Below, piece after piece: positions 1 through 64,000 of a DNA stretch of 64,000 bases (position 1 is its first letter; every line of letters starts with the position of its first letter). The notes beneath the pieces are model-generated. The model worked only from the letters and a program-made list of their open reading frames with translations. It was not told the DNA's origin and did no database searches. Position numbers and translations under genes: made by a program. The DNA comes from Pararhizobium sp. YC-54 (GTDB taxonomy: Bacteria; Pseudomonadota; Alphaproteobacteria; Rhizobiales; Rhizobiaceae), in NCBI RefSeq assembly GCF_025847205.1, contig NZ_JAOYTH010000016.1:99837-163836 (forward strand). Direction: 5' to 3'.

Positions 1-1
1 G

Positions 2-763
2 GTGCAGAGCCGGGTGAAGAAGCTCGACAAGATCGAACGGGTCGAGCCGCCGAAGCGACGCCAGGTCGTTGCGTTCGAATTCCAGCCGGCGCCGCGTTCC
101 GGCGAAGACGTGATCAACCTGAAGAACGTTCACAAGAGCTATGGCAGCCGCAGCATCTATGAGGGGCTGGACTTCATGGTCCGCCGCAAGGAACGGTGGT
201 GCATCATGGGCATCAACGGTGCCGGAAAGTCCACCCTGTTGAAACTGGTGACGGGTTCGACCGAACCGGACAAGGGAACGGTGGCGCTCGGTGCCAGCGT
301 CAAGATGGGCTATTTCGCCCAGCACGCCATGGATCTGCTCGACGGCGAGCGCACGGTATTCGAGACGCTGGAGCATGAGTTTCCACGCGCTGGACAAGGT
401 CCGTTGCGGGCGCTGGCGGGTTGCTTCGGATTTTCCGGCGACGATGTCGAAAAACGTTGCCGCGTTCTGTCCGGCGGCGAAAAGGCGCGGCTGGTGATGG
501 CGATCATGCTGTTCGATCCGCCCAATCTTCTGGTACTCGACGAGCCGACCAACCATCTGGACCTCGACACCAAGGAAATGCTCATCCAGGCTTTGTCGGA
601 ATACGAAGGCACCATGCTGTTCGTCTCCCACGACCGGCATTTCCTCGGCGCACTGTCAAACCGGGTTCTGGAACTGACGCCTGATGGCATCCACGAATAT
701 GGCGGCGGCTACACGGAATATGTCGCGCGCACCGGCCATGAGGCTCCGGGTCTGCGGAGCTGA
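2..763 (+). CDS. ABC-F family ATPase, C-terminal part (5' end outside window)
   Basis: The visible 253 residues are the linker and second nucleotide-binding domain of an ABC-F ATPase, a soluble twin-ATPase family without membrane segments that mostly acts on ribosomes. Walker A is GINGAGKST at visible residues 70-78, the signature LSGGE at 156-160, Walker B LLVLDEP at 176-182, followed by the ABC-F-typical TNHLD and the H-loop histidine at 210. The charged stretch at 1-30 fits the interdomain linker. The reading frame is open to the window edge and the first ATPase domain is missing, so the real start lies upstream. The gene converges on the EPS cluster, with 35 bp between the stop codons. 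The subtype (Uup, EttA or other) cannot be decided from this half. Confidence 0.9.
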   Translation: MQSRVKKLDKIERVEPPKRRQVVAFEFQPAPRSGEDVINLKNVHKSYGSRSIYEGLDFMVRRKERWCIMGINGAGKSTLLKLVTGSTEPDKGTVALGASVKMGYFAQHAMDLLDGERTVFETLEHEFPRAGQGPLRALAGCFGFSGDDVEKRCRVLSGGEKARLVMAIMLFDPPNLLVLDEPTNHLDLDTKEMLIQALSEYEGTMLFVSHDRHFLGALSNRVLELTPDGIHEYGGGYTEYVARTGHEAPGLRS

Positions 764-798
764 TACACGAGGCGCTTGCTGGTTGGGCTGGAGCCCGT

Positions 799-2961
799 TC
801 AGCCTCTCTCGAGAAGAAAGAACGTGGTCGGGCCTGACGCGGCGTCATTCGAAAGACGGAAGCCGGCCGGGGATATTGCCTGGCCGGCGGCCTCCAAGGC
901 GACGCCGTTGAGCGTCACCGGCGTCAGCCGCCATTGACCCTCGGCAAGCGCGAGCGACAGGTCGACATAACCCTTGCGGATCAGAACGGGAAGGCGGCCG
1001 AAATCGGCGATTACCTTCTCCTCGTCGTCGCTGAACTGCATGCCGGTATTGCGCGCGTCGGTGGCGTAGATGACGAGAAGCCGGCGGCTTTGCGCGATGC
1101 TTTCGGCGTCGTCCAGAACCGATACGGCAAGCAGCCCGTTGCCGTCCGACGCCTCGACACGGACGCTGCCCAGGTTGACGGGCTCCCGCAGTGTTGAAAA
1201 GGCGACCGCTTCCGTCTTCGGCGTGGAGACCCGCAATTGTCCACGCAGGCGGTCAAGCTTGAGCTCGCCGGTATCGCTTTCATAGAGGCCGGTCTTCAGG
1301 TCGGTCCGGTTGTCCTTCGGCAAAAGCCCGGCGGCCTTGGCGGCCTCGAGGATGGCTTGGGGATCAACGGCAGATCGCGGCTGGCCGACGCCTAGGCTAC
1401 TCCCGGTCGCTTTAGCCATGCCGATCGCACCGACAAGGCCGAGCTCCGTGAGCCGGTCCGGCTCACGCGCCTGCATATCCTCGCCAAGATCTTCTGTGCC
1501 CTGCACAAGAAACGGGATCGTCAAGTTCGAGGCAGCCACATCTCCGCGCCGGAAGAGAAGCGCCGCCAGCGTTTCGCTGGCGCGCGCGACCGGATCAAGC
1601 GCAATGGCATAGGGAAGCATCGCTTTCTTATGGGGATAAGACTCATTGTATTTCAGGATGATCGGGCCGTGTGCGTGGCGGCAGAGCACGTCCCAGCCCT
1701 GCTGTGCGGCATAGGCCGGCATCATCAACCCGGCCTCGTAGCGATAGCGGTTCCAGAAAAGATGATCGTATTCGCTGACGACGAACGGCTTGCCGAGCCA
1801 GCGGGCGGCGGCGATCAGGCGCATGTAGCTGGCATCGTCATCGATCGAGCTCTTTTGCGTCATGGCCGCACCGGGTGAATAGCTGCCGACCCAGTCCTGA
1901 TAGGTATTCATCGTGATGACCGGGAGGTCCTGGCGACTCAGCGTCGTCTGGATCGTCGGCCAGTTGTTGAAACTGCTGATCTCTCCAGTATAAGCAAGGT
2001 CGCGCAGGGCCTTCGTCATCCGGGCGGCGGTGCCGGTTTCGATGGAAACGAAGAAGGCCTGCAGGTCCTTCAGGCGCGGTGAATCCTCATAGCGCGATCT
2101 GGGCAACGCGATGGACGCATCTTCCAGCCGCTCGCCCGGCTGAAGGTCCGGCCATGCTTTCGAAAGTGCCTCCGTCGAGCCATACCGCTGCTTCAGCCAG
2201 CCATTGAAGGGCAGCTTCAACGATTCGCCGTAATGGGGTTTGCCCTCCCGTTCACGCACGATGCTGTCGAATTCGATATTGTTCTCGTTGACGAGAATGA
2301 CCAGTGCCAACGCTTTGTCGTTGATGGGTGAGGTGCCGGTATACGGATTGACCATCGTCAGGAAGCGGCGCTGAAATTCCAGCCAGTGATCGAAGGCCTC
2401 GTTGTCGAAATAGAGGGCAAGCTTCAGATCGCTTGAGGGATCCCAGCGGTCGTCATAGCCGCCATAGGCGCCGCGCCAGGAGGAAAGTCCGTCCATGATC
2501 CAGTAGATACCGTTGCGTTTCAGCGCGGCCAGCAGGTAGTGGATGCGGTCAAGGACTTCGGGATCGAAATCGAAATCACGGCCGCGGCCGAACATCAGGC
2601 TGGCATCGACAAAATGGAGCCGGGCGATGTTGTAGCCGTGTTTGGCAAGCTCGGCCGCATAGAGATCGGCATCGGCATGGCTTGGAAAACCGCCCGATGC
2701 CGGGCTCCAGGCAAGCGAGGCGCAGAGCAACCGAACGGGTTTATCCGGCTCGCTGGCGCGAACGAACCGGCCCTGTTTTCCGGTGAGAATCTGGCTGCCG
2801 TCGTCAATGGGCAGGTTGGGCAAAAACGTCGAGAAGTCGAGAGGGCTTTGGTTGCCGAGCACCATGGAGGTTTCGCGCACGGGCAGCCACTCGTCGGCAG
2901 CGATGACCGGTGATGGGATCGCCAGCATGGCGGCGAGCCCCCATCGGATGACAAGTCTCAT
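799..2961 (-). CDS. secreted glycoside-hydrolase-like protein of EPS locus
   Basis: A predicted exported protein of 720 residues. Residues 1-22 form a signal peptide (hydrophobic MLAIPSPVIA, cleavage near VIA-AD). The first 410 residues read like a GH5/GH-A TIM barrel. Glu226 in LVNENN would be the acid/base and Glu397 in VVSEYDH the nucleophile; both assignments are by analogy. The C-terminal 300 residues look beta-rich and are unassigned. The start is set by the ATGA overlap with the upstream glycosyltransferase stop and by the signal peptide that begins there; the open frame extends further upstream without signal features. As the last gene of an EPS operon it may trim or release polysaccharide in the periplasm. 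The substrate is unknown. Confidence 0.75.
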   Translation of the reverse strand: MRLVIRWGLAAMLAIPSPVIAADEWLPVRETSMVLGNQSPLDFSTFLPNLPIDDGSQILTGKQGRFVRASEPDKPVRLLCASLAWSPASGGFPSHADADLYAAELAKHGYNIARLHFVDASLMFGRGRDFDFDPEVLDRIHYLLAALKRNGIYWIMDGLSSWRGAYGGYDDRWDPSSDLKLALYFDNEAFDHWLEFQRRFLTMVNPYTGTSPINDKALALVILVNENNIEFDSIVREREGKPHYGESLKLPFNGWLKQRYGSTEALSKAWPDLQPGERLEDASIALPRSRYEDSPRLKDLQAFFVSIETGTAARMTKALRDLAYTGEISSFNNWPTIQTTLSRQDLPVITMNTYQDWVGSYSPGAAMTQKSSIDDDASYMRLIAAARWLGKPFVVSEYDHLFWNRYRYEAGLMMPAYAAQQGWDVLCRHAHGPIILKYNESYPHKKAMLPYAIALDPVARASETLAALLFRRGDVAASNLTIPFLVQGTEDLGEDMQAREPDRLTELGLVGAIGMAKATGSSLGVGQPRSAVDPQAILEAAKAAGLLPKDNRTDLKTGLYESDTGELKLDRLRGQLRVSTPKTEAVAFSTLREPVNLGSVRVEASDGNGLLAVSVLDDAESIAQSRRLLVIYATDARNTGMQFSDDEEKVIADFGRLPVLIRKGYVDLSLALAEGQWRLTPVTLNGVALEAAGQAISPAGFRLSNDAASGPTTFFLLERG

Positions 2962-4022
2962 CGGGCGGGTCCGATTGTCCGGCTTTCGATCCAGGCCTCC
3001 GGCGGCAGGCGGCGGCGGAAAAAGCCGGCCGGCACGGCGGCTGCATGAAAACACCAGGCGACGACCGTATAGAGCCCCATGGCAGCGCCGCCCTTCTTGA
3101 CGCTGATCGCAAGAACGATGGCGGCTGCCAGCGAGATCACCATCGCCAGGCCCGATACGAGCCCCGGCGCCATGAACAGAAGGACGACCGAAAGAGCCCA
3201 CCAGCAGTAGACGGCTGCCCAGAGTTTCAGCTCCGGCAATTCGGCGATCAGCCGGCCGAAATAGGGTTTGCCGACCGACGCGCGCAGCAGTTCGCCGGTG
3301 CCGTAGAGGTACTTGCTGTTCCAGCGCCGGATGAGCAGCCGGTAGGAGTTCGATGTGTGTCCGAAATGGCTGACGAAGCGCCGGTCGAGGCGATGAAGCC
3401 GCCAGCCCAGACTGCGCAGCCGCACACCCAGATCGAATTCCTCGTAGCCATGCAGGTTGCGATCGGAAATGTAGCCTGCCTTCTCGATGGCGCTGCGCCG
3501 GTAAAGCCCGCCGCCGTTCATCCGGTCGATGTCGCCGGTCCGGTTCTCCGGCGCGTTGCGCTGGACCCGGCGAGCATATTCGAGATTGGCGGTCTGCATT
3601 TCCTCCACATGCCCGGTGACGCCGGCGACATCGGGATTGCCAGCGAGAAAGCGCACGGCATCGGACAGAAAGTCTGGATCAAGGATCATGTCTCCGTCGA
3701 GCAGGCAGACGTGATCGAAGGTGGAATACTGGAAACCGAGCTGTGGGCCTATTCCGCAGCTGGCCACGGCCGGTGGTGCGATCTGCACAACGGTGACCGG
3801 GTAGCCGGACGCGATTTCGACGGTGCGGTCCCTCGAACCGCTGTCGGCAATGATGACTTCGCCGGCACCGCCGGGCAGTCCTGCAAGCGCGCTTTCGATA
3901 GTCGCGGCGATGCGCTTTTCTTCATTCAAGGTCTTGATGATGACGGATACGCCCAAAATGACCTCCCGGTTTGAATGAAGCACTGTCGGTGCTTTGCTGG
4001 ACGGGGCTGTGACATCGCTCAT
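2958..4022 (-). CDS. family 2 glycosyltransferase with C-terminal membrane segments
   Basis: A GT-A fold glycosyltransferase of 354 residues. It has the GT2 opening VSVIIKTLNEE (about 25-35), ADSGSRDRT (59-67) and the metal-binding DGD at 109-111. C-terminal hydrophobic segments (about 270-340) should anchor it to the inner membrane, as in enzymes that extend lipid-linked repeat units. I prefer the Met at 4022; the frame is open to 4112 but that would overlap the upstream gene by 38 bp, and neither start has a strong Shine-Dalgarno sequence. It lies 52 bp after the upstream glycosyltransferase and overlaps the glycosidase-like gene by four bases, so the three are probably one transcript. The transferred sugar cannot be inferred. 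Confidence 0.85.
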   Translation of the reverse strand: MSDVTAPSSKAPTVLHSNREVILGVSVIIKTLNEEKRIAATIESALAGLPGGAGEVIIADSGSRDRTVEIASGYPVTVVQIAPPAVASCGIGPQLGFQYSTFDHVCLLDGDMILDPDFLSDAVRFLAGNPDVAGVTGHVEEMQTANLEYARRVQRNAPENRTGDIDRMNGGGLYRRSAIEKAGYISDRNLHGYEEFDLGVRLRSLGWRLHRLDRRFVSHFGHTSNSYRLLIRRWNSKYLYGTGELLRASVGKPYFGRLIAELPELKLWAAVYCWWALSVVLLFMAPGLVSGLAMVISLAAAIVLAISVKKGGAAMGLYTVVAWCFHAAAVPAGFFRRRLPPEAWIESRTIGPAR

Positions 4023-4074
4023 GGTATCGCCGATGATTTGAAATTTGGTTGATGGGGCGGAATGGCCGATGCGT

Positions 4075-5424
4075 TCAGCGCCGCCGCCGGCGAAGAACGG
4101 ATCGATAGACATCAGCCGTTCGCTCCGCGATCTTCTTCCAGCTGTATTCCGCCTGGATCTGGCTTATCAGCTGATCGGTTCCGTCTTCGTGGAAGGGAAC
4201 GGACAATTTGCGCTCAAGAGCAGCAGCCAGTGCATCGACATCGCCCATGGGAAAGTAATCGGCCGGGGCAAGCTTGAGTTCACGATTGGCAACGATATCG
4301 CTGGCAAGAACCGGCAAGCCGTAGCTGAGGGCTTCCAGAAGCGCGATCGGCATTCCTTCGTGGCTCGACGGAAGCACGAAGAGGGCCGCGTTGCTGTAGA
4401 GTTCCGAAAGTGCGGCTCCCGTCTGAAAACCCGTCATGACCACCGAAGGCGTTTCCGCCGCCAGCGCCTTCACATAAGCCGAATACTCGGTTTCATGATC
4501 CGCACCGCCGACAATCACGAGTTTTTCGGGCCGGTTGGCCTTGGCAAAGGCGAGGATCAGGTCATGCTGGCGTTTTTCGGGAACAAGGCGGGCCATCATG
4601 ACGATGTACTGGCGGGGCGCCAGTCCGAAAGCGCTGAGGGCTTCGGTGGAGGTGATCTTCGGTTGCACGGAAACGCCATTCGGCACGAAATCGACGGCGA
4701 CACCGTATTCTTCCCGCATGGCGCGAACGATTTCCTGCGAAATCGCAATGCGCCCGTTGGAGGTGTACATTCCGAATGCTTCACCCGTCTTCAGCATGCG
4801 CTTGGCAAACCGGCCCCATTTCTGGCGCTCGTAGTCGTAGCCATGATGGGTGATGATGACCTTGAGGCCGAAAAGGCGGGCCAGCGGCGCGACCAGAGCG
4901 GGGCCGACAGCGTGGATATGCAACACGTCGGGTCTATGACGTGCGGCAAAAAGCACACCGGCGACGCTATGTCCGATGGCCTCCAGGACCATCGTCTTCG
5001 GCGCCCATAACGGGATGACCCGAATGCCGTTCCAGACACTCTTAGAAGCGTTTGGCAGATATTGACGCCGGCCGATAACATCGACGTCCCAGCCCATCTG
5101 GACAAGTTCGGTGCCGATCATCTCAATATGCTTTTCGACGCCGCCCTGGACATTGGGGATGCCCCTGCTGCCGAGCATCATGACCTTGGGGCGGACAGCG
5201 GCCTTCTCCAGCGTTTTGGCCGGCTCAAAAGCAGAAGCTCCGCTCAACGGAGGAACGGGCATACCTGTGACGCGCTCCGTTTGTGACGCGCACGCGCGTT
5301 CCGGTGACCTTTCGAAAGATGCGTCCGTAGCCAGGTTCTGCAGGCCTATGCGCAGGCTGTTGTCGGTACCTGTCTGTTCAGGCTGCCGGTGTGCCGTCTT
5401 GGAAGCGTGCGGCTCGTTGCTCAT
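4075..5424 (-). CDS. GT4-family (GT-B) glycosyltransferase
   Basis: A 449-residue GT-B enzyme. The first Rossmann domain starts near residue 80 with KVMMLGSRGIPNVQGGVEKH, a DUF1972-like opening common in EPS glycosyltransferases. The donor-sugar domain follows, with the EX7E-type motif in EGMPIALLE near residue 380. About 75 N-terminal residues before the fold are polar and unassigned, so a later start (Met54) is possible. It probably adds a sugar to the lipid-linked EPS repeat unit on the cytosolic face. It is first of three co-directional genes and has its own upstream region with a repeated 14-mer, so it may be separately regulated from the next GT operon. Confidence 0.85.
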   Translation of the reverse strand: MSNEPHASKTAHRQPEQTGTDNSLRIGLQNLATDASFERSPERACASQTERVTGMPVPPLSGASAFEPAKTLEKAAVRPKVMMLGSRGIPNVQGGVEKHIEMIGTELVQMGWDVDVIGRRQYLPNASKSVWNGIRVIPLWAPKTMVLEAIGHSVAGVLFAARHRPDVLHIHAVGPALVAPLARLFGLKVIITHHGYDYERQKWGRFAKRMLKTGEAFGMYTSNGRIAISQEIVRAMREEYGVAVDFVPNGVSVQPKITSTEALSAFGLAPRQYIVMMARLVPEKRQHDLILAFAKANRPEKLVIVGGADHETEYSAYVKALAAETPSVVMTGFQTGAALSELYSNAALFVLPSSHEGMPIALLEALSYGLPVLASDIVANRELKLAPADYFPMGDVDALAAALERKLSVPFHEDGTDQLISQIQAEYSWKKIAERTADVYRSVLRRRRR

Positions 5425-5468
5425 AGTTCCACATCCCTGGTTCCTTGGGATAACGGTTTACATGCGAA

Positions 5469-5524
5469 CGGCTGAAATTACGGAAATATGACCGTTAAAA
5501 TTGTAGCGATCGGCTGAAATTACG
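5469..5524 (-). promoter_or_regulatory. tandem 14-bp repeat upstream of glycosyltransferase gene
   Basis: CGGCTGAAATTACG occurs at 5469-5482 and again at 5511-5524, with start points 42 bp apart, close to four helical turns. Both copies lie 45-100 bp upstream of the glycosyltransferase start at 5424, in an A/T-richer gap of about 120 bp. The same-face spacing fits binding by a dimeric or multimeric regulator. No regulator is identified; that it controls EPS expression is inference. Confidence 0.45.
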
Positions 5525-5546
5525 AGTTGTGGGACTAAAATGTGTA

Positions 5547-6833
5547 TCAATTTGATTGCGCGACCGGGTGTGTGAGCACCGGCAGGGACGCGCCGAGGCC
5601 GGCATAGAGTTCCGTTGTTCGCCGCAGATAGGCGGAGGAGGAGAATTCGGTGGCGATCCATTGCCGTGCTTTCCGGCCCATCTCGTGCCGCTCTTCGCGC
5701 GAGAGTGAGCCCATCGCGGCGAGCGCTTCTGCCAGATCCTGCGCATTTCCCGGCATGGCCATCAAGCCGGTTTCCCCTTCGAGGATCATCTCGGGAATTC
5801 CACCAATCCTGGTGCCGATGACCGGCGTTTCGAGCGCATAGGCTTCGAGCACGCTGATAGGCGCATTCTCGTACCACTCGGATGGCAGCACCAGGGCCTT
5901 CGCTTCGCCGATCAGCCGATGAAGCGCTTCTCCGGAAAGATAGCCGGCGAACACGACATCTGCTGCGAGCTTCAGCGCCAGTTCCCTCAGCGCGGCCTCC
6001 TCCGGCCCCGTTCCCGCAATCACCAGCTTCTGCTTCGACAGGGCGGCGGCGCGTATCAGCGTGTCGATGCCTTTTTCAGGCGCGAGGCGGCCGGCGAAAG
6101 CGAAATAGTCGCCCTCGGTCCAATCCGTTTTAAAGGCGCCGACATCGACGAAATTGGGAATGTAGACCATCTTCTCCCGCGGCCAGCCCCATTCGACGAG
6201 CTTGTCGATATAGAACCGGCTGGGGACGACGAGACGGTCGAGATTGTTGCGATACAGTCCGAGGCTGCGATGCAGCGCGGTCTCGGCCAGCACGACGGCG
6301 CTCAGCACCGCCGAACCCTTGATGCAGCGATGCACAAGAACATTGTGGATGCGGCCGCCCTTGCAGTCTTCGCAGACCTTGGCATCCCGCAGCATCTTGT
6401 AGGAGGGACAGGCGAGCTTGAGGTCGTGAACCGTCATGACCGTCGGGATGCCCGCGGATTTCAACGTCGAGAAGATTGCCGGCGAAAGGTGATGATAGAC
6501 ATTGTGCGCGTGCGCGATCGCCGGATTGACCCGCTCGATCAGGCGCTTGATATTGCGTTGTGCCTCGAAGGAATAGATGATGTTCGCGACCTGCTTGACC
6601 TTGTTCAGCGTGCCGGTTTCGTGCCCGTATTCGATCTCGGAAACGAAATAATCGGACCACGGGCTTGGCGGATTCAACGCGTGCTGCATGGCGAAGGGGA
6701 CGACGTCCCAGCCTGCCTTTTCGAACATGGCGATGTGATCGAGAAACACGGCCTCGGCGCCGCCCCTGCGATAGAAGTAGTTGTTGATCTTCAGCAATGC
6801 CGGCTTGCCGGTTGTCGGGTTGGCAATGGTCAA
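5547..6833 (-). CDS. GT4-family glycosyltransferase with TTG start
   Basis: A 428-residue GT-B enzyme. It has the N-terminal KINNYFYRRGGAEAVF typical of GT4 enzymes, a Cys-containing insert near 150-170, the donor-domain opening FAFAGRLAPEKGID, and LPSEWYENAPISVLEAYA carrying the EX7E-type glutamates near 340-350. The start is a TTG at 6833, not an upstream ATG: AAGGAGG lies seven bases before it, and TTGA overlaps the stop of the deacetylase gene, so translation is probably coupled. A start at the frame's upstream ATG would overlap the deacetylase by nearly 200 bp. It belongs to the operon running from the co-polymerase (10590) downward. The acceptor and sugar are unknown. Confidence 0.88.
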   Translation of the reverse strand: MTIANPTTGKPALLKINNYFYRRGGAEAVFLDHIAMFEKAGWDVVPFAMQHALNPPSPWSDYFVSEIEYGHETGTLNKVKQVANIIYSFEAQRNIKRLIERVNPAIAHAHNVYHHLSPAIFSTLKSAGIPTVMTVHDLKLACPSYKMLRDAKVCEDCKGGRIHNVLVHRCIKGSAVLSAVVLAETALHRSLGLYRNNLDRLVVPSRFYIDKLVEWGWPREKMVYIPNFVDVGAFKTDWTEGDYFAFAGRLAPEKGIDTLIRAAALSKQKLVIAGTGPEEAALRELALKLAADVVFAGYLSGEALHRLIGEAKALVLPSEWYENAPISVLEAYALETPVIGTRIGGIPEMILEGETGLMAMPGNAQDLAEALAAMGSLSREERHEMGRKARQWIATEFSSSAYLRRTTELYAGLGASLPVLTHPVAQSN

Positions 6834-7627
6834 GGGCGAGCCTCCTTCCAGCCGAAGCGGTCCAAGGCGTCGCAGACCGGGAGAATGTCGCATTGACGTT
6901 CGAGGGCGTGCGAGACCAGCCGCTCCAGCGTTTCCGGCCGGCAGCCATAGGGTGTCGGCGAGGCGGTGATATCGTGGGTGAAGAAGATCAGCCAGCCCGG
7001 ATCGGCTGCGACATCGTCGATCCACCGCGTCAGGCCAAGAGCGTGGTCCTCGGGCTGGCGGATTTCGACGGCTTTCAGCATGAAGGGATCGACCGTTCCC
7101 CGGTTGATGGCCTCACCCGCAGCCCGGCACGTCGCGTAGCGTTTTTTCAGAACGGGCCGAAGCCGCGGTGATGCGGCATTGTAGGGGAAGGCGAAATTGG
7201 TGGGCCGGCGCGAAATCCCCGCATCGGCCAGGAAAGTTTCATTGCGGCGCAGATCACCGGCAAACGTCCGGCTGCTCAGGCTGCTGACCTTGCGGTGAGA
7301 AAACGTGTGGCAGCCGATTTCATGTCCGCGGGTGAACAGGTCACGACAGCCCTCGGCCGAAATCAGGCGGCGATCCGCTTCTATCCGTCCTTCCAGGCCG
7401 CCGGCGATATAGAACGTCCCGCGTGCTCGATATTTTTCCAGAATGGCCGCGCCGTTCGTCCAGGCCGTATCGGGAACATCGTCGAAGGTGAAGGAAACGA
7501 TCGGCCGCTTTGTCGCGATCGGCCGCCTTGTCTTGGCGAACTGCCAGATCAGCCGGTTGTTCAGCCGGTCGGCGATATCGGTGACCTTGTTGAAAATATC
7601 AGGAATGGGGTTGAAAATATCAGGCAT
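6830..7627 (-). CDS. NodB-type polysaccharide deacetylase (CE4)
   Basis: A 265-residue carbohydrate esterase family 4 protein. The metal-binding motifs are visible: TFDD at 47-50 (catalytic Asp) and His107/His111 in HTFSH. FAFPYN stands in for the usual RxPxG, and IFFTHDI supplies the distal His motif. There is no obvious signal peptide, so it may act on cytosolic or lipid-linked sugars, removing acetyl groups from N-acetylhexosamines. It overlaps the polymerase gene by eight bases and the next glycosyltransferase by four. A deacetylase in the operon suggests the EPS contains an amino sugar that becomes a free amine, which could be a target for later acylation. Confidence 0.88.
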   Translation of the reverse strand: MPDIFNPIPDIFNKVTDIADRLNNRLIWQFAKTRRPIATKRPIVSFTFDDVPDTAWTNGAAILEKYRARGTFYIAGGLEGRIEADRRLISAEGCRDLFTRGHEIGCHTFSHRKVSSLSSRTFAGDLRRNETFLADAGISRRPTNFAFPYNAASPRLRPVLKKRYATCRAAGEAINRGTVDPFMLKAVEIRQPEDHALGLTRWIDDVAADPGWLIFFTHDITASPTPYGCRPETLERLVSHALERQCDILPVCDALDRFGWKEARP

Positions 7628-8966
7628 GGGCCGCCGGCCTTTCCGCGGGAGCGAAGCGTTCCTCGGTCAGCGTCGCCGACGACTGGAAGCGCAGACCGTA
7701 CAGGCAATAGAGGAAGGTGAACCAGAGCAGATTGCCGCCCTCGAAGAACAGGCTTTCGAGGCCGGCGTTGAAAATGACATAGAGCCAGACCCGGATGAAA
7801 AGCCGCGTCAGATCGGAATGTTCGATTGCAGCAGGCAAGCGGGAGATATCGCGCAATGGCAGGACGAGAACCCAAAGCAGGGTCAGGAAGAGGCCGGGGA
7901 TGCCTGTCATCAGGGCGATGTCGAGGTAGGAATTGTGCCCATTGGCGGCGGTGACCGCCCATGTTTCAACGGCGCCACCGCTATAGACCAGTTCCTGCGT
8001 CTGCCAGAATGCCTTGATGCCGTAACCGGTGATCGGATTTTCCGCCAGCGCCGTGAAGGCGAAGCGCCAGATGTCTGCACGGTTGGTGAACGTGGCGTCG
8101 ATCCCGAGCGAAGTGATGAACTCGCCGAGCGGCCGGAATACCGCCGAGCCGACGGCAAACAGATTGAACAGCGCGACGCCGCCGATGGCGATGGGAATGC
8201 GCAGAAACCGCAGGCGCTCAAACACCCATGCCAGGATCAGGATACCGGGCAGCATGGCGCTGGAGGTCTTGCCGCCCGTATGGACGAGAAAGATGACGGA
8301 GAGCACGACGATGGCGATCCCGGCCAGCCGTGACCAGGAATTCATCACGAAAAGGCCGCAGAAGGCGGCGATCACCATGGCGGCGGCCGCGCTGTTCTTG
8401 TGCGGGAAATGACCGCGCCACATGCCGGCATTCATCGGTTCGCGCAGTTCCGACAGCTGATGGATTGAAAGCTCCGGTTTGAAGACGATGCCGTAATAGG
8501 CGGTCGCCAGGACGATCAGAGTGCCGATCCCCAGCATCTTGGCAAATTGCTTCTCCGTTTCCGGCATCAGCAGGTAGATGCTGGCATTGATGGTCGCCAT
8601 GACGGTCAGGATGACGGCCTTGATGCCCAGCATCGGATGGCTGGAAATCAGCGAAACGAACAGGAACCAGCCGAACATCGGCAACAGCAACGCGCGTGGC
8701 TGGAGGATTGTCGCGCGCAGCGGGTGAAGCATGCCGTAGCAGAGTGTGCCCGCAAACAGGCTGAGCGATACGATCTGGTTCAGACGGTTCGAATTGCCGG
8801 CGGACGGGTCGAGAATGCCCGCGCCGGTGAGATCGACGAACGGCGTCATGGAAATCCAGTAGAACAGGAAGATCGCCATGAACAGGAGAGGACCGGCGCT
8901 GATGCCGCCGATCCCGATGCCGCCTACATCCGACAGCGCATGATTGTCCGGCGACGCGGTCTTCAT
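7620..8966 (-). CDS. Wzy/O-antigen-ligase-type membrane protein (EPS polymerase)
   Basis: A 448-residue polytopic inner-membrane protein with about ten to twelve hydrophobic segments. The large periplasmic loop contains RADIWRFAFTALAENPITGYG and NGHNSYLDIALMTGIPG, the hallmark of the Wzy_C/O-antigen ligase family (PF04932). The start at 8966 follows the upstream stop after one base (TGA-T-ATG); an earlier Met in frame would overlap the co-polymerase. Beside the Wzz-like co-polymerase and a flippase, the natural role is polymerising flipped repeat units, as ExoQ does for succinoglycan. A ligase role cannot be excluded. Confidence 0.88.
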   Translation of the reverse strand: MKTASPDNHALSDVGGIGIGGISAGPLLFMAIFLFYWISMTPFVDLTGAGILDPSAGNSNRLNQIVSLSLFAGTLCYGMLHPLRATILQPRALLLPMFGWFLFVSLISSHPMLGIKAVILTVMATINASIYLLMPETEKQFAKMLGIGTLIVLATAYYGIVFKPELSIHQLSELREPMNAGMWRGHFPHKNSAAAAMVIAAFCGLFVMNSWSRLAGIAIVVLSVIFLVHTGGKTSSAMLPGILILAWVFERLRFLRIPIAIGGVALFNLFAVGSAVFRPLGEFITSLGIDATFTNRADIWRFAFTALAENPITGYGIKAFWQTQELVYSGGAVETWAVTAANGHNSYLDIALMTGIPGLFLTLLWVLVLPLRDISRLPAAIEHSDLTRLFIRVWLYVIFNAGLESLFFEGGNLLWFTFLYCLYGLRFQSSATLTEERFAPAERPAAHA

Positions 8967-8967
8967 A

Positions 8968-10590
8968 TCAGCCCGCGCGCGGCTGATGGTGGTGCAGGGC
9001 CCGAAGAACGCCGAACAGCAGGGCAAGCCCGATGCCGATTACGACGCCGGCAAACGCACCGGCAGCAAGGAGGATCAGCGTTCGCGGCGGCCAGCTGCGC
9101 GATTGCGGTGGCATTGCACGGGAAATCACCCGGATGTTGGAGGTGTTGATCTGCTGCTGTTCGGTAATCTGCTGGGCACGGGTCAGATGTGTTTCATAAA
9201 GGGCTGCCTTGGCGCGTGCGTCGCGCTCCAGATCCCGCAATTCGACCTGGGAGTCGTTGTCCATATAGACGGTCGTCTGCTGTTCGTTCGCCTTGCCCTG
9301 CAAAGCGGTGAGCGCCGATTTGGCCTGGTTCATGTCTCCCAGCGCCGTATCGGCGATCCGCCGGGCTTCATTGCCGATCGATGCTTTCAAGGTCGACAGG
9401 TCGGAATTGGCAGCTGTGATCCGCGGGTGCCGGGTGCCGTATGTCAGTTTCAGGGAATTGAGCTGCAATTGCGCTTCGTCGTAACTCTGACGCAACGCCG
9501 TCATCGCCGGTGAAACGAAAACCGATGCCGTGTCGGTCCGGCCCGTGGAAACCGCCTCCTGCATCTGCTTGTAGCGCGTTTCCAGCTCGATATAGCGCTG
9601 TTGTGCCGCCAGGACCTGGGTGTTCAACTCGGTAACCAGCCGTGTGCTGACCAATTCGCCATTGCTGGATTGCAATCCCTTCCGGCGCTTGAATTCCTCC
9701 ACCTTTGCTTCCGCGTTGGTGACGTTGCGCCGAAGCTCTTCCAGACGATCGTTAAGGGTCGTCGCGACCCGGCCGGCACTTTGAGCGGCGGATTCGAAAA
9801 TTTCCTTTTCAAAGGCGTCGACGATCGCGTCGGACAAGGCCACCGATTTCTCTGGATTATCGGTATAGACGCCGAGAGAAACGACGAATGAACGCTCTTC
9901 CCGCCGCGCTTCGACACGCTCGGCCAGAGCGCGGGTCGCACTCAGCATCTTTGCCTGCTGGTCCTCGTCCTTGGTGGCGCTCGAAAGGAGCGTCTTGATG
10001 CCTCCGAGGATCCCGGGCTTCACGAATTCCGTGTCCTGCGTCAGGTTCATGCTGTCGATGACGCGGGTCAGGACATTGCGTGACGTGAGGATCCGCAGCT
10101 TGCTTTCGACCTCGAGCAATTGCGAGTCGCGCAACGGATTGGAGCCGAACACATCGTCATTGACCACCTGAAGATTGGACGGATCGATGACAAGGTCGGT
10201 GTGGACGGTATAGCGCGGCTGGGCGGACATCGCGTAAATCAACGCGGCAGCCATGCACAGCGCTGTCGCTCCGGCGATCCAGAGGAGGCCGTCCTTGAGC
10301 CACAGGAAAACGTCGTCGGGACCGATGGATCGGAGTGCTGCGACATAGCCCATGATCTGCCCTTTGACGGGCGTGGATGGCGTGTTGATGTGTTCGGCGA
10401 TTGCTGCCTGTTGCCGGGTCGGCGAGAACGTTGCGCGTGCGGTCTCCGCAGCTGCTGATGCGGCGGGGCGGAAATCGTCCTCGTCGTCGGAAACCAGGTC
10501 CAAAAGGGAACCGGCGCGCGGATGCGAGCGTGCGGCCGTCTCCGGGCGCTTCATCGCTTGCCGCAGATCCGGCTCCTTCGGCGTATACAT
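8968..10590 (-). CDS. Wzz/GumC-type polysaccharide co-polymerase
   Basis: A 540-residue chain-length/export protein. A cytosolic N-terminal stretch (about 1-90) precedes transmembrane segment 1 (WIAGATALCMAAALIYAM). A Wzz domain with YTVHTDLVIDP follows, then a long coiled-coil region (ELRRNVTNAEAKVEEFKRRKG and after) with a GumC-type GNVR-like end, and transmembrane segment 2 near the C-terminus. There is no C-terminal tyrosine kinase domain, unlike ExoP. The start at 10590 has GGAGA eight bases upstream; longer N-termini lack this. It is the first gene of the co-polymerase, polymerase, deacetylase, glycosyltransferase operon and should set chain length and couple to export. No outer-membrane Wza-type gene is in the window. 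Confidence 0.87.
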   Translation of the reverse strand: MYTPKEPDLRQAMKRPETAARSHPRAGSLLDLVSDDEDDFRPAASAAAETARATFSPTRQQAAIAEHINTPSTPVKGQIMGYVAALRSIGPDDVFLWLKDGLLWIAGATALCMAAALIYAMSAQPRYTVHTDLVIDPSNLQVVNDDVFGSNPLRDSQLLEVESKLRILTSRNVLTRVIDSMNLTQDTEFVKPGILGGIKTLLSSATKDEDQQAKMLSATRALAERVEARREERSFVVSLGVYTDNPEKSVALSDAIVDAFEKEIFESAAQSAGRVATTLNDRLEELRRNVTNAEAKVEEFKRRKGLQSSNGELVSTRLVTELNTQVLAAQQRYIELETRYKQMQEAVSTGRTDTASVFVSPAMTALRQSYDEAQLQLNSLKLTYGTRHPRITAANSDLSTLKASIGNEARRIADTALGDMNQAKSALTALQGKANEQQTTVYMDNDSQVELRDLERDARAKAALYETHLTRAQQITEQQQINTSNIRVISRAMPPQSRSWPPRTLILLAAGAFAGVVIGIGLALLFGVLRALHHHQPRAG

Positions 10591-10727
10591 CCGTTCTGTC
10601 TCCGCGGCGTTCTCCAGGCCCATGGAGCCTATCGCCGTACCCCAAGTGAGCATCATGAATAGCTGCTTATGGTAAACCACGGGTTAAGACGCCCCGGTGA
10701 AGACACCTGCATACGGGGTGACGGATG

Positions 10728-11900
10728 TTAGAAGTCGTGGAGCAAACGGCTCCAGCTTTCCGAGGCAAGGCCGCCGGCATAGAACCCGTCGCCGATAGCC
10801 GCCTCCTTCAGGTCGGCGTGGCGCGTCACCAGGCAGAAATAGCCGGTATGCTTGTGGACCAGATGACGTTGACGCAGCACCGCCTGTGTCAGGAAGGGCT
10901 GTGCCATTCCTTGGGCGCTCGCATATCCGAGGCTGTCGAGATCGGCGAAAAGCTGGGCGACGACGGGCGCCTCCTGGCGCTCGGTGCAGAAGACGTTCAG
11001 AACCACTGCGTTGCGGCCATCCGCGCCAAAATACAGATAGCAGCCGATCACCTTGCCTTGCGCATCCGTGATGCTGCGGCATCGAAGCTCGCCGAGAGAG
11101 GTGTTCAGGCTCGCGGCAGCGATCAACCAGTCGAATTCCGCTGTCGAAAAGACCGGATGGACGGAGAAGCGCGCCATCATCAGCTGGGCATGTTCCAAAA
11201 ATTGCGGCAGCGTAATCGGCGCGCTGGTGATGCCGTCCTGTGACGCCGCGGCAAACGAGGTTCTTGAGCGGCGCACGAAGCGGTCCGCGGCTCGTGCAAT
11301 ACCTTGCAGCGGCAGTTTGGCGAGAAGCTTTACTTTTCGGCGGGCCATGTCGAGCGCGGCTGCGGCCGGGCGGAACGTGCGATGCCATTCGAGACTTTGA
11401 ACCGGCAAGACAAGCCCGCCGCCCGCAACCCAGTGGTCGGCGCTGACCGGCGATGCATTGTCGGTGAAGCAGAAATCCTGGCGGGCTGCGCGCAGCATGC
11501 GGGCAAGACGCGCCGCCCCGGCCGCCCCGGACTTTCCCTCGGCCATGAAGGCGCAAAGCACCCTGGCGGTGACCGGCCGGCCGTGAACCACGAACTCCAC
11601 GGGCATCGCCAGAATGGCGCTGTCGATTGTCGCCGTCTCGTTGAGGTGAACGAGGCTGCCGACATCCGGCGTGTAGAGCGGGCTGCTGAAGAAAACCGTT
11701 TCGAGATAGCCGGCCAGTTGGCTGTCGGTCTTCTCGTTGTTCTTGCGGAACGTCCGGGTGAAAAGATCGGCGACAGCCGGCAGGTCCGATCGCTCCATCG
11801 GGCGAACCACGCCCGTATTGTGCCTCGACCGTCCCTCCTCGGCAGGCGTGTCGGAGAGTTCGATGGGTTGTCTCAAAGCGGTTTCCGCAGCGGGTGTCAT
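10728..11900 (-). CDS. GNAT/FemAB-like protein of EPS locus (paralogue 1)
   Basis: A 390-residue protein with an N-terminal GNAT-like opening (VVRPMERSDLPAVADLFTRTFR), then SLVHLNE near residue 85 and a long C-terminal part ending GGLASESWSRLLHDF. It is a clear paralogue of the product at 14258-15373: both share the opening, the SLVHLN motif, FTD/FSE followed by N/T-A-S, and the terminal W-SRL. Such proteins in EPS clusters are usually annotated as GNAT or FemAB-type acyl/aminoacyl transferases; no substrate evidence exists here. No strong Shine-Dalgarno sequence precedes 11900. It lies 84 bp downstream of the flippase gene and may be co-transcribed with it. Confidence 0.7.
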   Translation of the reverse strand: MTPAAETALRQPIELSDTPAEEGRSRHNTGVVRPMERSDLPAVADLFTRTFRKNNEKTDSQLAGYLETVFFSSPLYTPDVGSLVHLNETATIDSAILAMPVEFVVHGRPVTARVLCAFMAEGKSGAAGAARLARMLRAARQDFCFTDNASPVSADHWVAGGGLVLPVQSLEWHRTFRPAAAALDMARRKVKLLAKLPLQGIARAADRFVRRSRTSFAAASQDGITSAPITLPQFLEHAQLMMARFSVHPVFSTAEFDWLIAAASLNTSLGELRCRSITDAQGKVIGCYLYFGADGRNAVVLNVFCTERQEAPVVAQLFADLDSLGYASAQGMAQPFLTQAVLRQRHLVHKHTGYFCLVTRHADLKEAAIGDGFYAGGLASESWSRLLHDF

Positions 11901-11983
11901 ATCACACTCTTTATATACGGCTCTGTCACGCCAGTTTATTTACGGGGCATCGGTCAATAGTCTCTCAGCAAGTTAAACCGTCT

Positions 11984-13285
11984 TTATGTAAGTGCGGCTC
12001 CGGCAGCATTTCTTGCCTCATCCTTCTTCGCGTACCGCAAGAAGACCGCCCAGGCGACGGCCACCATTGCAATCTCGATCACATAGAATGAAACGACCGT
12101 TCCCATCGGTGGGGCGTACCAGGTTGCCCAGGCAGCCAGGGCCGCACCCAGAATACTGCCAAGGCCCATGACGCTGGCGCGCGCCGCATGATATCCGGCG
12201 GCACCGAGCGCCTCGACGGCAATCGACCACATGCCGAGCGGTACGACGACCCAGCAGAGCTTGCGGACGAAGGACACCAGCGTCAGGTATTCGTGGCCGA
12301 ACAGATAGGGCAGCAACGGTGCCAGCAGGAACACTGTCGTGGCGGCCGCCAGGCTGATGCCGGTTGCGGCAAAGAGCACCTTGCGGATGCGGTCCATCGC
12401 CTTGTGAAGGCCATTGGCTGCCGCCCGCGCGGACCCCGGGTACATCAGCCGGTTCAAAGCCTCGACCGAGAGATAGCTGCTTTCGAGAATCCGCCGGGCG
12501 ACGCTGTAGCTCGCGACGATTTCGGCCGTCGTGACAAGGCTCAGCGTCAAAAGGTCGGCATTCTGGCGGATGGCCCGCAGAATGAAGGGTATGCTGAAAT
12601 ACATGCCGAGCGGCAGTTCTTCCCTGACGATCCCGTACCTGGGCCGCCCCAGTTTCGCCAGCGCCCGGATGCAGAAGGCGGCGACCAGGACATGGCAGGC
12701 AAATTGCCAGATGGCCCATTCGGCAACGGTCGAAACGCCAAATGCAAGGCAGGCCAGCGTTGCGGCGATGGTGCGCGCAACCGCAAAACCGACCACCGTC
12801 ATGTTGGCCGAGACGAAATTGGAATGACCGATGAATATCTGCTCGGTCAGGACAATGACGCGCACGAAAATGATGTTGGTGATCAGCATCAGCGTCATCG
12901 CGAGGAGATTGAGTGAGGGGTCGGGCGAAAGCGAAAAGAAAAACGGCAATAGAGCCACGCCGAGCAGGACCAGCGCCACGCCGCTTACGGTCGTCAGGAT
13001 GATGTTGTGGCCCAGCATGAGCGGATACATCGAGGGATCACGCGCGACACGCCGGACCAGGCACTCCATGCCACCAAGTCCGCAGAGGTGGACGGCAATG
13101 TTGCAGACCGCAGTCACGGCAACGAAGACGCTGAACTCGTTGACGCCGAGCGACCGGGCCAGAATGGCGAAGGTGAGCAGCTGGGCAGCGGAACTCATGA
13201 TCAGGCTGCCGCCGGAAGCCATGTAGGACATGACCATCGACATCAGCGTTCGCTGCCTGGGCGCATGAAAAGCGTCCGCTGTCAC
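11984..13285 (-). CDS. Wzx-type lipid-linked oligosaccharide flippase
   Basis: A 433-residue polytopic membrane protein with twelve or so hydrophobic segments. The Wzx/MOP-superfamily pattern is visible: N-terminal SSAAQLLTFAILARSLGVNEFSVF, an arginine-bearing central segment (YSVARRILESSYLSVEALNRL) and a second half of six helices. It should move undecaprenyl-linked EPS units across the inner membrane to the Wzy-type polymerase of this locus. The start is a GTG at 13285 with GAGGAG eight bases upstream, which decides the start. It is divergent from the PrmC-like gene across a 230-bp gap. Confidence 0.85.
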   Translation of the reverse strand: MTADAFHAPRQRTLMSMVMSYMASGGSLIMSSAAQLLTFAILARSLGVNEFSVFVAVTAVCNIAVHLCGLGGMECLVRRVARDPSMYPLMLGHNIILTTVSGVALVLLGVALLPFFFSLSPDPSLNLLAMTLMLITNIIFVRVIVLTEQIFIGHSNFVSANMTVVGFAVARTIAATLACLAFGVSTVAEWAIWQFACHVLVAAFCIRALAKLGRPRYGIVREELPLGMYFSIPFILRAIRQNADLLTLSLVTTAEIVASYSVARRILESSYLSVEALNRLMYPGSARAAANGLHKAMDRIRKVLFAATGISLAAATTVFLLAPLLPYLFGHEYLTLVSFVRKLCWVVVPLGMWSIAVEALGAAGYHAARASVMGLGSILGAALAAWATWYAPPMGTVVSFYVIEIAMVAVAWAVFLRYAKKDEARNAAGAALT

Positions 13286-13517
13286 CTCAGGTTCTCTCCT
13301 CTCGCAGGTATAGCTGTTCCGGTTGATTACCTGGCCAACAATACTTTCATTCCCTGCAGAGGTCGTTAATTTCGCCGTGAATCTGCCGGTGCGGCATCGG
13401 CGAATTCATATTGAGGTTAACACTTGCCATTATGGAATGGATTTCAGTTTATGTTTACTTCGCTACGGTATTGATTGCAGAAGGTTTTGGAGATTGCAGT
13501 TTGGAGTTGCGTGGGTG

Positions 13518-14204
13518 ATGGACAAGGCACGTGTTGAGGACCGGAACGGAACGCCGCTGCATCGTTTCATGGGGGTCGATCTTGAACTGGCGCCCGGCGT
13601 CCTCGTTCCAAGAGAGGAAACCGAGCTTCTGGGGCGCACGTCGATCGGGTTGATCGAAGGACGGGCCGAAAATCCACTGGTGATCGACATGTGCTGCGGC
13701 TCCGGCAACCTCGCGCTGGCAATCGCCACCCACATCCCCAAAGCCCGGCTCTGGGCTTGCGATCTCACAGACGAGACTGTGAGCCTTGCGAGGCGGAATG
13801 CAGAACGCTGCGGTTTTTCCGATCGCCTGAGCGTGATCCAGGGCGATCTGTTCGGCGGGCTCTCCGACAAGGATCTTGAGGGCGCGATCGACCTGATCGT
13901 CTGCAATCCTCCCTATATCTCCACCCAGCGTCTCGAAGGCGATAGCGCGCATCTGCTCGACAACGAGCCGCGTGAGGCCTTCGATGGGGGACCCTATGGT
14001 ATTTCCATTCATCAGCGCCTCGTCCGCGATGCGCTTGCCTTTCTGAAGCCCGGCGGCTGGCTTGCCTTCGAATTCGGCGAAGGGCAGCACCGGCAGGCCG
14101 CGGCTCTGCTCGCCCGGGCGCGGGGGTATGAGCCTGCAGGCTTCGCCGAGGATGCGGCGGGCCTTCCGCGCGTCGCATTCGTCCAGAAACGGTCCGACAC
14201 GTGA
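13518..14204 (+). CDS. PrmC/HemK-like N5-glutamine methyltransferase-type protein
   Basis: A class I SAM-dependent methyltransferase of about 228 residues. The SAM-binding motif is VIDMCCGSGNLALAIA (about residues 54-69), and CNPPYIS (about 130) is the (D/N)PPY catalytic signature of amino-group methyltransferases; the distal NEPREAFDGGPYG is typical of PrmC. It lacks the N-terminal substrate-recognition domain of true release-factor PrmC (normally about 280-290 residues), so the target may differ. The start is ATG 13518 or the adjacent GTG 13515, preceded by GGAG; the open frame to 13323 has no ribosome-binding site. It stands inside the EPS locus 53 bp before GNAT paralogue 2, so modification of an amine or amide on a polysaccharide or peptide group is conceivable but unproven. 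Confidence 0.75.
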   Translation: MDKARVEDRNGTPLHRFMGVDLELAPGVLVPREETELLGRTSIGLIEGRAENPLVIDMCCGSGNLALAIATHIPKARLWACDLTDETVSLARRNAERCGFSDRLSVIQGDLFGGLSDKDLEGAIDLIVCNPPYISTQRLEGDSAHLLDNEPREAFDGGPYGISIHQRLVRDALAFLKPGGWLAFEFGEGQHRQAAALLARARGYEPAGFAEDAAGLPRVAFVQKRSDT

Positions 14205-14257
14205 CGCGTCTACGCTGAACCTCTTCGAAAAACCCGCTGCCGGAACCCGAAAAGCCG

Positions 14258-15373
14258 ATGAGTGAAATCCGCGCGTTGCAAAGCTCCGACATCCCGGCCC
14301 TGGCAGGGATGTTTCAACGCGTCTTCCGCGACCCGAAAGTTCCGGCAGGCAAGGGGTTGGTGGAGTATCTCAAGCATTTCTATCTCGATGCCCCCGGCCA
14401 GGATATCGGCATCGCGTCTCTCGTTCATCTCAATGACGGCGGCGAGATGACCGGTTTCGTCGGCGCCACCGGATTGCCGATGACGTTTCAGGGCCGGCAA
14501 TTGCGGGCGGCGATTTGCGGTTCGCTGATGGTCGAGGGACGGGATGCCGATCCGCTCGCCGGTGCGCGGCTGCTCAAGGCGTTTCTCGCCGGCCCGCAGG
14601 ACCTGTCGTTCAGCGAGACGGCGAGCGAGGTGTCCGCCTCGATGTGGATGAAGCTGCGGGGGCTGGCCTTGCCGCAATACAGTCTCGACTGGCTTCGCAT
14701 CATCCGGCCGGCCGGCTTTTTCACCGAACTTGGCGCGAGCCGCATTAGCGCTGCGCGCCTTCTGCGGCCGCTGGCGCGCAAGACCGACGATATCCTGCGC
14801 CGGCGCATGAGCCCTGACGATCTGAAATGGTCCGGTATCCCGGCGTCGTGGAATGGGCAGGGGAGCTTCAAGACAAGCGCCGTGTCTGCCGAGGCTTTTG
14901 CCGAGCTTTTTGTCCGGCTGACGGCGCGATACCGGCTCCGGCCGGATTTCCCAGGCGCTCAGCTTGCCTACATCCTGCAGGATGCGACGTATGCGAGGGC
15001 GGAAGGCGATGCCGTTTTCTGCAAGATCGAGGCCCGTACCGGTGCCGTTGTCGGTGCATTTGCCTATCACGGAAATGCCGGCCGCATCGGCCGGGTTTTG
15101 CAGATCCTGTCGATCCCCGGTCAGGAACGACAGGTTATCGATTGCCTGATCGCGCATGCAGCAGAGCGGGGTTTGGTTGCGCTGCGCGGCCGCACGCAGC
15201 CGGATCTTCTCGAAGCCATGCTCGGCCGGCGTATCTCGTTTACGCACATCGCCTCAAGCGTCATCCATGCCAAGGATCCGGAGATCCTGCAGGCCTTTCA
15301 GAATGGCGACGGGTTCTTCAACGGGCTGGCCGGTGAACACTGGAGCCGGCTGGCGGTGGGCGATATCGACTGA
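14258..15373 (+). CDS. GNAT/FemAB-like protein of EPS locus (paralogue 2)
   Basis: A 371-residue paralogue of the protein at 10728-11900. It shares IRALQSSDIPALAGMFQRVFR, the SLVHLND motif near residue 72, FSETASEVSA, and the ending GLAGEHWSRL. The two differ greatly in between, so the duplication is old. The N-terminal third resembles a GNAT acetyltransferase; the rest is unassigned but keeps a second GNAT-like beta pattern (GDAVFCKIEARTGAVVGAF). It lies just downstream of the methyltransferase, on the same strand. It ends 34 bp from the convergent NAD-synthetase-like gene. A role in acylating or aminoacylating EPS is inferred from context only. Confidence 0.68.
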   Translation: MSEIRALQSSDIPALAGMFQRVFRDPKVPAGKGLVEYLKHFYLDAPGQDIGIASLVHLNDGGEMTGFVGATGLPMTFQGRQLRAAICGSLMVEGRDADPLAGARLLKAFLAGPQDLSFSETASEVSASMWMKLRGLALPQYSLDWLRIIRPAGFFTELGASRISAARLLRPLARKTDDILRRRMSPDDLKWSGIPASWNGQGSFKTSAVSAEAFAELFVRLTARYRLRPDFPGAQLAYILQDATYARAEGDAVFCKIEARTGAVVGAFAYHGNAGRIGRVLQILSIPGQERQVIDCLIAHAAERGLVALRGRTQPDLLEAMLGRRISFTHIASSVIHAKDPEILQAFQNGDGFFNGLAGEHWSRLAVGDID

Positions 15374-15406
15374 TCCGCCCTCCGCTGCTGCTCAACGCAC
15401 CGTGGC

Positions 15407-16420
15407 TTACTTCGGTGCGATTTCGCTGACCGGCTCGACCAACTGCGGCGCAAGATGCAGGTAGCGTGTCGCCTTGCGCTTGGCGGTGATATCGGCCCAG
15501 ACGCGTGACATCTGGTCAGCGGTCAGGCCGGCGGCTGCGGCAACGGTCTCTGCCGGCAGATTGTTGTTGAGGCCGTAGAGGCAGAGATCCATCCGGTCGT
15601 AGGGCAGGGAGAAGTAGAACTCCTCCTGCGTTTGCTGCAGCGAATAGGTATCGGTCGTCGGCGGGCGCTTGCAGATTTCTTCCGGCACGCCGAGATAGGC
15701 CGCAAGCTGGTAAACCTGGGTCTTGTAGAGATGGGCGATCGGCTTGACGTCGGCAGCGCCATCGCCGTTCTTGACGAAGAAGCCCTGATCGTATTCCAGC
15801 CGGTTCGGCGTGCCGATCACGGCGAAGTTCAGCCGGTCGGCGTGGAAATATTCGAGCTGCTTGCGGGTGCGTTGCTTCATGTTGGTCGCAGCAACGATGC
15901 CGAGATAGACCGACGGCGTCATGCGCAGCTTTGTCTGCCTGCCGTCGGGGTCCTGCACGACGAGGTAGGAAATATTGTAGCCATCGCCTTCGAGAGCGCT
16001 GGAAATGACGATCTTCGAGGCCCACGCGCTGGTGTATTCCGGCACCAATTCGCGGATGAAGGCATCGCGCCGATCGTAGCAGCCCATGGCCTGCAGCGAT
16101 GGGCCGATATCTTCGACAACGCTGTCGATACCAAAGGTTTCGGCAATGGTGCGGCCGAGACGCAGGCTTTCCGGATCGGAATCGTTTTCCGGCATGAACA
16201 GCGCGTAGACGTTCTTGGCGCCAACGGCGCGGGCGGCAAGGGCTGCGCAGACGCTGCTGTCGATGCCGCCGGAAAGGCCAAGAACAAGCCCGCGCTTGCG
16301 CAAGGGACCACGCAGCTGCTCACGCAGGGCTGCGACGATCTTGTCGGTTTCCCTGGCCGGGTCGATTGCCAGCGTCGCTGGCGAGAATGCGGCGGTGGTA
16401 TCGGCTTTGTGCATGTTCAT
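15407..16420 (-). CDS. NAD+ synthetase-like ATP-pyrophosphatase (NadE family)
   Basis: A 337-residue N-type ATP pyrophosphatase. The PP-loop GLSGGIDSS is at about 48-56, and the downstream NadE motifs (EGDGYNISYLVVQDPDGR, GTPNRLEYDQGFFVKNGDGAAD, ICKRPPT) are complete, so it is probably active. NadE adenylates nicotinic-acid adenine dinucleotide and amidates it with ammonia. There is no glutaminase domain, so it is ammonia-dependent or takes ammonia from a partner. It is the last gene of an operon after AMP-ligase, acyl carrier protein and asparagine synthetase, and its ATG overlaps the AMP-ligase stop (ATGA). That position is unusual for housekeeping NadE and suggests recruitment to amide formation, but true NAD synthesis cannot be ruled out. 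Confidence 0.82.
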   Translation of the reverse strand: MNMHKADTTAAFSPATLAIDPARETDKIVAALREQLRGPLRKRGLVLGLSGGIDSSVCAALAARAVGAKNVYALFMPENDSDPESLRLGRTIAETFGIDSVVEDIGPSLQAMGCYDRRDAFIRELVPEYTSAWASKIVISSALEGDGYNISYLVVQDPDGRQTKLRMTPSVYLGIVAATNMKQRTRKQLEYFHADRLNFAVIGTPNRLEYDQGFFVKNGDGAADVKPIAHLYKTQVYQLAAYLGVPEEICKRPPTTDTYSLQQTQEEFYFSLPYDRMDLCLYGLNNNLPAETVAAAAGLTADQMSRVWADITAKRKATRYLHLAPQLVEPVSEIAPK

Positions 16421-17961
16421 TCGGCAGCCTCCAGTGTTTCTGCGGCGAGCCTGCGGCTGACCTTGCCGGTATCCGTCTTCGGCAGTTCGTCGCGAAACTC
16501 GATGAGACGCGGAACCATGAAGTCTTCCAGATGGGCGGCGCAGTGTTTGATAATGTCCCGCTCGGTCAACGCCGGGTCGGAGAGAACGACGATGGCTGCG
16601 ATCGCCTGGCCGAGGACAGGATCGGGCAGGCCGATGACAACAGCTTCGGCAATGCCGGGGTGACTGTGCAGCACAGTCTCGACTTCCTTCGGCGCGACCT
16701 TCTCGCCACGCGTCTTGATGATGTCGTCCTTGCGGCCGACGAAATAGAGGAAACCTTCGTCGTCAGTACGGAAGAGGTCGCCGGTGTAGAGCACCTTTTC
16801 CCAAGGGTTGGGGCCGGGACGAAGCATCTTGCTGGTCGCCTCGTCGTTGCGCCAGTAGCCCTGCATCACGTGAGGCCCGCGGATCACCAGTTCGCCGGAG
16901 ACGCCGGGCGCGACGCGCTGGCCGTTGTCATCAACAACGAAGGCTTCGGTATTGGGGATGGCGATGCCGACCGAACCCGGCCGGCAGTCGAGTTCTGCCG
17001 GCGGTAGATAGGTGCAGCGCTTGCATTCCGTCAGCCCGTACATCGAATAGACGGTTGCGCGTGGAAACAGTTCGCGCAGGCGGGCGATATGGGAGGGTGG
17101 CAGCGCGGCGGCGGTATTGGTGATGTAGCGCAGGCTCGGCAGGAAATCCGGCTCCAGGTCGCGCATCTGCAGGATCATCGCCGCCATGGTCGGCACCAGC
17201 GGGAAGCCGGTGACGTTTTCTTCGCGGATACGGTCGAAAATCGCCTGCGGGAAGGCGAAGGAGGCTTCGAGCACGATGGTCGCGCCAAGCTTTACTGCCA
17301 TCAGCAACTGATAGAGGCCATAGTCGAAGGCCAGCGGCAGGACGTTCAGGATGATGTCGTCAGCCGTGTTTTCCAGATAGGTGGTGATCGAGGTGGCGGC
17401 CGCCTCGACATTGCGATGGGTCATCATGACGCCCTTCGGGCGCCCGGTCGAACCCGAGGTATAGATCAGAAGCGCCAGATCGACATCGATGCCCTGATGC
17501 TTCACGCTGCTCTCGGTGGCCGCAAGGCAGGTTTCGAAATCGGCGATACCTTCAGCGGGGTTGGTGCCCCTGAATTTTGTCGATGCGACGAACAACGGCC
17601 GTGGTTCGATCGTCCGCGCTTCAGATACGACCGGCAAGAGCTTGCCTTGTGTGAGAATGCCCGCCGCCTCGCAGTTGCCAATCATGTAGGCGAGCTTGTC
17701 GGCCTTTGTCGAAGGGTTGACCGGTACGGCGGTGGCGCCGGCTTTCAGGATCGCGAAGAGCGAGACCGCAGCTTCCCAGCAATTGTTCATGAAGACGAGG
17801 ACGCGATCGCCGCGCACGATACCACCTGCGGCAAGCGACGAGGCCAGCCGGGCGGCTGCCGCGTCAAACTCCGCATAGGTGAAGCGCTTGCCGCCGGCGA
17901 CCAGGGCCGTTTTCGCACCGTTTATACGGGCGCTGTTGTGCAGAAATTCCTCGACGCGCAT
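16417..17961 (-). CDS. AMP-forming acyl/aminoacyl ligase (exosortase-A-type AMP-ligase)
   Basis: A 514-residue ANL-superfamily adenylate-forming enzyme. It has the P-loop YTSGSTGRPKGV near 168-179, SMYGLTECKRCTYLPP in the adenylate-binding region, YTGDLFRTDDEGFLYFVGRKDD and the C-terminal catalytic Lys in LPKTDTGKVSRR. The YGLTE..R..YLPP pattern resembles the AMP-ligases found with exosortase-A EPS loci. It should activate a carboxylic or amino acid and load it onto the carrier protein encoded 26 bp upstream. It overlaps the NadE-like gene by four bases. The substrate cannot be read from the sequence. Confidence 0.85.
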   Translation of the reverse strand: MRVEEFLHNSARINGAKTALVAGGKRFTYAEFDAAAARLASSLAAGGIVRGDRVLVFMNNCWEAAVSLFAILKAGATAVPVNPSTKADKLAYMIGNCEAAGILTQGKLLPVVSEARTIEPRPLFVASTKFRGTNPAEGIADFETCLAATESSVKHQGIDVDLALLIYTSGSTGRPKGVMMTHRNVEAAATSITTYLENTADDIILNVLPLAFDYGLYQLLMAVKLGATIVLEASFAFPQAIFDRIREENVTGFPLVPTMAAMILQMRDLEPDFLPSLRYITNTAAALPPSHIARLRELFPRATVYSMYGLTECKRCTYLPPAELDCRPGSVGIAIPNTEAFVVDDNGQRVAPGVSGELVIRGPHVMQGYWRNDEATSKMLRPGPNPWEKVLYTGDLFRTDDEGFLYFVGRKDDIIKTRGEKVAPKEVETVLHSHPGIAEAVVIGLPDPVLGQAIAAIVVLSDPALTERDIIKHCAAHLEDFMVPRLIEFRDELPKTDTGKVSRRLAAETLEAAE

Positions 17962-17987
17962 CGTCTGTCTCCCGTCGCCTGATCGTG

Positions 17988-18266
17988 TCAGGCCGACATC
18001 TTGTTGAGTGCGGGCGCCTCAGCGTGCTTTGCAACGAAAGCCGTGATGCGCGCTACAGAATCGAGATTGGCAGGCACGATATCCGCATCGGCCATGACGA
18101 AACCGAACTGGTCTTCGATAAAGGCGACGAGTTCGAGAACGCCGGTGGAATCGATGACTTCGTTTTCGATCAGCGATGCCTCGTCCTGAAGGTCGTAGGA
18201 CGTGTCGCCGAACAGAAAGTTCTCGATGATGAAGGCCTTGATGCTGTCTTTGATAGGCTGGGTCAT
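17988..18266 (-). CDS. acyl carrier protein
   Basis: A 92-residue stand-alone carrier protein. The phosphopantetheine attachment serine is in IDSTGVLELVAFIE (Ser about 40), followed by the acidic helix II and FGFVMADADI typical of type II acyl or peptidyl carriers. It lies between the asparagine synthetase-like gene (21 bp upstream) and the AMP-ligase (26 bp downstream), so it is almost certainly the ligase's thiolation partner and not the fatty-acid AcpP. A phosphopantetheinyl transferase is not encoded in the window. Confidence 0.87.
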   Translation of the reverse strand: MTQPIKDSIKAFIIENFLFGDTSYDLQDEASLIENEVIDSTGVLELVAFIEDQFGFVMADADIVPANLDSVARITAFVAKHAEAPALNKMSA

Positions 18267-18287
18267 ATTTTTTTCCTCAGATGAAGC

Positions 18288-20234
18288 TCAAGCCGCCTGT
18301 GCGCCGAGCGCTTTGGTGGCCGAAAATGTCTGTTGCCAGAGCTGGGTTGATAGGATGCCGACGAAGGCGACATTGTCGCGATAGCCGGAGGCCGGCTTCT
18401 CGCTGCATTTCTCATAAAGCTTCGAAACGGCCTTCGGATTGAAAAGACCGGTTTCGGCGATGCTGCGCTCGCCGAACGCGTCGCGAACATAGTCGCGTTC
18501 GTTCGTGCCGACGAAGGACTGGCTGTCCGGTGCGCGATATGGTTGCTTTGTCCGGCGTCCGATGGAGTCCGGAAGAAGGTCTTTCGTTGCCTCCCGCAGG
18601 ATATGCTTTTCGACAAGCCCTTTGAGTTTCATCTCGGGCGGCAGGCGGGTTGCGAATTCGACCAGACGATGGTCGAGGAACGGGAAACGTCCTTCGACGC
18701 CATGCGCCATGGCCATGCGGTCGCCCTGGCTCGACAGGATGTAGCCCGGCAGCAGGAAACGGCTTTCGAGATATTGTGCCTGATGCAAGGGGTGCCAGCG
18801 GCTGAAATCTTCAGGCAGCCGCGAGACGAGTTCGGCGGCTGCGTCATAGCCTTGAAGAGCCTGGCGAAGATCGCCGGAGAAGAACAGCTTGGCGGCTGCC
18901 GTCCCCCGCAGCCGCGGCCGGTGCGAGAACAGCGGATCGTCCGGACTGTCGTCGCCGGCGCCAAAGAAGGCGGCCAGATACTCGGCCGATTGCTGCTTCA
19001 GCCCGGGCAGGTAGGCATAGAGCTTGCGAAACAGGTGCGGCCTGATCCGCGAACCGGGCTGGCGCGCGCAGAAACGGCGAACGCGTGCTTCCTTGAAGAT
19101 ATCGTAGCCGGCAAACACCTCGTCGGCGCCTTCCCCGGTCAGAACCACTTTCAGGCCCTTTTCGCGAACAAGACCCGAGAGCTGATAGAGCGGCGCCGGC
19201 GCCGTGCGCAGGATGGGGCGCTCGGTGAAGCGGATCACGTCCGGAAATGTGCTGGCAATATCGCCTTCGCCGCAGGCAACCGCATGATGATGCGTGCCGA
19301 GAGCCTGCGCCATCTGCTGCTGGAAAGCGCTTTCGTCGTGCTCTGCGCTGCCGAAAGTTACCGAAAACGTCGAGAGGCCATCGGGTGCCATGGGCGCGGC
19401 CAGCGCCGAGACGATCGATGAATCGAGGCCGCCGGAGAGGTAGGAGCCGACTGGAACATCGGCCCGCATCCGGATGCGCGTCGCATCGGTCAGAAGGGCG
19501 CGCAATTCTTCTGCTGCGGCGCGTTCGTCCGTATATGCGGCAGGCTCGCCCATATCCGGATATTGCAGCTGCCAGTAAGGCTTGATCGAGATGCTGCTTT
19601 TTTCGGCAATAAGTAGATGCGCTGGCTCAAGTTCAAGTATGTCGCGGAAGGCTGTGCGGGGGGCAATCGGTGCCCAGAGCGTGAAAATCTGGTCCAGCGC
19701 GAAGGGGTCCATCTCAGCCCGGACGCCCGGCACCTGCAGCAGAGCCTTTACCTCCGAGGCGAAATAGAGGGTTTTGCCGACCGTCGTGTAGAAGAGCGGA
19801 CGGACGCCCATGCGGTCGCGGGCAATGACCATCCGTTGCCGGGGTGCATCCCAGATCGCAAAGGCAAAATCGCCGTTGAGCAGGGACACGCAGTCTGGTC
19901 CCATGCGCTCATAGAGGTGCAGGATCACTTCGGTGTCGCTGCCGGTGCGGAACACGTGGCCCTGCGCCTTCAAGGTCTCCCGAAGTTCGACATAATTGAA
20001 AATCTCGCCGTTGAAGGCGATGGTGAAATTACCGCTGGCATGCGTCATCGGCTGCTGGCCATCGCCCAGGCCGACGATCGACAGGCGTGCGTGGCCAAGT
20101 CCGATGGAGGGAGCGGTGAAAACACCCTGCTCATCCGGTCCCCGGTGCGCTATCGCGGCAACCATGCGCTGCAGCAACGGCTGCGCATCATGGGGCGCGA
20201 CGCCATCTCCGAAGTACCCGCCAAATCCACACAT
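18288..20234 (-). CDS. asparagine synthetase-type glutamine amidotransferase
   Basis: A 648-residue AsnB-family enzyme. The start at 20234 places the glutaminase nucleophile at Cys2 (MCGFGGYFGDG), preceded by GGGGA; a frame extension to 20270 would bury it. The class II glutaminase motifs HRGPDEQG and FNGEIFNYVELR are present. The synthetase half has the PP-loop SGGLDSS (near 265) and GEGADEVFAGY. It is therefore a complete enzyme that transfers glutamine-derived ammonia to an adenylated carboxylate. As first gene of the AsnB, ACP, AMP-ligase, NadE operon it may amidate a carrier-bound acyl group or an EPS uronate, as proposed for exosortase-A amidotransferases. The substrate is unknown. Confidence 0.87.
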   Translation of the reverse strand: MCGFGGYFGDGVAPHDAQPLLQRMVAAIAHRGPDEQGVFTAPSIGLGHARLSIVGLGDGQQPMTHASGNFTIAFNGEIFNYVELRETLKAQGHVFRTGSDTEVILHLYERMGPDCVSLLNGDFAFAIWDAPRQRMVIARDRMGVRPLFYTTVGKTLYFASEVKALLQVPGVRAEMDPFALDQIFTLWAPIAPRTAFRDILELEPAHLLIAEKSSISIKPYWQLQYPDMGEPAAYTDERAAAEELRALLTDATRIRMRADVPVGSYLSGGLDSSIVSALAAPMAPDGLSTFSVTFGSAEHDESAFQQQMAQALGTHHHAVACGEGDIASTFPDVIRFTERPILRTAPAPLYQLSGLVREKGLKVVLTGEGADEVFAGYDIFKEARVRRFCARQPGSRIRPHLFRKLYAYLPGLKQQSAEYLAAFFGAGDDSPDDPLFSHRPRLRGTAAAKLFFSGDLRQALQGYDAAAELVSRLPEDFSRWHPLHQAQYLESRFLLPGYILSSQGDRMAMAHGVEGRFPFLDHRLVEFATRLPPEMKLKGLVEKHILREATKDLLPDSIGRRTKQPYRAPDSQSFVGTNERDYVRDAFGERSIAETGLFNPKAVSKLYEKCSEKPASGYRDNVAFVGILSTQLWQQTFSATKALGAQAA

Positions 20235-20611
20235 GCAGCAAAATCCCCGACTTGCCTTTGGAGACCGCATAATGCCTGAAAAGCGTCGGTGATGTGTTAA
20301 TCTGGATCAGAATTCCGGAGCAAATTCCGGTATTTGGTCTCACGGTAAAGATTTGTTTAAGAATAATTTCGGCTTTTTACTAAAGTTTTAAGCAACGGAA
20401 AGATGGCCTCTGTTCTCTTATGGAATGCGCTTCTTGCCGCTCTGCTGCGCGCTTTCAGAGCGGTAACGATTATCGAGTGGGCGAGGCCATTTTTAAGTCC
20501 ATGCAATCTTGGATGGATTTTGGTGAAAACCGGGAGGACTTTCGTCTGGTGCCTTCGCCCGGTGTCATGGTTAATCATTCCTGAATGGGTGGAAATGCGG
20601 TGCGCGTCCGC
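20235..20611. other. A/T-rich intergenic region upstream of asparagine synthetase
   Basis: I see no supported gene here. The region is A/T-rich near 20340-20395 and should hold the promoter of the leftward AsnB operon. AATTCCGG is repeated at about 20312 and 20326, 14 bp apart, within 80-100 bp of the AsnB start. A 73-codon leftward frame at 20357-20578 lacks a ribosome-binding site and recognisable content. Confidence 0.4.
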
Positions 20612-20872
20612 TCAATCAGGAGATCGGCCAGGAGACCTGCTTGGTACCGCAACGGCCTGATCGGCAAAAACGAATTTTGGTTTGGAGGCGCTGGCTGTGA
20701 CTTTATAGATGAAGACCGCCGTCAGCAGCGGCCAGAAGGCGCAGAAAATCATGCCCGCTACGCGGTGGGCCGACCACCGGCCACCAACTTTCTCTCCCTC
20801 GATATAAGTTGGTGCGAGATAAAGCAGGGCGATAGCGCCATAAACCAGCGCTGCAATCTGCAGATTCGACAT
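20612..20872 (-). CDS. small hypothetical inner-membrane protein, two TM segments
   Basis: An 86-residue protein with two hydrophobic segments: about residues 4-21 (IAALVYGAIALLYLAP) and 41-58 (GMIFCAFWPLLTAVFIY). A polar loop containing GGRWSAHR lies between them, and the tail is basic. The start at 20872 is chosen because GAGGAG precedes it by nine bases; an in-frame start at 20944 has no such site. I do not recognise a family. It lies upstream of the AsnB operon on the same strand but 377 bp away, so co-transcription is doubtful. The protein-like composition and strong ribosome-binding site support a real gene. Confidence 0.6.
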   Translation of the reverse strand: MSNLQIAALVYGAIALLYLAPTYIEGEKVGGRWSAHRVAGMIFCAFWPLLTAVFIYKVTASASKPKFVFADQAVAVPSRSPGRSPD

Positions 20873-21100
20873 GATGGCGCGCTCCTCTTCTTTCATGTGT
20901 ACGTTCCAGGCCTGTTCTGCAATTTGCGCGAAAGTGGGAGACAAGTCACTGCCGCAATAGGGGAAATTAACGATTTCTTAACTTAAGGTAAATTTCCACG
21001 TCCCATGGACGTTCCCCTGCAAGTTTAAGCAGCGATTGTTACCCCCTGTTTCAGGCTCTTCACCCTGGTCTTATCTTCGGGCGTAGCGAAAACCGGCCCG

Positions 21101-21151
21101 TTGACAGGTCTTCCCTTCTCAACCTAGGTTAAGTCAAATAGCTTGACTTAA
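21101..21151 (+). promoter_or_regulatory. promoter with overlapping 9-bp inverted-repeat operator
   Basis: TTGACA at 21101-21106 is a perfect -35 box. An 18-bp spacer leads to TAGGTT at 21125-21130 as a weak -10. The inverted repeat TTAAGTCAA (21129-21137), five bases, TTGACTTAA (21143-21151) starts at the -10 and covers the expected transcription start, the layout of a repressor operator. It should control the acetyltransferase-GH20 operon. No regulator gene lies beside it. Confidence 0.5.
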
Positions 21152-21185
21152 TGGGCGCTCAGCGAAACCTGAGGAGGAGTTCGTC

Positions 21186-21254
21186 ATGGCTGCGATTGGG
21201 GAAGCTGTTGTCTTGCCGGGTACACGCGCGGTCATCGGTACTGATCATGCATAG
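21186..21254 (+). CDS. possible 22-codon leader ORF
   Basis: An ATG at 21186 follows GAGGAGGAG by about six bases and opens a 22-codon frame ending in TAG at 21254 (begins MAAIGEAVV, ends GTDHA). The ribosome-binding site is stronger than that of the acetyltransferase gene downstream, and the frame lies between the operator and that gene. It could be a leader peptide or a chance frame; there is no codon or family evidence. Confidence 0.25.
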   Translation: MAAIGEAVVLPGTRAVIGTDHA

Positions 21255-21325
21255 GGAGAGGCCGCCCAGACGTCCTGATGAGGTTTGACGTTTTCTCGCG
21301 GCTCGAAAATCACACAGGGTTTCAC

Positions 21326-21802
21326 ATGGATTATCTGGTCAATCTTTCACTGGTTCAGCCAGTTCCGGAACTTGCTGCGCGCATGGAAAACGCCGGCGTC
21401 ACCATCAGACGGGCGCTTGCGCCGGAGTTCGAACTGGTAACCGGCTGGGTGCGGGAAAAATTCGGATCTGGCTGGGCAAGCGAGACTGCGGTGGCTTTCA
21501 CCCGCCAGCCGCCCACCTGTTTTCTGGCAACCCGGGCGCAAAAGTTGATCGGCTTTGCCTGTCATGAATCCATCGCCCGTGGTTTCTTCGGGCCGACCGG
21601 GGTCGATGAGGCCGCGCGGGGTGAGGGTATCGGCCATGCCCTGCTTCTCGCCAGCCTTATGGATTTGAAGGTGATGGGCTACGGCTACGCGATTATCGGC
21701 GATGTCGGGCCATCGGCCTTTTACGAGCGGACGGTCGGCGCGACGCCGATCCCGAATTCAGCGCCCGGCGTCTATGCCGGATTGCTCAACAGCGCCGAAT
21801 GA
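21326..21802 (+). CDS. GNAT family N-acetyltransferase
   Basis: A 158-residue GNAT protein beginning MDYLVNL. The acetyl-CoA-binding motif A is seen as VDEAARGEGIGHALLLASL (R/Q-x-x-G-x-G/A type), with the preceding beta strand FACHESIARGFFGPTGV and a C-terminal GYGYAIIGDVGPSAFYERTVGA. The Met at 21326 has AGGG six bases upstream and matches the usual N-terminus of rhizobial homologues as I recall them; an in-frame ATG at 21278 would add 16 residues without a ribosome-binding site. It ends 19 bp before the hexosaminidase start, so the two form an operon. It may acetylate an amino sugar, but the substrate is not shown. Confidence 0.8.
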   Translation: MDYLVNLSLVQPVPELAARMENAGVTIRRALAPEFELVTGWVREKFGSGWASETAVAFTRQPPTCFLATRAQKLIGFACHESIARGFFGPTGVDEAARGEGIGHALLLASLMDLKVMGYGYAIIGDVGPSAFYERTVGATPIPNSAPGVYAGLLNSAE

Positions 21803-21821
21803 CAGTTTTCTGGAGGACATG

Positions 21822-23846
21822 ATGACGATTGCGGCCAAGACCAAATATCAGCTGGAAACATTCTGGGTGCCTGCCGGGCAGGATGAAAATCCCGTTTATA
21901 CATTGACTTTGACCAACAGTTCAGACCAGCCGCTTTCCGGCTTCAAGCTCTGCGTTTCCGGTCCGGCACGCATCGATCCGGAAGCCACCGTCGAAGGTGC
22001 CAGGCTGTTGAAGCGGCTGTCGAACCACTCGGAGTTTGCGCCGCCGGAAGGTTTTGTGCTCAAGCCCGGCGAGACCTGGACCATCAAGGCGCATGGCATG
22101 AGCTATCACCCCAAGCATTGGACCGATGGCGCCAATGCCGGTTATGTCGTGCTCGGCGACAACAATACGGTGCCGGTCAGCGTTGCTCCGACCCGGGCGA
22201 AGGGCGACAACGCGGCCCTGACGCGCGGTGCCGTGGTCTATCCGGTTCCGAAGGTCGCGCCGGTGACGGTTTCCGTTGTGCCGTGGCCGAGTGCTGTGTC
22301 GGTATCGGGCCAGTTGGCACCTCCCGCCGGGCTTGCGCTCCGGGCCGAGGGGGGCGAGGCAAACGCTGCTGCGCAAGCTTTCAAGGCGCTCGCAGACGGT
22401 TTGTTTCCCGTCGAGGGGCTGGTCCGTCCAGTGTGTGAAGGCGGTTTGCCCGTTTCATTTGCCTCGGCCGATGGCTTTGCACCGGAGGCATATAGCGTCA
22501 GGTTCTCCCCATCCGGGGTGACGGTGTCGGCGGGCACGCGCGCCGGCTTCCTTTACGGATTGATCACGCTTGGCCAGATTCTGCGCGGCGCACGGCTTCA
22601 TCCCGAGACCTTCCTGTTTCCTGCATCCGGAGAGATCACTGACGAGCCGGCACTCAGCTGGCGCGGCGTACATCTTGATGTTGCCCGGCAGTTTTACGGC
22701 ACGGCTGAAATCGGGCAGTTTCTGCGGATCATGGCCTGGAACAAGCTGAACCGGTTTCACTGGCATCTCTCCGACGATGAAGCCTGGCGCGTCGAGATCG
22801 ACGCCTATCCGGCACTGACCGATATCGGCGCCTGGCGTGGGCATGGCCTCAAAATCCCGCCGCTCCTGGGGTCCGGCCCTCAAATCACCGGTGGCTACTA
22901 TACCAAGGCGGCCATTCGCGACGTCGTGGCCCTGGCCGGAGGCTTGGGCATCGAAGTGGTGCCGGAAATCGATGTGCCCGGCCATTGTTACGCGATGCTG
23001 CAGGCGATCCCGGAGCTTCGCGATCCGCAGGAAGAAGGCAGCTATTTTTCCGTCCAGGGATTTCCCGATAACTGCATCAATCCGGCGCGTGAGGAAACCT
23101 ACCGGGTTCTCGAGACGATTTTCGATGAGTTGATCGAGCTGTTTCCGTCGAAGATCATTCATATCGGCGCCGACGAGGTACCGCTCGGCGCATGGTCCGG
23201 CTCGCCCGAAGCGTTGGCGCGCTTGCGCGATATCAGCGGCGAGGCCATGGCAACCGCCCATGCCGCGCGGCTGAACGTCATCACCAACACGCATGGCGCC
23301 GACGAGATCGACGGGTCGGGGGCAGCCGTGCTGCAGGCGGAGTTCCTGGCACGCATCCAGGCTTTTCTCGCCTCGCGAGGCTGCATCACCGGCGGCTGGC
23401 AGGAGGCGGCTCATGGCAACGTCATCGACAAGAGCCAGTCGTTGCTGTTCGGCTGGCGGACGGTCGAAGCATCTGCGGCTTTGGCAGGCGAGGGGTACGA
23501 CATGGTCGTCTGCCCGGGGCAAGTCTATTACCTCGACATGGCCAATAGCCAGGCGTGGTCGGAACCCGGCGCCAGCTGGGCCGGCTGGTCCGACCCGGAA
23601 AAGCTCTACACGTTCGATCCCGTCGAAGGCTGGAATGAGGCGCAGAAGAAACATCTGCTCGGCGTGCAATGCTGCATATGGTCGGAACCGATGACCGATC
23701 GCGGTGTGTTCGACCGGCTGGTCTTCCCGCGCCTGTCGGCGCTTGCCGAAACCGGCTGGACACTGCCGGACCGAAAATCCTTCGCCCGCTTTGAGGCGCT
23801 GGTCGGGTTGATGCCGATTCTTTACGGGGTTTACGCCGAGAACTAG
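21822..23846 (+). CDS. GH20 beta-N-acetylhexosaminidase
   Basis: A 674-residue glycoside hydrolase family 20 enzyme. An N-terminal beta domain of about 170 residues (carbohydrate-binding or NAHase-N type) precedes the GH20b domain. The TIM barrel then starts with LSWRGVHLDVARQF, followed by NRFHWHLSDDEAWR and the catalytic Asp-Glu pair in HIGADEVP (near residue 450), which acts by substrate-assisted catalysis on terminal GlcNAc/GalNAc. There is no signal peptide, so it probably works on imported chitobiose-like or EPS-derived oligosaccharides in the cytosol. The start at 21822 is set by GGAGG five bases upstream; longer frames overlap the acetyltransferase. Confidence 0.92.
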   Translation: MTIAAKTKYQLETFWVPAGQDENPVYTLTLTNSSDQPLSGFKLCVSGPARIDPEATVEGARLLKRLSNHSEFAPPEGFVLKPGETWTIKAHGMSYHPKHWTDGANAGYVVLGDNNTVPVSVAPTRAKGDNAALTRGAVVYPVPKVAPVTVSVVPWPSAVSVSGQLAPPAGLALRAEGGEANAAAQAFKALADGLFPVEGLVRPVCEGGLPVSFASADGFAPEAYSVRFSPSGVTVSAGTRAGFLYGLITLGQILRGARLHPETFLFPASGEITDEPALSWRGVHLDVARQFYGTAEIGQFLRIMAWNKLNRFHWHLSDDEAWRVEIDAYPALTDIGAWRGHGLKIPPLLGSGPQITGGYYTKAAIRDVVALAGGLGIEVVPEIDVPGHCYAMLQAIPELRDPQEEGSYFSVQGFPDNCINPAREETYRVLETIFDELIELFPSKIIHIGADEVPLGAWSGSPEALARLRDISGEAMATAHAARLNVITNTHGADEIDGSGAAVLQAEFLARIQAFLASRGCITGGWQEAAHGNVIDKSQSLLFGWRTVEASAALAGEGYDMVVCPGQVYYLDMANSQAWSEPGASWAGWSDPEKLYTFDPVEGWNEAQKKHLLGVQCCIWSEPMTDRGVFDRLVFPRLSALAETGWTLPDRKSFARFEALVGLMPILYGVYAEN

Positions 23847-24522
23847 GGGAACGCCTGCATTCTGTTGGGAAGGCTGGGCTGATATCGGCCTCCCCAATCT
23901 CCCGAAAATTTCTCCGGCAGACTTTAGCGGCGCGGCGATATCGGCCGTGACCTGCTTTTGCTTCTATTGCGCGAGGGCAATGCGTAGCCCGCAAATGTGA
24001 CAAACGCAAAAACAATCAAAAGGTGTATTTTCCTTCCCGTTTGGATGAAAAACGTTCTCTGGTCGAGAATTGCATATTGCGACTTTCGAGGAAGATTTTC
24101 GAGTTTCAATCGATGCAATAAATAAAATAGCCAGTTAATCGGACAAAATTTGTTTTCATGCACCAAGATTGGGGAAGTTGGCGGGTTTTCATGCTGGGAA
24201 GCGTTCTTCGCTAAAAATTTCTACAAATATTAATTGTTCCTTCAGAACTAATACTAATAGTTGTGTGTATGCAGCCGGGTGACAGCCTGGGCATGATGCG
24301 GATGCATGGGCCGGTGAATATCCGGCATGTCCTTTTTCAGAAGGCCGGATCGACCCGCGGGTAACCCTGTGCGGGCGGCGATCGCAGCCTTCAGGTTTCA
24401 TAGCCATAAGAGACAACAACAAGAACACACCGACATTCGGGGCTTTGACCGGCCGACGCGTGCGCTTGTTGCTTCGCCCAAATGGCGCAAGAAAATTGAT
24501 CAGATGCCCAAGGAGGCGTTTC
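23847..24522. other. long A/T-rich intergenic region before chemoreceptor gene
   Basis: No supported gene lies in these 676 bp. The middle part (about 24000-24270) is A/T-rich and has ACTAATACTAATAGT near 24247. A short hairpin GCCGG(24310-24314)/CCGGC(24322-24326) is followed by TCCTTTTTC, which could act as a terminator or leader structure. An 80-codon leftward frame at 23924-24166 has no ribosome-binding site. The chemoreceptor promoter must lie here, but I cannot place it. Confidence 0.4.
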
Positions 24523-26310
24523 GTGAGCAAGCTTTTTCCATTTTTTGGTGGCGATGCCGCAGCTGTTCTGGCTGCGATGCACAAGTCACAGGCGGTTATC
24601 GAGTTCGATCTCAACGGCAATATTCTCAGCGCCAATCCCAATTTCTGTACGGCATTGGGCTATGAGCTCGCGGAGATCAAAGGCAAGCATCACCGGATTT
24701 TCGTCGATCCTGCGGAAGCGGCGAGCGTGGACTATCGCGAATTCTGGGCTCGGCTCGGCCGCGGCGAATTCGACCGGCAGCAGTACAAGCGCGTCACCAA
24801 GAGCGGACGGGACATCTGGATCGAAGCCTCATACAATCCGGTTTTCCGCGGCGGCAAGCCTTACAAAGTGGTGAAGTTCGCAACGGATATCACTGCGACC
24901 CGGCAGAAGGCGATGGAAGATGCCGGCAAGCTGAATGCCGTCTCGCGCTCGCAGGCCGTGATCGAATTCACGCCAACCGGTGAAATCCTCACCGCCAACG
25001 AGAATTTTTGCGGCGCGCTGGGCTACCAGCTGTCGGAAATTCAGGGAAAGCATCACCGCATGTTCTGCGATCCCGCCTATGCTCAGACAGAGGAGTACCG
25101 GCAGTTCTGGGAGGGGCTCGGACGCGGTCAGTTCACTGCCAACGAGTTCCTGCGCTTCGGCAAGGGCGGCAAGGAGATCTGGATCCAGGCAGCCTACAAC
25201 CCGATCGTCGATGACAAGGGTAAGGTGTTCAAGGTCGTCAAGATTGCGACGGATGTGACCGAGCGCATGGGGGCGGTCGGCAGTCTGGCAAAGGCGCTGA
25301 AAAACCTGTCCGATGGCGACCTGACACAAAACCTCGACAAACCCTTTGTCCCGACCATGGAAAAAGTTCGCCACGATTTCAATGACGCCGTAAGCAAGCT
25401 CCGCTCGGCGATGCATTCGGTTGGCTTGAATGCGCAGGCGATCGCAGCCGGTTCGACGGAAATCCGGTCTGCCGCCGACGATCTGTCCAAGCGGACGGAA
25501 CAGCAGGCTGCTTCCGTGGAAGAGACGGCTGCTGCGCTGGAGGAAATCACCACCACTGTCGCCGATTCCAGCCGCAGGGCCGAGGATGCCGGCAATCTCG
25601 TGGCGGCCACGCGGGCAAATGCCGAACGCTCCGGCGCTGTGGTCCGCAACGCGATCACGGCGATGGGAGAGATCGAGAGTTCATCGCGCGAAATCTCCAA
25701 TATCATCGGCGTCATTGACGATATCGCCTTCCAGACCAACCTTCTGGCGCTGAATGCCGGTGTGGAGGCAGCGCGTGCCGGTGATGCCGGCAAGGGTTTC
25801 GCAGTCGTTGCCCAGGAAGTGCGCGAACTTGCCCAGCGGTCTGCCAAGGCTGCCAAGGAAATCAAGGCATTGATCAACACCTCCGGCGAGCAGGTGAAAA
25901 GCGGCGTTTCGCTGGTCGGTGAAACCGGCAAGGCCTTGGAAGAAATCGTCAAGCAGGTCCAGGAAATCAACACCAATGTCGTCGCCATTGTCGAAGGCGC
26001 ACGGGAGCAGGCGACAGGCTTGAAGGAGATCAACCAGTCGGTGAACGCGATGGACCAGGGCACACAGCAGAACGCGGCGATGGTGGAGCAGTCGACTGCC
26101 GCCAGCCACAGCCTGGCCCGCGAAGCGGAAGCTCTGTTCTCGCTGATTGGCCAGTTCCGGGTCGGGCAGCAAGCGGGCGCACCCCGGGCGGTGGATGTCG
26201 GGCATCATGCCCAGCCGGTTGCATCGCCGGCACGCAAGATGGCGGGTCAGGTTATCCGCGCCTTTTCCGGCAATGCCGCCGCCGCGCAGGAGAACTGGGA
26301 AGAGTTTTAA
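24523..26310 (+). CDS. soluble methyl-accepting chemotaxis protein with two PAS domains
   Basis: A 595-residue cytosolic chemoreceptor. Two tandem PAS domains, at about residues 10-125 and 130-250, are internal repeats: [20 protein letters not shown] and [20 protein letters not shown], each continuing ALGY and KGKHHR/QGKHHR. A HAMP-like linker follows, then the MCP signalling domain with the tip hairpin ([23 protein letters not shown]) and [24 protein letters not shown]. There are no transmembrane segments. The tail ends in NWEEF, resembling the C-terminal pentapeptide that tethers CheR/CheB. GTG 24523 with AAGGAGG six bases upstream is the start. PAS heme, flavin or ligand sensing is possible; energy or oxygen taxis is inferred. 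Confidence 0.9.
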
Positions 26311-26334
26311 GCCGGCCGGTCTCGGCTGAAATGA

Positions 26335-26363
26335 AAACGGCGCCGCTGGTTGCGGCGCCGTTT
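26335..26363. terminator. bidirectional terminator hairpin
   Basis: AAACGGCGCCGC (26335-26346), loop TGGTT, GCGGCGCCGTTT (26352-26363): a perfect 12-bp stem with A and T runs at its ends, lying between the convergent chemoreceptor and RND pump genes. It can terminate both transcripts. Confidence 0.8.
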
Positions 26364-26384
26364 CCCGTTGTATCAACCGGTAAT

Positions 26385-29300
26385 TTACTCGGCGGCTTCA
26401 AGCCCCGGCAACTGCGGCTGGGTGTGCAGTTGCGTGACCGTGGCTGTTTCGAGCGGGGCAGTGTGGGCACCGTTCTTCTTCAGCGGCCGGTTTCCGGTCA
26501 TTGCACGCACCAGCGTGTAGAAGACCGGGGTCAGGAACAGGCCGAACAGCGTCACGCCGATCATGCCGGAGAACACGGCGACACCCATTGCATGGCGCAT
26601 TTCAGCACCTGCACCGGTCGAGATGACCAGCGGCACAACACCCATGATAAACGCCATCGATGTCATCAGGATCGGGCGCAGGCGCAGGCGGCTGGCCTTG
26701 ATGACGGCGTCGAACGGTGTCGCCCCTTCGAACTCGAGCTCCCGCGCGAACTCGACGATCAGGATGGCGTTCTTGGCCGACAATCCCACCAGCACGATCA
26801 GGCCGATCTGGGTGAAGACGTTGTTATCGCCTGCCGTCAGCCAGACCCCGCCCAATGCAGCCAGAAGCGCCATCGGGATGATCATGATGATCGACAGCGG
26901 TAGCGTCAGGCTTTCGTACTGCGCTGCCAGCACCAGGAAGACGAGCAGGATCGATAGCGGGAAGATCAGGATACCGGTATTGCCGGCAATGATCTCCTGG
27001 TAGGTCAGCTCCGTCCACTCGAAGGTGACGCCTGCGGGCAGGGTTTCGGCTGCTATCCGTTCGACAGCGGCACGGGCCTGGCCGGATGAATAGCCGGGTG
27101 CCGTGTTGCCGTTGATGTCGGCTGAAAGGAAGCCGTTATAGCGCATGGCCCGTTCCGGACCGGCACTCGAGGTGACGTTGAGCACCGCCGACAGCGGGAT
27201 CATCTCGCCGGAGTTCGAGCGGACTTCCAGCTTGCCGATGTCTTCCGCCTGGGCGCGGTAATTGGCATCGGCCTGCACGCGGACCGAATAGGTCCGGCCG
27301 AACTTGTTGAAGTCGTTGACATAGACCGAACCCAGATAGATCTGCAGCGTGTTGAAGATCTCCGTCAGCGGAACATTCAGCTGGCGCGCCTTGGCCCGGT
27401 CGACATCGGCATAGAGCTGCGGAACGTTGACCTGATAGCTGGAGAACATGCCGACCAGTTCAGGCGTCGTATAGGCCTTGGCCATGAACCCTTTGACGGC
27501 AGCATCGAGCGCTTCGTAGCCAAGGCCTGCCTTGTCTTCCAGTTGCAGCTTGAAGCCGCCGATCGCACCGAGACCCTGGACCGGAGGCGGCGGGAAGATG
27601 GCGCTGAAGGACTCCTGGATGACGCTGAGTTCCTGGTTGAGCCTTCCGGCGATTGCACCAGCCGAAAGATCCGGTGTCGTGCGTTCTTCAAATGGTTTCA
27701 GCGACAGGAAGACGATGCCGGCATTGGAGGAGTTGGTAAAGCCGTTGATCGACAGGCCCGGGAAGGCGATGGCGCTTTCGACGCCTGGAACCTTCAGGGA
27801 AATATCGCTGATGCGGCGGATTACCTCTTCCGTGCGGTCGAGCGAGGCGCCGTCTGGCAGCTGGGTGAAGCCGACCAGATACTGCTTGTCCTGCGGCGGT
27901 ACGAAACCGCCGGGGACGGCCTTGAAGAAGAACACGGTTGCGCCGACCAGCAGCAGATAGACGCCCATCATCAGGGTCTTGCGCGAGATAACGCCCTTGA
28001 CGCCTGAGCTGTAGGCCCGCGATCCGCGGGAAAAGACCGCGTTGAAACCACGGAAGAACCAGCCGAACAGAACGTCCATCACCCGCGTCAACCGGTCCTT
28101 TGGCGCATCATGGCCGCGCAGAAGCAGAGCGGCAAGCGCCGGAGACAGGGTGAGCGAGTTGAACGCCGAGATGACGGTCGAAATGGCGATCGTCAAGGCG
28201 AACTGCTTGTAGAACTGGCCGGTCAGGCCGGAGATGAAAGCAAGCGGCACGAACACGGCGACCAGCACCAGCGCGATCGCGATGATCGGGCCGGAGACTT
28301 CGGTCATGGCCTTGTAGGTTGCCTCGCGTGGGGAAAGGCCATCCTCGATGTTGCGCTCGACGTTTTCGACGACGACGATCGCGTCATCGACGACGATGCC
28401 AATGGCCAGAACGAGGCCGAAGAGGCTGAGGGCGTTGATCGAGAAACCCAGCATCTGCATCACGGCGAACGTGCCGATGATGGAGACGGGAACAGCGATC
28501 AGCGGAATGATCGAGGCGCGCCATGTCTGCAGGAAGATGATGACGACGATGACGACCAGCGCGATGGCTTCGAGCAGGGTGTGAATGACGGCCTCGATCG
28601 AGGCGCGCACGAACTGCGTCGTGTCATAGACGATCTCGTAGTCGACATCCTGCGGCATCGACGCCTTGATTTCCTGCATGGTTGTGCGGACCTGATCGGC
28701 GATCTCGATCGCGTTCGATCCGGGAGCCTGGAAAACCGGAATGGCGACGGCCTGCTTGTTGTTGAGCAGCGAGCGCAGCGAGTATTCGGCCGAGCCGAGC
28801 TCGATGCGGGAAACGTCGCGCAGGCGGGTAATCGCTCCGGTCGGGCTCGTCTTGATGATGATCTCGCCGAACTCTTCCTCGCTCTGCAGGCGTCCCTGCG
28901 CATTCACCGAAAGCTGCAGGTCGACGCCCTGCTGGTTCGGCGAGGAGCCGATGACGCCGGCGGCGGCCTGGATGTTCTGAGCACGGATTTCATTGACGAT
29001 ATCGGAGGCGGAAAGGCCGAGCTGAGCCATCTTCTGCGGGTCGAGCCAGATGCGCATCGAATAGTCGCCGGAGCCGAACAGCTGGACCTGGCCGACGCCG
29101 TCGATGCGGGCAAGCCTGTCCTTGACGTTGATCAGCGCGTAGTTGCGCAGATAGGTCATGTCGTAGCGGCCTTCGGGCGATGTCAGGTGCACCACCATCA
29201 TCAGGTCGGGGGAGCTCTTGATGGTGGTGACGCCAAGGCGGCGCACCTCTTCCGGCAACCGCGGCTCGGCTTGGCTGACGCGGTTCTGGACGAGCTGTTG

Positions 29301-29615
29301 CGCCTGGTCCGGATCGGTGCCGAGCTTGAAGGTCACCGTCAGCGTCATCAGGCCGTCGGTGGTCGCCTGGCTGCTCATATAGAGCATGTCCTCGACGCCA
29401 TTGATCGATTCCTCCAGTGGCGTCGCCACCGTCTCGGCGATGACTTTCGGGTTCGCGCCGGGATAGTTGGCGCGCACGACGACCTGCGGCGGCACGACGT
29501 CCGGATATTCGGAAATCGGCAGGATCGTCATGGCGATCAGGCCGCCAAGGAAGATGACGAAGGACAGAACGCCCGCAAAAACGGGGCGATCGATAAAGAA
29601 CCTGGAGATATTCAT
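26385..29615 (-). CDS. RND multidrug efflux transporter (HAE1 family)
   Basis: A 1076-residue inner-membrane proton/drug antiporter of full AcrB-like length. The N-terminus MNISRFFIDRPVFAGVLSF is typical; after the first periplasmic domain comes the transmembrane segment GIVVDDAIVVVENVERN with the adjacent proton-relay aspartates (near 405-410), and the second half repeats the fold. It should form the trimeric pump of a tripartite system with the adaptor encoded 39 bp upstream. No outer-membrane TolC-type gene is adjacent. It is probably repressed by the divergent TetR protein. Close relatives are the MexF/BepE-type pumps; the substrate spectrum is not readable. Confidence 0.93.
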   Translation of the reverse strand: MNISRFFIDRPVFAGVLSFVIFLGGLIAMTILPISEYPDVVPPQVVVRANYPGANPKVIAETVATPLEESINGVEDMLYMSSQATTDGLMTLTVTFKLGTDPDQAQQLVQNRVSQAEPRLPEEVRRLGVTTIKSSPDLMMVVHLTSPEGRYDMTYLRNYALINVKDRLARIDGVGQVQLFGSGDYSMRIWLDPQKMAQLGLSASDIVNEIRAQNIQAAAGVIGSSPNQQGVDLQLSVNAQGRLQSEEEFGEIIIKTSPTGAITRLRDVSRIELGSAEYSLRSLLNNKQAVAIPVFQAPGSNAIEIADQVRTTMQEIKASMPQDVDYEIVYDTTQFVRASIEAVIHTLLEAIALVVIVVIIFLQTWRASIIPLIAVPVSIIGTFAVMQMLGFSINALSLFGLVLAIGIVVDDAIVVVENVERNIEDGLSPREATYKAMTEVSGPIIAIALVLVAVFVPLAFISGLTGQFYKQFALTIAISTVISAFNSLTLSPALAALLLRGHDAPKDRLTRVMDVLFGWFFRGFNAVFSRGSRAYSSGVKGVISRKTLMMGVYLLLVGATVFFFKAVPGGFVPPQDKQYLVGFTQLPDGASLDRTEEVIRRISDISLKVPGVESAIAFPGLSINGFTNSSNAGIVFLSLKPFEERTTPDLSAGAIAGRLNQELSVIQESFSAIFPPPPVQGLGAIGGFKLQLEDKAGLGYEALDAAVKGFMAKAYTTPELVGMFSSYQVNVPQLYADVDRAKARQLNVPLTEIFNTLQIYLGSVYVNDFNKFGRTYSVRVQADANYRAQAEDIGKLEVRSNSGEMIPLSAVLNVTSSAGPERAMRYNGFLSADINGNTAPGYSSGQARAAVERIAAETLPAGVTFEWTELTYQEIIAGNTGILIFPLSILLVFLVLAAQYESLTLPLSIIMIIPMALLAALGGVWLTAGDNNVFTQIGLIVLVGLSAKNAILIVEFARELEFEGATPFDAVIKASRLRLRPILMTSMAFIMGVVPLVISTGAGAEMRHAMGVAVFSGMIGVTLFGLFLTPVFYTLVRAMTGNRPLKKNGAHTAPLETATVTQLHTQPQLPGLEAAE

Positions 29616-29654
29616 GGCGTGATCCGCCCTTGTGCTGAAGTGCCGGAGAAAGGC

Positions 29655-30875
29655 TTAGTTGGTTATCGAGGCTTGCTGCTCGGGATTTGCCGCCGGGTTC
29701 ATGGAGACCATTTCAGGCGCCACGAGCGCGCCGGGCCGGATGCGCTGCAAGCCGTTGACGATGATGCGTTCCTGGGCTTTCAGGCCAGCCGTGACGATCC
29801 GAAGCCCATCGGATTTCATGCCGACGGTGATTTCGCGATATTCGGCGGTATTGTCCGGCTTGACGACCATGACGAATTTCTTGTTCTGGTCGGTGCCGAT
29901 CGCGCGTTCATGCACAAGCACGGCGTCTTCGGATTTCGCCTGGCCCATGCTCAGCCGGGCGAACTGACCCGGCATCAAGGCGCCATTGGCGTTATCGAAC
30001 ACGGCGCGCACGCGGATCGTGCCGCTTTCAGGATCAACGCTGTTATCGACGAGCTGAAGCTTGCCGCTCACGCCCGGCAGCCCGGCGACATCCATGCGGA
30101 CTGGCACGCGGTCGATAAAGTTGCGGGCGTTCACGCCTTCCGGCAGCTCGGCGAGAATGCCGGAGACGATCCGCTCGTCAGCTTCGAAGCTCGCATAAAT
30201 CGGGCTCAAGGACACCAGCCGGGTGAGGATCGGCGATGAGGGGCCAGCAGCGATCAGGTTGCCGGCGGTGATCTCGATCTTGCCGACGCGGCCGGTGATC
30301 GGGGCGCGGATTTCGGTGTAGCCGAGATTGAGCGCCGCCGATTGCAGCACGGCGCGCGCCGCGCCGAGATCTGCTTCGGCACTTGCCAGGCCGTTCATGC
30401 GCTGATCGACTTCGCTTTGCGACACAGCGTTGGACGCTAAAAGCTGCGTGCCGCGCTTCAGTTCGATGCGGGCCAGCGATACGCGTGCTTCGGCCGCGGT
30501 AACACTGGCTTGCGCACGCGCCACTTCCGCCTGGAAGGGGGCGGGATCGATGGTGACGAGCAGATCGCCCTTCTCAACGATCGCGCCTTCCTGGAAATGG
30601 ACCGACTGGATGGCGCCGGCGACGCGGGAGCGCAGCTCGACATGATCGACCGCTTCGAGGCGGCCTGAGAATTCGCTCCATTGAGTCACGGATTTCGCTT
30701 CGACGACCGCAACGGAGACAGGGACCGCAACAGGCGCTGAAGTCGATGCGTCGGCCGCGTTGCCGCTGCCGGCCGGGCTTCCCTGAAGTTCGAAGTAGAC
30801 TGTTGGCGCGATGGTCGCGACCGCAAGGACGAGGCCAGTGGTGAGAAGCTTGGTTTTGAAAGTTCCGAATGACAT
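29655..30875 (-). CDS. RND periplasmic adaptor (membrane fusion protein)
   Basis: A 406-residue HlyD/AcrA-type adaptor. A single N-terminal hydrophobic segment (about 12-28, TTGLVLAVATIAPTVYF) serves as anchor or signal. The half-lipoyl motifs VELRSRVAGAIQSVHFQEGAIVEKGDLL and YTEIRAPITGRVGKIEI flank a helical hairpin, and the beta-barrel and membrane-proximal domains follow. No lipobox cysteine is evident. The Met at 30875 follows AGGA; the frame extends to 30959 but would run through the TATA-rich regulatory region. It is the first gene of the pump operon. Confidence 0.9.
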   Translation of the reverse strand: MSFGTFKTKLLTTGLVLAVATIAPTVYFELQGSPAGSGNAADASTSAPVAVPVSVAVVEAKSVTQWSEFSGRLEAVDHVELRSRVAGAIQSVHFQEGAIVEKGDLLVTIDPAPFQAEVARAQASVTAAEARVSLARIELKRGTQLLASNAVSQSEVDQRMNGLASAEADLGAARAVLQSAALNLGYTEIRAPITGRVGKIEITAGNLIAAGPSSPILTRLVSLSPIYASFEADERIVSGILAELPEGVNARNFIDRVPVRMDVAGLPGVSGKLQLVDNSVDPESGTIRVRAVFDNANGALMPGQFARLSMGQAKSEDAVLVHERAIGTDQNKKFVMVVKPDNTAEYREITVGMKSDGLRIVTAGLKAQERIIVNGLQRIRPGALVAPEMVSMNPAANPEQQASITN

Positions 30876-30968
30876 GGCGGCTATCCTGAATTTCTGCCCC
30901 GGGCGGTGGGCTGCCTTGTGCCCTTCGTGGGAGGCGAAGGATTTAGGCGAGGGTTGCATTGACGTTCA

Positions 30969-31037
30969 ATACCGTTCGGTATAGAAATAAGTTCTTGAAC
31001 CGATCGATGTCAATCGAATTGTATACCGATCGGTATA
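30969..31037. promoter_or_regulatory. divergent promoter with two TetR-type palindromic operators
   Basis: Site 1 is ATACCGTTCGGTAT (30969-30982) and site 2 is TATACCGATCGGTATA (31022-31037). They share the half-site ATACCG and their centres are 54 bp apart. For the leftward pump operon, TTGACA (complement of 31008-31013) and TTATTT (complement of 30985-30990) are 17 bp apart, placing site 1 at its start point; site 2 lies just before the tetR gene. This is the usual arrangement for autorepression plus pump repression. Confidence 0.75.
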
Positions 31038-31061
31038 AAAAAATTCGGGAGGGCCCACCCC

Positions 31062-31661
31062 ATGGGACGGCCAAGAGAGTTCGATGTCGACGATGCCCTT
31101 GAGACGGCGATGGAGCTGTTCTGGCGAAAGGGATATGAAGGCACGTCCTTGACCGACCTGACCGAGGGCATGGGTATCACCAAGCCGAGCCTCTATGGCG
31201 TTTTCGGCAACAAGGAAGGCCTATTTCTCAAGGCATTGGAACGCTACGAGCGTACCAAGATGAACTTCTTCCATGAAGCCCTGAACGAACCGAAGGCGCG
31301 CGATGTTGCCGAGAAAATCTTAAGGGGCTTTGCCGATTCCCAGACCGCGGAAACCAGTCCGAGCGGGTGCCTTGGGATCAACGGCGCGCTCGCCTGCAGC
31401 GAGGCAGCCGCCGAAATCCAGAAATGTCTGATCGAAAACCGACAGCGCGGTGAGCGGGAACTGGGCAAGCGGTTCGAGCGGGCGGCAAAAGAGGGCGACC
31501 TGCCTGCCGGGCATGAGCCCTATGATCTTGCCCGCTATATCATGACCATCTCGCAGGGGACCGCAATTCAGGCGGCCTCCGGCGCGGACCGCCCGGCGCT
31601 GTACCGCGTCATCGACATGGCGCTGCAGTTCTGGCCCGAAACCGGCGCACCGCAGAACTGA
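31062..31661 (+). CDS. TetR family repressor of RND pump
   Basis: A 199-residue TetR-type regulator. The N-terminal helix-turn-helix is complete: ALETAMELFWRKGYEGTSLTDLTEGMGITKPSLYGVFGNKEGLF. The C-terminal domain has TSPSGCLGINGAL, as in the YcdC/AcrR-like group (TetR_C pattern with GCL). Two cysteines lie there. It is divergent from the pump operon, with palindromic operators in the shared region, so it most likely represses both and is released by a pump substrate. GGGAGGG lies eight bases before the ATG. Confidence 0.9.
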   Translation: MGRPREFDVDDALETAMELFWRKGYEGTSLTDLTEGMGITKPSLYGVFGNKEGLFLKALERYERTKMNFFHEALNEPKARDVAEKILRGFADSQTAETSPSGCLGINGALACSEAAAEIQKCLIENRQRGERELGKRFERAAKEGDLPAGHEPYDLARYIMTISQGTAIQAASGADRPALYRVIDMALQFWPETGAPQN

Positions 31662-31716
31662 ATCAAACGGTCACTAAAGTTCCATATACAACACAATCAA
31701 TGTTTTGCAGGCTGGC

Positions 31717-32484
31717 TCACTCATCCGTCATCTTTCCGCTGCGTGATTCCAGCCGGTACCGGTTGCCGGGATAGACCAGCCGCGCAAAGGATACGGCGCA
31801 TTTGGATGACCACGTGCGGCGGCGAATGAGCAGGCAGGGTTCCGTGCGCAGGATGACAAGCAGCTTGCACTCCCACGGCTGCGGCATGGCGGCTTCGACG
31901 ATGTGTTCGGACCCGCTCAAGGGCGCTTCGGCCGTCAAATAGGCATTCGGTGTCTGCACCGTAAAGTCCTGTTCAAGGTAGCCGGGCGCTGCTTCCGGAT
32001 TGACGAAACGGTCTTCGATCTGCACCGGAACACCGTTTTCGCTATGCACGATCAGCGAATGAAACACCGATGCTCCGATCGGCAGGCCAAGCGCGTCGGC
32101 AACGTCGGGGGCTGCGGTTTCCCGGGCCAGAACAATCACGGAGGCCTGATGGGTATGGCCTCGCTCGTCGATCTCCTCGGCAATGTTGCGCACTTCGAAC
32201 AATTCGGAATAGCCTTTTCGCTCGGCAACGAAGGAGCCTACACCCTGGATGCGCACCAGTTCGCCTTCGCTCGCCAATTCCCTCAGTGCTCGGTTGGCGG
32301 TCATCTTGCTGACGCCCAGTTCCGCGACCAGTTCGTTCTCCGAGGGGACGCGATGCTTCGGCGGCCACTCGCCGCTCTGAATTCGGTCGAGGATCATCTG
32401 CTTGACGCCGGCATAAAGCGGCGAGCCGTCATTGTCGCTGGAGTCCCACTTTAACGGAGCGTTCTGGTCGTTGCTTCGTTTCAT
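31717..32484 (-). CDS. GntR/HutC-family regulator of the ABC-lyase operon
   Basis: A 255-residue GntR regulator of the HutC subfamily. The winged helix is at about 20-90 (MILDRIQSGEWPPKHRVPSENELVAELGVSKMTANRALRELASEGE), then comes a UTRA ligand-binding domain (GVPVQIEDRFVNPEAAPGY and ARLVYPGNRYRLESR). AAGGAC precedes the ATG. It is divergent from the amino-acid ABC operon (32676 onward). A second HutC-type protein is encoded at 49844, so the two catabolic arms probably have separate regulators. The likely effector is urocanate or a related imidazole, by family analogy only. Confidence 0.88.
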   Translation of the reverse strand: MKRSNDQNAPLKWDSSDNDGSPLYAGVKQMILDRIQSGEWPPKHRVPSENELVAELGVSKMTANRALRELASEGELVRIQGVGSFVAERKGYSELFEVRNIAEEIDERGHTHQASVIVLARETAAPDVADALGLPIGASVFHSLIVHSENGVPVQIEDRFVNPEAAPGYLEQDFTVQTPNAYLTAEAPLSGSEHIVEAAMPQPWECKLLVILRTEPCLLIRRRTWSSKCAVSFARLVYPGNRYRLESRSGKMTDE

Positions 32485-32555
32485 ATTCTTGTCCTTGGGC
32501 GGAATTAATTTTGCATTCAGATGCGGCCGCCCACTTGCATACCATAAAAATTAGC

Positions 32556-32569
32556 ATATGGTACCATAT
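32556..32569. promoter_or_regulatory. palindromic operator candidate between GntR and ABC operon
   Basis: ATATGGTACCATAT is a perfect 14-bp palindrome in the 191-bp divergent gap, 107 bp before the binding-protein start. It is followed directly by ACAACA, and the 12-mer CCATATACAACA recurs at 31682-31693. A GntR dimer site is plausible. Confidence 0.5.
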
Positions 32570-32675
32570 ACAACATGGATGTTCAGGGGCATTTTTCAAC
32601 CTCGTCTTCCATCCGTTATTGTAGAGCCGGCGCAAGATCGGTGGACGTTGAAAACAAACCCAGAGGAACGTGAGC

Positions 32676-33515
32676 ATGAACCTGTCAAAATTTCTGATGG
32701 CTGGTGCCGTCGCATTCGCAACGTTTTCCGCTCCGTTGGCCCAGGCCAAGGACTGGAAGACCGTTACCATTACGCTTGAAGGTGCCTATGCGCCGTGGAA
32801 CCTGACCAATCCGGACGGCACGCTCGGCGGTTTCGAGCCTGAGCTGGCCAAGTATCTCTGCGATCACATGAAGGTCGAGTGCAATCTCGTTGCTTCCGAT
32901 TGGGATGGCATGATCCCGGCGCTCAACGCCGGCAAGTTCGATGTGATCATGGACGCGCTGTCGATCACCGAAGAGCGCAAGAAGATCATCGATTTCACCA
33001 TCCCCTATGCCCATACCCACGCCGCCTTCGCGACGCTCAAGGATAGCCCGTTGGCAAACGCCGCCGGCACCGGAACGGTCGTCAAGCTCGATCCGGGCGC
33101 AACCGGCGTCAAGGAAGTCGATGCGATGAAGGAAGCCTTTGCCGGAAAGACCATCGGCATCCAGGCCGCCACTGTCTATTCCAAGTTCATCTATGACAAC
33201 TTCGGCGATGTTGCCACGGTGCGTGAATACAAGACCGGTGCCGAGCGCGACCTCGATCTCGAAAGCGGCCGTATCGACCTCGTTTTCGATGATGCCGTCT
33301 ATCTGATCTCCGCCTTTGAAAAGTCCAACGGCACCCTGGCCTTTACCGGTCCGGAAATCGGCGGCACGATCTTCGGCAGCGGCGAAGGCCTTGGCATCCG
33401 TCAGGCCGATACCGATCTGCGTGACATGTTCAACAAGGCCATCGAGGCCGCCCTCGCTGACGGCACGATCAAGACGCTGTCGATGAAGTGGTTCAAGACC
33501 GACGTCACCCCGTGA
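32676..33515 (+). CDS. polar amino-acid ABC transporter, periplasmic binding protein
   Basis: A 279-residue SBP_bac_3 family protein. It has a signal peptide (MNLSKFLMAGAVAFATFSAPLAQA, cleavage before KDW), then EGAYAPWNLTNPDGTLGGFEPELAKYLC and the family motif SDWDGMIPALNAGKFDVIMDALSITEERKKIIDFT. The arginine usually gripping the ligand carboxylate has its usual context (LSITEER). ATG 32676 is chosen because AGAGGA lies eight bases upstream; an in-frame GTG at 32670 is too close. Relatives bind histidine, lysine/arginine/ornithine or octopine/nopaline. With a histidine-ammonia-lyase homologue in the operon, an imidazole amino acid or derivative is the likely ligand. Confidence 0.92.
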   Translation: MNLSKFLMAGAVAFATFSAPLAQAKDWKTVTITLEGAYAPWNLTNPDGTLGGFEPELAKYLCDHMKVECNLVASDWDGMIPALNAGKFDVIMDALSITEERKKIIDFTIPYAHTHAAFATLKDSPLANAAGTGTVVKLDPGATGVKEVDAMKEAFAGKTIGIQAATVYSKFIYDNFGDVATVREYKTGAERDLDLESGRIDLVFDDAVYLISAFEKSNGTLAFTGPEIGGTIFGSGEGLGIRQADTDLRDMFNKAIEAALADGTIKTLSMKWFKTDVTP

Positions 33516-33548
33516 TCCCAAGGTGCCCGCCGCTTGCTATTTTGCGAA

Positions 33549-33577
33549 CGGCGGCCACACTTGCTGTGGCAGGCCGC
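33549..33577 (+). terminator. intra-operon stem-loop after binding-protein gene
   Basis: GGCGGCCACA (33549-33558) pairs with TGTG (33565-33568) and GGCCGCC (33571-33577) with a small bulge and a tight loop. It lies 33 bp after the binding-protein stop and before the permease genes. Such structures typically stabilise or partially terminate to give more binding protein than permease. Confidence 0.5.
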
Positions 33578-33655
33578 CCTTCATCGGCGCGGCCTTCCAT
33601 ATCCACTTGAAGATCGGGAATCCGGCCTTGCCGGGAACGACGGGACGCCTGCGGC

Positions 33656-34378
33656 ATGGCATTACTTCAAATGATCGGATTTGGTCCCACCGGCTGGGGC
33701 GGCTTGCTTCTGGTGGCGGCCCTGATGACGCTTTGCGTCACCGCCGTGGCGCTGTTGATCGGCGCTATTCTCGGCTCGCTGGTTGCCTGGGCGAAGCTGT
33801 CGGGCAGCCGGATCCTGAGGACGATCGGCGGCACCTACACCACGGTATTCCGTGGCGTTCCCGAGCTGTTGATCATCTATCTCGTCTATTTCGGCGGATC
33901 GAGCGCCGTCACCGCCATCGGCACGGCGATGGGCTATGAGGGCTTTCTCGGTCTTCCGTCCTTTGCCGCCGGCGCGCTCGCGGTCGGCATCATCTCGGGC
34001 GCCTATCAGGCCGAAGTGTTTCGCGGTGCTTACCTTGCCATTCCCAAGGGGGAGCTTGAGGCGGCGCAGGCGATCGGCATGAACCGCGGCTTGCGCTTCC
34101 GCCGCATCATCGGCCCGCAGGTCTTCCGGTTTGCCATTCCGGGGATCGGCAATGTCTGGCAGCTCAGCCTGAAGGACTCTGCCCTCGTCTCCGTGACCGG
34201 TCTTGCCGATCTGATGCGCACCAGTCAGGTCGCTGCCGGATCGACGCGGCAGCACTTCCTGTTCTTCATTGTCGGTGGCTGCCTCTATCTGGTCCTGACC
34301 AGCTTCTCGGATCGTTTTTTCACCAGCGCCGAAAAGCGGGCCAATCGCAGCATGCCGACCAGCCTCGGCCAGGCCTGA
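33656..34378 (+). CDS. amino-acid ABC transporter permease (HisQ-type)
   Basis: A 240-residue inner-membrane permease of the His/Glu/Gln/Arg family (MetI-like, TIGR01726 type). About five transmembrane segments are visible, with TVFRGVPELLIIYLVYFGG near the middle and the ATPase-coupling EAA loop ELEAAQAIGMNRGLRFRRII. It should pair with the permease encoded 15 bp downstream and the ATPase of the same operon to import the ligand of the binding protein. Confidence 0.9.
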   Translation: MALLQMIGFGPTGWGGLLLVAALMTLCVTAVALLIGAILGSLVAWAKLSGSRILRTIGGTYTTVFRGVPELLIIYLVYFGGSSAVTAIGTAMGYEGFLGLPSFAAGALAVGIISGAYQAEVFRGAYLAIPKGELEAAQAIGMNRGLRFRRIIGPQVFRFAIPGIGNVWQLSLKDSALVSVTGLADLMRTSQVAAGSTRQHFLFFIVGGCLYLVLTSFSDRFFTSAEKRANRSMPTSLGQA

Positions 34379-34393
34379 TCAAGGAGACGCGCG

Positions 34394-35104
34394 ATGGATA
34401 TCGCCTTCATGTTCGAGACCATGAAAACGCTGCTGGCTGCCCTGCCGATGACGCTGGCGCTGTTTTCCCTTTCCGTCTTCTTCGGTGGAATACTGGCGCT
34501 TGTCATCGTCTGGATGCGCGTCAGCGGCAATGCCGCCGCCCGGAACTTTGCCAAGGGCTACATTTTCATCTTCCGCGGCTCGCCGCTTCTGATCCAGATG
34601 TTCCTGATCTTTTACGGCCTCGGACAGTTCGGCTTCATCCGCTACAGCTTCCTGTGGCCGGCATTGCGTGAACCCTTCGTCTGCGCCGTTCTGTCTCTGG
34701 CGCTCTGCACTGCTGGCTATTCGGCTGAAATCTTCCGCTTCGGCCTGCGCGCCATTCCGGCCAAGGAGATCGAGGCGGCGCGGTCCATCGGTATGTCCGG
34801 CTTCCTTTTGACACGCCGCATCCTCGCACCGATTGCCTTTCGCCACGCACTGCCGGCCTATTCGACCGAAGTGGTCATGATGGTGAAATCGACGGCGCTG
34901 GCCAGCCTTGTCACCGTCTGGGAAGTGACCGGCGTCGCCCAACGGCTGATCTCGCAGACATACCGCACGATGGAAGTCTTCCTCTGTGCGGCCGCCATCT
35001 ATCTCATTCTCAACTTCATCATCCTGCAGGCGATGGCGCTGCTTGAATACAAGCTGACCCCGCACCGCCGCGCCGCACCTCTTTTCCCGGTGCCGCAACG
35101 ATGA
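34394..35104 (+). CDS. amino-acid ABC transporter permease (HisM-type)
   Basis: A 236-residue second permease of the same family. It has [22 protein letters not shown] and the EAA loop [22 protein letters not shown], with five hydrophobic segments. Its stop overlaps the ATPase start by four bases (ATGA), indicating translational coupling. Together with the preceding permease it forms the heterodimeric channel. Confidence 0.9.
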
Positions 35105-35907
35105 ACTCCGCGACCCTCAACCAGACTGGAACGACCATGGCAGGCACGACCCGGCTTTCCGTCCGCAATATCCGCAAGAGCTTTGGCGCGCATGAGGTGC
35201 TGCGCGGCATCTCGCTAGAGGCCCGCGATGGCGACGTCATCTCGCTTCTCGGCGCCAGCGGCTCGGGAAAATCGACCTTTCTGCGCTGTATCAATCTTCT
35301 GGAGATCGCCGATCACGGCGAGATTTCCGTCGATGGCGAACTGATCCAGATGCAGCAGCGCGGCGGAAAGAATGTCCCGGCCGATCGCCGCCAGGTGGAC
35401 CGCATCCGCTCCGAACTGGGGATGGTGTTCCAGTCCTTCAATCTTTGGTCCCATATGACGATCCTCGAAAACGTCATCGAGGGGCCGGTGCATGTGTTGA
35501 AGCGTCCGCGCGCCGAATGCATCGCCGAAGCCGAAGCGCTGCTGGAAAAAGTCGGCATCGCCGAGAAACGCCATGCCTATCCGGCGCATCTGTCGGGCGG
35601 TCAGCAGCAGCGCGCGGCAATCGCCCGCTCGCTGGCCATGAGGCCGAAGGTCATGCTGTTCGACGAGCCGACCTCGGCACTTGATCCGGAACTGGTCGGT
35701 GAAGTGCTGCGTGTCATGCGCTCGCTTGCCGAGGAAGGCATGACCATGCTGGTCGTCACCCATGAAATGAGCTTTGCCCGCAATGTCTCCAACCGGGTGA
35801 TCTTCATGAAATCCGGCGAGATCGACAGTGACGGTGCGCCGGACGAACTGTTCGGCTCGGGCGGTTCGCCCAGCTTCCGTCAGTTTATCGGCAATTTCGG
35901 AGGCTGA
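35101..35907 (+). CDS. amino-acid ABC transporter ATPase (HisP-type)
   Basis: A 268-residue ATPase. Walker A is GASGSGKST (about 51-59), the Q-loop [13 protein letters not shown], signature [17 protein letters not shown], Walker [15 protein letters not shown] and the H-loop VVTHEMSFA. It is typical of the HisP/GlnQ group. Met13 is an alternative start. The Shine-Dalgarno sequence of the next gene (CGGAGG) lies inside its 3' end, and the lyase homologue begins two bases after its stop, so uptake and catabolism are tightly linked. Confidence 0.93.
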
Positions 35908-35909
35908 TC

Positions 35910-37403
35910 GTGCAAGACATCGTACTCGACGCGACGCTCGACTGGCGCGCCGTGGCGGCGGTTGCCGATGGTGCAACGCTTTCTCTTTCTGGTGCTGCCA
36001 GACAGCGGGTCGAAACGGCCAGCCGGATCGTTTCGGCGATCGTCGAAAGCGGCGTGCGGGCCTACGGGGTGAATACCGGTGTCGGCGCACTCGCTGATAC
36101 GGTTGTCGATCGTCCTTCGCAGAGCCGCCTGTCACGCAACATCATCTTGAGCCACGCCTGCGGCGTTGGACCGTTGCTCGATGCCCGCGAGGTGCGCGGC
36201 ATCATTGCAGCACAGATTGTCAATTTTTCGCATGGCCATTCCGGGGTGCGCCCGGAAATCGTGGAACTGCTGCAGACCTTTCTGCGTCAGGACTGCATTC
36301 CCGAGGTGCCATCCAAGGGGTCGGCCGGTTATCTCAGCCACAATGCCCATATCGCACTTGTGTTGGTCGGCGAAGGCAAGGCTCGGCTGAAGGGAAAGCC
36401 CGTCGCCGGTGCCGAGGCTTTAAAGACGCTTGGCGTCGCACCGTTGGTTCTGCAGGCCAAGGAAGGCTTGAGCCTCGTCAACGGAACGGCCTGCTCCACG
36501 GGACTTGGCTCAGTGGCTTTGGCTCGGGCGGAGCGGCTTCTTGATTGGGCCGATGCGATTGCCGCACTGACGATCGAGGCACTCGGCTGCCAGATGACCG
36601 CCTTTGATGCGCCGGTGCTGGCGCTGCGCAAATCGGCGGGGATCGAGAAGGTCGGCAAGACCCTGCGCGGGCGTCTCGCCGGTAGCGGCCTGATCGAAGC
36701 TGCCAAGGGTGCGCGGACGCAGGACGCCCTGAGCCTTCGCTCGGTCCCGCATGCCCATGGCGCCGGATGGGATGTGTTTGATTTTGCAAGTATGGTGGTG
36801 GATCAGGAACTGGCTTCGGTGACCGATAATCCGGCGGTTTCCGGCACACCGGACGCACCGGTTGTCTCGTCTGAGGCGCATGCCGTGGCGCCGGCTCTCG
36901 GACAGGCGCTGGACAGCCTCGCCATTGCAATCGCCCAGATATCAATGATGAGCGAGCGCCGCATCGACCGCCTCGTCAATCCGCTGGTGAGCGGCCTTCC
37001 GGCCTTTCTTGCCGTCGATCCGGGCGCAGGCTCCGGCTTCATGATCGCCCAATATACGGCAGCCGCGCTTGCTGCGGAAAACCGGCGTCTCGGCACGCCG
37101 GCAAGCCTTGATGGCGGCATCACATCGGCGCTGCAGGAGGATTTCCTCGGGCATCCGACGGCTGCGGCCAACAAGCTTCTGGCGGTGGTCGACAATGCCG
37201 AACAGATCCTCGGCATCGAATTTGCGGCCGCTGCCCAGGCGCAGGATTTCAAGGCCAGTGTCGCCCCCCGGGCCAAGGGGACCGATATGCTCTATCGCCA
37301 TATCCGCGCCGATGTGCCAACCTATGCCGACGATCGGCCGCTCGGCTGGGATCTGGAAAAGGCCCGCGACCTCCTGCGCGGATCGCCGCCTCCCAATAGC
37401 TAA
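35910..37403 (+). CDS. histidine-ammonia-lyase homologue lacking the MIO triad
   Basis: A 497-residue member of the aromatic amino-acid lyase superfamily. It keeps YGVNTGVG (Tyr52 equals the catalytic Tyr of HAL), SRNIILSHACGVG, LVNGT and SVTDNP. The MIO loop is altered: HutH of this window reads [15 protein letters not shown], whereas this protein reads KGSAG-YLSHNAH at 136-147. The three residues Ala-Ser-Gly that cyclise into MIO are absent, and the flanks align without further gaps. It therefore cannot form the cofactor. Lyases that eliminate a better leaving group, such as ergothionase acting on a trimethylammonium histidine, do without MIO, so a methylated or betaine-type imidazole substrate is a fair guess. 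The start is GTG 35910 with CGGAGG upstream. Confidence 0.8.
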   Translation: MQDIVLDATLDWRAVAAVADGATLSLSGAARQRVETASRIVSAIVESGVRAYGVNTGVGALADTVVDRPSQSRLSRNIILSHACGVGPLLDAREVRGIIAAQIVNFSHGHSGVRPEIVELLQTFLRQDCIPEVPSKGSAGYLSHNAHIALVLVGEGKARLKGKPVAGAEALKTLGVAPLVLQAKEGLSLVNGTACSTGLGSVALARAERLLDWADAIAALTIEALGCQMTAFDAPVLALRKSAGIEKVGKTLRGRLAGSGLIEAAKGARTQDALSLRSVPHAHGAGWDVFDFASMVVDQELASVTDNPAVSGTPDAPVVSSEAHAVAPALGQALDSLAIAIAQISMMSERRIDRLVNPLVSGLPAFLAVDPGAGSGFMIAQYTAAALAAENRRLGTPASLDGGITSALQEDFLGHPTAAANKLLAVVDNAEQILGIEFAAAAQAQDFKASVAPRAKGTDMLYRHIRADVPTYADDRPLGWDLEKARDLLRGSPPPNS

Positions 37404-37439
37404 AGCGCTCGCATTTGAAACTCCCGAAAGGATATTGCC

Positions 37440-38597
37440 ATGACCGCCCATTTCGACGTTGCAGTTGTCGGCCTTGGCGCCATGGGAAGTGCCGCCATCG
37501 CCCATCTGGCTGCCCGAGGCGTGAACGCGATCGGCATCGACGCCTATTATCCGGCGCATGCGCTGAGCTCGTCGCATGGCGACAGCCGCCTGATCCGGCT
37601 CGGCTATTTCGAGGACCCGTCCTATGTACCGCTGTTGCAACGCGCCTATGCCAATTGGCGGACGCTGGAGGCACGGCTGCGCGAGGACGTCCTGACGATC
37701 ACCGGCGTCCTGCAGATCGGCAAGCCCGACAGCAAGATCGTCAGCGGCACGAAGAAGAGCTGTGTGCTGCACAACCTGCCGCTGGAAATGCTGAGCCCGG
37801 ACGAGATGCGCCGCCGTTTTCCGGTGTTTTCGCTGGACAGCGACGAAGTCGCATTGCTCGATCCGCAGGGCGGGTACCTCCGGCCGGAAGTGGCCGTCAT
37901 GGGCCATCTGAAGCTTGCGGCCGCAGACGGCGCGGCTTTGCATTTCGGTGAGAAGGTAACGGCGATCGAGCCGGGCGAGGGCGGGGTTGTCGTCGTTTCG
38001 GACACGGGACGCTATAGCGCTAGCAAGGTGATCGTAGCGACAGGCTCATGGATCGGGGAACTCGTGCCGTCGCTGCGCGATCATGCGGTGCCGATCAAGC
38101 AGGTCGTTTCCTGGTACCAACCGGCCGATGGTTTCGTCACCATGCCGCAGCGCATGCCCGTGTTCATTCGCGACGAGGGTGAGAACGGCTCTTTCTTCGG
38201 CTTCCCAGCCATCGGCGTCGATGGCGTCAAGGTCGGCCGTCATGCGCATTTTCGCGAGCCGATCGATCCGAACCAGCCCAATCCGCCTGTCAATGACAGG
38301 GATACCGATCTCCTCGACAGTTTCATCAAGCGCTGGCTTCCGTCCGCCGCCGGATTGCGGGTGCGCTCTGCCACCTGCCGCTACACGATGCTGCCGAGCG
38401 AGGATTTTCTGATCGACCTTTTACCGGGTAACAAGCGCATCGTCGTGGCATCGCCCTGCTCGGGCCACGGGTTCAAGTTCACCAGCGTCGTCGGAGAAAT
38501 CCTCGCCGATCTGGCGTTGGATGGCGGCACAGACCTGCCGATTGCCGCCTTTTCGTTTGCGGCAATGGACCGGTTTCTGGCGGCGCGGGCGGCGTGA
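37440..38597 (+). CDS. FAD-dependent N-methyl amino acid oxidase (MSOX/SolA type)
   Basis: A 385-residue DAO-family flavoprotein. It has the Rossmann motif VAVVGLGAMGSAAIAHLAARG (about 7-27), SSHGDSRLIRLGYF as in monomeric sarcosine oxidase and N-methyltryptophan oxidase, and CRYTMLPSEDFLID near residue 308, where the Cys is the covalent FAD attachment site in that family. GHGFKF closes the site. Such enzymes oxidise N-methyl amino acids to formaldehyde plus the free amino acid and hydrogen peroxide. It is last in the ABC-lyase operon (36 bp after the lyase, AAGGAT upstream), suggesting that the imported compound is N-methylated. Confidence 0.85.
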   Translation: MTAHFDVAVVGLGAMGSAAIAHLAARGVNAIGIDAYYPAHALSSSHGDSRLIRLGYFEDPSYVPLLQRAYANWRTLEARLREDVLTITGVLQIGKPDSKIVSGTKKSCVLHNLPLEMLSPDEMRRRFPVFSLDSDEVALLDPQGGYLRPEVAVMGHLKLAAADGAALHFGEKVTAIEPGEGGVVVVSDTGRYSASKVIVATGSWIGELVPSLRDHAVPIKQVVSWYQPADGFVTMPQRMPVFIRDEGENGSFFGFPAIGVDGVKVGRHAHFREPIDPNQPNPPVNDRDTDLLDSFIKRWLPSAAGLRVRSATCRYTMLPSEDFLIDLLPGNKRIVVASPCSGHGFKFTSVVGEILADLALDGGTDLPIAAFSFAAMDRFLAARAA

Positions 38598-38638
38598 GCA
38601 TAGCCTACGGCGCTCAGTGCCGTTTCCGAAACGCGGAC

Positions 38639-38671
38639 GCAGTCCGTCGCGCCATAGGCGCGACGGACTGC
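38639..38671. terminator. perfect 15-bp hairpin between convergent genes
   Basis: GCAGTCCGTCGCGCC (38639-38653), loop ATA, GGCGCGACGGACTGC (38657-38671). This stable, perfectly paired stem sits between the oxidase stop (38597) and the peptide-gene stop (38682). There is no long T tract on either side, but its position fits a bidirectional terminator. Confidence 0.7.
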
Positions 38672-38681
38672 TATAGCTCAA

Positions 38682-38930
38682 TCAGCGGTTAAAATCGGTT
38701 TTCCCAGAATTTCCCGGAACACCGTCGCCACCGCCGTTACCAAAGCCGTTGTTGCCCTTGGTTTTGCCACCGCCACCGCCACCGGACTTGGCAATCGCAT
38801 TCGATGTCAAGCTCGTCGACAGAAGCATAGTGATCGCTGGCGGAGTTACAGCTGCAAAGCGTCCGCAGCTTTTTAGGAACTCACGGCGGCCATCCGCGTC
38901 CTCGTGAGCGTCATTTGCCTTCTTTTGCAT
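38682..38930 (-). CDS. Tat-signal Gly/Asn-rich small protein, candidate RiPP-like precursor
   Basis: An 82-residue protein. Residues 1-14 are polar. RREFLK at 15-20 matches the twin-arginine consensus, followed by a hydrophobic core (FAAVTPPAITMLLSTS) and a cleavage-like AIA-K at 45-48. The remaining 35 residues have a Gly6 run and then GNNGFGNGGGDGVPGNSG, ending KTDFNR; Ser, Thr and Asp are available for modification. It is the last gene of a leftward group with a nucleotidyltransferase and an HPr-kinase-like protein, families that tailor lasso peptides elsewhere. I infer that this is their substrate. It has no cysteine apart from Cys22 in the leader. A weak GGGGA precedes the ATG. It could instead be a stand-alone secreted Gly-rich protein. 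Confidence 0.65.
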   Translation of the reverse strand: MQKKANDAHEDADGRREFLKSCGRFAAVTPPAITMLLSTSLTSNAIAKSGGGGGGKTKGNNGFGNGGGDGVPGNSGKTDFNR

Positions 38931-39092
38931 ATTCGCGTCCCCATTCTATAAGCTTGTCGTTGCCAGGTACCGACTGCAAAATGCATGTGCTTAAATGTGC
39001 AATCGCTAATGTACATCACAAGAACCCGCGCCGCCAGATACCAATGGATATATTTGTGCGCAGTCTCGGTAGCCCCCGACATTGGCAAACGC

Positions 39093-40178
39093 TTACGCCT
39101 TCCCCAGAGGTTTCGGCCGAAAGACCCGACGAAACTCACGGGCAACGCGTTTCAGCTCTTGCCGGCGAGACGCATGAGACATGCCACCATAGCGATCCCA
39201 GGATGGATAGCTTACGATCTCGGATAGAAATGCAGCAATCGTCAGCGGATGCCGCAGGTAGTCTCTACCGAGCTGGAGTTTTCGGCGAAGGAATTGAAGT
39301 CGCGGCAAAGTCCCGATCTTCAACCTGGTGATATCGGGTATACCAAAAAGGGCGTTGACCGTCAGAATCTGGGTATCCGTGGCGTTCTGCTCATATCCCG
39401 CCGCAAAGAGGGACCGGATTTTGGACCAATCTATCTCCTGCGCCGACCTGGCGATGGAGACGATATCCAGAAGATGGCGTAGGTCGATGAGACCACGCCA
39501 ATAGTCCCCGTCCTGGAATTGGTCATGCAGGACCAGATAGACGATCTGGGCAAATCCAGAGGGAATGTAGGCGTGGCCTTTTCCGAGACCCGTCCTTGTG
39601 GAATTCTGGTAAAGCCATTCGATGTCCTTGAACGACGCGGGACCCTTGGGCCGGCAGTGCACGTCGATGCTGCCAGCGTCGGAACCGCGCTCAAGCACCG
39701 TCGGCAGATGGGCTTCCGGGTCGCCCGGCCAAGTCCGGGCTCCGCCGTCGACCCTGACATCGTAGCCGATCGTCCGAAGCGCTTGGATGGCTTCTTGCAT
39801 TTTCGGTGGCCGTACCATGAGATCCAGGTCGATCAGAATGCGGCCGCCGAAATCGGATGTTGCCTGGCTCAGAAGGACCGCTGCGCCCTTCATGATGACA
39901 GGCTCGATTCCCGCTTCGTTGAGACATGCCACCGCTTCTTCAAGCTGAGAATAGAGCATTGCATTGCGCCTGGCGTTGGACGTGTAGATGACGTCCAGAT
40001 AGCCCCGCACTTCGTCGGGAACACCTGTTGGTTCGGCCGAATGGACGGCTGCGGCGAGTGAGGTGATCGTCATCGTCTGGTTTGCAAGAGCAATCACACA
40101 GTCCCAGTCAACGTCGTCAGGAAACCTGCCGACCAGACATGAAGCGAGACTGCGAAGAGCCTGGAAATCAGTCCGCAT
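39093..40178 (-). CDS. PF14907-like nucleotidyltransferase of RiPP-like cassette
   Basis: A protein of about 361 residues with the pattern of the uncharacterised nucleotidyltransferase family (NTP_transf_5). VIMKGAAVLL (near 95) is followed by GGRILIDLDLMVRP (near 110), whose DLD supplies the metal-binding aspartates. Later come IDVHCRP and a helical C-terminal part rich in Arg/Lys. Homologues occur in lasso-peptide clusters beside HPr-like kinases, where one was reported to act after phosphorylation of the peptide. The start at 40178 overlaps the kinase stop by 11 bp; 40211 is an alternative and neither has a good ribosome-binding site. Its G+C looks lower than the flanking catabolic genes. 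The target is inferred to be the small Gly-rich protein encoded downstream. Confidence 0.72.
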   Translation of the reverse strand: MRTDFQALRSLASCLVGRFPDDVDWDCVIALANQTMTITSLAAAVHSAEPTGVPDEVRGYLDVIYTSNARRNAMLYSQLEEAVACLNEAGIEPVIMKGAAVLLSQATSDFGGRILIDLDLMVRPPKMQEAIQALRTIGYDVRVDGGARTWPGDPEAHLPTVLERGSDAGSIDVHCRPKGPASFKDIEWLYQNSTRTGLGKGHAYIPSGFAQIVYLVLHDQFQDGDYWRGLIDLRHLLDIVSIARSAQEIDWSKIRSLFAAGYEQNATDTQILTVNALFGIPDITRLKIGTLPRLQFLRRKLQLGRDYLRHPLTIAAFLSEIVSYPSWDRYGGMSHASRRQELKRVAREFRRVFRPKPLGKA

Positions 40179-41271
40179 CGTGGAACCGAGCCAAGGCTTG
40201 GGCGCCGTCATCCAGTTGTGAGTAAGTCAATTCGATCCCCCGCGCCGCATTAACCATGCCCAACATGCTCTCGAATTGCATCGTGCTCAACCGACGTTGC
40301 GGGTTACTGGCTTCTGAAATAATCTTCGCGAGGACCTGCAGTGGTTCCACCGGCAATGTCCTTGCCTTGCCCCTCCGCGTGCGGTTGAGGAGAACGATGG
40401 TCTTCAAGGTGATTCCCCGATTGGCGTCGTGAGGCGGAAGCGGCAGGTAGCGCACCAGCTTGCCATCCAAACGCAGATGCACGGGATGCGAAAAAAGACT
40501 TTCGCGAATCTGTGGTAGCAGTTTCCATGAATGCGCCTTCACGGCCGCCGCGAACGCAACCCCGCTGATCGTTCCGCCGGTGTGCAGCAGCGCAATGTCG
40601 TCTGCATAGGTTTGAAAGCCGCATTGCATGAGCGCGAGCGCCAAGGTCGTCTTGCCGGCGCCGGGTGATCCGCAGAGAAAAATCGCCCCGGAACCGTTTG
40701 CGAGAAGCGCTCCGTGGAGCGCGGTATTCATGCCGAGGCTCGCGATGACCTCGTCGGTCAGAAGACCTTTCAGCGCTGGCACCGCTTCCCGCCGGCCGAC
40801 GATCATCGCGTCTTGCCCCGGCCCTGCGATGCAGACGCCGTTGCCGAATCTGGCCAGGGTATACTGTTTCGGCGCAGAACTGGTACGTGGACTGCTTGGA
40901 GGCAGCATAGGGCGCACCAGTTCCATCAGCGCCTCGTCGTAACAGCTTATGCGGATCTCCCGGCCTGTGATTTCAACGAGTTCAGAGCGAGAGGGCGATC
41001 CGTCACTCTTTTCGAATTCGACTTGCAGCAATCCCTGCCGGGACCAGAAGCGCAAATATTGGGTCAAATAGGTGCGCGCCGAGGATCTCCTCATGCCTTC
41101 ACCGACAAGGTTGGCTTCCAGCGTTTCGAACGACACTGGTCGGGAAAGTTCAGAGGTAACGTAGGCCGTGATTTCGTCGATCTCGAAGAGTTGCTGTGAT
41201 GCCTCGACGAAAATCGTCCTGCGATTGCCGACGGAACAGGGGTGTCCACCGGCGGCGAGCCGAAATCTCAT
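40168..41271 (-). CDS. HPr-kinase-like protein with N-terminal PqqD-like (RRE) region
   Basis: A 367-residue protein. Residues 20-85 (IFVEASQQLFEIDEIT to FWSRQGLLQVEF) read like a PqqD-type RiPP recognition element: short strands, then a three-helix pattern ending in GLL. The second half is HprK-like: LHGALL with His186, as the conserved histidine before the P-loop, Walker A GSPGAGKTT at 201-209, and ADD at 223-225 as the metal-binding site. HprK homologues in lasso-peptide clusters phosphorylate a serine of the precursor. This one carries its own apparent recognition domain and is the first gene of the cassette, overlapping the nucleotidyltransferase. AGGGA lies about eight bases before the ATG. 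Both the RRE reading and the kinase role need a profile search. Confidence 0.72.
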   Translation of the reverse strand: MRFRLAAGGHPCSVGNRRTIFVEASQQLFEIDEITAYVTSELSRPVSFETLEANLVGEGMRRSSARTYLTQYLRFWSRQGLLQVEFEKSDGSPSRSELVEITGREIRISCYDEALMELVRPMLPPSSPRTSSAPKQYTLARFGNGVCIAGPGQDAMIVGRREAVPALKGLLTDEVIASLGMNTALHGALLANGSGAIFLCGSPGAGKTTLALALMQCGFQTYADDIALLHTGGTISGVAFAAAVKAHSWKLLPQIRESLFSHPVHLRLDGKLVRYLPLPPHDANRGITLKTIVLLNRTRRGKARTLPVEPLQVLAKIISEASNPQRRLSTMQFESMLGMVNAARGIELTYSQLDDGAQALARFHDAD

Positions 41272-41547
41272 TGAGACGTTCCCTCGACCGGGGCAAAGCC
41301 TGCTTTCACATTCCGCACCCTCAATGAAGCGGCAGGATGGCGAGGATCTTCAAACTGAACTGCTTGCGCCCCCCAGAGGAGTCGCGCTTCCCGACTCGCT
41401 CAATTATCCCGGTATGTTAGCAGCATTCGCGGGAAGCACCACAGCATGATGCAGAGCCAACCGGAAATCTCGCCGGCGTTTGCCGGGCGCGTGATCTGCC
41501 ATGTGCTGGGGCTCCTTGCCCGCAGAGTGTAGCTCTCAGCCTCAGCC

Positions 41548-42141
41548 TCAGCTCGCGGTAATGCGGATGAGGTACGCCTCTGCCGGCATGTCGGACGTGA
41601 TCAGGACCACACCCTCGAGAACGGCGCAATCGAGCCGGCCGAGCTCTTCGGCATGATCTCCACCCTCGATCCGCATATTGCCGAGCGAAAGAAGCATCGT
41701 GACGCCGCCCTCGGCGTCCAGATGGTGCTGCCCTTCGACGATCCGCTTTTCGACCTGATGCGTCCATTGTCCGCGCCGGGTCATGACGTTCAGATCGACG
41801 ATGGTACCTGATACCAGCCGCGCGGATGTCGCCGCATCGGCCGGGAAGGGCAGCGGTGCAGATGCCCTGGTCAACACGACGGGTTTGCGCCCGGCAATAT
41901 CGAGTTCCATGCCTTCGCCTTCAATGATCGACAGGGTGCGGTCGATGCCGGCAAAGACGGAGAATGGGCCGTCGCTTGCCACCGTTGCCATGCTGATGCG
42001 CCAGCCAAAGGCGGCGAGATCGGCCTCCGGTGGGAAGACCGCAATCTCGACCGTTTCGCCGCCGCCGTTCTTCCATGGCATGCGGCGATGGTCAGCGGCT
42101 CTCAAAACCCTGATCCGAGCGTGCGATTGTTCGTCGTGCAT
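41548..42141 (-). CDS. hutD: HutD family protein
   Basis: A 197-residue cupin-like HutD protein (PF05962). The family motifs are visible: RMPWKNGGGETVEIAVFP near the N-terminus, FGWRISMATVASDGPFSVFAGIDRTL, and a C-terminal LEGVVLI. HutD is linked to control of histidine flux and may bind formylglutamate; its exact role is unsettled. The start at 42141 follows GAGG by six bases; an in-frame Met at 42153 lacks such a site. It is cut off from the other leftward hut genes by the toxin-antitoxin pair on the opposite strand, so it must have its own promoter, within the 57 bp shared with the antitoxin gene. Confidence 0.85.
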   Translation of the reverse strand: MHDEQSHARIRVLRAADHRRMPWKNGGGETVEIAVFPPEADLAAFGWRISMATVASDGPFSVFAGIDRTLSIIEGEGMELDIAGRKPVVLTRASAPLPFPADAATSARLVSGTIVDLNVMTRRGQWTHQVEKRIVEGQHHLDAEGGVTMLLSLGNMRIEGGDHAEELGRLDCAVLEGVVLITSDMPAEAYLIRITAS

Positions 42142-42157
42142 TGTAAACCTCATTGCT

Positions 42158-42182
42158 GTGGACTAAGTTTAGTGGACTAAGT
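42158..42182 (+). promoter_or_regulatory. tandem/palindromic operator of toxin-antitoxin operon
   Basis: GTGGACTAAGT occurs at 42158-42168 and 42172-42182, 14 bp apart, and the overlap contains the palindrome ACTAAGTTTAGT (42162-42173). It lies directly before the antitoxin Shine-Dalgarno sequence (AAGGAGG) and within the hutD promoter gap. This fits autoregulation by the antitoxin, which would also affect hutD. Confidence 0.55.
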
Positions 42183-42198
42183 CCGAAGGAGGGCGGTG

Positions 42199-42462
42199 AT
42201 GGAAACGATCAACATTCACGAAGCCAAGACACATTTGTCTCGCCTGATGGAGAAAGTGTCAAAGGGCGAATCGTTCATCATTGCCAAGGCCGGAAAGCCG
42301 ATCGGAAAGCTTGTGCCCCTTGATGATACCGAAACACCAAAGAAGCGCCGGATCGGCTTCATGAAAGGTGAAATCGTCGTACCGGATGACTTCGATACGA
42401 TGATGGCCGATGAAATCGAAGAGATGTTTTACGGCAATCCCGACAAATTCAAACACCGATGA
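42199..42462 (+). CDS. Phd/YefM-type antitoxin
   Basis: An 87-residue antitoxin. The N-terminal Phd fold is clear: INIHEAKTHLSRLMEKVSKGESFIIAKAGKPIGKLVPL. A C-terminal toxin-neutralising tail (GEIVVPDDFDTMMADEIEEMF) follows. ATG 42199 is preceded by AAGGAGG; an in-frame GTG at 42196 is too close to it. It overlaps the PIN toxin by four bases (ATGA). The pair reads against the hut genes on both sides. Confidence 0.9.
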   Translation: METINIHEAKTHLSRLMEKVSKGESFIIAKAGKPIGKLVPLDDTETPKKRRIGFMKGEIVVPDDFDTMMADEIEEMFYGNPDKFKHR

Positions 42463-42851
42463 GATTTCTGCTCGATACACATATCCTGATCTGGGCAGCT
42501 GGCGATATCGATCTTCTGTCGACAGGTGTCAGGCTGCTCATTGAAGATACGAGCAACGAGCTTCTTTTCAGTCCTGCCAGCATCTGGGAAACGGCGATCA
42601 AACACAGTCTCGGACGGGACGATTTTCGAACCGATCCCTTCGTTCTGCGCTATCGCCTTCTCGAAAACGGCTACACTGAGCTTCCAATCAATAGCGAACA
42701 CGCAATTGCGATTGCGGGTCTGCCTTTGCTTCACAAAGACCCCTTCGATCGCATCCTGATCGCTCAGGCCATTATCGAAGGGGTTCCGCTTATAACGGTT
42801 GACGATGTGATTCTTCGATATCCCGGTCTTCCGAAATATTCGCTGATCTAA
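42459..42851 (+). CDS. PIN-domain toxin (VapC type)
   Basis: A 130-residue PIN-domain RNase. The acidic residues are in place: Asp6 in LLDTHILIW, Glu in SIWETAIK (about 43), Asp in DPFDRILIAQA (about 93), and Asp in ITVDD (about 112). The toxin would cleave RNA, commonly initiator tRNA or rRNA, when free of the antitoxin encoded just upstream. It stops three bases before the convergent hutU stop, so read-through in either direction gives antisense RNA. All key residues are present, so it is probably active. Confidence 0.9.
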   Translation: MRFLLDTHILIWAAGDIDLLSTGVRLLIEDTSNELLFSPASIWETAIKHSLGRDDFRTDPFVLRYRLLENGYTELPINSEHAIAIAGLPLLHKDPFDRILIAQAIIEGVPLITVDDVILRYPGLPKYSLI

Positions 42852-42854
42852 GCC

Positions 42855-44528
42855 TTAGTTGCCGAGAATACCCGGCAGGCGCAGGCCCTTTTCCTTGGCG
42901 CAATCGAGGGCGATGTCATAGCCCGCGTCAGCATGGCGCATGACGCCGGTTGCCGGGTCGTTCCAGAGCACGCGTTCCAGGCGGCGGGCAGCATCGTCGG
43001 TACCGTCGGCGCAGATGACTACACCCGAATGCTGGCTGAAGCCCATACCGACGCCGCCGCCATGGTGCAGCGATACCCAGGTGGCGCCCGATGCGGTGTT
43101 GAGCAAAGCATTCAAAAGCGGCCAGTCGGAGACGGCGTCCGAACCGTCCTTCATGGCTTCGGTCTCGCGGTTCGGCGAGGCGACGGAGCCTGAGTCGAGG
43201 TGGTCGCGGCCGATGACGACCGGGGCGCTGAGCTCGCCATTCTTGACCATCTCGTTGAAGGCGAGGCCGAGACGGTGGCGATCACCAAGGCCAACCCAGC
43301 AAATACGTGCAGGCAGGCCCTGGAACGCAATGCGCTCGGCGGCCATGTCGAGCCAGTTGTGCAGGTGCTTGTTGCCGGGTGTGAGTTCCTTCACCTTGGC
43401 GTCGGTCTTGCGGATATCTTCCGGATCACCGGAAAGCGCTGCCCAGCGGAACGGACCGATGCCGCGGCAGAACAGCGGGCGGATATAGGCCGGCACGAAG
43501 CCCGGGAAAGCGAAAGCGTTTTCGAGGCCCTCTTCCTTGGCGACCTGGCGGATGTTGTTGCCGTAGTCGAAGGTCGGGATGCCCATGTCCTGGAAGGCGA
43601 TCATCGCCTCCACATGTTGGCGCATCGAAGCGCGGGCGGCTTTTTCGACAGCCTTCGGATCGCTTTCGCGCTTTTCCTTCCACTCTCCCATCGTCCAGCC
43701 CTTCGGCAGGTAGCCGTTGATCGGGTCGTGGGCCGAGGTCTGGTCGGTGACCATGTCGGGGCGGATGCCGCGGCGAACCATTTCCGGCAGGATCTCGGCG
43801 CAGTTGCCGAGCAGGCCGACGGACTTGGCTTCACCGGCAGCAGTCCAGCGCTCGATCATTTCCATGGCTTCATCGAGGGTTTCGGCGCGCGCATCGACGT
43901 AGCGGGTGCGCAGGCGGAAATCGATCGAGTCGGGATTGCATTCGACGGCGAGGCAGCAGGCGCCTGCCATGACGGCTGCGAGTGGCTGAGCGCCGCCCAT
44001 GCCGCCGAGACCGCCGGTCAGGACCCATTTGCCCTTGAGGTCGCCATTGTAATGCTGGCGGCCGGCTTCGACGAAGGTTTCGTAGGTGCCCTGTACGATG
44101 CCCTGCGAGCCGATATAGATCCATGAGCCGGCGGTCATCTGGCCGTACATGGCGAGACCCTTCTTATCCAGCTCGTTGAAATGATCCCAGGTCGCCCAGT
44201 GCGGCACGAGGTTGGAGTTGGCGATCAGCACGCGCGGCGCATCCTTGTGGGTGCGGAATACGCCGACCGGCTTGCCGGACTGCACCATCAGGGTTTCGTC
44301 CTCGTTGAGGTCGCGCAGTGTCTCGACGATCTTGTCGAAATCCGCCCAGGTGCGGGCGGCGCGGCCGATGCCGCCGTATACCACCAGCTCGTGCGGGTTC
44401 TCGGCCACTTCCGGGTCGAGATTGTTCATCAGCATGCGAAGCGGCGCTTCGGTCATCCAGGACTTTGCGGTGAGTTCAGTGCCACGGGCGGCGCGGACGT
44501 CGCGAATATTGTGACGAGGATTGGTCAT
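42855..44528 (-). CDS. hutU: urocanate hydratase
   Basis: A 557-residue urocanase of standard length. It has the N-terminal [15 protein letters not shown], the NAD+-binding [13 protein letters not shown] (about 175-187) and the active-site cysteine in [15 protein letters not shown] (near 410). It adds water to urocanate to give 4-imidazolone-5-propanoate, the second step of histidine breakdown, in the cytosol. Its ATG overlaps the hutG stop by four bases, so it is translationally coupled in the leftward hutI-H-G-U transcript, of which it is the last gene. Confidence 0.97.
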
Positions 44529-45343
44529 TTGGTTCCCCTTTTGGTGTGTGCCAGTGTCAGCGCAGATGTTTCGATGCGCGCAAGGATGTCTTTCAGGTGA
44601 ATGCGAAGTCTGGCCGCCTTGGCTTCGTCATAGGCGAATGGCGGCGTCTCTGTCGTCAGATGGGTGGACTGCGCCAGCTCCATCTGGATTGCATGCACGC
44701 CGGTTTCCGGCCTGCCATAGTGACGTGTCGTCCAGCCGCCTTTGAAGCGGCCGTTGAGGATGCTGGTATAGCCCGGTGCGCTGAGGACGACATCGACGGC
44801 TGCGTTCTGGATGGCCGGATCGCAGGTCTTGCCGCTGTCGGTGCCGATGTTGAAATCAGGCAGAGTGCCTTCGAACAGGAACGGAATATCCGAGCGGATC
44901 GAATGGCAATCGTAGAGCACTGCAATACCGTGGATCGCTCTCACACGCTCGATTTCGGCTGACAGTGCCGCATGATAGGGCGCATGGAAATCGGCGAGCC
45001 GGGCGGCAATGTCGGCCTCAGCCGGTTCTTCGCCATCCTTCCAGATCGGGACGCCGTCGAAATCGGTGCCCGGAACGAGGCCGGTGGTGTTTTGGCCGGG
45101 ATAGAGGCTGACGCCTTCCGGATCGCGATTGGCATCTATGACGTAGCGATGGAAGGTGGCGCGCACCATTGTCACGTCCGGCAGCAAACCATCGTAGAGA
45201 TCGTGGATGTGCCAGTCGGTGTCGGCAAGGACGCGGCCATTGTCGTTCAGCCGCTCCCAGATCGCCGGTGGAACGTCGGTGCCGGTGTGCGGGAAGCCGA
45301 GAATGACGGGTGACGACCCCTGTTTGACTTCAAAGACGCTCAC
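44525..45343 (-). CDS. hutG: N-formylglutamate deformylase
   Basis: A 272-residue N-formylglutamate amidohydrolase (PF05013 type), not the arginase-type HutG. Likely zinc ligands are in [10 protein letters not shown] and [13 protein letters not shown]. It hydrolyses formylglutamate, made by HutF, to glutamate and formate. The start is a GTG placed directly after the hutH stop (TGA-GTG); the stop overlaps hutU. Its presence together with hutF shows the five-step pathway that releases formate, which could feed the one-carbon genes at the right end of the window. Confidence 0.93.
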
Positions 45344-46879
45344 TCAAGCCTCCAGAACCGGAAGGATGCCGGTGGACACTGCGGCGTTCAGGGCGCCGGT
45401 GGCGATAAGGTCGCTTGCGGCCTTAAGATCGGTCGCCATGTAGCGATCGATTTCCAGCGTCGGCACGACCTTGCGGACCGCACCGATGGCGCTCATCAGT
45501 TCCGGGCTGGTGACGAGCGGTGCGCGGAAGTCGATGCCTTGAGCGGCTGTCAGCGCCTCGATGCCGATGATCGAAAACAGGTTGTCGGTCATCTGCAGTA
45601 GGCGGCGTGCGCCATGGCAAGCCATGGAGACATGGTCTTCCTGGTTCGCAGAGGTCGGCGTCGAATCGACCGAGGCCGGATGCGACATCTGCTTGTTTTC
45701 GGACATCAGTGCCGCCGAGGTAACTTCGGCGATCATCAGGCCGGAGTTGAGCCCTGGTTTCTTGGCCAGAAATGCCGGCAGGCCATAGGAGAGCGCCGGA
45801 TCGACCAGCAGAGCGATGCGGCGCTGCGAGATGGCGCCGATCTCGCAGATGGCAAGCGCGATCTGGTCGGCGGCGAAAGCGACCGGCTCGGCGTGGAAGT
45901 TACCGCCGGAGACGACGGAATTGTCCGACAGCACCAGCGGATTGTCGGTGACGGCGTTGGCTTCGATTTCGAGCGTGAGGGCGACGGAGCGCAGGAGATC
46001 GAGGCAGGCGCCGTCGACCTGCGGCTGGCAGCGGATGCAATAGGGATCCTGAACCCGCTCGTCACCTTCGATATGGCTTTCGCGGATCACCGAACCCTTG
46101 AGCAGGCCGCGCAGGGCGGCGGCAGCGTCGATCTGGCCCTTGTGGCCGCGCAACGTATGAATATCCGGATGGAACGGGGCTGACGAGCCCATGGCGGCGT
46201 CGGTCGACAGCGCGCCGGTGATCAGTGCGGACTGGGCAGCACGGTGGGCGCGGAACAGGCCGGCCAGCGCCAGAGCAGTGGAGGTCTGCGTGCCATTGAT
46301 CAGCGCCAGGCCTTCCTTGGCGGCAAGCACCACCGGGGTGAGGCCTGCGCGCTCAAGGGCGGTGCGGCCATCCAGCTGTTCGCCGTTGAAGAAGGCTTCG
46401 CCTTCGCCCATCATCACGGCTGCCATATGGGCAAGCGGGGCGAGATCGCCCGACGCGCCGACGGAACCCTTTTCCGGGATGACCGGGATGACGCCCTTTT
46501 CGAGCATGCCCTCGATCAGGCGGACGAGTTCGAGCCGGACGCCGGATGCGCCGCGGCCGAGCGAGACGAGCTTCAGCGCCATGATCAGGCGGACGATGTT
46601 TTCAGCCAGCGGCTGGCCGACGCCGCAGCAATGGGAAAGGATCAGATTGCGCTGCAGGATGGCGACGTCGGCGGCATCGATCTTGATGCTCGCCAGTTTG
46701 CCGAAGCCGGTGTTGATGCCGTAGACCGGAGCGTTGCCGGCGGCGATTTCGGCGATGCGGGCAGCGGCCTTCTCGATCCCCTTGTCGAAGGAGGGATCAA
46801 GACGGGCGGGCTCGCCGGTCCAGTAGATGGTTTCGAGGGTCGAAAGCGGGACCGAGCCCGGCTGAAGAATAAGTGTCAT
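45344..46879 (-). CDS. hutH: histidine ammonia-lyase
   Basis: A 511-residue HAL of normal length. YGINTGFG holds Tyr53, and [15 protein letters not shown] contains the MIO-forming Ala142-Ser143-Gly144, at the same numbers as in the well-studied Pseudomonas enzyme. LINGTQ and SVSGGNFH are also conserved. It removes ammonia from L-histidine to give urocanate, the pathway inducer. The ATG at 46879 has AGGA upstream; the TTG codon just before it could extend the frame by one residue. It contrasts with the MIO-less homologue at 35910. Confidence 0.97.
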
Positions 46880-46927
46880 CAAGAAGTCCTCACAATGCGC
46901 GGAGCCAGGCTCACACGTCTTAAAATT

Positions 46928-48178
46928 TCAATGTCCGTTGCGGACGCGCGCATGCAGCGGGTTAAAGCCCATGCGGTAGACGAGTTCAGCGGGCCGCTCG
47001 ATATTCCATATGGCGAAATCGGCCCATTTTCCGGGTTCGAGCGTCCCCACTTCGTCGACGAGCCCGAGCGCGCGCGCCGCCTCCCGCGTCACGCCGGCGA
47101 TGCATTCGGTGACCGTCATGTCGAACAGGGTCGCCGCCATGTTCATGGTCAAAAGCAGCGAGGTCAGTGGCGAGGTGCCGGGATTATTATCGGTGGCGAT
47201 CGCCATGGCGACACCCGTCTTGCGGAACAGATCGACCGGCGGCTTCTTCGTTTCGCGGATGAAATAGAAGGCACCCGGCAGGATGACGGCGACAGTGCCG
47301 CTCTTAGCCATCGCCTGCGCGCCGGCCTCATCGGTATATTCGAGATGATCTGCCGAGAGCGCGCCATATTCGGCGGCAAGCGCTGCGCCGTGAAGATTGG
47401 AGAGCTGGTCGGCATGAAGCTTGACCGGCAGGCCATGTGCCTTTGCAGCGTCGAACACCTGGCGCATCTCGCTGGTCGAAAAGGCGATGCCTTCGCAGAA
47501 ACCATCGACTGCATCGGCCAGTCCTTGCGCCGCGATCGCGGGCAGCATCTCGTCCACGACCTTGGCGATATAGCCGGCCTTGTCGCCCTTGAGTTCCGGC
47601 GGCAGTGCATGGGCGCCGAGGAATGTGGTGCGGATGGCAACGTCGCGCTCTTCGCCAAGCCGGCGGGCGGCGCGCAGGGCTTTCGCTTCATTCTCGAGGT
47701 CAAGGCCGTAGCCGGATTTGACCTCGACGGTGGTGACGCCCTCGGCCATCAGTGCGTCCAGCCGGGGAAGTGTTTGCCGCACAAGCTCGTCTTCGCTTGC
47801 TTCACGCAGCGAGCGGACGGAGGAAACGATGCCACCGCCGGCACGGGCGACCTCTTCGTAGGTGGCGCCCGCAAGCCGCATTTCGAATTCGTTGGCGCGG
47901 TCGCCGGCATGAACCAGATGCGTGTGGCAGTCGATCAGGCCGGGTGTGATCCAGCGGCCGCCGCAGTCGATGATCTCGGCAGCGCCGTCAACGGAGAACG
48001 GCAAGTTTGCTTCGTCGCCGGCGTAGAGGATGCGGCCGTCCTGAACGGCGATGACGCCGTTTTCGACAAGGCCGAGACCCGGCAAGGCCGGATTCAGTGT
48101 CGCAAGCCGGGCATTTCGCCAGAGGCGATCGCAAGCGGTTGACCGGTCGCTGTCTCGCGTTGATTTTATGGAAGACAT
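46928..48178 (-). CDS. hutI: imidazolonepropionase
   Basis: A 416-residue amidohydrolase-superfamily enzyme. The metal-binding [10 protein letters not shown] (near 80), [27 protein letters not shown] and [10 protein letters not shown] are all typical of HutI. It opens the ring of imidazolonepropanoate to formiminoglutamate. The start at 48178 keeps GGAAAGG upstream; the open frame to 48238 would run across the HutC-type operator. It is the first gene of the leftward hut operon, 48 bp before hutH. Confidence 0.95.
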
Positions 48179-48207
48179 CGTTTTTCTAGCCTTTCCTTTT
48201 CGTGTTG

Positions 48208-48223
48208 TTATGTATAGACATAA
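48208..48223. promoter_or_regulatory. HutC/GntR-type operator in divergent hutI-hutF promoter
   Basis: TTATGT-ATAG-ACATAA is a 16-bp imperfect palindrome whose centre, TGTATAGACA (48211-48220), fits the GntR/HutC-subfamily consensus (GTMTAKAC) exactly. It lies in the 99-bp gap between hutI and hutF, so HutC could repress both transcripts from it. Confidence 0.75.
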
Positions 48224-48277
48224 AGAAAATGAACGCAAGTGTTTTTTTAGCTTATGTAGTCAGGAAGGGATGAGACC

Positions 48278-49618
48278 TTGACCAGCATTTATGTAAAATC
48301 GGCTCTGACGCCGGCGGGATGGCAGAAGGATGTGCGGCTGACGATCGCGGGTGACCGGATTGCCTCCGTCGAAGCGGGTGCGCAGGCGCAGGCAAGCGAC
48401 GAGCGCCATGATATTCTGGTGCCGGGCATGCCGAACCTGCACAGCCACGCATTCCAGCGCGGCATGGCCGGCCTTGCCGAAGTGCGGGGCCCCGGCGCTG
48501 ACAGCTTCTGGAGCTGGCGCAACGTGATGTACCGTTTTGCCCTGTCGATGACACCCGACCATGTGGAGGCCGTTGCCAGCCAGCTCTATATGGAAATGCT
48601 GGAAGCAGGTTTTTCGCGTGTCGGTGAATTTCACTATCTGCACCATGATATCGACGGTAGCCCGTATGCCGATATTTCCGAGATGGCGCAGCGGATCGCT
48701 TCGGCGGCCTCCCGGACGGGTATCGGACTGACGTTGCTCCCGGTTTTTTACGCGCATTCGACTTTCGGGGGGGCTGCGCCGAACGAGGGCCAGCGCCGGT
48801 TCATCAATAATGTAGAGAGCTTCGGGCGGCTGCTCGATGGTTGCCGCTCCGCGGTCAAGGAATTGCCGGAAGGCCGTGTCGGCGTCGCGCCGCACAGCCT
48901 GCGGGCGGTGACACCGGATGAACTGGCTGCCGTCGTTGCCATGGCAAAGGACGGGCCGATCCATATTCACGTGGCCGAACAGGTCAAGGAAGTGGAAGAT
49001 TGCATCGCCTGGTCCGGCGCACGTCCGGTCGAATGGCTGCTCGACAATGCCGGGCTCGATGACCGCTGGTGCCTGATCCATGCAACCCACATGACCGACG
49101 ACGAGACCCGCCGGATGGCAATGAGCGGGGCGATTGCCGGGCTCTGCCCGATCACGGAAGCCAATCTCGGTGACGGCACGTTCAATGCAGTCGTGTTTGG
49201 CGAGGCGGGCGGCAAGTTCGGTATTGGTTCGGATTCCAATGTCCTCATCGGCATTCCCGATGAGCTTCGCCTGCTTGAGTATTCGCAGCGCCTGGCGCAT
49301 CGCTCCCGAAACGTTCTGGCGGCTCCGGGCCAGTCGACCGGCCGTGCCTTATTCGACGGTGCGGTCGAAGGCGGCGGTATCGCCCTGGCGGCCAAAACGG
49401 GGATCGCCGCCGGTAATCCGGCGGATTTCGTCAGCTTGGCGGCGCCGGATGGCGATCTGGCAGATGACGCCATCCTGGATTCCTGGCTGTTTGCCAACGG
49501 CACGAAACCCGACAGTGTTTGGGTGGCGGGCCGTAAACAGGTCGAAGGCGGACGGCATCACAGGCGGGACGAGATAGCGGCCCGGTTCCGCAGCGTGCTG
49601 CGTGAGCTGTTGGCCTGA
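48278..49618 (+). CDS. hutF: formimidoylglutamate deiminase
   Basis: A 446-residue amidohydrolase-superfamily deiminase. HSHAFQRGMAG (near 48-58), the His in HVAEQVKEVEDC, IHATHMTDDE and GIGSDSNVLI carry the metal and catalytic residues. It converts formiminoglutamate to formylglutamate and ammonia; HutG completes the route. The start is TTG 48278 with GGAAGGGA seven bases upstream; the nearby ATG at 48270 is out of frame. Divergent from hutI across the HutC-type operator. Confidence 0.93.
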   Translation: MTSIYVKSALTPAGWQKDVRLTIAGDRIASVEAGAQAQASDERHDILVPGMPNLHSHAFQRGMAGLAEVRGPGADSFWSWRNVMYRFALSMTPDHVEAVASQLYMEMLEAGFSRVGEFHYLHHDIDGSPYADISEMAQRIASAASRTGIGLTLLPVFYAHSTFGGAAPNEGQRRFINNVESFGRLLDGCRSAVKELPEGRVGVAPHSLRAVTPDELAAVVAMAKDGPIHIHVAEQVKEVEDCIAWSGARPVEWLLDNAGLDDRWCLIHATHMTDDETRRMAMSGAIAGLCPITEANLGDGTFNAVVFGEAGGKFGIGSDSNVLIGIPDELRLLEYSQRLAHRSRNVLAAPGQSTGRALFDGAVEGGGIALAAKTGIAAGNPADFVSLAAPDGDLADDAILDSWLFANGTKPDSVWVAGRKQVEGGRHHRRDEIAARFRSVLRELLA

Positions 49619-49672
49619 GCGCCCCATTCGCTCCACGTTTTTTCCAGATTGGCCGCGCCGAACACTTTCTGG

Positions 49673-49809
49673 TAGAGCCCTTCCGTTTAACCCGGAAGGG
49701 CTCTACTGCATAATTCCTTAAATCGGTTCCGATTTAAGGAAAAATTATGCAGCCGATTTAAAGTGCTACAGCGACCTTTGCGCGTCATGAATGACGCGCG
49801 GCGCTGTAG
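49673..49809. repeat. composite palindromic intergenic element (three nested hairpins)
   Basis: Three inverted repeats follow each other. TAGAGCCCTTCCG/CGGAAGGGCTCTA at 49673-49705 is a perfect 13-bp stem and may terminate hutF. TGCATAATTCCTTAAATCGG paired with its complement at 49707-49751 has only a three-base bulge. CTACAGCG/CGCTGTAG at 49766-49809 encloses GCGCGTCA/TGACGCGC. The composition, unlike nearby DNA, and the modular palindromes fit a rhizobial intergenic mosaic repeat (RIME-like). I recall similar strings from other rhizobial genomes, but no second copy is in this window. Confidence 0.6.
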
Positions 49810-49843
49810 AACCGGGACAGGATTCGTTGAAGGTGAGAACGTG

Positions 49844-50611
49844 GTGAAATTACAGGATACCGATCGGGCCGTTAAGGTGCCGCTTGCGGAAAGCACAGGT
49901 GACCTGTCGCTGCATCAGCGTATCCTCGGCGATATCGAGGGTCGTATCCTGTCTGGCGAATGGCCGCCCGGTTTCCGCATTCCGTTCGAAGTCGAACTGG
50001 CCGAGCAATATAAATGCTCGCGGATGACCGTGAACAAGGCGCTCACGCAGCTTGCAAAAACGGGGCTGATCGAGCGGCGGCGCAAGTCGGGCAGTTATGT
50101 GACGCAGCCGCGCGCGCAATCGGCGGTGCTGGAAATCCGCGACATCAAACTTGAAGTTCAGTCGCTTGGTTTTGCCTACGACTACAGGCTGACCGGGAAA
50201 ACCCAGCGGCGCAGCAGCGCGGATGACAGATCGAGGCTTGGTCTGGCCGCGCCTGCTCCGGTTCTCGAGGTCACGTGCACACATTTTGCAGGCAACAGGC
50301 CGTTTTGTGTCGAGCAGCGTCTGATCAACCTGGCGGCGGTTCCGGATGCGGCGGCGGAGACTTTCGAGGAGGTTGCACCCGGCCCCTGGCTCTTGAACCG
50401 GGTTCCATGGAGCGCTGCCGAACACACGATCCGTGCGGTGGCCGCGGATGCACCGGTGGCGGCAGCTCTCGGTATAGCGGCAGGGAGCGCATGCCTGACG
50501 GTTGAGCGGCGCACGTGGAGCAATGGTGCGCATATTACCCACGTGCGCCTGATTTATCCCGGCGAACAGCACGCGCTGGTCGCCAACTTCACGCCATCAC
50601 AGCCGAAGTGA
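49844..50611 (+). CDS. hutC: GntR-family histidine utilization repressor
   Basis: A 255-residue GntR/HutC protein. The winged helix is HQRILGDIEGRILSGEWPPGFRIPFEVELAEQYKCSRMTVNKALTQL (about 20-65), and the UTRA domain contains PFCVEQRLINLAAVP and VRLIYPGEQHALVANF. HutC represses hut genes until urocanate binds. GTG 49844 is chosen because AAGGTGA lies eight bases upstream; GTG 49841 is nearly equal. A frame extending to 49763 would lie inside the palindromic repeat. Its likely target is the operator at 48211-48220. Confidence 0.88.
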   Translation: MKLQDTDRAVKVPLAESTGDLSLHQRILGDIEGRILSGEWPPGFRIPFEVELAEQYKCSRMTVNKALTQLAKTGLIERRRKSGSYVTQPRAQSAVLEIRDIKLEVQSLGFAYDYRLTGKTQRRSSADDRSRLGLAAPAPVLEVTCTHFAGNRPFCVEQRLINLAAVPDAAAETFEEVAPGPWLLNRVPWSAAEHTIRAVAADAPVAAALGIAAGSACLTVERRTWSNGAHITHVRLIYPGEQHALVANFTPSQPK

Positions 50612-50626
50612 CGGGAAGCTTCCTGC

Positions 50627-50767
50627 TTACTTCTTCGGCTTGGCGCCGGAAAGCTTGGGAACTTCCTTCTGAGTGGTTGCGGCGAAAGGGGTTGCCGCCT
50701 TGGCCGCAACCTTGTCCTTCTTAGGCTTCCTGACTTCCTTGTTGCTCTTTGCCTGTCCCTTGGCCAT
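50627..50767 (-). CDS. 46-residue Lys/Ala-rich hypothetical protein
   Basis: A short gene of 47 codons. The product starts MAKGQAKSNKEVRKPKKDK and ends KLSGAKPKK; it has about 14 lysines and no hydrophobic segment, so it is very basic, suggesting nucleic-acid or ribosome contact. AAGGAC lies before the ATG. The codon choice looks like neighbouring genes, and I recall similar small rhizobial proteins beginning MAKGQ(A/V)RSNKE, so I regard it as real. It is convergent with hutC. Confidence 0.7.
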   Translation of the reverse strand: MAKGQAKSNKEVRKPKKDKVAAKAATPFAATTQKEVPKLSGAKPKK

Positions 50768-50815
50768 GGTGCTGTCCTTCCTCGTTCTACATATGGAGGG
50801 CGAGCACTTGCGGCT

Positions 50816-51055
50816 CTACCCTCTGGCATCTTCCAGATTGTCTTCCGTCGTTACCCGTTCGTAGGTCTCGCCTTCGGTGCGAATCCGATATTGCGGCGAA
50901 CCATCCCGTATGGGCAATGTTGCGAGAATGCGAAAAATCGTTTCGCCGCGCAATGACAAACCGACGGTACTCTTCATCCGCACCTTTTGCCCGATCGAAA
51001 AGCGGTGCAGACGGGACTTGGGCTGTCCTTTGGGCGGGGCGGAGTTGGTAGGCAT
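50816..51055 (-). CDS. 79-residue conserved hypothetical protein
   Basis: A small protein starting MPTNSAPPKGQPKSRLHRF. A beta-rich core follows: FSIGQKVRMKSTVGLSLRG, then FRILATLPIRDGSPQYRIRTEGETYERVTTEDNLE. The pattern (basic start, SH3-like strands, QYRIR...ERV.TED.LE) recalls small proteins found widely in Rhizobiales, with no known function. AAGGAGA lies six to seven bases before the ATG at 51055, which rules out the longer open frame to 51328. It reads leftward, 48 bp upstream of the Lys-rich gene. Confidence 0.72.
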   Translation of the reverse strand: MPTNSAPPKGQPKSRLHRFSIGQKVRMKSTVGLSLRGETIFRILATLPIRDGSPQYRIRTEGETYERVTTEDNLEDARG

Positions 51056-51396
51056 GGCCGTTCTCCTTGGCATCAAGAATGGAAATGAAAGAGCGGAGCC
51101 TGGCCCCGTTTGGTCATATCCGCTTTTCTCAAGGAGCGTCTGCCGGGTCGGGAGCTGCCAGTCCATCCGTGGTCGTTCCCTGCCGGTCGCCAGCGGGAAA
51201 CGTTCATGTCGCGTATAATAGACGTCCCTGATCCCCATGGCGATACCAAGGGTGGGACAATCGAAAATTTGGATTGAGATTGGCGGGCCGGAACCATCCA
51301 GCACCGCGAGTAGCCAAGCCTTGGCCAAAGAACGATTGACGTGGAGGTTGGCGTCAATTGAGGTTTAATTGAGGCTCCTGCTCATCCTCATACCGA
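51056..51396. other. intergenic region after soxG with inverted repeat
   Basis: No supported gene lies here. ATTGACG (51335-51341) and CGTCAAT (51352-51358) form a seven-base inverted repeat about 40 bp downstream of the soxG stop, a possible terminator without a clear T run. AATTGAGG is repeated at about 51356 and 51368. TATAAT at about 51218 lies on the plus strand, but no rightward gene follows it. The promoter of the 79-residue gene must be here. Confidence 0.35.
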
Positions 51397-51969
51397 TCAT
51401 TTGCCTGTGTGAGCATCGACGCCGAATTCAAGGCTCATCTGGACAAGTTCATCCCAAAGGCTTTCGGCAAAGCCGCGCAGCACCAGAAGCTCGAAGCTTT
51501 CCGTTCCCGCCCGGGTAATCAGCGCTGAGATATGGCCGATCAAGGTCATTGCCGAATGGCCAACCGGGAAATTCGATATAGCGAGATCGACAGCCGTGCC
51601 CTTGGCAAGAACGGTCTCGACCGCCCACCCGCTGATGCCGATCCGGACGCGGCCATGGCCTTGATCGGAAATCGAGGCCTTGCCATCCAGAAGCGGTGTT
51701 TTGGCAAAAATCTCGGCTGCAGAGAGGGGCGCATCGCCGATGACGAACCATTGCCCGGGGCCATAGGGCCGGACGGCGTGATGAGTGCCGTCGCCAATCC
51801 GTGGGATCAGGCTTTGCAGGTCGCCGCTTTCGCGCGCGGCGAGAACCTGCAGCACGTGCCCTTCCGGCAGAGCCGCAAGCGTGATCCGCTTACCGGTTGA
51901 AGGCGCGCCGAACGAACCGGACTTGGCATCGGCAAGGGCAGGGCGGTGATGGAGCGCAAAATCAACCAT
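51397..51969 (-). CDS. soxG: sarcosine oxidase gamma-subunit family (N-methylglutamate dehydrogenase subunit)
   Basis: A 190-residue SoxG-family protein (GcvT-fold related). Residues ALPEGHVLQVLAARESGDLQSLI and GPGQWFVIGDAPLSAAEIF fit the family. It is the last gene of the leftward soxB-D-A-G operon, overlapping soxA by eight bases. In heterotetrameric sarcosine oxidase it is the structural gamma subunit. Since GlxBCD and a gamma-glutamylmethylamide-synthetase-like enzyme lie nearby, the complex may instead be N-methylglutamate dehydrogenase (MgdD). Sequence alone cannot separate the two. Confidence 0.85.
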   Translation of the reverse strand: MVDFALHHRPALADAKSGSFGAPSTGKRITLAALPEGHVLQVLAARESGDLQSLIPRIGDGTHHAVRPYGPGQWFVIGDAPLSAAEIFAKTPLLDGKASISDQGHGRVRIGISGWAVETVLAKGTAVDLAISNFPVGHSAMTLIGHISALITRAGTESFELLVLRGFAESLWDELVQMSLEFGVDAHTGK

Positions 51970-54919
51970 GGAGCTTTCCGTTTTCCGGATCGAAGAAGAC
52001 CGGGCTGCAGAGCACGGCCTTGGTGTATTCGTTTTTCAGATCATTCCAGACAGTGACATGCTCGCCGTGGCGCTTCGGGCCGTGCTTGACCAGGGCCAGG
52101 CCGATGGTCGAGCCAAGGTTTGGCGAGTAGCAGCTGGAGGAGACGTAGCCCTGATCGTTTTCGAGCGACGGCACAGCACCTTCCGAGAGGATATGCGATC
52201 CGGTCTTGAATGTCGTCGCAGGATCGAGCGGCTTGACGCCGACGAGCGACAACCGGTCCTCTGCCGTCAAACCTTCCCGCAAAAGCATCGCCTTGCCGAT
52301 GAAGTCCGGCTTGGCCGTCGATACCATTTTCGCAAAGCCGAGATCAGACGGGATGACCGTGCCGTTGATCTCGGAATGGGTGACATGGCCTTTCTCGATG
52401 CGCATGACGCCCAGCGCCTCGACGCCATAGGGGCAGATGCCATGCGGTTTTCCCGCTTCCATGATGGCATCGGCGATCGCTTCGCCATAACCCGCTGGAA
52501 CGGCCAGTTCATAGGCCAGCTCGCCGGAAAACGAGATGCGGAACAGCCGGCCGGTCAGCTTGCCACCGCAGAGCGAGACCTCCTTTGCGCCGAGGAATGG
52601 GAACGCCGCGTCGGAAATGTCCTCGTCCACCAGCGCCTGCAGGATCAGGCGGGATTTCGGTCCGGCAACGGCAATCTGCGCCCATTGGTCGGTCGAGGAG
52701 GCGAACTGCACGTCGAGCTCGGGCCACAGGGCCTGGGCGCAGAATTCCAGATGGTTCATCACGCCTGCCGCATAGGCCGTGGTGGTTGTCATGAAGAAAT
52801 GGGTTTCCCCAAGCCGGCTTGTCGTGCCGTCATCGTAGATCATTCCGTCTTCGCGCAGCATCAGCCCGTAGCGCGCTTTGCCGACGGGGAGCTTCAGGAA
52901 GGCATTGCAATAGACCCGGTTGAGGAACTCGGCGGCGTCCTTGCCAAAAATCTCGATCTTGCCGAGGGTGGAGACATCGCAGATGCCGGCGTTCTTGCGA
53001 ACGTTCAGCACTTCGCGATCGACGCTTTCGCGCCATGTGGTTTCGCCGGCTTGCGGGAACCACGAGGAACGATACCAGAGGCCGGTTTCGACGAAGACGG
53101 CACCGTTCTTCTTTGCCCAATCATGCAGCGGCGATTTGCGCACCGGCTGGAAATGCTTGCCCTTGGAAGCTCCGGTCAAGGCACCGAAGGAGAGTGGCGT
53201 ATAAAAGGGACGGAAGGTGGTGGTGCCGACATCGGCCGGCGAGACTTTTCGTGCTTCGGCCAGAATACCGATGGCGTTGATGTTCGACAGCTTTCCCTGA
53301 TCGGTCGCCATGCCATTGGTGGTATAGCGCTTGGCAAGCTCGACATGGCCATAGCCTTCGGCGACGGCGAGGCCGAGATCCTTCAGGTGCACATCGTTCT
53401 GGTAGTCGACGAAGGCCTTGCCTTTCGATCCATGAACCCGCCAGAGCGGCTTGGAGACGGTTGCCGTATCGGCCACCGGGACAAAAGCAGCGGTGGCATT
53501 CGAGAAACCGAGAGCCTTTAGGGCCGAGGCGGCTTTTCCTGCGCCGTCTGCGAGGCAGGTTTCGATGCTGCCAACACCTGCGGCCGCGCCTGCGATGGTC
53601 AGCCCTTCCTGTATTTCCGGTGCGAGGAAGGCAGCCTTGGCATCCGACCAGACCGGTTTTGCACCGCGATGGCAGGCAAGATGGATGATTGGGCTCCAGC
53701 CGCCGGACATGGCAAGGGCGTCGGCGTGGATCGTTACCAGCGCGCCACCTTTGAGGACAGTGACACTGGTGAGCGCCTTGCCGCCCTTGGCATCCTGAAC
53801 GAGGGCGGCCGGGAAGACGGGGGCGCGACCGCTCCAGGATGAAACGCCATCTGCGCGGGCATCGACGATGGCCGCGACTTCAAGGCCGGCCGCTTCAAGG
53901 TCCGTTGCCGTCTGGTAGCCGGATTCGTCGTTGGTGAAAACAACGGTGTTCTTACCGGGCGCGATGGCCTGACGGTTGAGATAGGAGCGCATGGCCCCCG
54001 CCATCATGACGCCCGGAATATCGTTGCCACCGAAAACCAGCGGACGCTCTTCGGCTCCGGAGGCGAGGATCGCCTGTTTGGCGGCGATGCGCCAGATGCG
54101 CTCGACCGGCCGGTTTGGATCAACCGTGGCCGTGTTCTTTTGCACGCTTTCGACCGCGCCGAAGACATTGCCGTCGTACCAGCCAAAGACAGTCGTGCGG
54201 GAGAAAATGCGGACGTTGGGCATATCTGCCAGCTCAGCCAGCGTCTTTGCCAGCAGGTCGGCTGCCGATTTTCCGCCGACAGTTGCCGTTTCGGACAGCA
54301 ACGAACCGCCGGGTTCAAAGCCTTCGTCCGCGAGGATGACACGGGCACCGGCACGGCCTGCCGTCAGAGCGGCAGCGAGGCCGGATGGACCTGCGCCAAT
54401 CACCAGCAGGTCGCAATGCGCCCAGCATTTTTCGTAGGCATCGGGATCGGGTTCGTAGGTGGCGCGGCCGAGGCCTGCCGCCTTGCGGATGATCGGCTCA
54501 TAGACCTTTTCCCAGAAGGCTGCAGGCCACATGAAGGTCTTGTAGTAGAAGCCGGCGCCGAGGAAGGGCGAGAGCAGGCTGTTGACGGCGCCGAGGTCGA
54601 AATCGACCGAGGGCCAGCGGTTCTGGCTCTTGGCCGTGAGGCCGCTGTAGAGCTCGACCAGCGTTGCGCGGGTGTTGGCCTCGGTGCGTCCGCCTTCGCC
54701 GATTGTCACCAGTGCATTGGGTTCGGCAGCGCCCGCCGTCAGGATGCCGCGCGGTCGGTGATACTTGAAACTGCGGCCAACGAGCTGGCGGCCGTTGGCA
54801 AGCAATGCCGAAGCCAGCGTATCGCCGGCAAGGCCCTGCATGGGCTTGCCGTCAAAGGTGAAATTCAGCGGCCTGGCGCGGTCGATGCGGCCGCCTTTGG
54901 GAAGACGGTAGGAACTCAT
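51962..54919 (-). CDS. soxA: sarcosine oxidase alpha-subunit family (N-methylglutamate dehydrogenase large subunit)
   Basis: A 985-residue protein with the full SoxA layout. A 2Fe-2S ferredoxin-like N-terminal domain (about 15-105, NFTFDGKPMQGLAGDTLASAL) lacks the cluster cysteines, as in SoxA. The dinucleotide-binding domain has LLVIGAGPSGLAAALTAG near 170, and a C-terminal GcvT aminomethyltransferase-like half starts near 590 and binds tetrahydrofolate. The enzyme oxidises an N-methyl amino acid and passes the methyl group to tetrahydrofolate. The start at 54919 overlaps the soxD stop (ATGA). With the glx and glnT neighbours, N-methylglutamate is at least as likely a substrate as sarcosine. 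Confidence 0.9.
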   Translation of the reverse strand: MSSYRLPKGGRIDRARPLNFTFDGKPMQGLAGDTLASALLANGRQLVGRSFKYHRPRGILTAGAAEPNALVTIGEGGRTEANTRATLVELYSGLTAKSQNRWPSVDFDLGAVNSLLSPFLGAGFYYKTFMWPAAFWEKVYEPIIRKAAGLGRATYEPDPDAYEKCWAHCDLLVIGAGPSGLAAALTAGRAGARVILADEGFEPGGSLLSETATVGGKSAADLLAKTLAELADMPNVRIFSRTTVFGWYDGNVFGAVESVQKNTATVDPNRPVERIWRIAAKQAILASGAEERPLVFGGNDIPGVMMAGAMRSYLNRQAIAPGKNTVVFTNDESGYQTATDLEAAGLEVAAIVDARADGVSSWSGRAPVFPAALVQDAKGGKALTSVTVLKGGALVTIHADALAMSGGWSPIIHLACHRGAKPVWSDAKAAFLAPEIQEGLTIAGAAAGVGSIETCLADGAGKAASALKALGFSNATAAFVPVADTATVSKPLWRVHGSKGKAFVDYQNDVHLKDLGLAVAEGYGHVELAKRYTTNGMATDQGKLSNINAIGILAEARKVSPADVGTTTFRPFYTPLSFGALTGASKGKHFQPVRKSPLHDWAKKNGAVFVETGLWYRSSWFPQAGETTWRESVDREVLNVRKNAGICDVSTLGKIEIFGKDAAEFLNRVYCNAFLKLPVGKARYGLMLREDGMIYDDGTTSRLGETHFFMTTTTAYAAGVMNHLEFCAQALWPELDVQFASSTDQWAQIAVAGPKSRLILQALVDEDISDAAFPFLGAKEVSLCGGKLTGRLFRISFSGELAYELAVPAGYGEAIADAIMEAGKPHGICPYGVEALGVMRIEKGHVTHSEINGTVIPSDLGFAKMVSTAKPDFIGKAMLLREGLTAEDRLSLVGVKPLDPATTFKTGSHILSEGAVPSLENDQGYVSSSCYSPNLGSTIGLALVKHGPKRHGEHVTVWNDLKNEYTKAVLCSPVFFDPENGKLHG

Positions 54920-55203
54920 GCGGTCTCTCCCCGAGTGCTGGCATCCTGCGTGCCCGCGTCTGATACGGCATAGATTGCGTGGGTCATCGTATCGCGCTCG
55001 ACCACCAGCCAGCGGCGGCAGCCGGATGTATGGTGCCAATGTTCCTTGTGGCGTCCGCGCGGATTGTCGCGCAGGTAGACGTAGGCGTACCAGGCATCCT
55101 CACCGGCATCCGGCACCGGGCGAGCAATGCCCGCATCGCCGCGAACGGTGAATTCTTCCTTGGGGCGCGGCCCACAATGGGGGCAGGCGATCAGGCTGGC
55201 CAT
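54916..55203 (-). CDS. soxD: sarcosine oxidase delta-subunit family
   Basis: A 95-residue zinc-binding subunit. Cys7-x2-Cys10 (CPHCG) near the N-terminus and HWHHTSGCRRW near 55-65 supply the zinc ligands seen in SoxD. The middle part YAYVYLRDNPRGRHKEHW is strongly conserved in the family. It lies between soxB (26 bp upstream) and soxA (four-base overlap). In the alternative reading it is MgdB. Confidence 0.9.
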   Translation of the reverse strand: MASLIACPHCGPRPKEEFTVRGDAGIARPVPDAGEDAWYAYVYLRDNPRGRHKEHWHHTSGCRRWLVVERDTMTHAIYAVSDAGTQDASTRGETA

Positions 55204-55229
55204 GTAAATTCCTCAGTGAAGATTGGGCC

Positions 55230-56480
55230 TCAATGCAGATTGGGTTGCGAGCCGACGCCCTTTTCATCGATCATCCGGCCGCGCGCGAAGCGGTCGAGCC
55301 GGAAGGCGCGGCCCGTCTCATGCGGCTCGTTTTTCGCGATCAGATGGGCGTAGCAGAAGCCGGAGGCGGGCGTGGCCTTGAAGCCGCCGTAGCACCAGCC
55401 GGCATTCAGGTAGAGATTGTCGATAGGCGTGCGGTCGATGATCGGCGAGCCATCCATGCTCATGTCCATGACGCCGCCCCAGGAGCGCAGAACCCGGACG
55501 CGCGACAAGGCCGGGATCATCGCCACGCCGGCCTCGGCGACATGCTCGACGGTCGCCAGATTGCCGCGCTGGGCATAGGAATTGTAGCCGTCAATATCGC
55601 CGCCGAAGACAAGGCCGCCCTTATCCGACTGCGAGACATAGAAATGCCCGGCGCCGAAGGTGACGACATTGTCGATGAAGGGTTTCAGTCCCTCGGAGAC
55701 GAAGGCTTGCAGTACATGGCTTTCGATCGGCAGCTTCATGTCGACCATATCGGCGACAACAGTGGAATTGCCCGCCGCCGCCAGCGCCAGCTTGCCGCAG
55801 CCGATGAAGCCCTGGCTGGTTTCGACGCCGACGACGCGGCCGTTCTCGCGCCGGATGCCGGTGACCTCGCAGTTCTGGATGATGTCGACACCGCGCGAGT
55901 CAGCACCTCGGGCGTATCCCCAGGCCACGGCATCGTGCCGCACGGTGCCGCCACGTTTCTGCATCAGCGCGCCCTGGATCGGAAAGCGGGCATTGTCGAA
56001 ATCGAGGAAAGGCAGCATCTGGCGGACAGTGTTGCGGTCGAGCAGGTCGGCATCGACGCCGTGCAGGCGCATGGCATTGCCGCGCCGCGTATAGGCATCG
56101 CGCTGGGCGTCGGAATGATAGAGATTGAGTACGCCGCGCTGCGAAACCATGGCGTTGAAATTGAAGTCCTGCTCCAGCCCTTCCCAGAGCTTCATCGACA
56201 GTTCGTAGAACGGGTTGTTGCCCTGCAGCAGGTAGTTGGAGCGGATGATCGTCGTGTTGCGGCCGACATTGCCGGAACCGATATAGCCCTTTTCCAGCAC
56301 GGCCACGTTGGTGACACCGAATTCCTTGGCGAGGTAATAGGCCGTGGCCAGGCCATGACCGCCGCCGCCGATGATGACGACGTCATAGTGGTTCTTCGGA
56401 ACGGGGCTGCGCCATGCAGGCTTCCAGTCCTTGTTGCCGCGCAGGGCATTCAGAAAAACGGAAAAGGCAGAGTAGCGCAT
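55230..56480 (-). CDS. soxB: sarcosine oxidase beta-subunit family (FAD-dependent demethylating dehydrogenase)
   Basis: A 416-residue DAO-fold flavoprotein. The N-terminus MRYSAFSVFLNALRGNKDW is standard SoxB; Rossmann motif VVIIGGGGHGLATAYYLA (about 34-51), NVGRNTTIIRSNYL with the FMN-attachment region seen in heterotetrameric enzymes, and GGVMDMSMDGSPIID near 345. It oxidises the N-methyl group. The start at 56480 follows GGGA; an in-frame Met at 56513 does not fit the family. It is the first gene of the operon, divergent from glxA across 90 bp that contain GACGTTTTACGTC (56547-56559), a short inverted repeat. Confidence 0.92.
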   Translation of the reverse strand: MRYSAFSVFLNALRGNKDWKPAWRSPVPKNHYDVVIIGGGGHGLATAYYLAKEFGVTNVAVLEKGYIGSGNVGRNTTIIRSNYLLQGNNPFYELSMKLWEGLEQDFNFNAMVSQRGVLNLYHSDAQRDAYTRRGNAMRLHGVDADLLDRNTVRQMLPFLDFDNARFPIQGALMQKRGGTVRHDAVAWGYARGADSRGVDIIQNCEVTGIRRENGRVVGVETSQGFIGCGKLALAAAGNSTVVADMVDMKLPIESHVLQAFVSEGLKPFIDNVVTFGAGHFYVSQSDKGGLVFGGDIDGYNSYAQRGNLATVEHVAEAGVAMIPALSRVRVLRSWGGVMDMSMDGSPIIDRTPIDNLYLNAGWCYGGFKATPASGFCYAHLIAKNEPHETGRAFRLDRFARGRMIDEKGVGSQPNLH

Positions 56481-56570
56481 GGCAATGGAATCCCGGTGAA
56501 CCGCGCCGATCATGACAGGATTGCGCTTTAGTACTTGCAGAAAAGAGACGTTTTACGTCATGATTGGGAC

Positions 56571-57548
56571 ATGGTGTCAGAAGACCTGAAAAACCTGCAA
56601 AAGATCGGCTTTATCCTCATCCCGGGATTCGCGTTGATGTCCTATGCCTCGGCGGTGGAGCCGTTGCGTGCCGCCAATCTTCTCGCCGGCAGGGACATCT
56701 ATACGCTGTCGGCGCATGTCGCCGAAGGGAATGCGGGGCTGACGTCTTCGGGCATTCCCGTTCCCGCACTGCCGCTGCCGGGCCGTGGCTCCGGCTTCCA
56801 TACCGTCTTCGTCTGCGCTGGCGGTACGCCGGTCGACTGGAATGTACCGGCGGTTATGACCTGTCTTCGCCAGCTTGCGCGCGACGGCGTGCGCATTGGC
56901 GGCATTTCCGGCGGCCCTTATCTGATGGCCGCAGCCGGATTGCTGGCGGATCGCGACTTTACCATTCACTGGGAGCATGCACCGGCACTGATGGAGGCCT
57001 TTCCGGGTCTTCTTCCGCGTCAGGCGCGCTATGTCCTCGACGGCAACCGCATCACCTGCGGCGGCGGGGTGGCGCCGCTCGACATGATGCACGCGCTGAT
57101 CTCCGAGCGGATGGGATCGGATTTCGCCCGCCGGGTCAGCGACTGGTACCTGCATACCCATGTGGAAAGCTCCGGCGCGCCGCAGCGGGCGTCGCTGGCC
57201 GAACGATACGGCGTCAATCATCCCGGCCTGCTCGCCGTGCTCGAAAAGATGGAAGCAACGATCGAAGCGCCGCTGGATCGTCAAACCATGGCAGCCTTGG
57301 CGGGCCTGTCGCCGCGTCATCTCGACCGGCTTTTTTCGAACCTGATGGGATCGTCCTTTCTCCTCGAATACCGCAAGCTTCGGCTGGACCATGCCCGCCG
57401 CCTTCTGCAGCAGAGCCCGCTCTCCATCTCGGAGATCGCCTTTGCCACCGGCTTTTCCAGTGCCGGGCATTTTTCACGCAGCTATCGCGCCGCATTCGGT
57501 GAGCCGCCGCGTTCCCAGCGGCAAAGTGGCGGCGCGGACGCGCGTTGA
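56571..57548 (+). CDS. glxA: GlxA-type AraC family regulator with GATase1-like domain
   Basis: A 325-residue regulator. The N-terminal two-thirds is a DJ-1/GATase1-like sensor domain (KIGFILIPGFALMSYASAVEPLRAAN, then GGISGGPYLMAAAGLL, where the usual catalytic Cys is not found). The C-terminal AraC/XylS helix-turn-helix pair is MAALAGLSPRHLDRLFSNLMGSSFLLEYRKLRLDHARRLL and ISEIAFATGFSSAGHFSRSYRAAFG. Relatives (GbdR, SouR) sense betaine derivatives or sarcosine. It is divergent from soxB and probably activates the sox and glx operons. The start at 56571 is preferred over TTG 56535. Confidence 0.9.
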   Translation: MVSEDLKNLQKIGFILIPGFALMSYASAVEPLRAANLLAGRDIYTLSAHVAEGNAGLTSSGIPVPALPLPGRGSGFHTVFVCAGGTPVDWNVPAVMTCLRQLARDGVRIGGISGGPYLMAAAGLLADRDFTIHWEHAPALMEAFPGLLPRQARYVLDGNRITCGGGVAPLDMMHALISERMGSDFARRVSDWYLHTHVESSGAPQRASLAERYGVNHPGLLAVLEKMEATIEAPLDRQTMAALAGLSPRHLDRLFSNLMGSSFLLEYRKLRLDHARRLLQQSPLSISEIAFATGFSSAGHFSRSYRAAFGEPPRSQRQSGGADAR

Positions 57549-57623
57549 GCAATATTCTTCCCGGTTGAGAAAATTTCACTCTCAGGATAGATTGGTCGTC
57601 TTGCAAGCAGGGGGTAGCGCCGC

Positions 57624-58319
57624 ATGGCGAAGAAGCAGCCAATCACCGATATCGGCCGCGTGACGGACGACGAGAAGCCGGCGCTGAAGGCTGCCTTTTT
57701 GCAGGATCCGCATGCGCTGCGCGAACCGAAGGAAAACAATCTCGAAATCGCCATCGGCCACGAGGTGCGCGCCTTCCGCAAGAAGCTCGGCATCACCGTT
57801 ACCGACCTTGCCACCGCCACCGGCATTTCGCTCGGCATGCTGTCGAAGATCGAGAACGGCAATATCTCGCCGTCGCTGACAACGCTGCAGTCTCTGTCGC
57901 GGGCGCTCGGCGTGCCGGTCACAGCCTTCTTCCGCCGCTATGAGGAACCGCGCAACGCCGTGTTCGTCAAGGCCGGTGAAGGCGTCGAGCTGGAGCGGCG
58001 CGGCACCCGCGCTGGCCATCAATACAACCTGCTTGGCCATATCGACAACAACACGGCCGGGGTCGTCGTCGAGCCCTATCTGATCACGCTGACGGCGGAT
58101 TCCGATACCTTTCCAGCTTTCCAGCACGAAGGCATGGAGTTTCTCTATATGCTGGAGGGCGAAGTGGTCTACCGCCACGCAGACCGGCTCTTCACCATGC
58201 AGCCGGGCGACAGCCTGTTCTTCGACGCCGATGCGCGCCATGGCCCGGAGGAACTGGTGAAGCTGCCGATCCGCTACCTCTCGATCATCTCCTATCCGCA
58301 GACGGGCGGCGGCATATAG
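57624..58319 (+). CDS. XRE-cupin transcriptional regulator
   Basis: A 231-residue two-domain regulator. The helix-turn-helix is at about 45-105 (IGHEVRAFRKKLGITVTDLATATGISLGMLSKIENGNISPSLTTLQSLSRAL), then a cupin domain with HEGMEFLYMLEGEVVY and PGDSLFFDADARHGPEEL. Family members such as PuuR-like proteins control polyamine or amino-acid use. It lies 75 bp after glxA in the same direction and ahead of the glx genes, which are now separated from it by a toxin-antitoxin pair on the opposite strand. It probably regulates the glxBCD-glnT operon. Confidence 0.88.
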   Translation: MAKKQPITDIGRVTDDEKPALKAAFLQDPHALREPKENNLEIAIGHEVRAFRKKLGITVTDLATATGISLGMLSKIENGNISPSLTTLQSLSRALGVPVTAFFRRYEEPRNAVFVKAGEGVELERRGTRAGHQYNLLGHIDNNTAGVVVEPYLITLTADSDTFPAFQHEGMEFLYMLEGEVVYRHADRLFTMQPGDSLFFDADARHGPEELVKLPIRYLSIISYPQTGGGI

Positions 58320-58326
58320 GGGGAAG

Positions 58327-58749
58327 CTACAGTAAATCCGTGGATATTCCGAGAAGCGATCCCGCACGCGCCATCTTTTTGTCGAGGGTGCAAATGGTCA
58401 TTCGATGGTCGAATGCGATTGCCAGATGAAGAGCATCTCCCGACCTCAAAGCCAATTCTGGGTCTTCCGTGAAGCTGGCCGCGAGTTTAAAGTGCTGGTT
58501 TGACACGTCCAAAACCTCCAGGGACGCTTCAATCATTTGATAAAACTGTGCTCTGACGCGTTTTGCGTCTCCAGCGCCGATTCCTCCGACGCGTTCCTTC
58601 AACGACAATGCGGAAGAAAACTCCGTGATTGACCACTGGCTGATGTAAAGGGCGCCACTTTCATGGCGCAGCAACGCTTCCTGTGCCCGACGCGTATCCA
58701 TCTCATTGGTCAAGCTCGACACGAGAACGGATGTATCGACATAAATCAT
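58327..58749 (-). CDS. PIN-domain toxin (VapC type), second copy
   Basis: A 140-residue PIN-domain RNase. The acidic residues are Asp5 in YVDTSVLVS, Glu in SITEFSSAL (about 43), Asp in LRSGDALHLAIA (about 104) and Asp in TLDKKMA (about 122), so it is complete. It belongs to a different PIN branch from the toxin at 42459. Its ATG directly abuts the antitoxin stop. It ends seven bases from the convergent XRE-cupin gene. Confidence 0.9.
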   Translation of the reverse strand: MIYVDTSVLVSSLTNEMDTRRAQEALLRHESGALYISQWSITEFSSALSLKERVGGIGAGDAKRVRAQFYQMIEASLEVLDVSNQHFKLAASFTEDPELALRSGDALHLAIAFDHRMTICTLDKKMARAGSLLGISTDLL

Positions 58750-58992
58750 TCAATAGCGCTCGTTGTCACGCATGGTGCGAATGAATTCGCCTGCACTGGT
58801 CTCCTGATAAGGCAGGCTTTCAGTCAGGCGTCTGAGCGCTTCGATATCAATAGGTTTCTTGGCTGGCCTAGCCGGCGTCAATTGAGCAACTATCTTGCCC
58901 GCGCTTGAAATTTGGATCGTTTCGCCCGCCTCGGCACGGCTAACAAGATCGGTAAGCTGATCCCTGGCATCGGACAGCGTGACAATGCTCAT
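58750..58992 (-). CDS. Phd/VapB-type antitoxin, second copy
   Basis: An 80-residue antitoxin. The Phd-like fold reads TLSDARDQLTDLVSRAEAGETIQISSAGKIVAQLTPA, followed by a toxin-binding tail with a conserved acidic stretch. The start at 58992 has AAGGAGC six bases upstream; the longer open frame to 59286 would read through the glxB promoter and start. It is divergent from glxB, sharing about 170 bp of upstream DNA. Confidence 0.88.
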   Translation of the reverse strand: MSIVTLSDARDQLTDLVSRAEAGETIQISSAGKIVAQLTPARPAKKPIDIEALRRLTESLPYQETSAGEFIRTMRDNERY

Positions 58993-59164
58993 GTGTTGCT
59001 CCTTCAGCAAAGCTGATTTTAGTCTTGAAAAGCGGATAAGACAAGAAGGCGTCACAAAGCGTGGCCGTGAATATTGCTTAAAAAGAAAAAAACTTTCTTC
59101 ACAGTTGAAATTGAAAACTCCAGCTGCTATCCATCCTTCATCAACGAAACGAAGGATTGTCCCC

Positions 59165-60070
59165 ATGTGCGGAATTGTCGGATTGTTTTTGAAGGACAAG
59201 AGCCTGGAGCCGCAATTGGGTGCCATGCTGTCCGATATGCTTGTCATCATGACCGACCGCGGCCCCGATAGCGCCGGCATCGCCATCTACGGCGCGCCCT
59301 CGGACGGCCGCGCGAAAATCACCGTTCAATCGGCTGACCCCAAGCAGGATTTTGCCGGTCTTGAAGCGCTGCTGAAGCCGGTTGATTCAAGCGTCGCCGT
59401 GGCGCTGAAAAGCACGCATGCGGTCATCGAGACCAGTGCTGCCAAAGCCTCGGCGGTGCGGGATCTGCTGGCCCAGGAACGGGGCGGCATCCGGGTCATG
59501 GGGTCTGGCGACAGCGTCGAGATCTACAAGGAAGTCGGTCTGCCGAAGGAGGTGGTTTCCCGGTTCGGCATTCGCCAGATGGGCGGCACGCACGGCATCG
59601 GCCATACCCGCATGGCAACCGAATCTGCCGTCACCACGCTCGGCGCCCACCCGTTTTCGACCGGTGCCGATCAATGCCTGGTGCATAACGGCTCGCTCTC
59701 CAACCACAACAACCTGCGCCGCGAGCTGGTCCGCGAAGGCATGACCTTCGAGACGCAGAATGACAGCGAAGTCGCGGCCGCCTATCTGACGGCCGAAATG
59801 GCCAAGGGCAAGGATCTCGGGCAGGCGCTGACCAGCGCGCTCGATGATCTCGACGGCTTCTTCACCTTCGTCGTCGGCACCAAGTCGGGCTTCGGCGTGG
59901 TACGCGACCCGATCGCCTGCAAGCCGGCCGTGATGGCCGAAACCGATCAGTACATCGCCTTCGGCTCGGAGTACCGCGCGCTCGTCAACCTGCCGGGCAT
60001 CGAGAATGCGCGTGTCTGGGAGCCGGAGCCGGCAACTGTCTATTTCTGGGATCACGAGAAGGCTGCGTAA
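59165..60070 (+). CDS. glxB: class II glutamine amidotransferase (GlxB / N-methylglutamate synthase subunit A-like)
   Basis: A 301-residue Ntn-type glutamine amidotransferase. The start at 59165 exposes Cys2 (MCGIVGLF), the nucleophile; TDRGPDSAGIAIYG, GHTRMATES and HNGSLSNHNNLR are the class II motifs. It is the amidotransferase piece of a split glutamate-synthase-like enzyme, with GlxC and GlxD. In methylotrophs the same trio (MgsABC) forms N-methylglutamate from glutamate and methylamine. AAGGA lies nine bases upstream. It is the first gene of the rightward glxB-C-D operon. Confidence 0.9.
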   Translation: MCGIVGLFLKDKSLEPQLGAMLSDMLVIMTDRGPDSAGIAIYGAPSDGRAKITVQSADPKQDFAGLEALLKPVDSSVAVALKSTHAVIETSAAKASAVRDLLAQERGGIRVMGSGDSVEIYKEVGLPKEVVSRFGIRQMGGTHGIGHTRMATESAVTTLGAHPFSTGADQCLVHNGSLSNHNNLRRELVREGMTFETQNDSEVAAAYLTAEMAKGKDLGQALTSALDDLDGFFTFVVGTKSGFGVVRDPIACKPAVMAETDQYIAFGSEYRALVNLPGIENARVWEPEPATVYFWDHEKAA

Positions 60071-60071
60071 C

Positions 60072-60794
60072 ATGGACCTCAGCGTAAAACGAGAAAGTCT
60101 GGAAGCAATGCGGGTATTCGACCTCGCCAAAATGCCGTTGCGCGACCTGAACAGCGCCCTGCACGCGATTGCCCCGGGCACCAATGACACAAGATTCGAA
60201 GTCGTCAATCCGCGCGGCAGCCATGCCGTTGCCGTCGGCATCGACCAGCCTGTCACCGTCGAAGTGCGCGGCAGCGTCGGTTATTATTGCGCCGGCATGA
60301 ACGACGGCGGCACTGTTACCGTTCATGGTTCCGCAGGCCCGGGTGTCGCGGAAAACATGATGTCGGGGACGGTTGTCATCGAGGGCGATGCCAGCCAGTA
60401 TGCCGGGGCAACGGGCCGCGGTGGTCTTCTGGTGATCAAGGGCAACGCCGCCTCGCGCTGCGGCATCTCGATGAAGGGTATCGATATCGTCGTTCAAGGC
60501 AATATCGGCCACATGTCGGCCTTCATGGGCCAGTCGGGTCACCTGGTCGTGCTCGGCAATGCCGGCGATGCGCTGGGGGATTCGCTTTATGAGGCCAAGC
60601 TGTTCGTGCGCGGCGAGGTCAAGAGCCTCGGTGCCGATTGCATCCAGAAGGAGTTGCGCCCGGAGCATATCGAAAAGCTCGCCGATTTACTGGAGAAGGC
60701 AGGCATTACCGACGTCAGGCCGCAAGAATTCAAGCGCTACGGCTCGGCTCGCACGCTTTACAATTTCAACATCGATAACGCTGATGCGTACTAA
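60072..60794 (+). CDS. glxC: glutamate synthase domain 3-like protein (GlxC)
   Basis: A 240-residue protein of the GXGXG beta-helix type found at the C-terminus of glutamate synthase. Repeated glycine turns are plain: VEVRGSVGYYCAGMNDGG, VTVHGSAGPGVAENMMSGTVVIEG, GATGRGGLLVIKGNAASRCGISMKG. It is probably structural in the GlxBCD (MgsABC) complex. It begins one base after the glxB stop. Confidence 0.9.
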   Translation: MDLSVKRESLEAMRVFDLAKMPLRDLNSALHAIAPGTNDTRFEVVNPRGSHAVAVGIDQPVTVEVRGSVGYYCAGMNDGGTVTVHGSAGPGVAENMMSGTVVIEGDASQYAGATGRGGLLVIKGNAASRCGISMKGIDIVVQGNIGHMSAFMGQSGHLVVLGNAGDALGDSLYEAKLFVRGEVKSLGADCIQKELRPEHIEKLADLLEKAGITDVRPQEFKRYGSARTLYNFNIDNADAY

Positions 60795-60809
60795 GGCAGG
60801 GAACCGTCC

Positions 60810-62138
60810 ATGAGCTATCACAACCCCTATACCCCGCCGCGCAAGTCAGCGACCTTCGACGATTATACGCTCGCAGAAATCCGTCGTGCCGCAGCGACCG
60901 GCATCTACGACATTCGCGGCGCCGGCACCAAGCGCAAGGTCCCGCATTTCGATGACCTTTTGTTCCTCGGCGCCTCGATCTCGCGTTACCCGCTCGAAGG
61001 CTATCGCGAGAAATGCGACACATCCGTCGTGCTTGGCGCGCGTCATGCCAAAAAGCCGATCGTTCTCAAGACGCCGATCACCATCGCCGGCATGAGCTTC
61101 GGGGCCCTGTCGGGCAATGCCAAGGAAGCGCTCGGACGAGGAGCCTCCATCGCCGGAACATCGACCACCACCGGTGACGGCGGCATGACGGACGAGGAGC
61201 GCGGCCACTCACAGACGCTGGTCTACCAGTATCTCCCGTCGCGTTATGGCATGAACCCGAAAGACCTGCGCCGCGCCGATGCGATCGAGATCGTCGTCGG
61301 CCAGGGTGCCAAGCCCGGTGGCGGCGGCATGCTGCTTGGCCAGAAGATTTCCGATCGTGTCGCCAATATGCGCAACCTGCCCAAGGGCATCGACCAGCGC
61401 TCGGCCTGCCGCCATCCCGACTGGACCGGCCCGGACGATCTTGAAATCAAGATCATGGAACTGCGCGAAATCACCGATTGGGAAAAGCCGATCTATGTGA
61501 AGGTCGGCGGCGCGCGTCCCTATTACGATACAGCCCTTGCGGTCAAAGCCGGTGCCGACGTTGTCGTGCTCGACGGCATGCAGGGCGGCACGGCGGCAAC
61601 GCAGGACGTCTTCATCGAGAATGTCGGCATGCCGACGCTCGCCTGCATCCGTCCGGCCGTCCAGGCGCTGCAGGATCTCGGCATGCACCGCAAGGTGCAG
61701 CTGATCATCTCCGGCGGCATCCGTTCGGGTGCCGATGTGGCCAAGGCTTTGGCGCTCGGCGCCGACGCTGTCGCCATCGGTACGGCAGCGCTGGTTGCCA
61801 TCGGCGACAATGATCCGCACTGGGAAGCGGAGTATCAGAAGCTCGGAACGACGGCCGGTGCCTATGACGACTGGCATGAGGGCAAGGACCCGGCAGGCAT
61901 CACCACGCAGGACCCGGAGCTTTCCAAGCGCCTCGATCCTGTCGCTGCCGGACGCCGCCTTGCCAACTACCTCAAGGTGATGACGCTCGAGGCCCAGACC
62001 ATCGCGCGGGCCTGCGGCAAGAACCATCTGCACAATCTGGAGCCGGAAGATCTCGTTGCGCTGACGCTTGAGGCGTCCGCCATGGCGCAGGTGCCGCTCG
62101 CCGGCACCAGCTGGATCCCGGGCAAGGGAGGCTTCTGA
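60810..62138 (+). CDS. glxD: FMN-binding glutamate synthase-like protein (GlxD / N-methylglutamate synthase subunit C-like)
   Basis: A 442-residue TIM-barrel protein of the glutamate synthase central/FMN domain family. The barrel signatures are ITIAGMSFGALSGNAKEALGRGAS, GQGAKPGGGGMLLGQKIS, VVVLDGMQGGTAATQDVF and IISGGIRSGADVAKALALGADAVAIGTAAL, the last giving the FMN phosphate site. Cysteines in the segment ACRHPDW may matter for a cluster. With GlxB and GlxC it completes a methylamine-glutamate synthase. It follows glxC by 15 bp. Confidence 0.92.
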   Translation: MSYHNPYTPPRKSATFDDYTLAEIRRAAATGIYDIRGAGTKRKVPHFDDLLFLGASISRYPLEGYREKCDTSVVLGARHAKKPIVLKTPITIAGMSFGALSGNAKEALGRGASIAGTSTTTGDGGMTDEERGHSQTLVYQYLPSRYGMNPKDLRRADAIEIVVGQGAKPGGGGMLLGQKISDRVANMRNLPKGIDQRSACRHPDWTGPDDLEIKIMELREITDWEKPIYVKVGGARPYYDTALAVKAGADVVVLDGMQGGTAATQDVFIENVGMPTLACIRPAVQALQDLGMHRKVQLIISGGIRSGADVAKALALGADAVAIGTAALVAIGDNDPHWEAEYQKLGTTAGAYDDWHEGKDPAGITTQDPELSKRLDPVAAGRRLANYLKVMTLEAQTIARACGKNHLHNLEPEDLVALTLEASAMAQVPLAGTSWIPGKGGF

Positions 62139-62244
62139 CCCAAACATACCTTCGGCCGTTGCCCGATCTCCCAAGACTTGATGTTAAAGGTCAGGCAGCG
62201 GCCTTCTTACGAAAAAGTGTCTGAATAATCCAAAGGGGAACGCA

Positions 62245-63552
62245 GTGACACTCGATCTTGCTAGCTTTGCCAAAGACCGTGGCATCAAATATTTCATGAT
62301 CAGCTATACCGACCTGTTCGGTGGCCAGCGGGCAAAGCTCGTTCCGGCTGAGGCGATTGCCGACATGCAGAAGAACGGTGCGGGTTTCGCCGGTTTTGCC
62401 ACCTGGCTCGACCTCACTCCCGCCCACCCCGACCTGTTCGCGCTTCCGGATGCGTCCTCGGTCATCCAGCTCCCCTGGAAAAAGGATGTTGCCTGGGTCG
62501 CGGCCGATTGCGTCATGGAAGACCAGCCGGTGGACCAGGCGCCGCGCGTCATGCTGAAACGGCTGATTGCCGAAGCCGCCAAGGAGGGCCTTCGCGTCAA
62601 GACCGGCGTCGAGCCGGAATTCTTCCTGATTTCGCCGGATGGCGGCAAGATTTCCGACGAATTCGATACGGCCGAAAAACCCTGCTACGACCAGCAGGCC
62701 GTCATGCGCCGCTATGACGTGATCGCCGAGATCTGCGACTACATGCTCGAACTCGGATGGAAGCCCTACCAGAACGACCATGAGGATGCGAACGGCCAGT
62801 TCGAGATGAACTGGGAATATGACGACGCGCTGCAGACGGCCGACAAGCACTCGTTCTTCAAGTTCATGGTGAAAACGGTCGCCGAAAAGCACGGCCTTCG
62901 CGCCACCTTCATGCCCAAACCCTTCAAGGGCCTGACCGGCAACGGCTGCCACGCCCACATCTCCGTCTGGGATCTGGAAGGCAGGACCAACGCCTTTGCC
63001 GACAAGGAAATGCCGTTCGGTCTTTCAGCCAAGGGCAAGACTTTCCTCGGTGGCATCATGCAGCATGCCTCGGCGCTTGCCGCGGTGACCAATCCGACGG
63101 TCAATTCCTACAAGCGCATCAACGCGCCGCGCACCATTTCCGGCGCCACATGGGCGCCGAATACGGTCACGTGGACCGGCAACAACCGCACCCACATGGT
63201 CCGCGTACCCGGCCCCGGGCGTTTCGAGCTGCGCCTTCCGGATGGCGCGGTCAATCCGTATCTGCTGCAGGCGATCATCATCGCGGCGGGCCTGAACGGC
63301 ATCCGGAAGAACGCTGATCCGGGCCGCCACTACGACATCGACATGTACAAGGAAGGCCACACTGTCACCGACGCGCCGCGCCTGCCCTTGAACCTGCTCG
63401 ATGCGCTCAGGGAATACGACAAGGACGAGGAACTGAAGGCCACGCTCGGCAAGAGTTTCTCCAGCGCCTACCTGAAGCTCAAGCATCAGGAGTGGAATGC
63501 CTATGCGTCGCATTTCACCGAATGGGAGCGGCAGACGACGCTCGATATCTGA
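62245..63552 (+). CDS. glnT: type III glutamine synthetase homologue, probable gamma-glutamylmethylamide synthetase
   Basis: A 435-residue glutamine-synthetase fold protein. Present are VEPEFFLISPDGG, HEDANGQFEMNW, NGCHAHISVWDLEG and the phosphate-binding NNRTHMVRVPGPGRFELRLPDGAVNP. The family contains GlnT and GmaS, which ligates methylamine to glutamate in methylotrophs. The flanking glxBCD and sox-like genes make GmaS the better prediction, but ordinary glutamine synthesis cannot be excluded. The start is GTG 62245 with AAAGGGGA six bases upstream. It lies 106 bp after glxD. Confidence 0.9.
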   Translation: MTLDLASFAKDRGIKYFMISYTDLFGGQRAKLVPAEAIADMQKNGAGFAGFATWLDLTPAHPDLFALPDASSVIQLPWKKDVAWVAADCVMEDQPVDQAPRVMLKRLIAEAAKEGLRVKTGVEPEFFLISPDGGKISDEFDTAEKPCYDQQAVMRRYDVIAEICDYMLELGWKPYQNDHEDANGQFEMNWEYDDALQTADKHSFFKFMVKTVAEKHGLRATFMPKPFKGLTGNGCHAHISVWDLEGRTNAFADKEMPFGLSAKGKTFLGGIMQHASALAAVTNPTVNSYKRINAPRTISGATWAPNTVTWTGNNRTHMVRVPGPGRFELRLPDGAVNPYLLQAIIIAAGLNGIRKNADPGRHYDIDMYKEGHTVTDAPRLPLNLLDALREYDKDEELKATLGKSFSSAYLKLKHQEWNAYASHFTEWERQTTLDI

Positions 63553-63713
63553 GCGCCGGGCTTCGTTCTCGCACCAGAAGAGGCGGTATGGCCTGTTCCT
63601 GCTATCCGATGTCGCGAAACGGATGGACGGGCAGGCCAGCGCCGCGCTAGCTTCCGTTCCACGATGCTGGGCCGGGAGGGCCAGCCAGGATCCAAAACGA
63701 AAGACTGACACCG

Positions 63714-64000
63714 ATGAAGAGCTATGTGCTGACCGTTTCGTGCAAATCCACCCGCGGCATTGTTGCGGCGATCACCGGCTATCTGGCGGACGAAGGCTGT
63801 TACATCACCGACAGTTCCCAGTTCGACGACATGGAAACCGGTCTGTTCTTCATGCGCCTGACCTTCATCAGCCAGGAGGGCGCGACGCTCGACAAGCTGA
63901 AGGCCGGCTTTGAGGCGGTGAAGACGCGTTTCGGCATGGAAGCCGATATCCTCGACAGCGAGCATCGCATGAAGGTGCTGCTGATGGTGTCGCGTTTCGG
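63714..64000 (+). CDS. purU: formyltetrahydrofolate deformylase, N-terminal part (runs off window)
   Basis: The visible 95 residues are the ACT regulatory domain of PurU (YVLTVSCKSTRGIVAAITGYL, then ITDSSQFDDMETGLFFMRLTF), leading into the linker KVLLMVSRFG before the formyltransferase domain. PurU hydrolyses 10-formyl-tetrahydrofolate to formate and tetrahydrofolate. Its place after the methylamine genes fits disposal of one-carbon units that SoxA-type enzymes load on tetrahydrofolate. The 3' end lies beyond the window. Confidence 0.88.
   Translation, partial: MKSYVLTVSCKSTRGIVAAITGYLADEGCYITDSSQFDDMETGLFFMRLTFISQEGATLDKLKAGFEAVKTRFGMEADILDSEHRMKVLLMVSRF

Follow-up and report, generated by a model that had tools for sequence, protein, structure and literature searches.

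What does a small protein with a twin-arginine-type leader do beside a nucleotidyltransferase and a kinase fused to a peptide-recognition domain? Three adjacent genes, here called S, N and K, raise this question in the hut cluster of the source genome, within a window (the whole stretch of DNA that was analysed) of 64,000 nucleotides. The ORF calls place all three on the minus strand and agree with the positions and orientation given to them in a sequence-only reading of the window; the features, in window coordinates, are as follows.

38682..38930, minus strand: S, small protein of 82 aa, putative substrate (ORF, 776 homologues, alignment A1)
38787..38888, minus strand: S residues 15-48, leader RREFLKSCGRFAAVTPPAITMLLSTSLTSNAIAK (per-position conservation, RR motif in 223/226 family members)
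38682..38786, minus strand: tail of S (residues 49-82) with the stop, beginning at the conserved Ser that follows AxA-x (alignments)
39093..40178, minus strand: N, PF14907 nucleotidyltransferase, 361 aa (Pfam, homologue starts, structure model)
40168..41271, minus strand: K, RRE-HprK-like kinase, 367 aa (TIGR04352, PF07475, structure model)
41002..41271, minus strand: K residues 1-90, predicted PqqD-like RiPP recognition element (profile A6, Foldseek)
40168..40734, minus strand: K residues 180-367, predicted HprK/PEPCK-fold kinase domain (alignment, structure search)
38639..38671, no strand: perfect 15-bp hairpin with a loop of 3, directly 3' of the S stop (repeat search, folding)
38633..41546, no strand: replaced block, approximate ends (homology break against genus relatives)

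Homology to the genus relatives ends at 38593-38632 and restarts at 41484-41561, and an arginase-family gene is kept in the hut cluster of 7 of the 8 relatives examined; judged from this comparison, the S-N-K cassette took the place of that gene. For N, a start at 40178 is likelier than the 40211 of the longer ORF, because the majority of aligned homologues have their start at that Met or close to it and because the overlap with the K stop is then 11 bp.

An HprK-like kinase with a fused recognition element

K contains LHGALL, GSPGAGKTT and DD, and in an alignment of 43 rows its residues H186, K207, D224 and D225 are invariant, giving K the His-Lys-Asp-Asp motif of the lasso tailoring kinases. 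The match to TIGR04352 (63.5 bits, E 1.6e-17) is far below the 200-bit cut-off, so that K does not belong to the corresponding family by that model, and the match to PF07475 (2.2e-4) is likewise below its cut-off; PEPCK folds are the matches listed in the second of the structure searches made with K, whose model has a pLDDT of 91.8. HprK models thus match K, though below their cut-offs, and this upholds the HprK-type identity assigned to K in the sequence-only reading.

That reading had also placed a PqqD-like recognition element at the N terminus of the kinase. The Pfam PqqD model has no match to K at E<=10, and matches 29/43 members of the K family at E<=0.1. Searched against the PDB, a profile of the N-terminal domain (A6) had lasso RREs as its top three matches, namely TbiB1 (4.8e-5), the 9x90 lasso PqqD chaperone (1.1e-4) and TfuB1 (0.0025), and Foldseek with the K model returned 5v1v (E 8.9e-3, target TM 0.82). 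Family profile and structure model therefore bear out the recognition element despite the miss by Pfam: by both predictions, the first ~90 residues of K are a RiPP recognition element (RRE), a PqqD-like winged-helix domain of lasso type.

The middle gene had been read as a PF14907 nucleotidyltransferase, and PF14907 matches N at 3.2e-31. The nearest folds to the N model (pLDDT 87.2) are ANT(2'')-Ia and LnuA; a sequence search of the PDB with N gave no credible relative, its one match having an E of 0.71.

The small protein and its companions

S carries RREFLK, a hydrophobic stretch and AIA, and ends in about 34 residues rich in Gly and Asn. That S is a chance ORF can be dismissed, since 776 homologues were found at E<=0.1 among 787 candidates, and NNGxGNG and the C-terminal Arg are invariant across the 33 members aligned in A1. 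The members of A1 are homologues of S itself, so that invariance in A1 holds for a subfamily, whose tail has the form GNNGxGNG...R. The family as a whole is large and alphaproteobacterial; its leader is strongly conserved, whereas the tails differ greatly. Besides the RR motif, a Lys or Arg stands at RR+9 in 99% of the family, TPP, T, LL and T are near-invariant, and Ser occupies AxA+2 in 218/218 members, counted only where a fixed pattern could be placed (218 of 223); the last residue is Ser or Thr in 12/234. With a conserved leader, a variable putative core and candidate modifying enzymes adjacent, S has the make-up of a RiPP precursor.

The distribution of the three families was surveyed in 397 genomes of one order, taken as Hyphomicrobiales, at thresholds of E<=1e-4 for S, E<=1e-20 for K and E<=1e-15 for N. 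S was found in 13 genomes, K in 25 and N in 31; S occurs with K in 12 of its 13 genomes (P 2.4e-15) and with N likewise in 12 of 13 (P 6e-14), both P values ignoring relatedness, and 22 of the 25 genomes with K have N. At 41 of 80 S loci from other genomes both K and N lie within 3 kb of S, in the order K-then-S on the same strand at 30 loci, S-then-K at 3, divergent at 7 and otherwise arranged at 1. K and N are absent within 3 kb at 37 of the 80; seven of these orphan loci are near a contig end, and in 19 cases, counted by hand, the strain has K at another fetched locus. On plasmids, S is adjacent to K in 5/5 loci fetched, of 28 matching records. Thirteen genomes have K and no S at the level of A1: six of them have a leader ORF near K (E 4.5e-6 to 0.29), and no credible one was seen near K in the other seven. 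S, K and N are a recurrent gene unit, and the co-occurrence in genomes, together with the 41 loci, bears out the proposal that the small protein is conserved as a neighbour of the two enzymes. That the three form one functional unit we consider highly probable.

NCBIfam names an uncharacterised “HPr-rel-A” system, and S-N-K is a distant variant of it in which the RRE is fused to the kinase. In that system, as in the cassette, a PqqD-like domain (TIGR04353, PqqD family peptide chaperone) accompanies an HprK-like kinase (TIGR04352, HprK-related kinase A). The HPr-rel-A kinase is present in 43/200 sampled genomes of the phylum, in 41 of them over the family cut-off; of the 43 matching genomes, 10 had their loci inspected, the partner being the upstream ORF, picked by eye. 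An N-family nucleotidyltransferase lies beside the kinase in 9/10 of these loci (PF14907 was confirmed for the one checked), and the cassette shares this trait, which was read from the 10 loci and is not NCBI's definition. The upstream partner is of twin-arginine type, like S, in 9/10 loci: the pattern falls in the first 160 residues of 9/10 partners, as against 4/131 same-locus ORFs and 66/1585 others, the exception (L182) having RKR, and in the first 80 residues of 8/10, as against 3/131 and 47/1585.

The differences are several. The PqqD protein has its own gene in the three HPr-rel-A loci checked (TIGR04353 confirmed for 3/3), whereas the RRE is fused to K in the cassette, where none of S, N and K is matched by TIGR04353 at E<=10. 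Nine of the ten partners measure 138-294 aa from stop to stop and the tenth 73 aa, as against the 82 aa of S, and XrtA/PEP-CTERM glycan genes are found in three of the four loci whose neighbours were checked, whereas the cassette sits in the hut cluster. Leader profiles of the S type and of the HPr-rel-A partners align with an hhalign probability of 34%, so that homology is not established. The architecture that the sequence-only reading took for new is new in part: HPr-rel-A already pairs a PqqD chaperone with an HprK-related kinase, and 9/10 loci add the nucleotidyltransferase, while the fusion of the RRE to the kinase sets the cassette apart.

Proposed tagging before export, and the alternatives

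Our leading reading, tentatively held, is a self-contained protein-tagging cassette that acts before export, in which K would read the S leader and phosphorylate S, N would cap the phosphate, and Tat would export the product. It is probable that S, the putative substrate, is what the two enzymes act upon. The N-terminal RRE of K would bind the conserved leader, a step that we think fairly likely. The HprK-fold domain could then phosphorylate a Ser or Thr of S, the best candidate being the conserved Ser two residues past the putative signal-peptidase site AxA, and N, an MNT-fold transferase, might add a nucleotide or sugar-phosphate to the phosphate as a cap or extension, by analogy with the action of PsmK and PsmN on pseudomycoidin; for phosphorylation followed by capping the balance is even. 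The leader would double as a twin-arginine signal, so that the tagged peptide would exit through Tat and be cut at AxA; export by Tat, predicted from sequence, is slightly favoured. A more specific proposal, plausible but rather doubtful, is that an RRE has come to read a twin-arginine signal for export, with K serving as a Tat proofreading chaperone that grips S at this signal, phosphorylates it, hands it to N and frees the signal only afterwards.

A simple RiPP is disfavoured by the long HPr-rel-A partners, by the S loci that lack K and N, and by likely partners that are almost leader-only: at one locus (L127) both candidates, weak matches with E of 0.0055 and 0.051, stop almost at the leader, and a modified tail is therefore not universal.

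Whether the leader is a Tat signal at all can be argued both ways. RRxFLK, the hydrophobic region and the AxA site are those of a Tat signal, and the hydrophobicity of the h-region (1.67 in the S family) is close to the 1.71 of 19 control RR-signal ORFs, which are few and in many cases Mesorhizobium orthologues. However, a Lys or Arg lies within the h-region of 219/219 scored S members, as against 5/19 of these controls; the region is not free of charge, and a charged h-region would be unusual for a Tat signal. This charge, together with the residue at RR+9 and the near-invariant TPP, T, LL and T, which exceed the needs of a Tat signal, speaks for a modification unit without Tat, in which the block RR-FL-G(K/R)FA-TPPA-T-LLSTSLTS acts solely as a leader for the RRE to bind, or perhaps anchors S in the membrane as well, and S remains at the inner membrane or exits via another route. 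We regard this as unlikely, though a serious competitor: RRxF[LVM], AxA and the hydrophobicity do fit Tat signals, the start of 9/10 sampled HPr-rel-A partners is of RR type although it lacks this particular block, and the source genome has a TatC gene. Less likely again is a role for S as an effector or a structural peptide of the cell surface, tied to exopolysaccharide or adhesins, with a glycan, lipid or adhesin of that pathway as the target of K and N. Large proteins of one cluster are encoded near S at 18/80 loci, the single member checked being cadherin/Big_9, but these loci are mostly from Mesorhizobium, with two from Ensifer, and so may reflect one lineage effect; other recurrent neighbours of S are, by their representatives, Wzy_C, a sugar transferase and polysaccharide genes, and in Leisingera S-K-N adjoins glycan genes and the gene of an adhesin-like protein of 2315 aa. 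The glycan genes of the HPr-rel-A loci and a weak resemblance of the N model to FKRP point the same way, whereas an RRE reads peptides, the cassette of the window is in the hut cluster, and the plasmid cassettes of S. meliloti and E. canadensis have no annotated glycan cluster within 8 kb.

MNT-fold enzymes occur in toxin-antitoxin and anti-phage systems, and the cassette moves between sites and is present on plasmids, all of which would suit a toxin-antitoxin or anti-phage unit made of an MNT-fold enzyme, a kinase and a small peptide. Such a unit is nonetheless very improbable given the many S loci without K or N, and the defence reading was set aside after PADLOC gave two weak matches to K over the P-loop (E 5e-4 and 0.0018) and none to N or S. 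More improbable still is a lasso pathway with cyclase and protease encoded elsewhere, even though an HprK-type kinase, a nucleotidyltransferase and a lasso-type RRE all occur in lasso clusters. According to the sections consulted of one study of lasso tailoring (PadeK, ThcoK, SyanK; PsmK/PsmN), an HprK-type kinase with a His-Lys-Asp-Asp motif that was shown to matter, like that of K, works there with a nucleotidyltransferase on a ribosomal peptide, a pair like K and N (PMC9266682). The lasso pathway was rejected because both PF13471 and a C-terminal Ser are missing: the B2 protease family, whose absence had been proposed before, is indeed absent from the source genome at E<=0.001 and present in 1/12 genomes with S and K, and S lacks the C-terminal Ser on which lasso kinases act, 136/141 GNNG-type members ending in Arg. 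The fusion of the RRE to K is a further difference, and no asparagine-synthase-like cyclase was seen among the flanking genes identified.

REMP chaperones, to our knowledge, have folds unrelated to those of the cassette proteins and no kinase. They are comparable to the proofreading proposed for K in that TorD and DmsD, as excerpts of two papers describe, bind twin-arginine signals during cofactor insertion (PMC3316669, PMC8428690). Bufferins and other signal-peptide RiPPs have a precursor whose leader directs export, as that of S may do; their signals are of Sec type and they rely on MNIO enzymes with different partner proteins, where the cassette combines a kinase and an RRE with a Tat-type signal. 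Such a leader must not let the precursor out too early, and how this is prevented before modification is a question that the bufferin authors raise for Sec (PMC12452194). An RRE reading a Tat signal, if true, would merge leader recognition with the control of export and so answer that question for Tat. Among the matches listed, no study of this system was recognised in the open-licence literature; PMC9064862, in the passages available, mentions PqqD chaperones for lasso clusters only, and HPr, kinase and nucleotidyltransferase were all absent as terms from the searched text of the RRE-Finder paper (PMC7470986) and of a 2025 structure-based RRE paper (PMC12710340). The cassette offers a substrate candidate for the widespread, uncharacterised HPr-rel-A system; were the proofreading proposal true, it would define a RiPP-like class that is phospho-capped and exported by Tat, and HPr-rel-A would gain its substrate.

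A scan for promoters and terminators found nothing. The hairpin after the S stop, spotted by eye and then followed up by repeat search and folding, is a possible terminator without a T tract, and with up to 3 mismatches allowed it has no second copy in the genome.

Layout of the cassette and its three products

The three leftward genes picked out in the sequence-only reading are real, and the case for them is stronger than sequence alone could tell. The kinase gene (K) and the nucleotidyltransferase gene (N) overlap by 11 bp, and a hairpin lies behind the small gene (S).

Features of the cassette (window coordinates)
40168-41271, minus strand: K, kinase gene
39093-40178, minus strand: N, nucleotidyltransferase gene; start set by homologue starts, the longest ORF beginning at 40211
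38682-38930, minus strand: S, small gene
38639-38671: perfect 15-bp hairpin directly behind S

The hairpin is the sole such site genome-wide with up to 3 mismatches allowed, and none of 200 shuffles of the surrounding 91 nt folds as well; it has no T tract and may represent the transcript end.

Of 787 candidates, 776 proved to be homologues of S at E<=0.1 (120 listed). The fetched sets gave 226 unique family members; an RR motif is present in 223, followed in order by F (99%), L (97%), G, R/K (99%) and FA (99%), and further on by TPP (98-99%), T, LL, T, S and then AxA; a Ser stands two residues past AxA in all 218 placeable members of the 223 with RR. Past this block the tails differ widely: 141 members have the GNNGxGNG type (136 with a terminal Arg), and the other types include GDKNHIHVGPPG, His-rich, basic and Thr-rich tails. 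With its conserved leader block and differing tails, the S family shows the pattern of a RiPP precursor.

K matches the NCBIfam HprK-related kinase A model at 1.6e-17 (63.5 bits, below the cut-off of 200) and the Pfam HPr kinase model at 2.2e-4, under that model's cut-off, and its residues H186, K207, D224 and D225 show no variation in 43 aligned sequences. In lasso-peptide kinases, mutations have shown that a His-Lys-Asp-Asp motif matters (PMC9266682). The AlphaFold model of K (mean pLDDT 91.8) has PEP carboxykinases and HprK as Foldseek neighbours, and also among its matches are the lasso RREs 5v1v (E 8.9e-3, target TM 0.82, rmsd 2.9) and 6jx3 (E 0.028, target TM 0.80). When a profile was built from 10 sequences for just the ~90 N-terminal residues, its top three PDB hits were TbiB1 (4.8e-5), a lasso PqqD-family chaperone (1.1e-4) and TfuB1 (0.0025). 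Pfam PqqD matches 29 of 43 K family members at E<=0.1, with no match at that threshold in the window K itself. K therefore has a RiPP recognition element, by profiles and predicted structure. The earlier proposals of an HprK-type kinase with a PqqD-like N-terminus are thus upheld, as is that of PF14907 for the middle gene, which Pfam assigns at 3.2e-31. In N, K108-G109, R124, D128 and D130 are constant in 26 aligned sequences (372-aa numbering), and its model (pLDDT 87.2) has ANT(2'')-Ia and LnuA as nearest folds, with a weaker likeness to the sugar-phosphate transferase FKRP.

Association of S, K and N across genomes

The order was surveyed in 397 genomes: 13 gave a match to S, one of them with an internal stop, 25 to K and 31 to N. 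Of the 13 S genomes, 12 contain K (P 2.4e-15) and 12 contain N (P 6e-14), both P values being uncorrected for relatedness. At 80 named S loci, K and N both lie within 3 kb at 41, K only at 2 and neither at 37, seven of these last being near a contig end. K lies upstream on the same strand as S at 30 loci, downstream at 3, divergently at 7 and otherwise at 1, and this varied gene order argues for function beyond inherited synteny alone. Plasmid K loci have an adjacent S in 5/5 fetched, from 28 matching records. For 19 of the 37 orphan S loci the strain has K at another fetched locus, so several small proteins may share a single pair of enzymes.

A second look at 13 genomes of the order in which K is present and S was not found at the first threshold revealed a leader-like ORF near K in six (E 4.5e-6 to 0.29) and no credible one in seven. 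Profile comparison links the order's divergent leaders to the window-type S leader (96%). At locus L127 (4185-4618) two tiny consecutive ORFs, almost leader only, adjoin the kinase-nucleotidyltransferase pair, and three divergent small partners (L122, L129, L132) share a C-terminal GHSGC.

The new RiPP-like architecture suggested from the sequence holds in part, but its kind is already half-named by NCBIfam as HPr-rel-A. In a phylum-wide sample of 200 genomes, 43 have TIGR04352 kinases of that system (41 above cut-off). At 10 fetched loci, where the ORF upstream of the kinase was picked by eye as partner, 9 partners have a twin-arginine-type start, against 4/131 of the remaining ORFs at these loci when searched over the same width, and an N-family gene adjoins the kinase at 9. 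The separate PqqD proteins match TIGR04353 in 3/3 tested, and XrtA/PEP-CTERM glycan genes occur at 3/4 loci with neighbours tested. The partners are mostly longer than S, and profile comparison gives no link between their leaders and the window-type S leader (34%). Four partner proteins (L176, L183, L184, L185) share SCWxS near the C-terminus. As far as our literature search reached, three things are new: the candidate substrate family with its Tat-type leader, the fusion of RRE and kinase that is likely to read it, and how widely both are distributed.

Proposed modification and export of S

In the best-supported sequence of events for the putative substrate S, the RRE of K would read the leader, K would phosphorylate a Ser, N would cap the phosphate, and Tat would export S after capping. 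PsmK phosphorylates pseudomycoidin, and PsmN leads to a hexose on that phosphate (PMC9266682); the bufferins show that an export signal can replace a leader (PMC12452194), and REMP chaperones are reported to hold Tat signals during cofactor insertion (PMC3316669, PMC8428690).

The orphan S loci, the almost leader-only partners and the longer HPr-rel-A partners all tell against this account. It is further opposed by the charged h-region of S, which equals that of 19 other RR-signal ORFs of the same loci in hydrophobicity and contains Lys/Arg in 219/219 scored members, versus 5/19 of these controls. Also against it, glycan and adhesin genes recur as neighbours, which would fit S acting at the surface while K and N work on something other than S. 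Large cadherin/Big_9 or Bap-like proteins adjoin Mesorhizobium and Leisingera cassettes (L069 11592-14945; L117 4226-11173).

Origin of the cassette in the hut cluster

HutD is present in 25 other genomes of the genus, and eight of these were compared with the window. In seven of the eight an arginase-family gene (called by Pfam on one, the rest being 80-97% identical to it) lies between the DAO gene and HutD, the place taken here by the cassette (38633-41546); the eighth has neither the arginase-family gene nor the DAO gene. Homology to the relatives stops at 38593-38632 and restarts at 41484-41561. The window has no copy of the arginase-family gene, and the closest sequence in the rest of the genome shares 42% identity with it. 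K occurs in only 3 of 101 relatives, this genome included, and the G+C content of the cassette (57.9%) is below that of five flanking genes (60.2-63.9%). The cassette was most likely swapped in at this site.

A Phd/PIN toxin-antitoxin pair lies between HutD and HutU (42196-42851); it is present in four of the eight relatives, the other four having no match at E<=1e-10. A second aromatic amino acid lyase (PF00221; 35910-37403), with ~40% identity to the relatives' HutH, adjoins ABC transporter genes.
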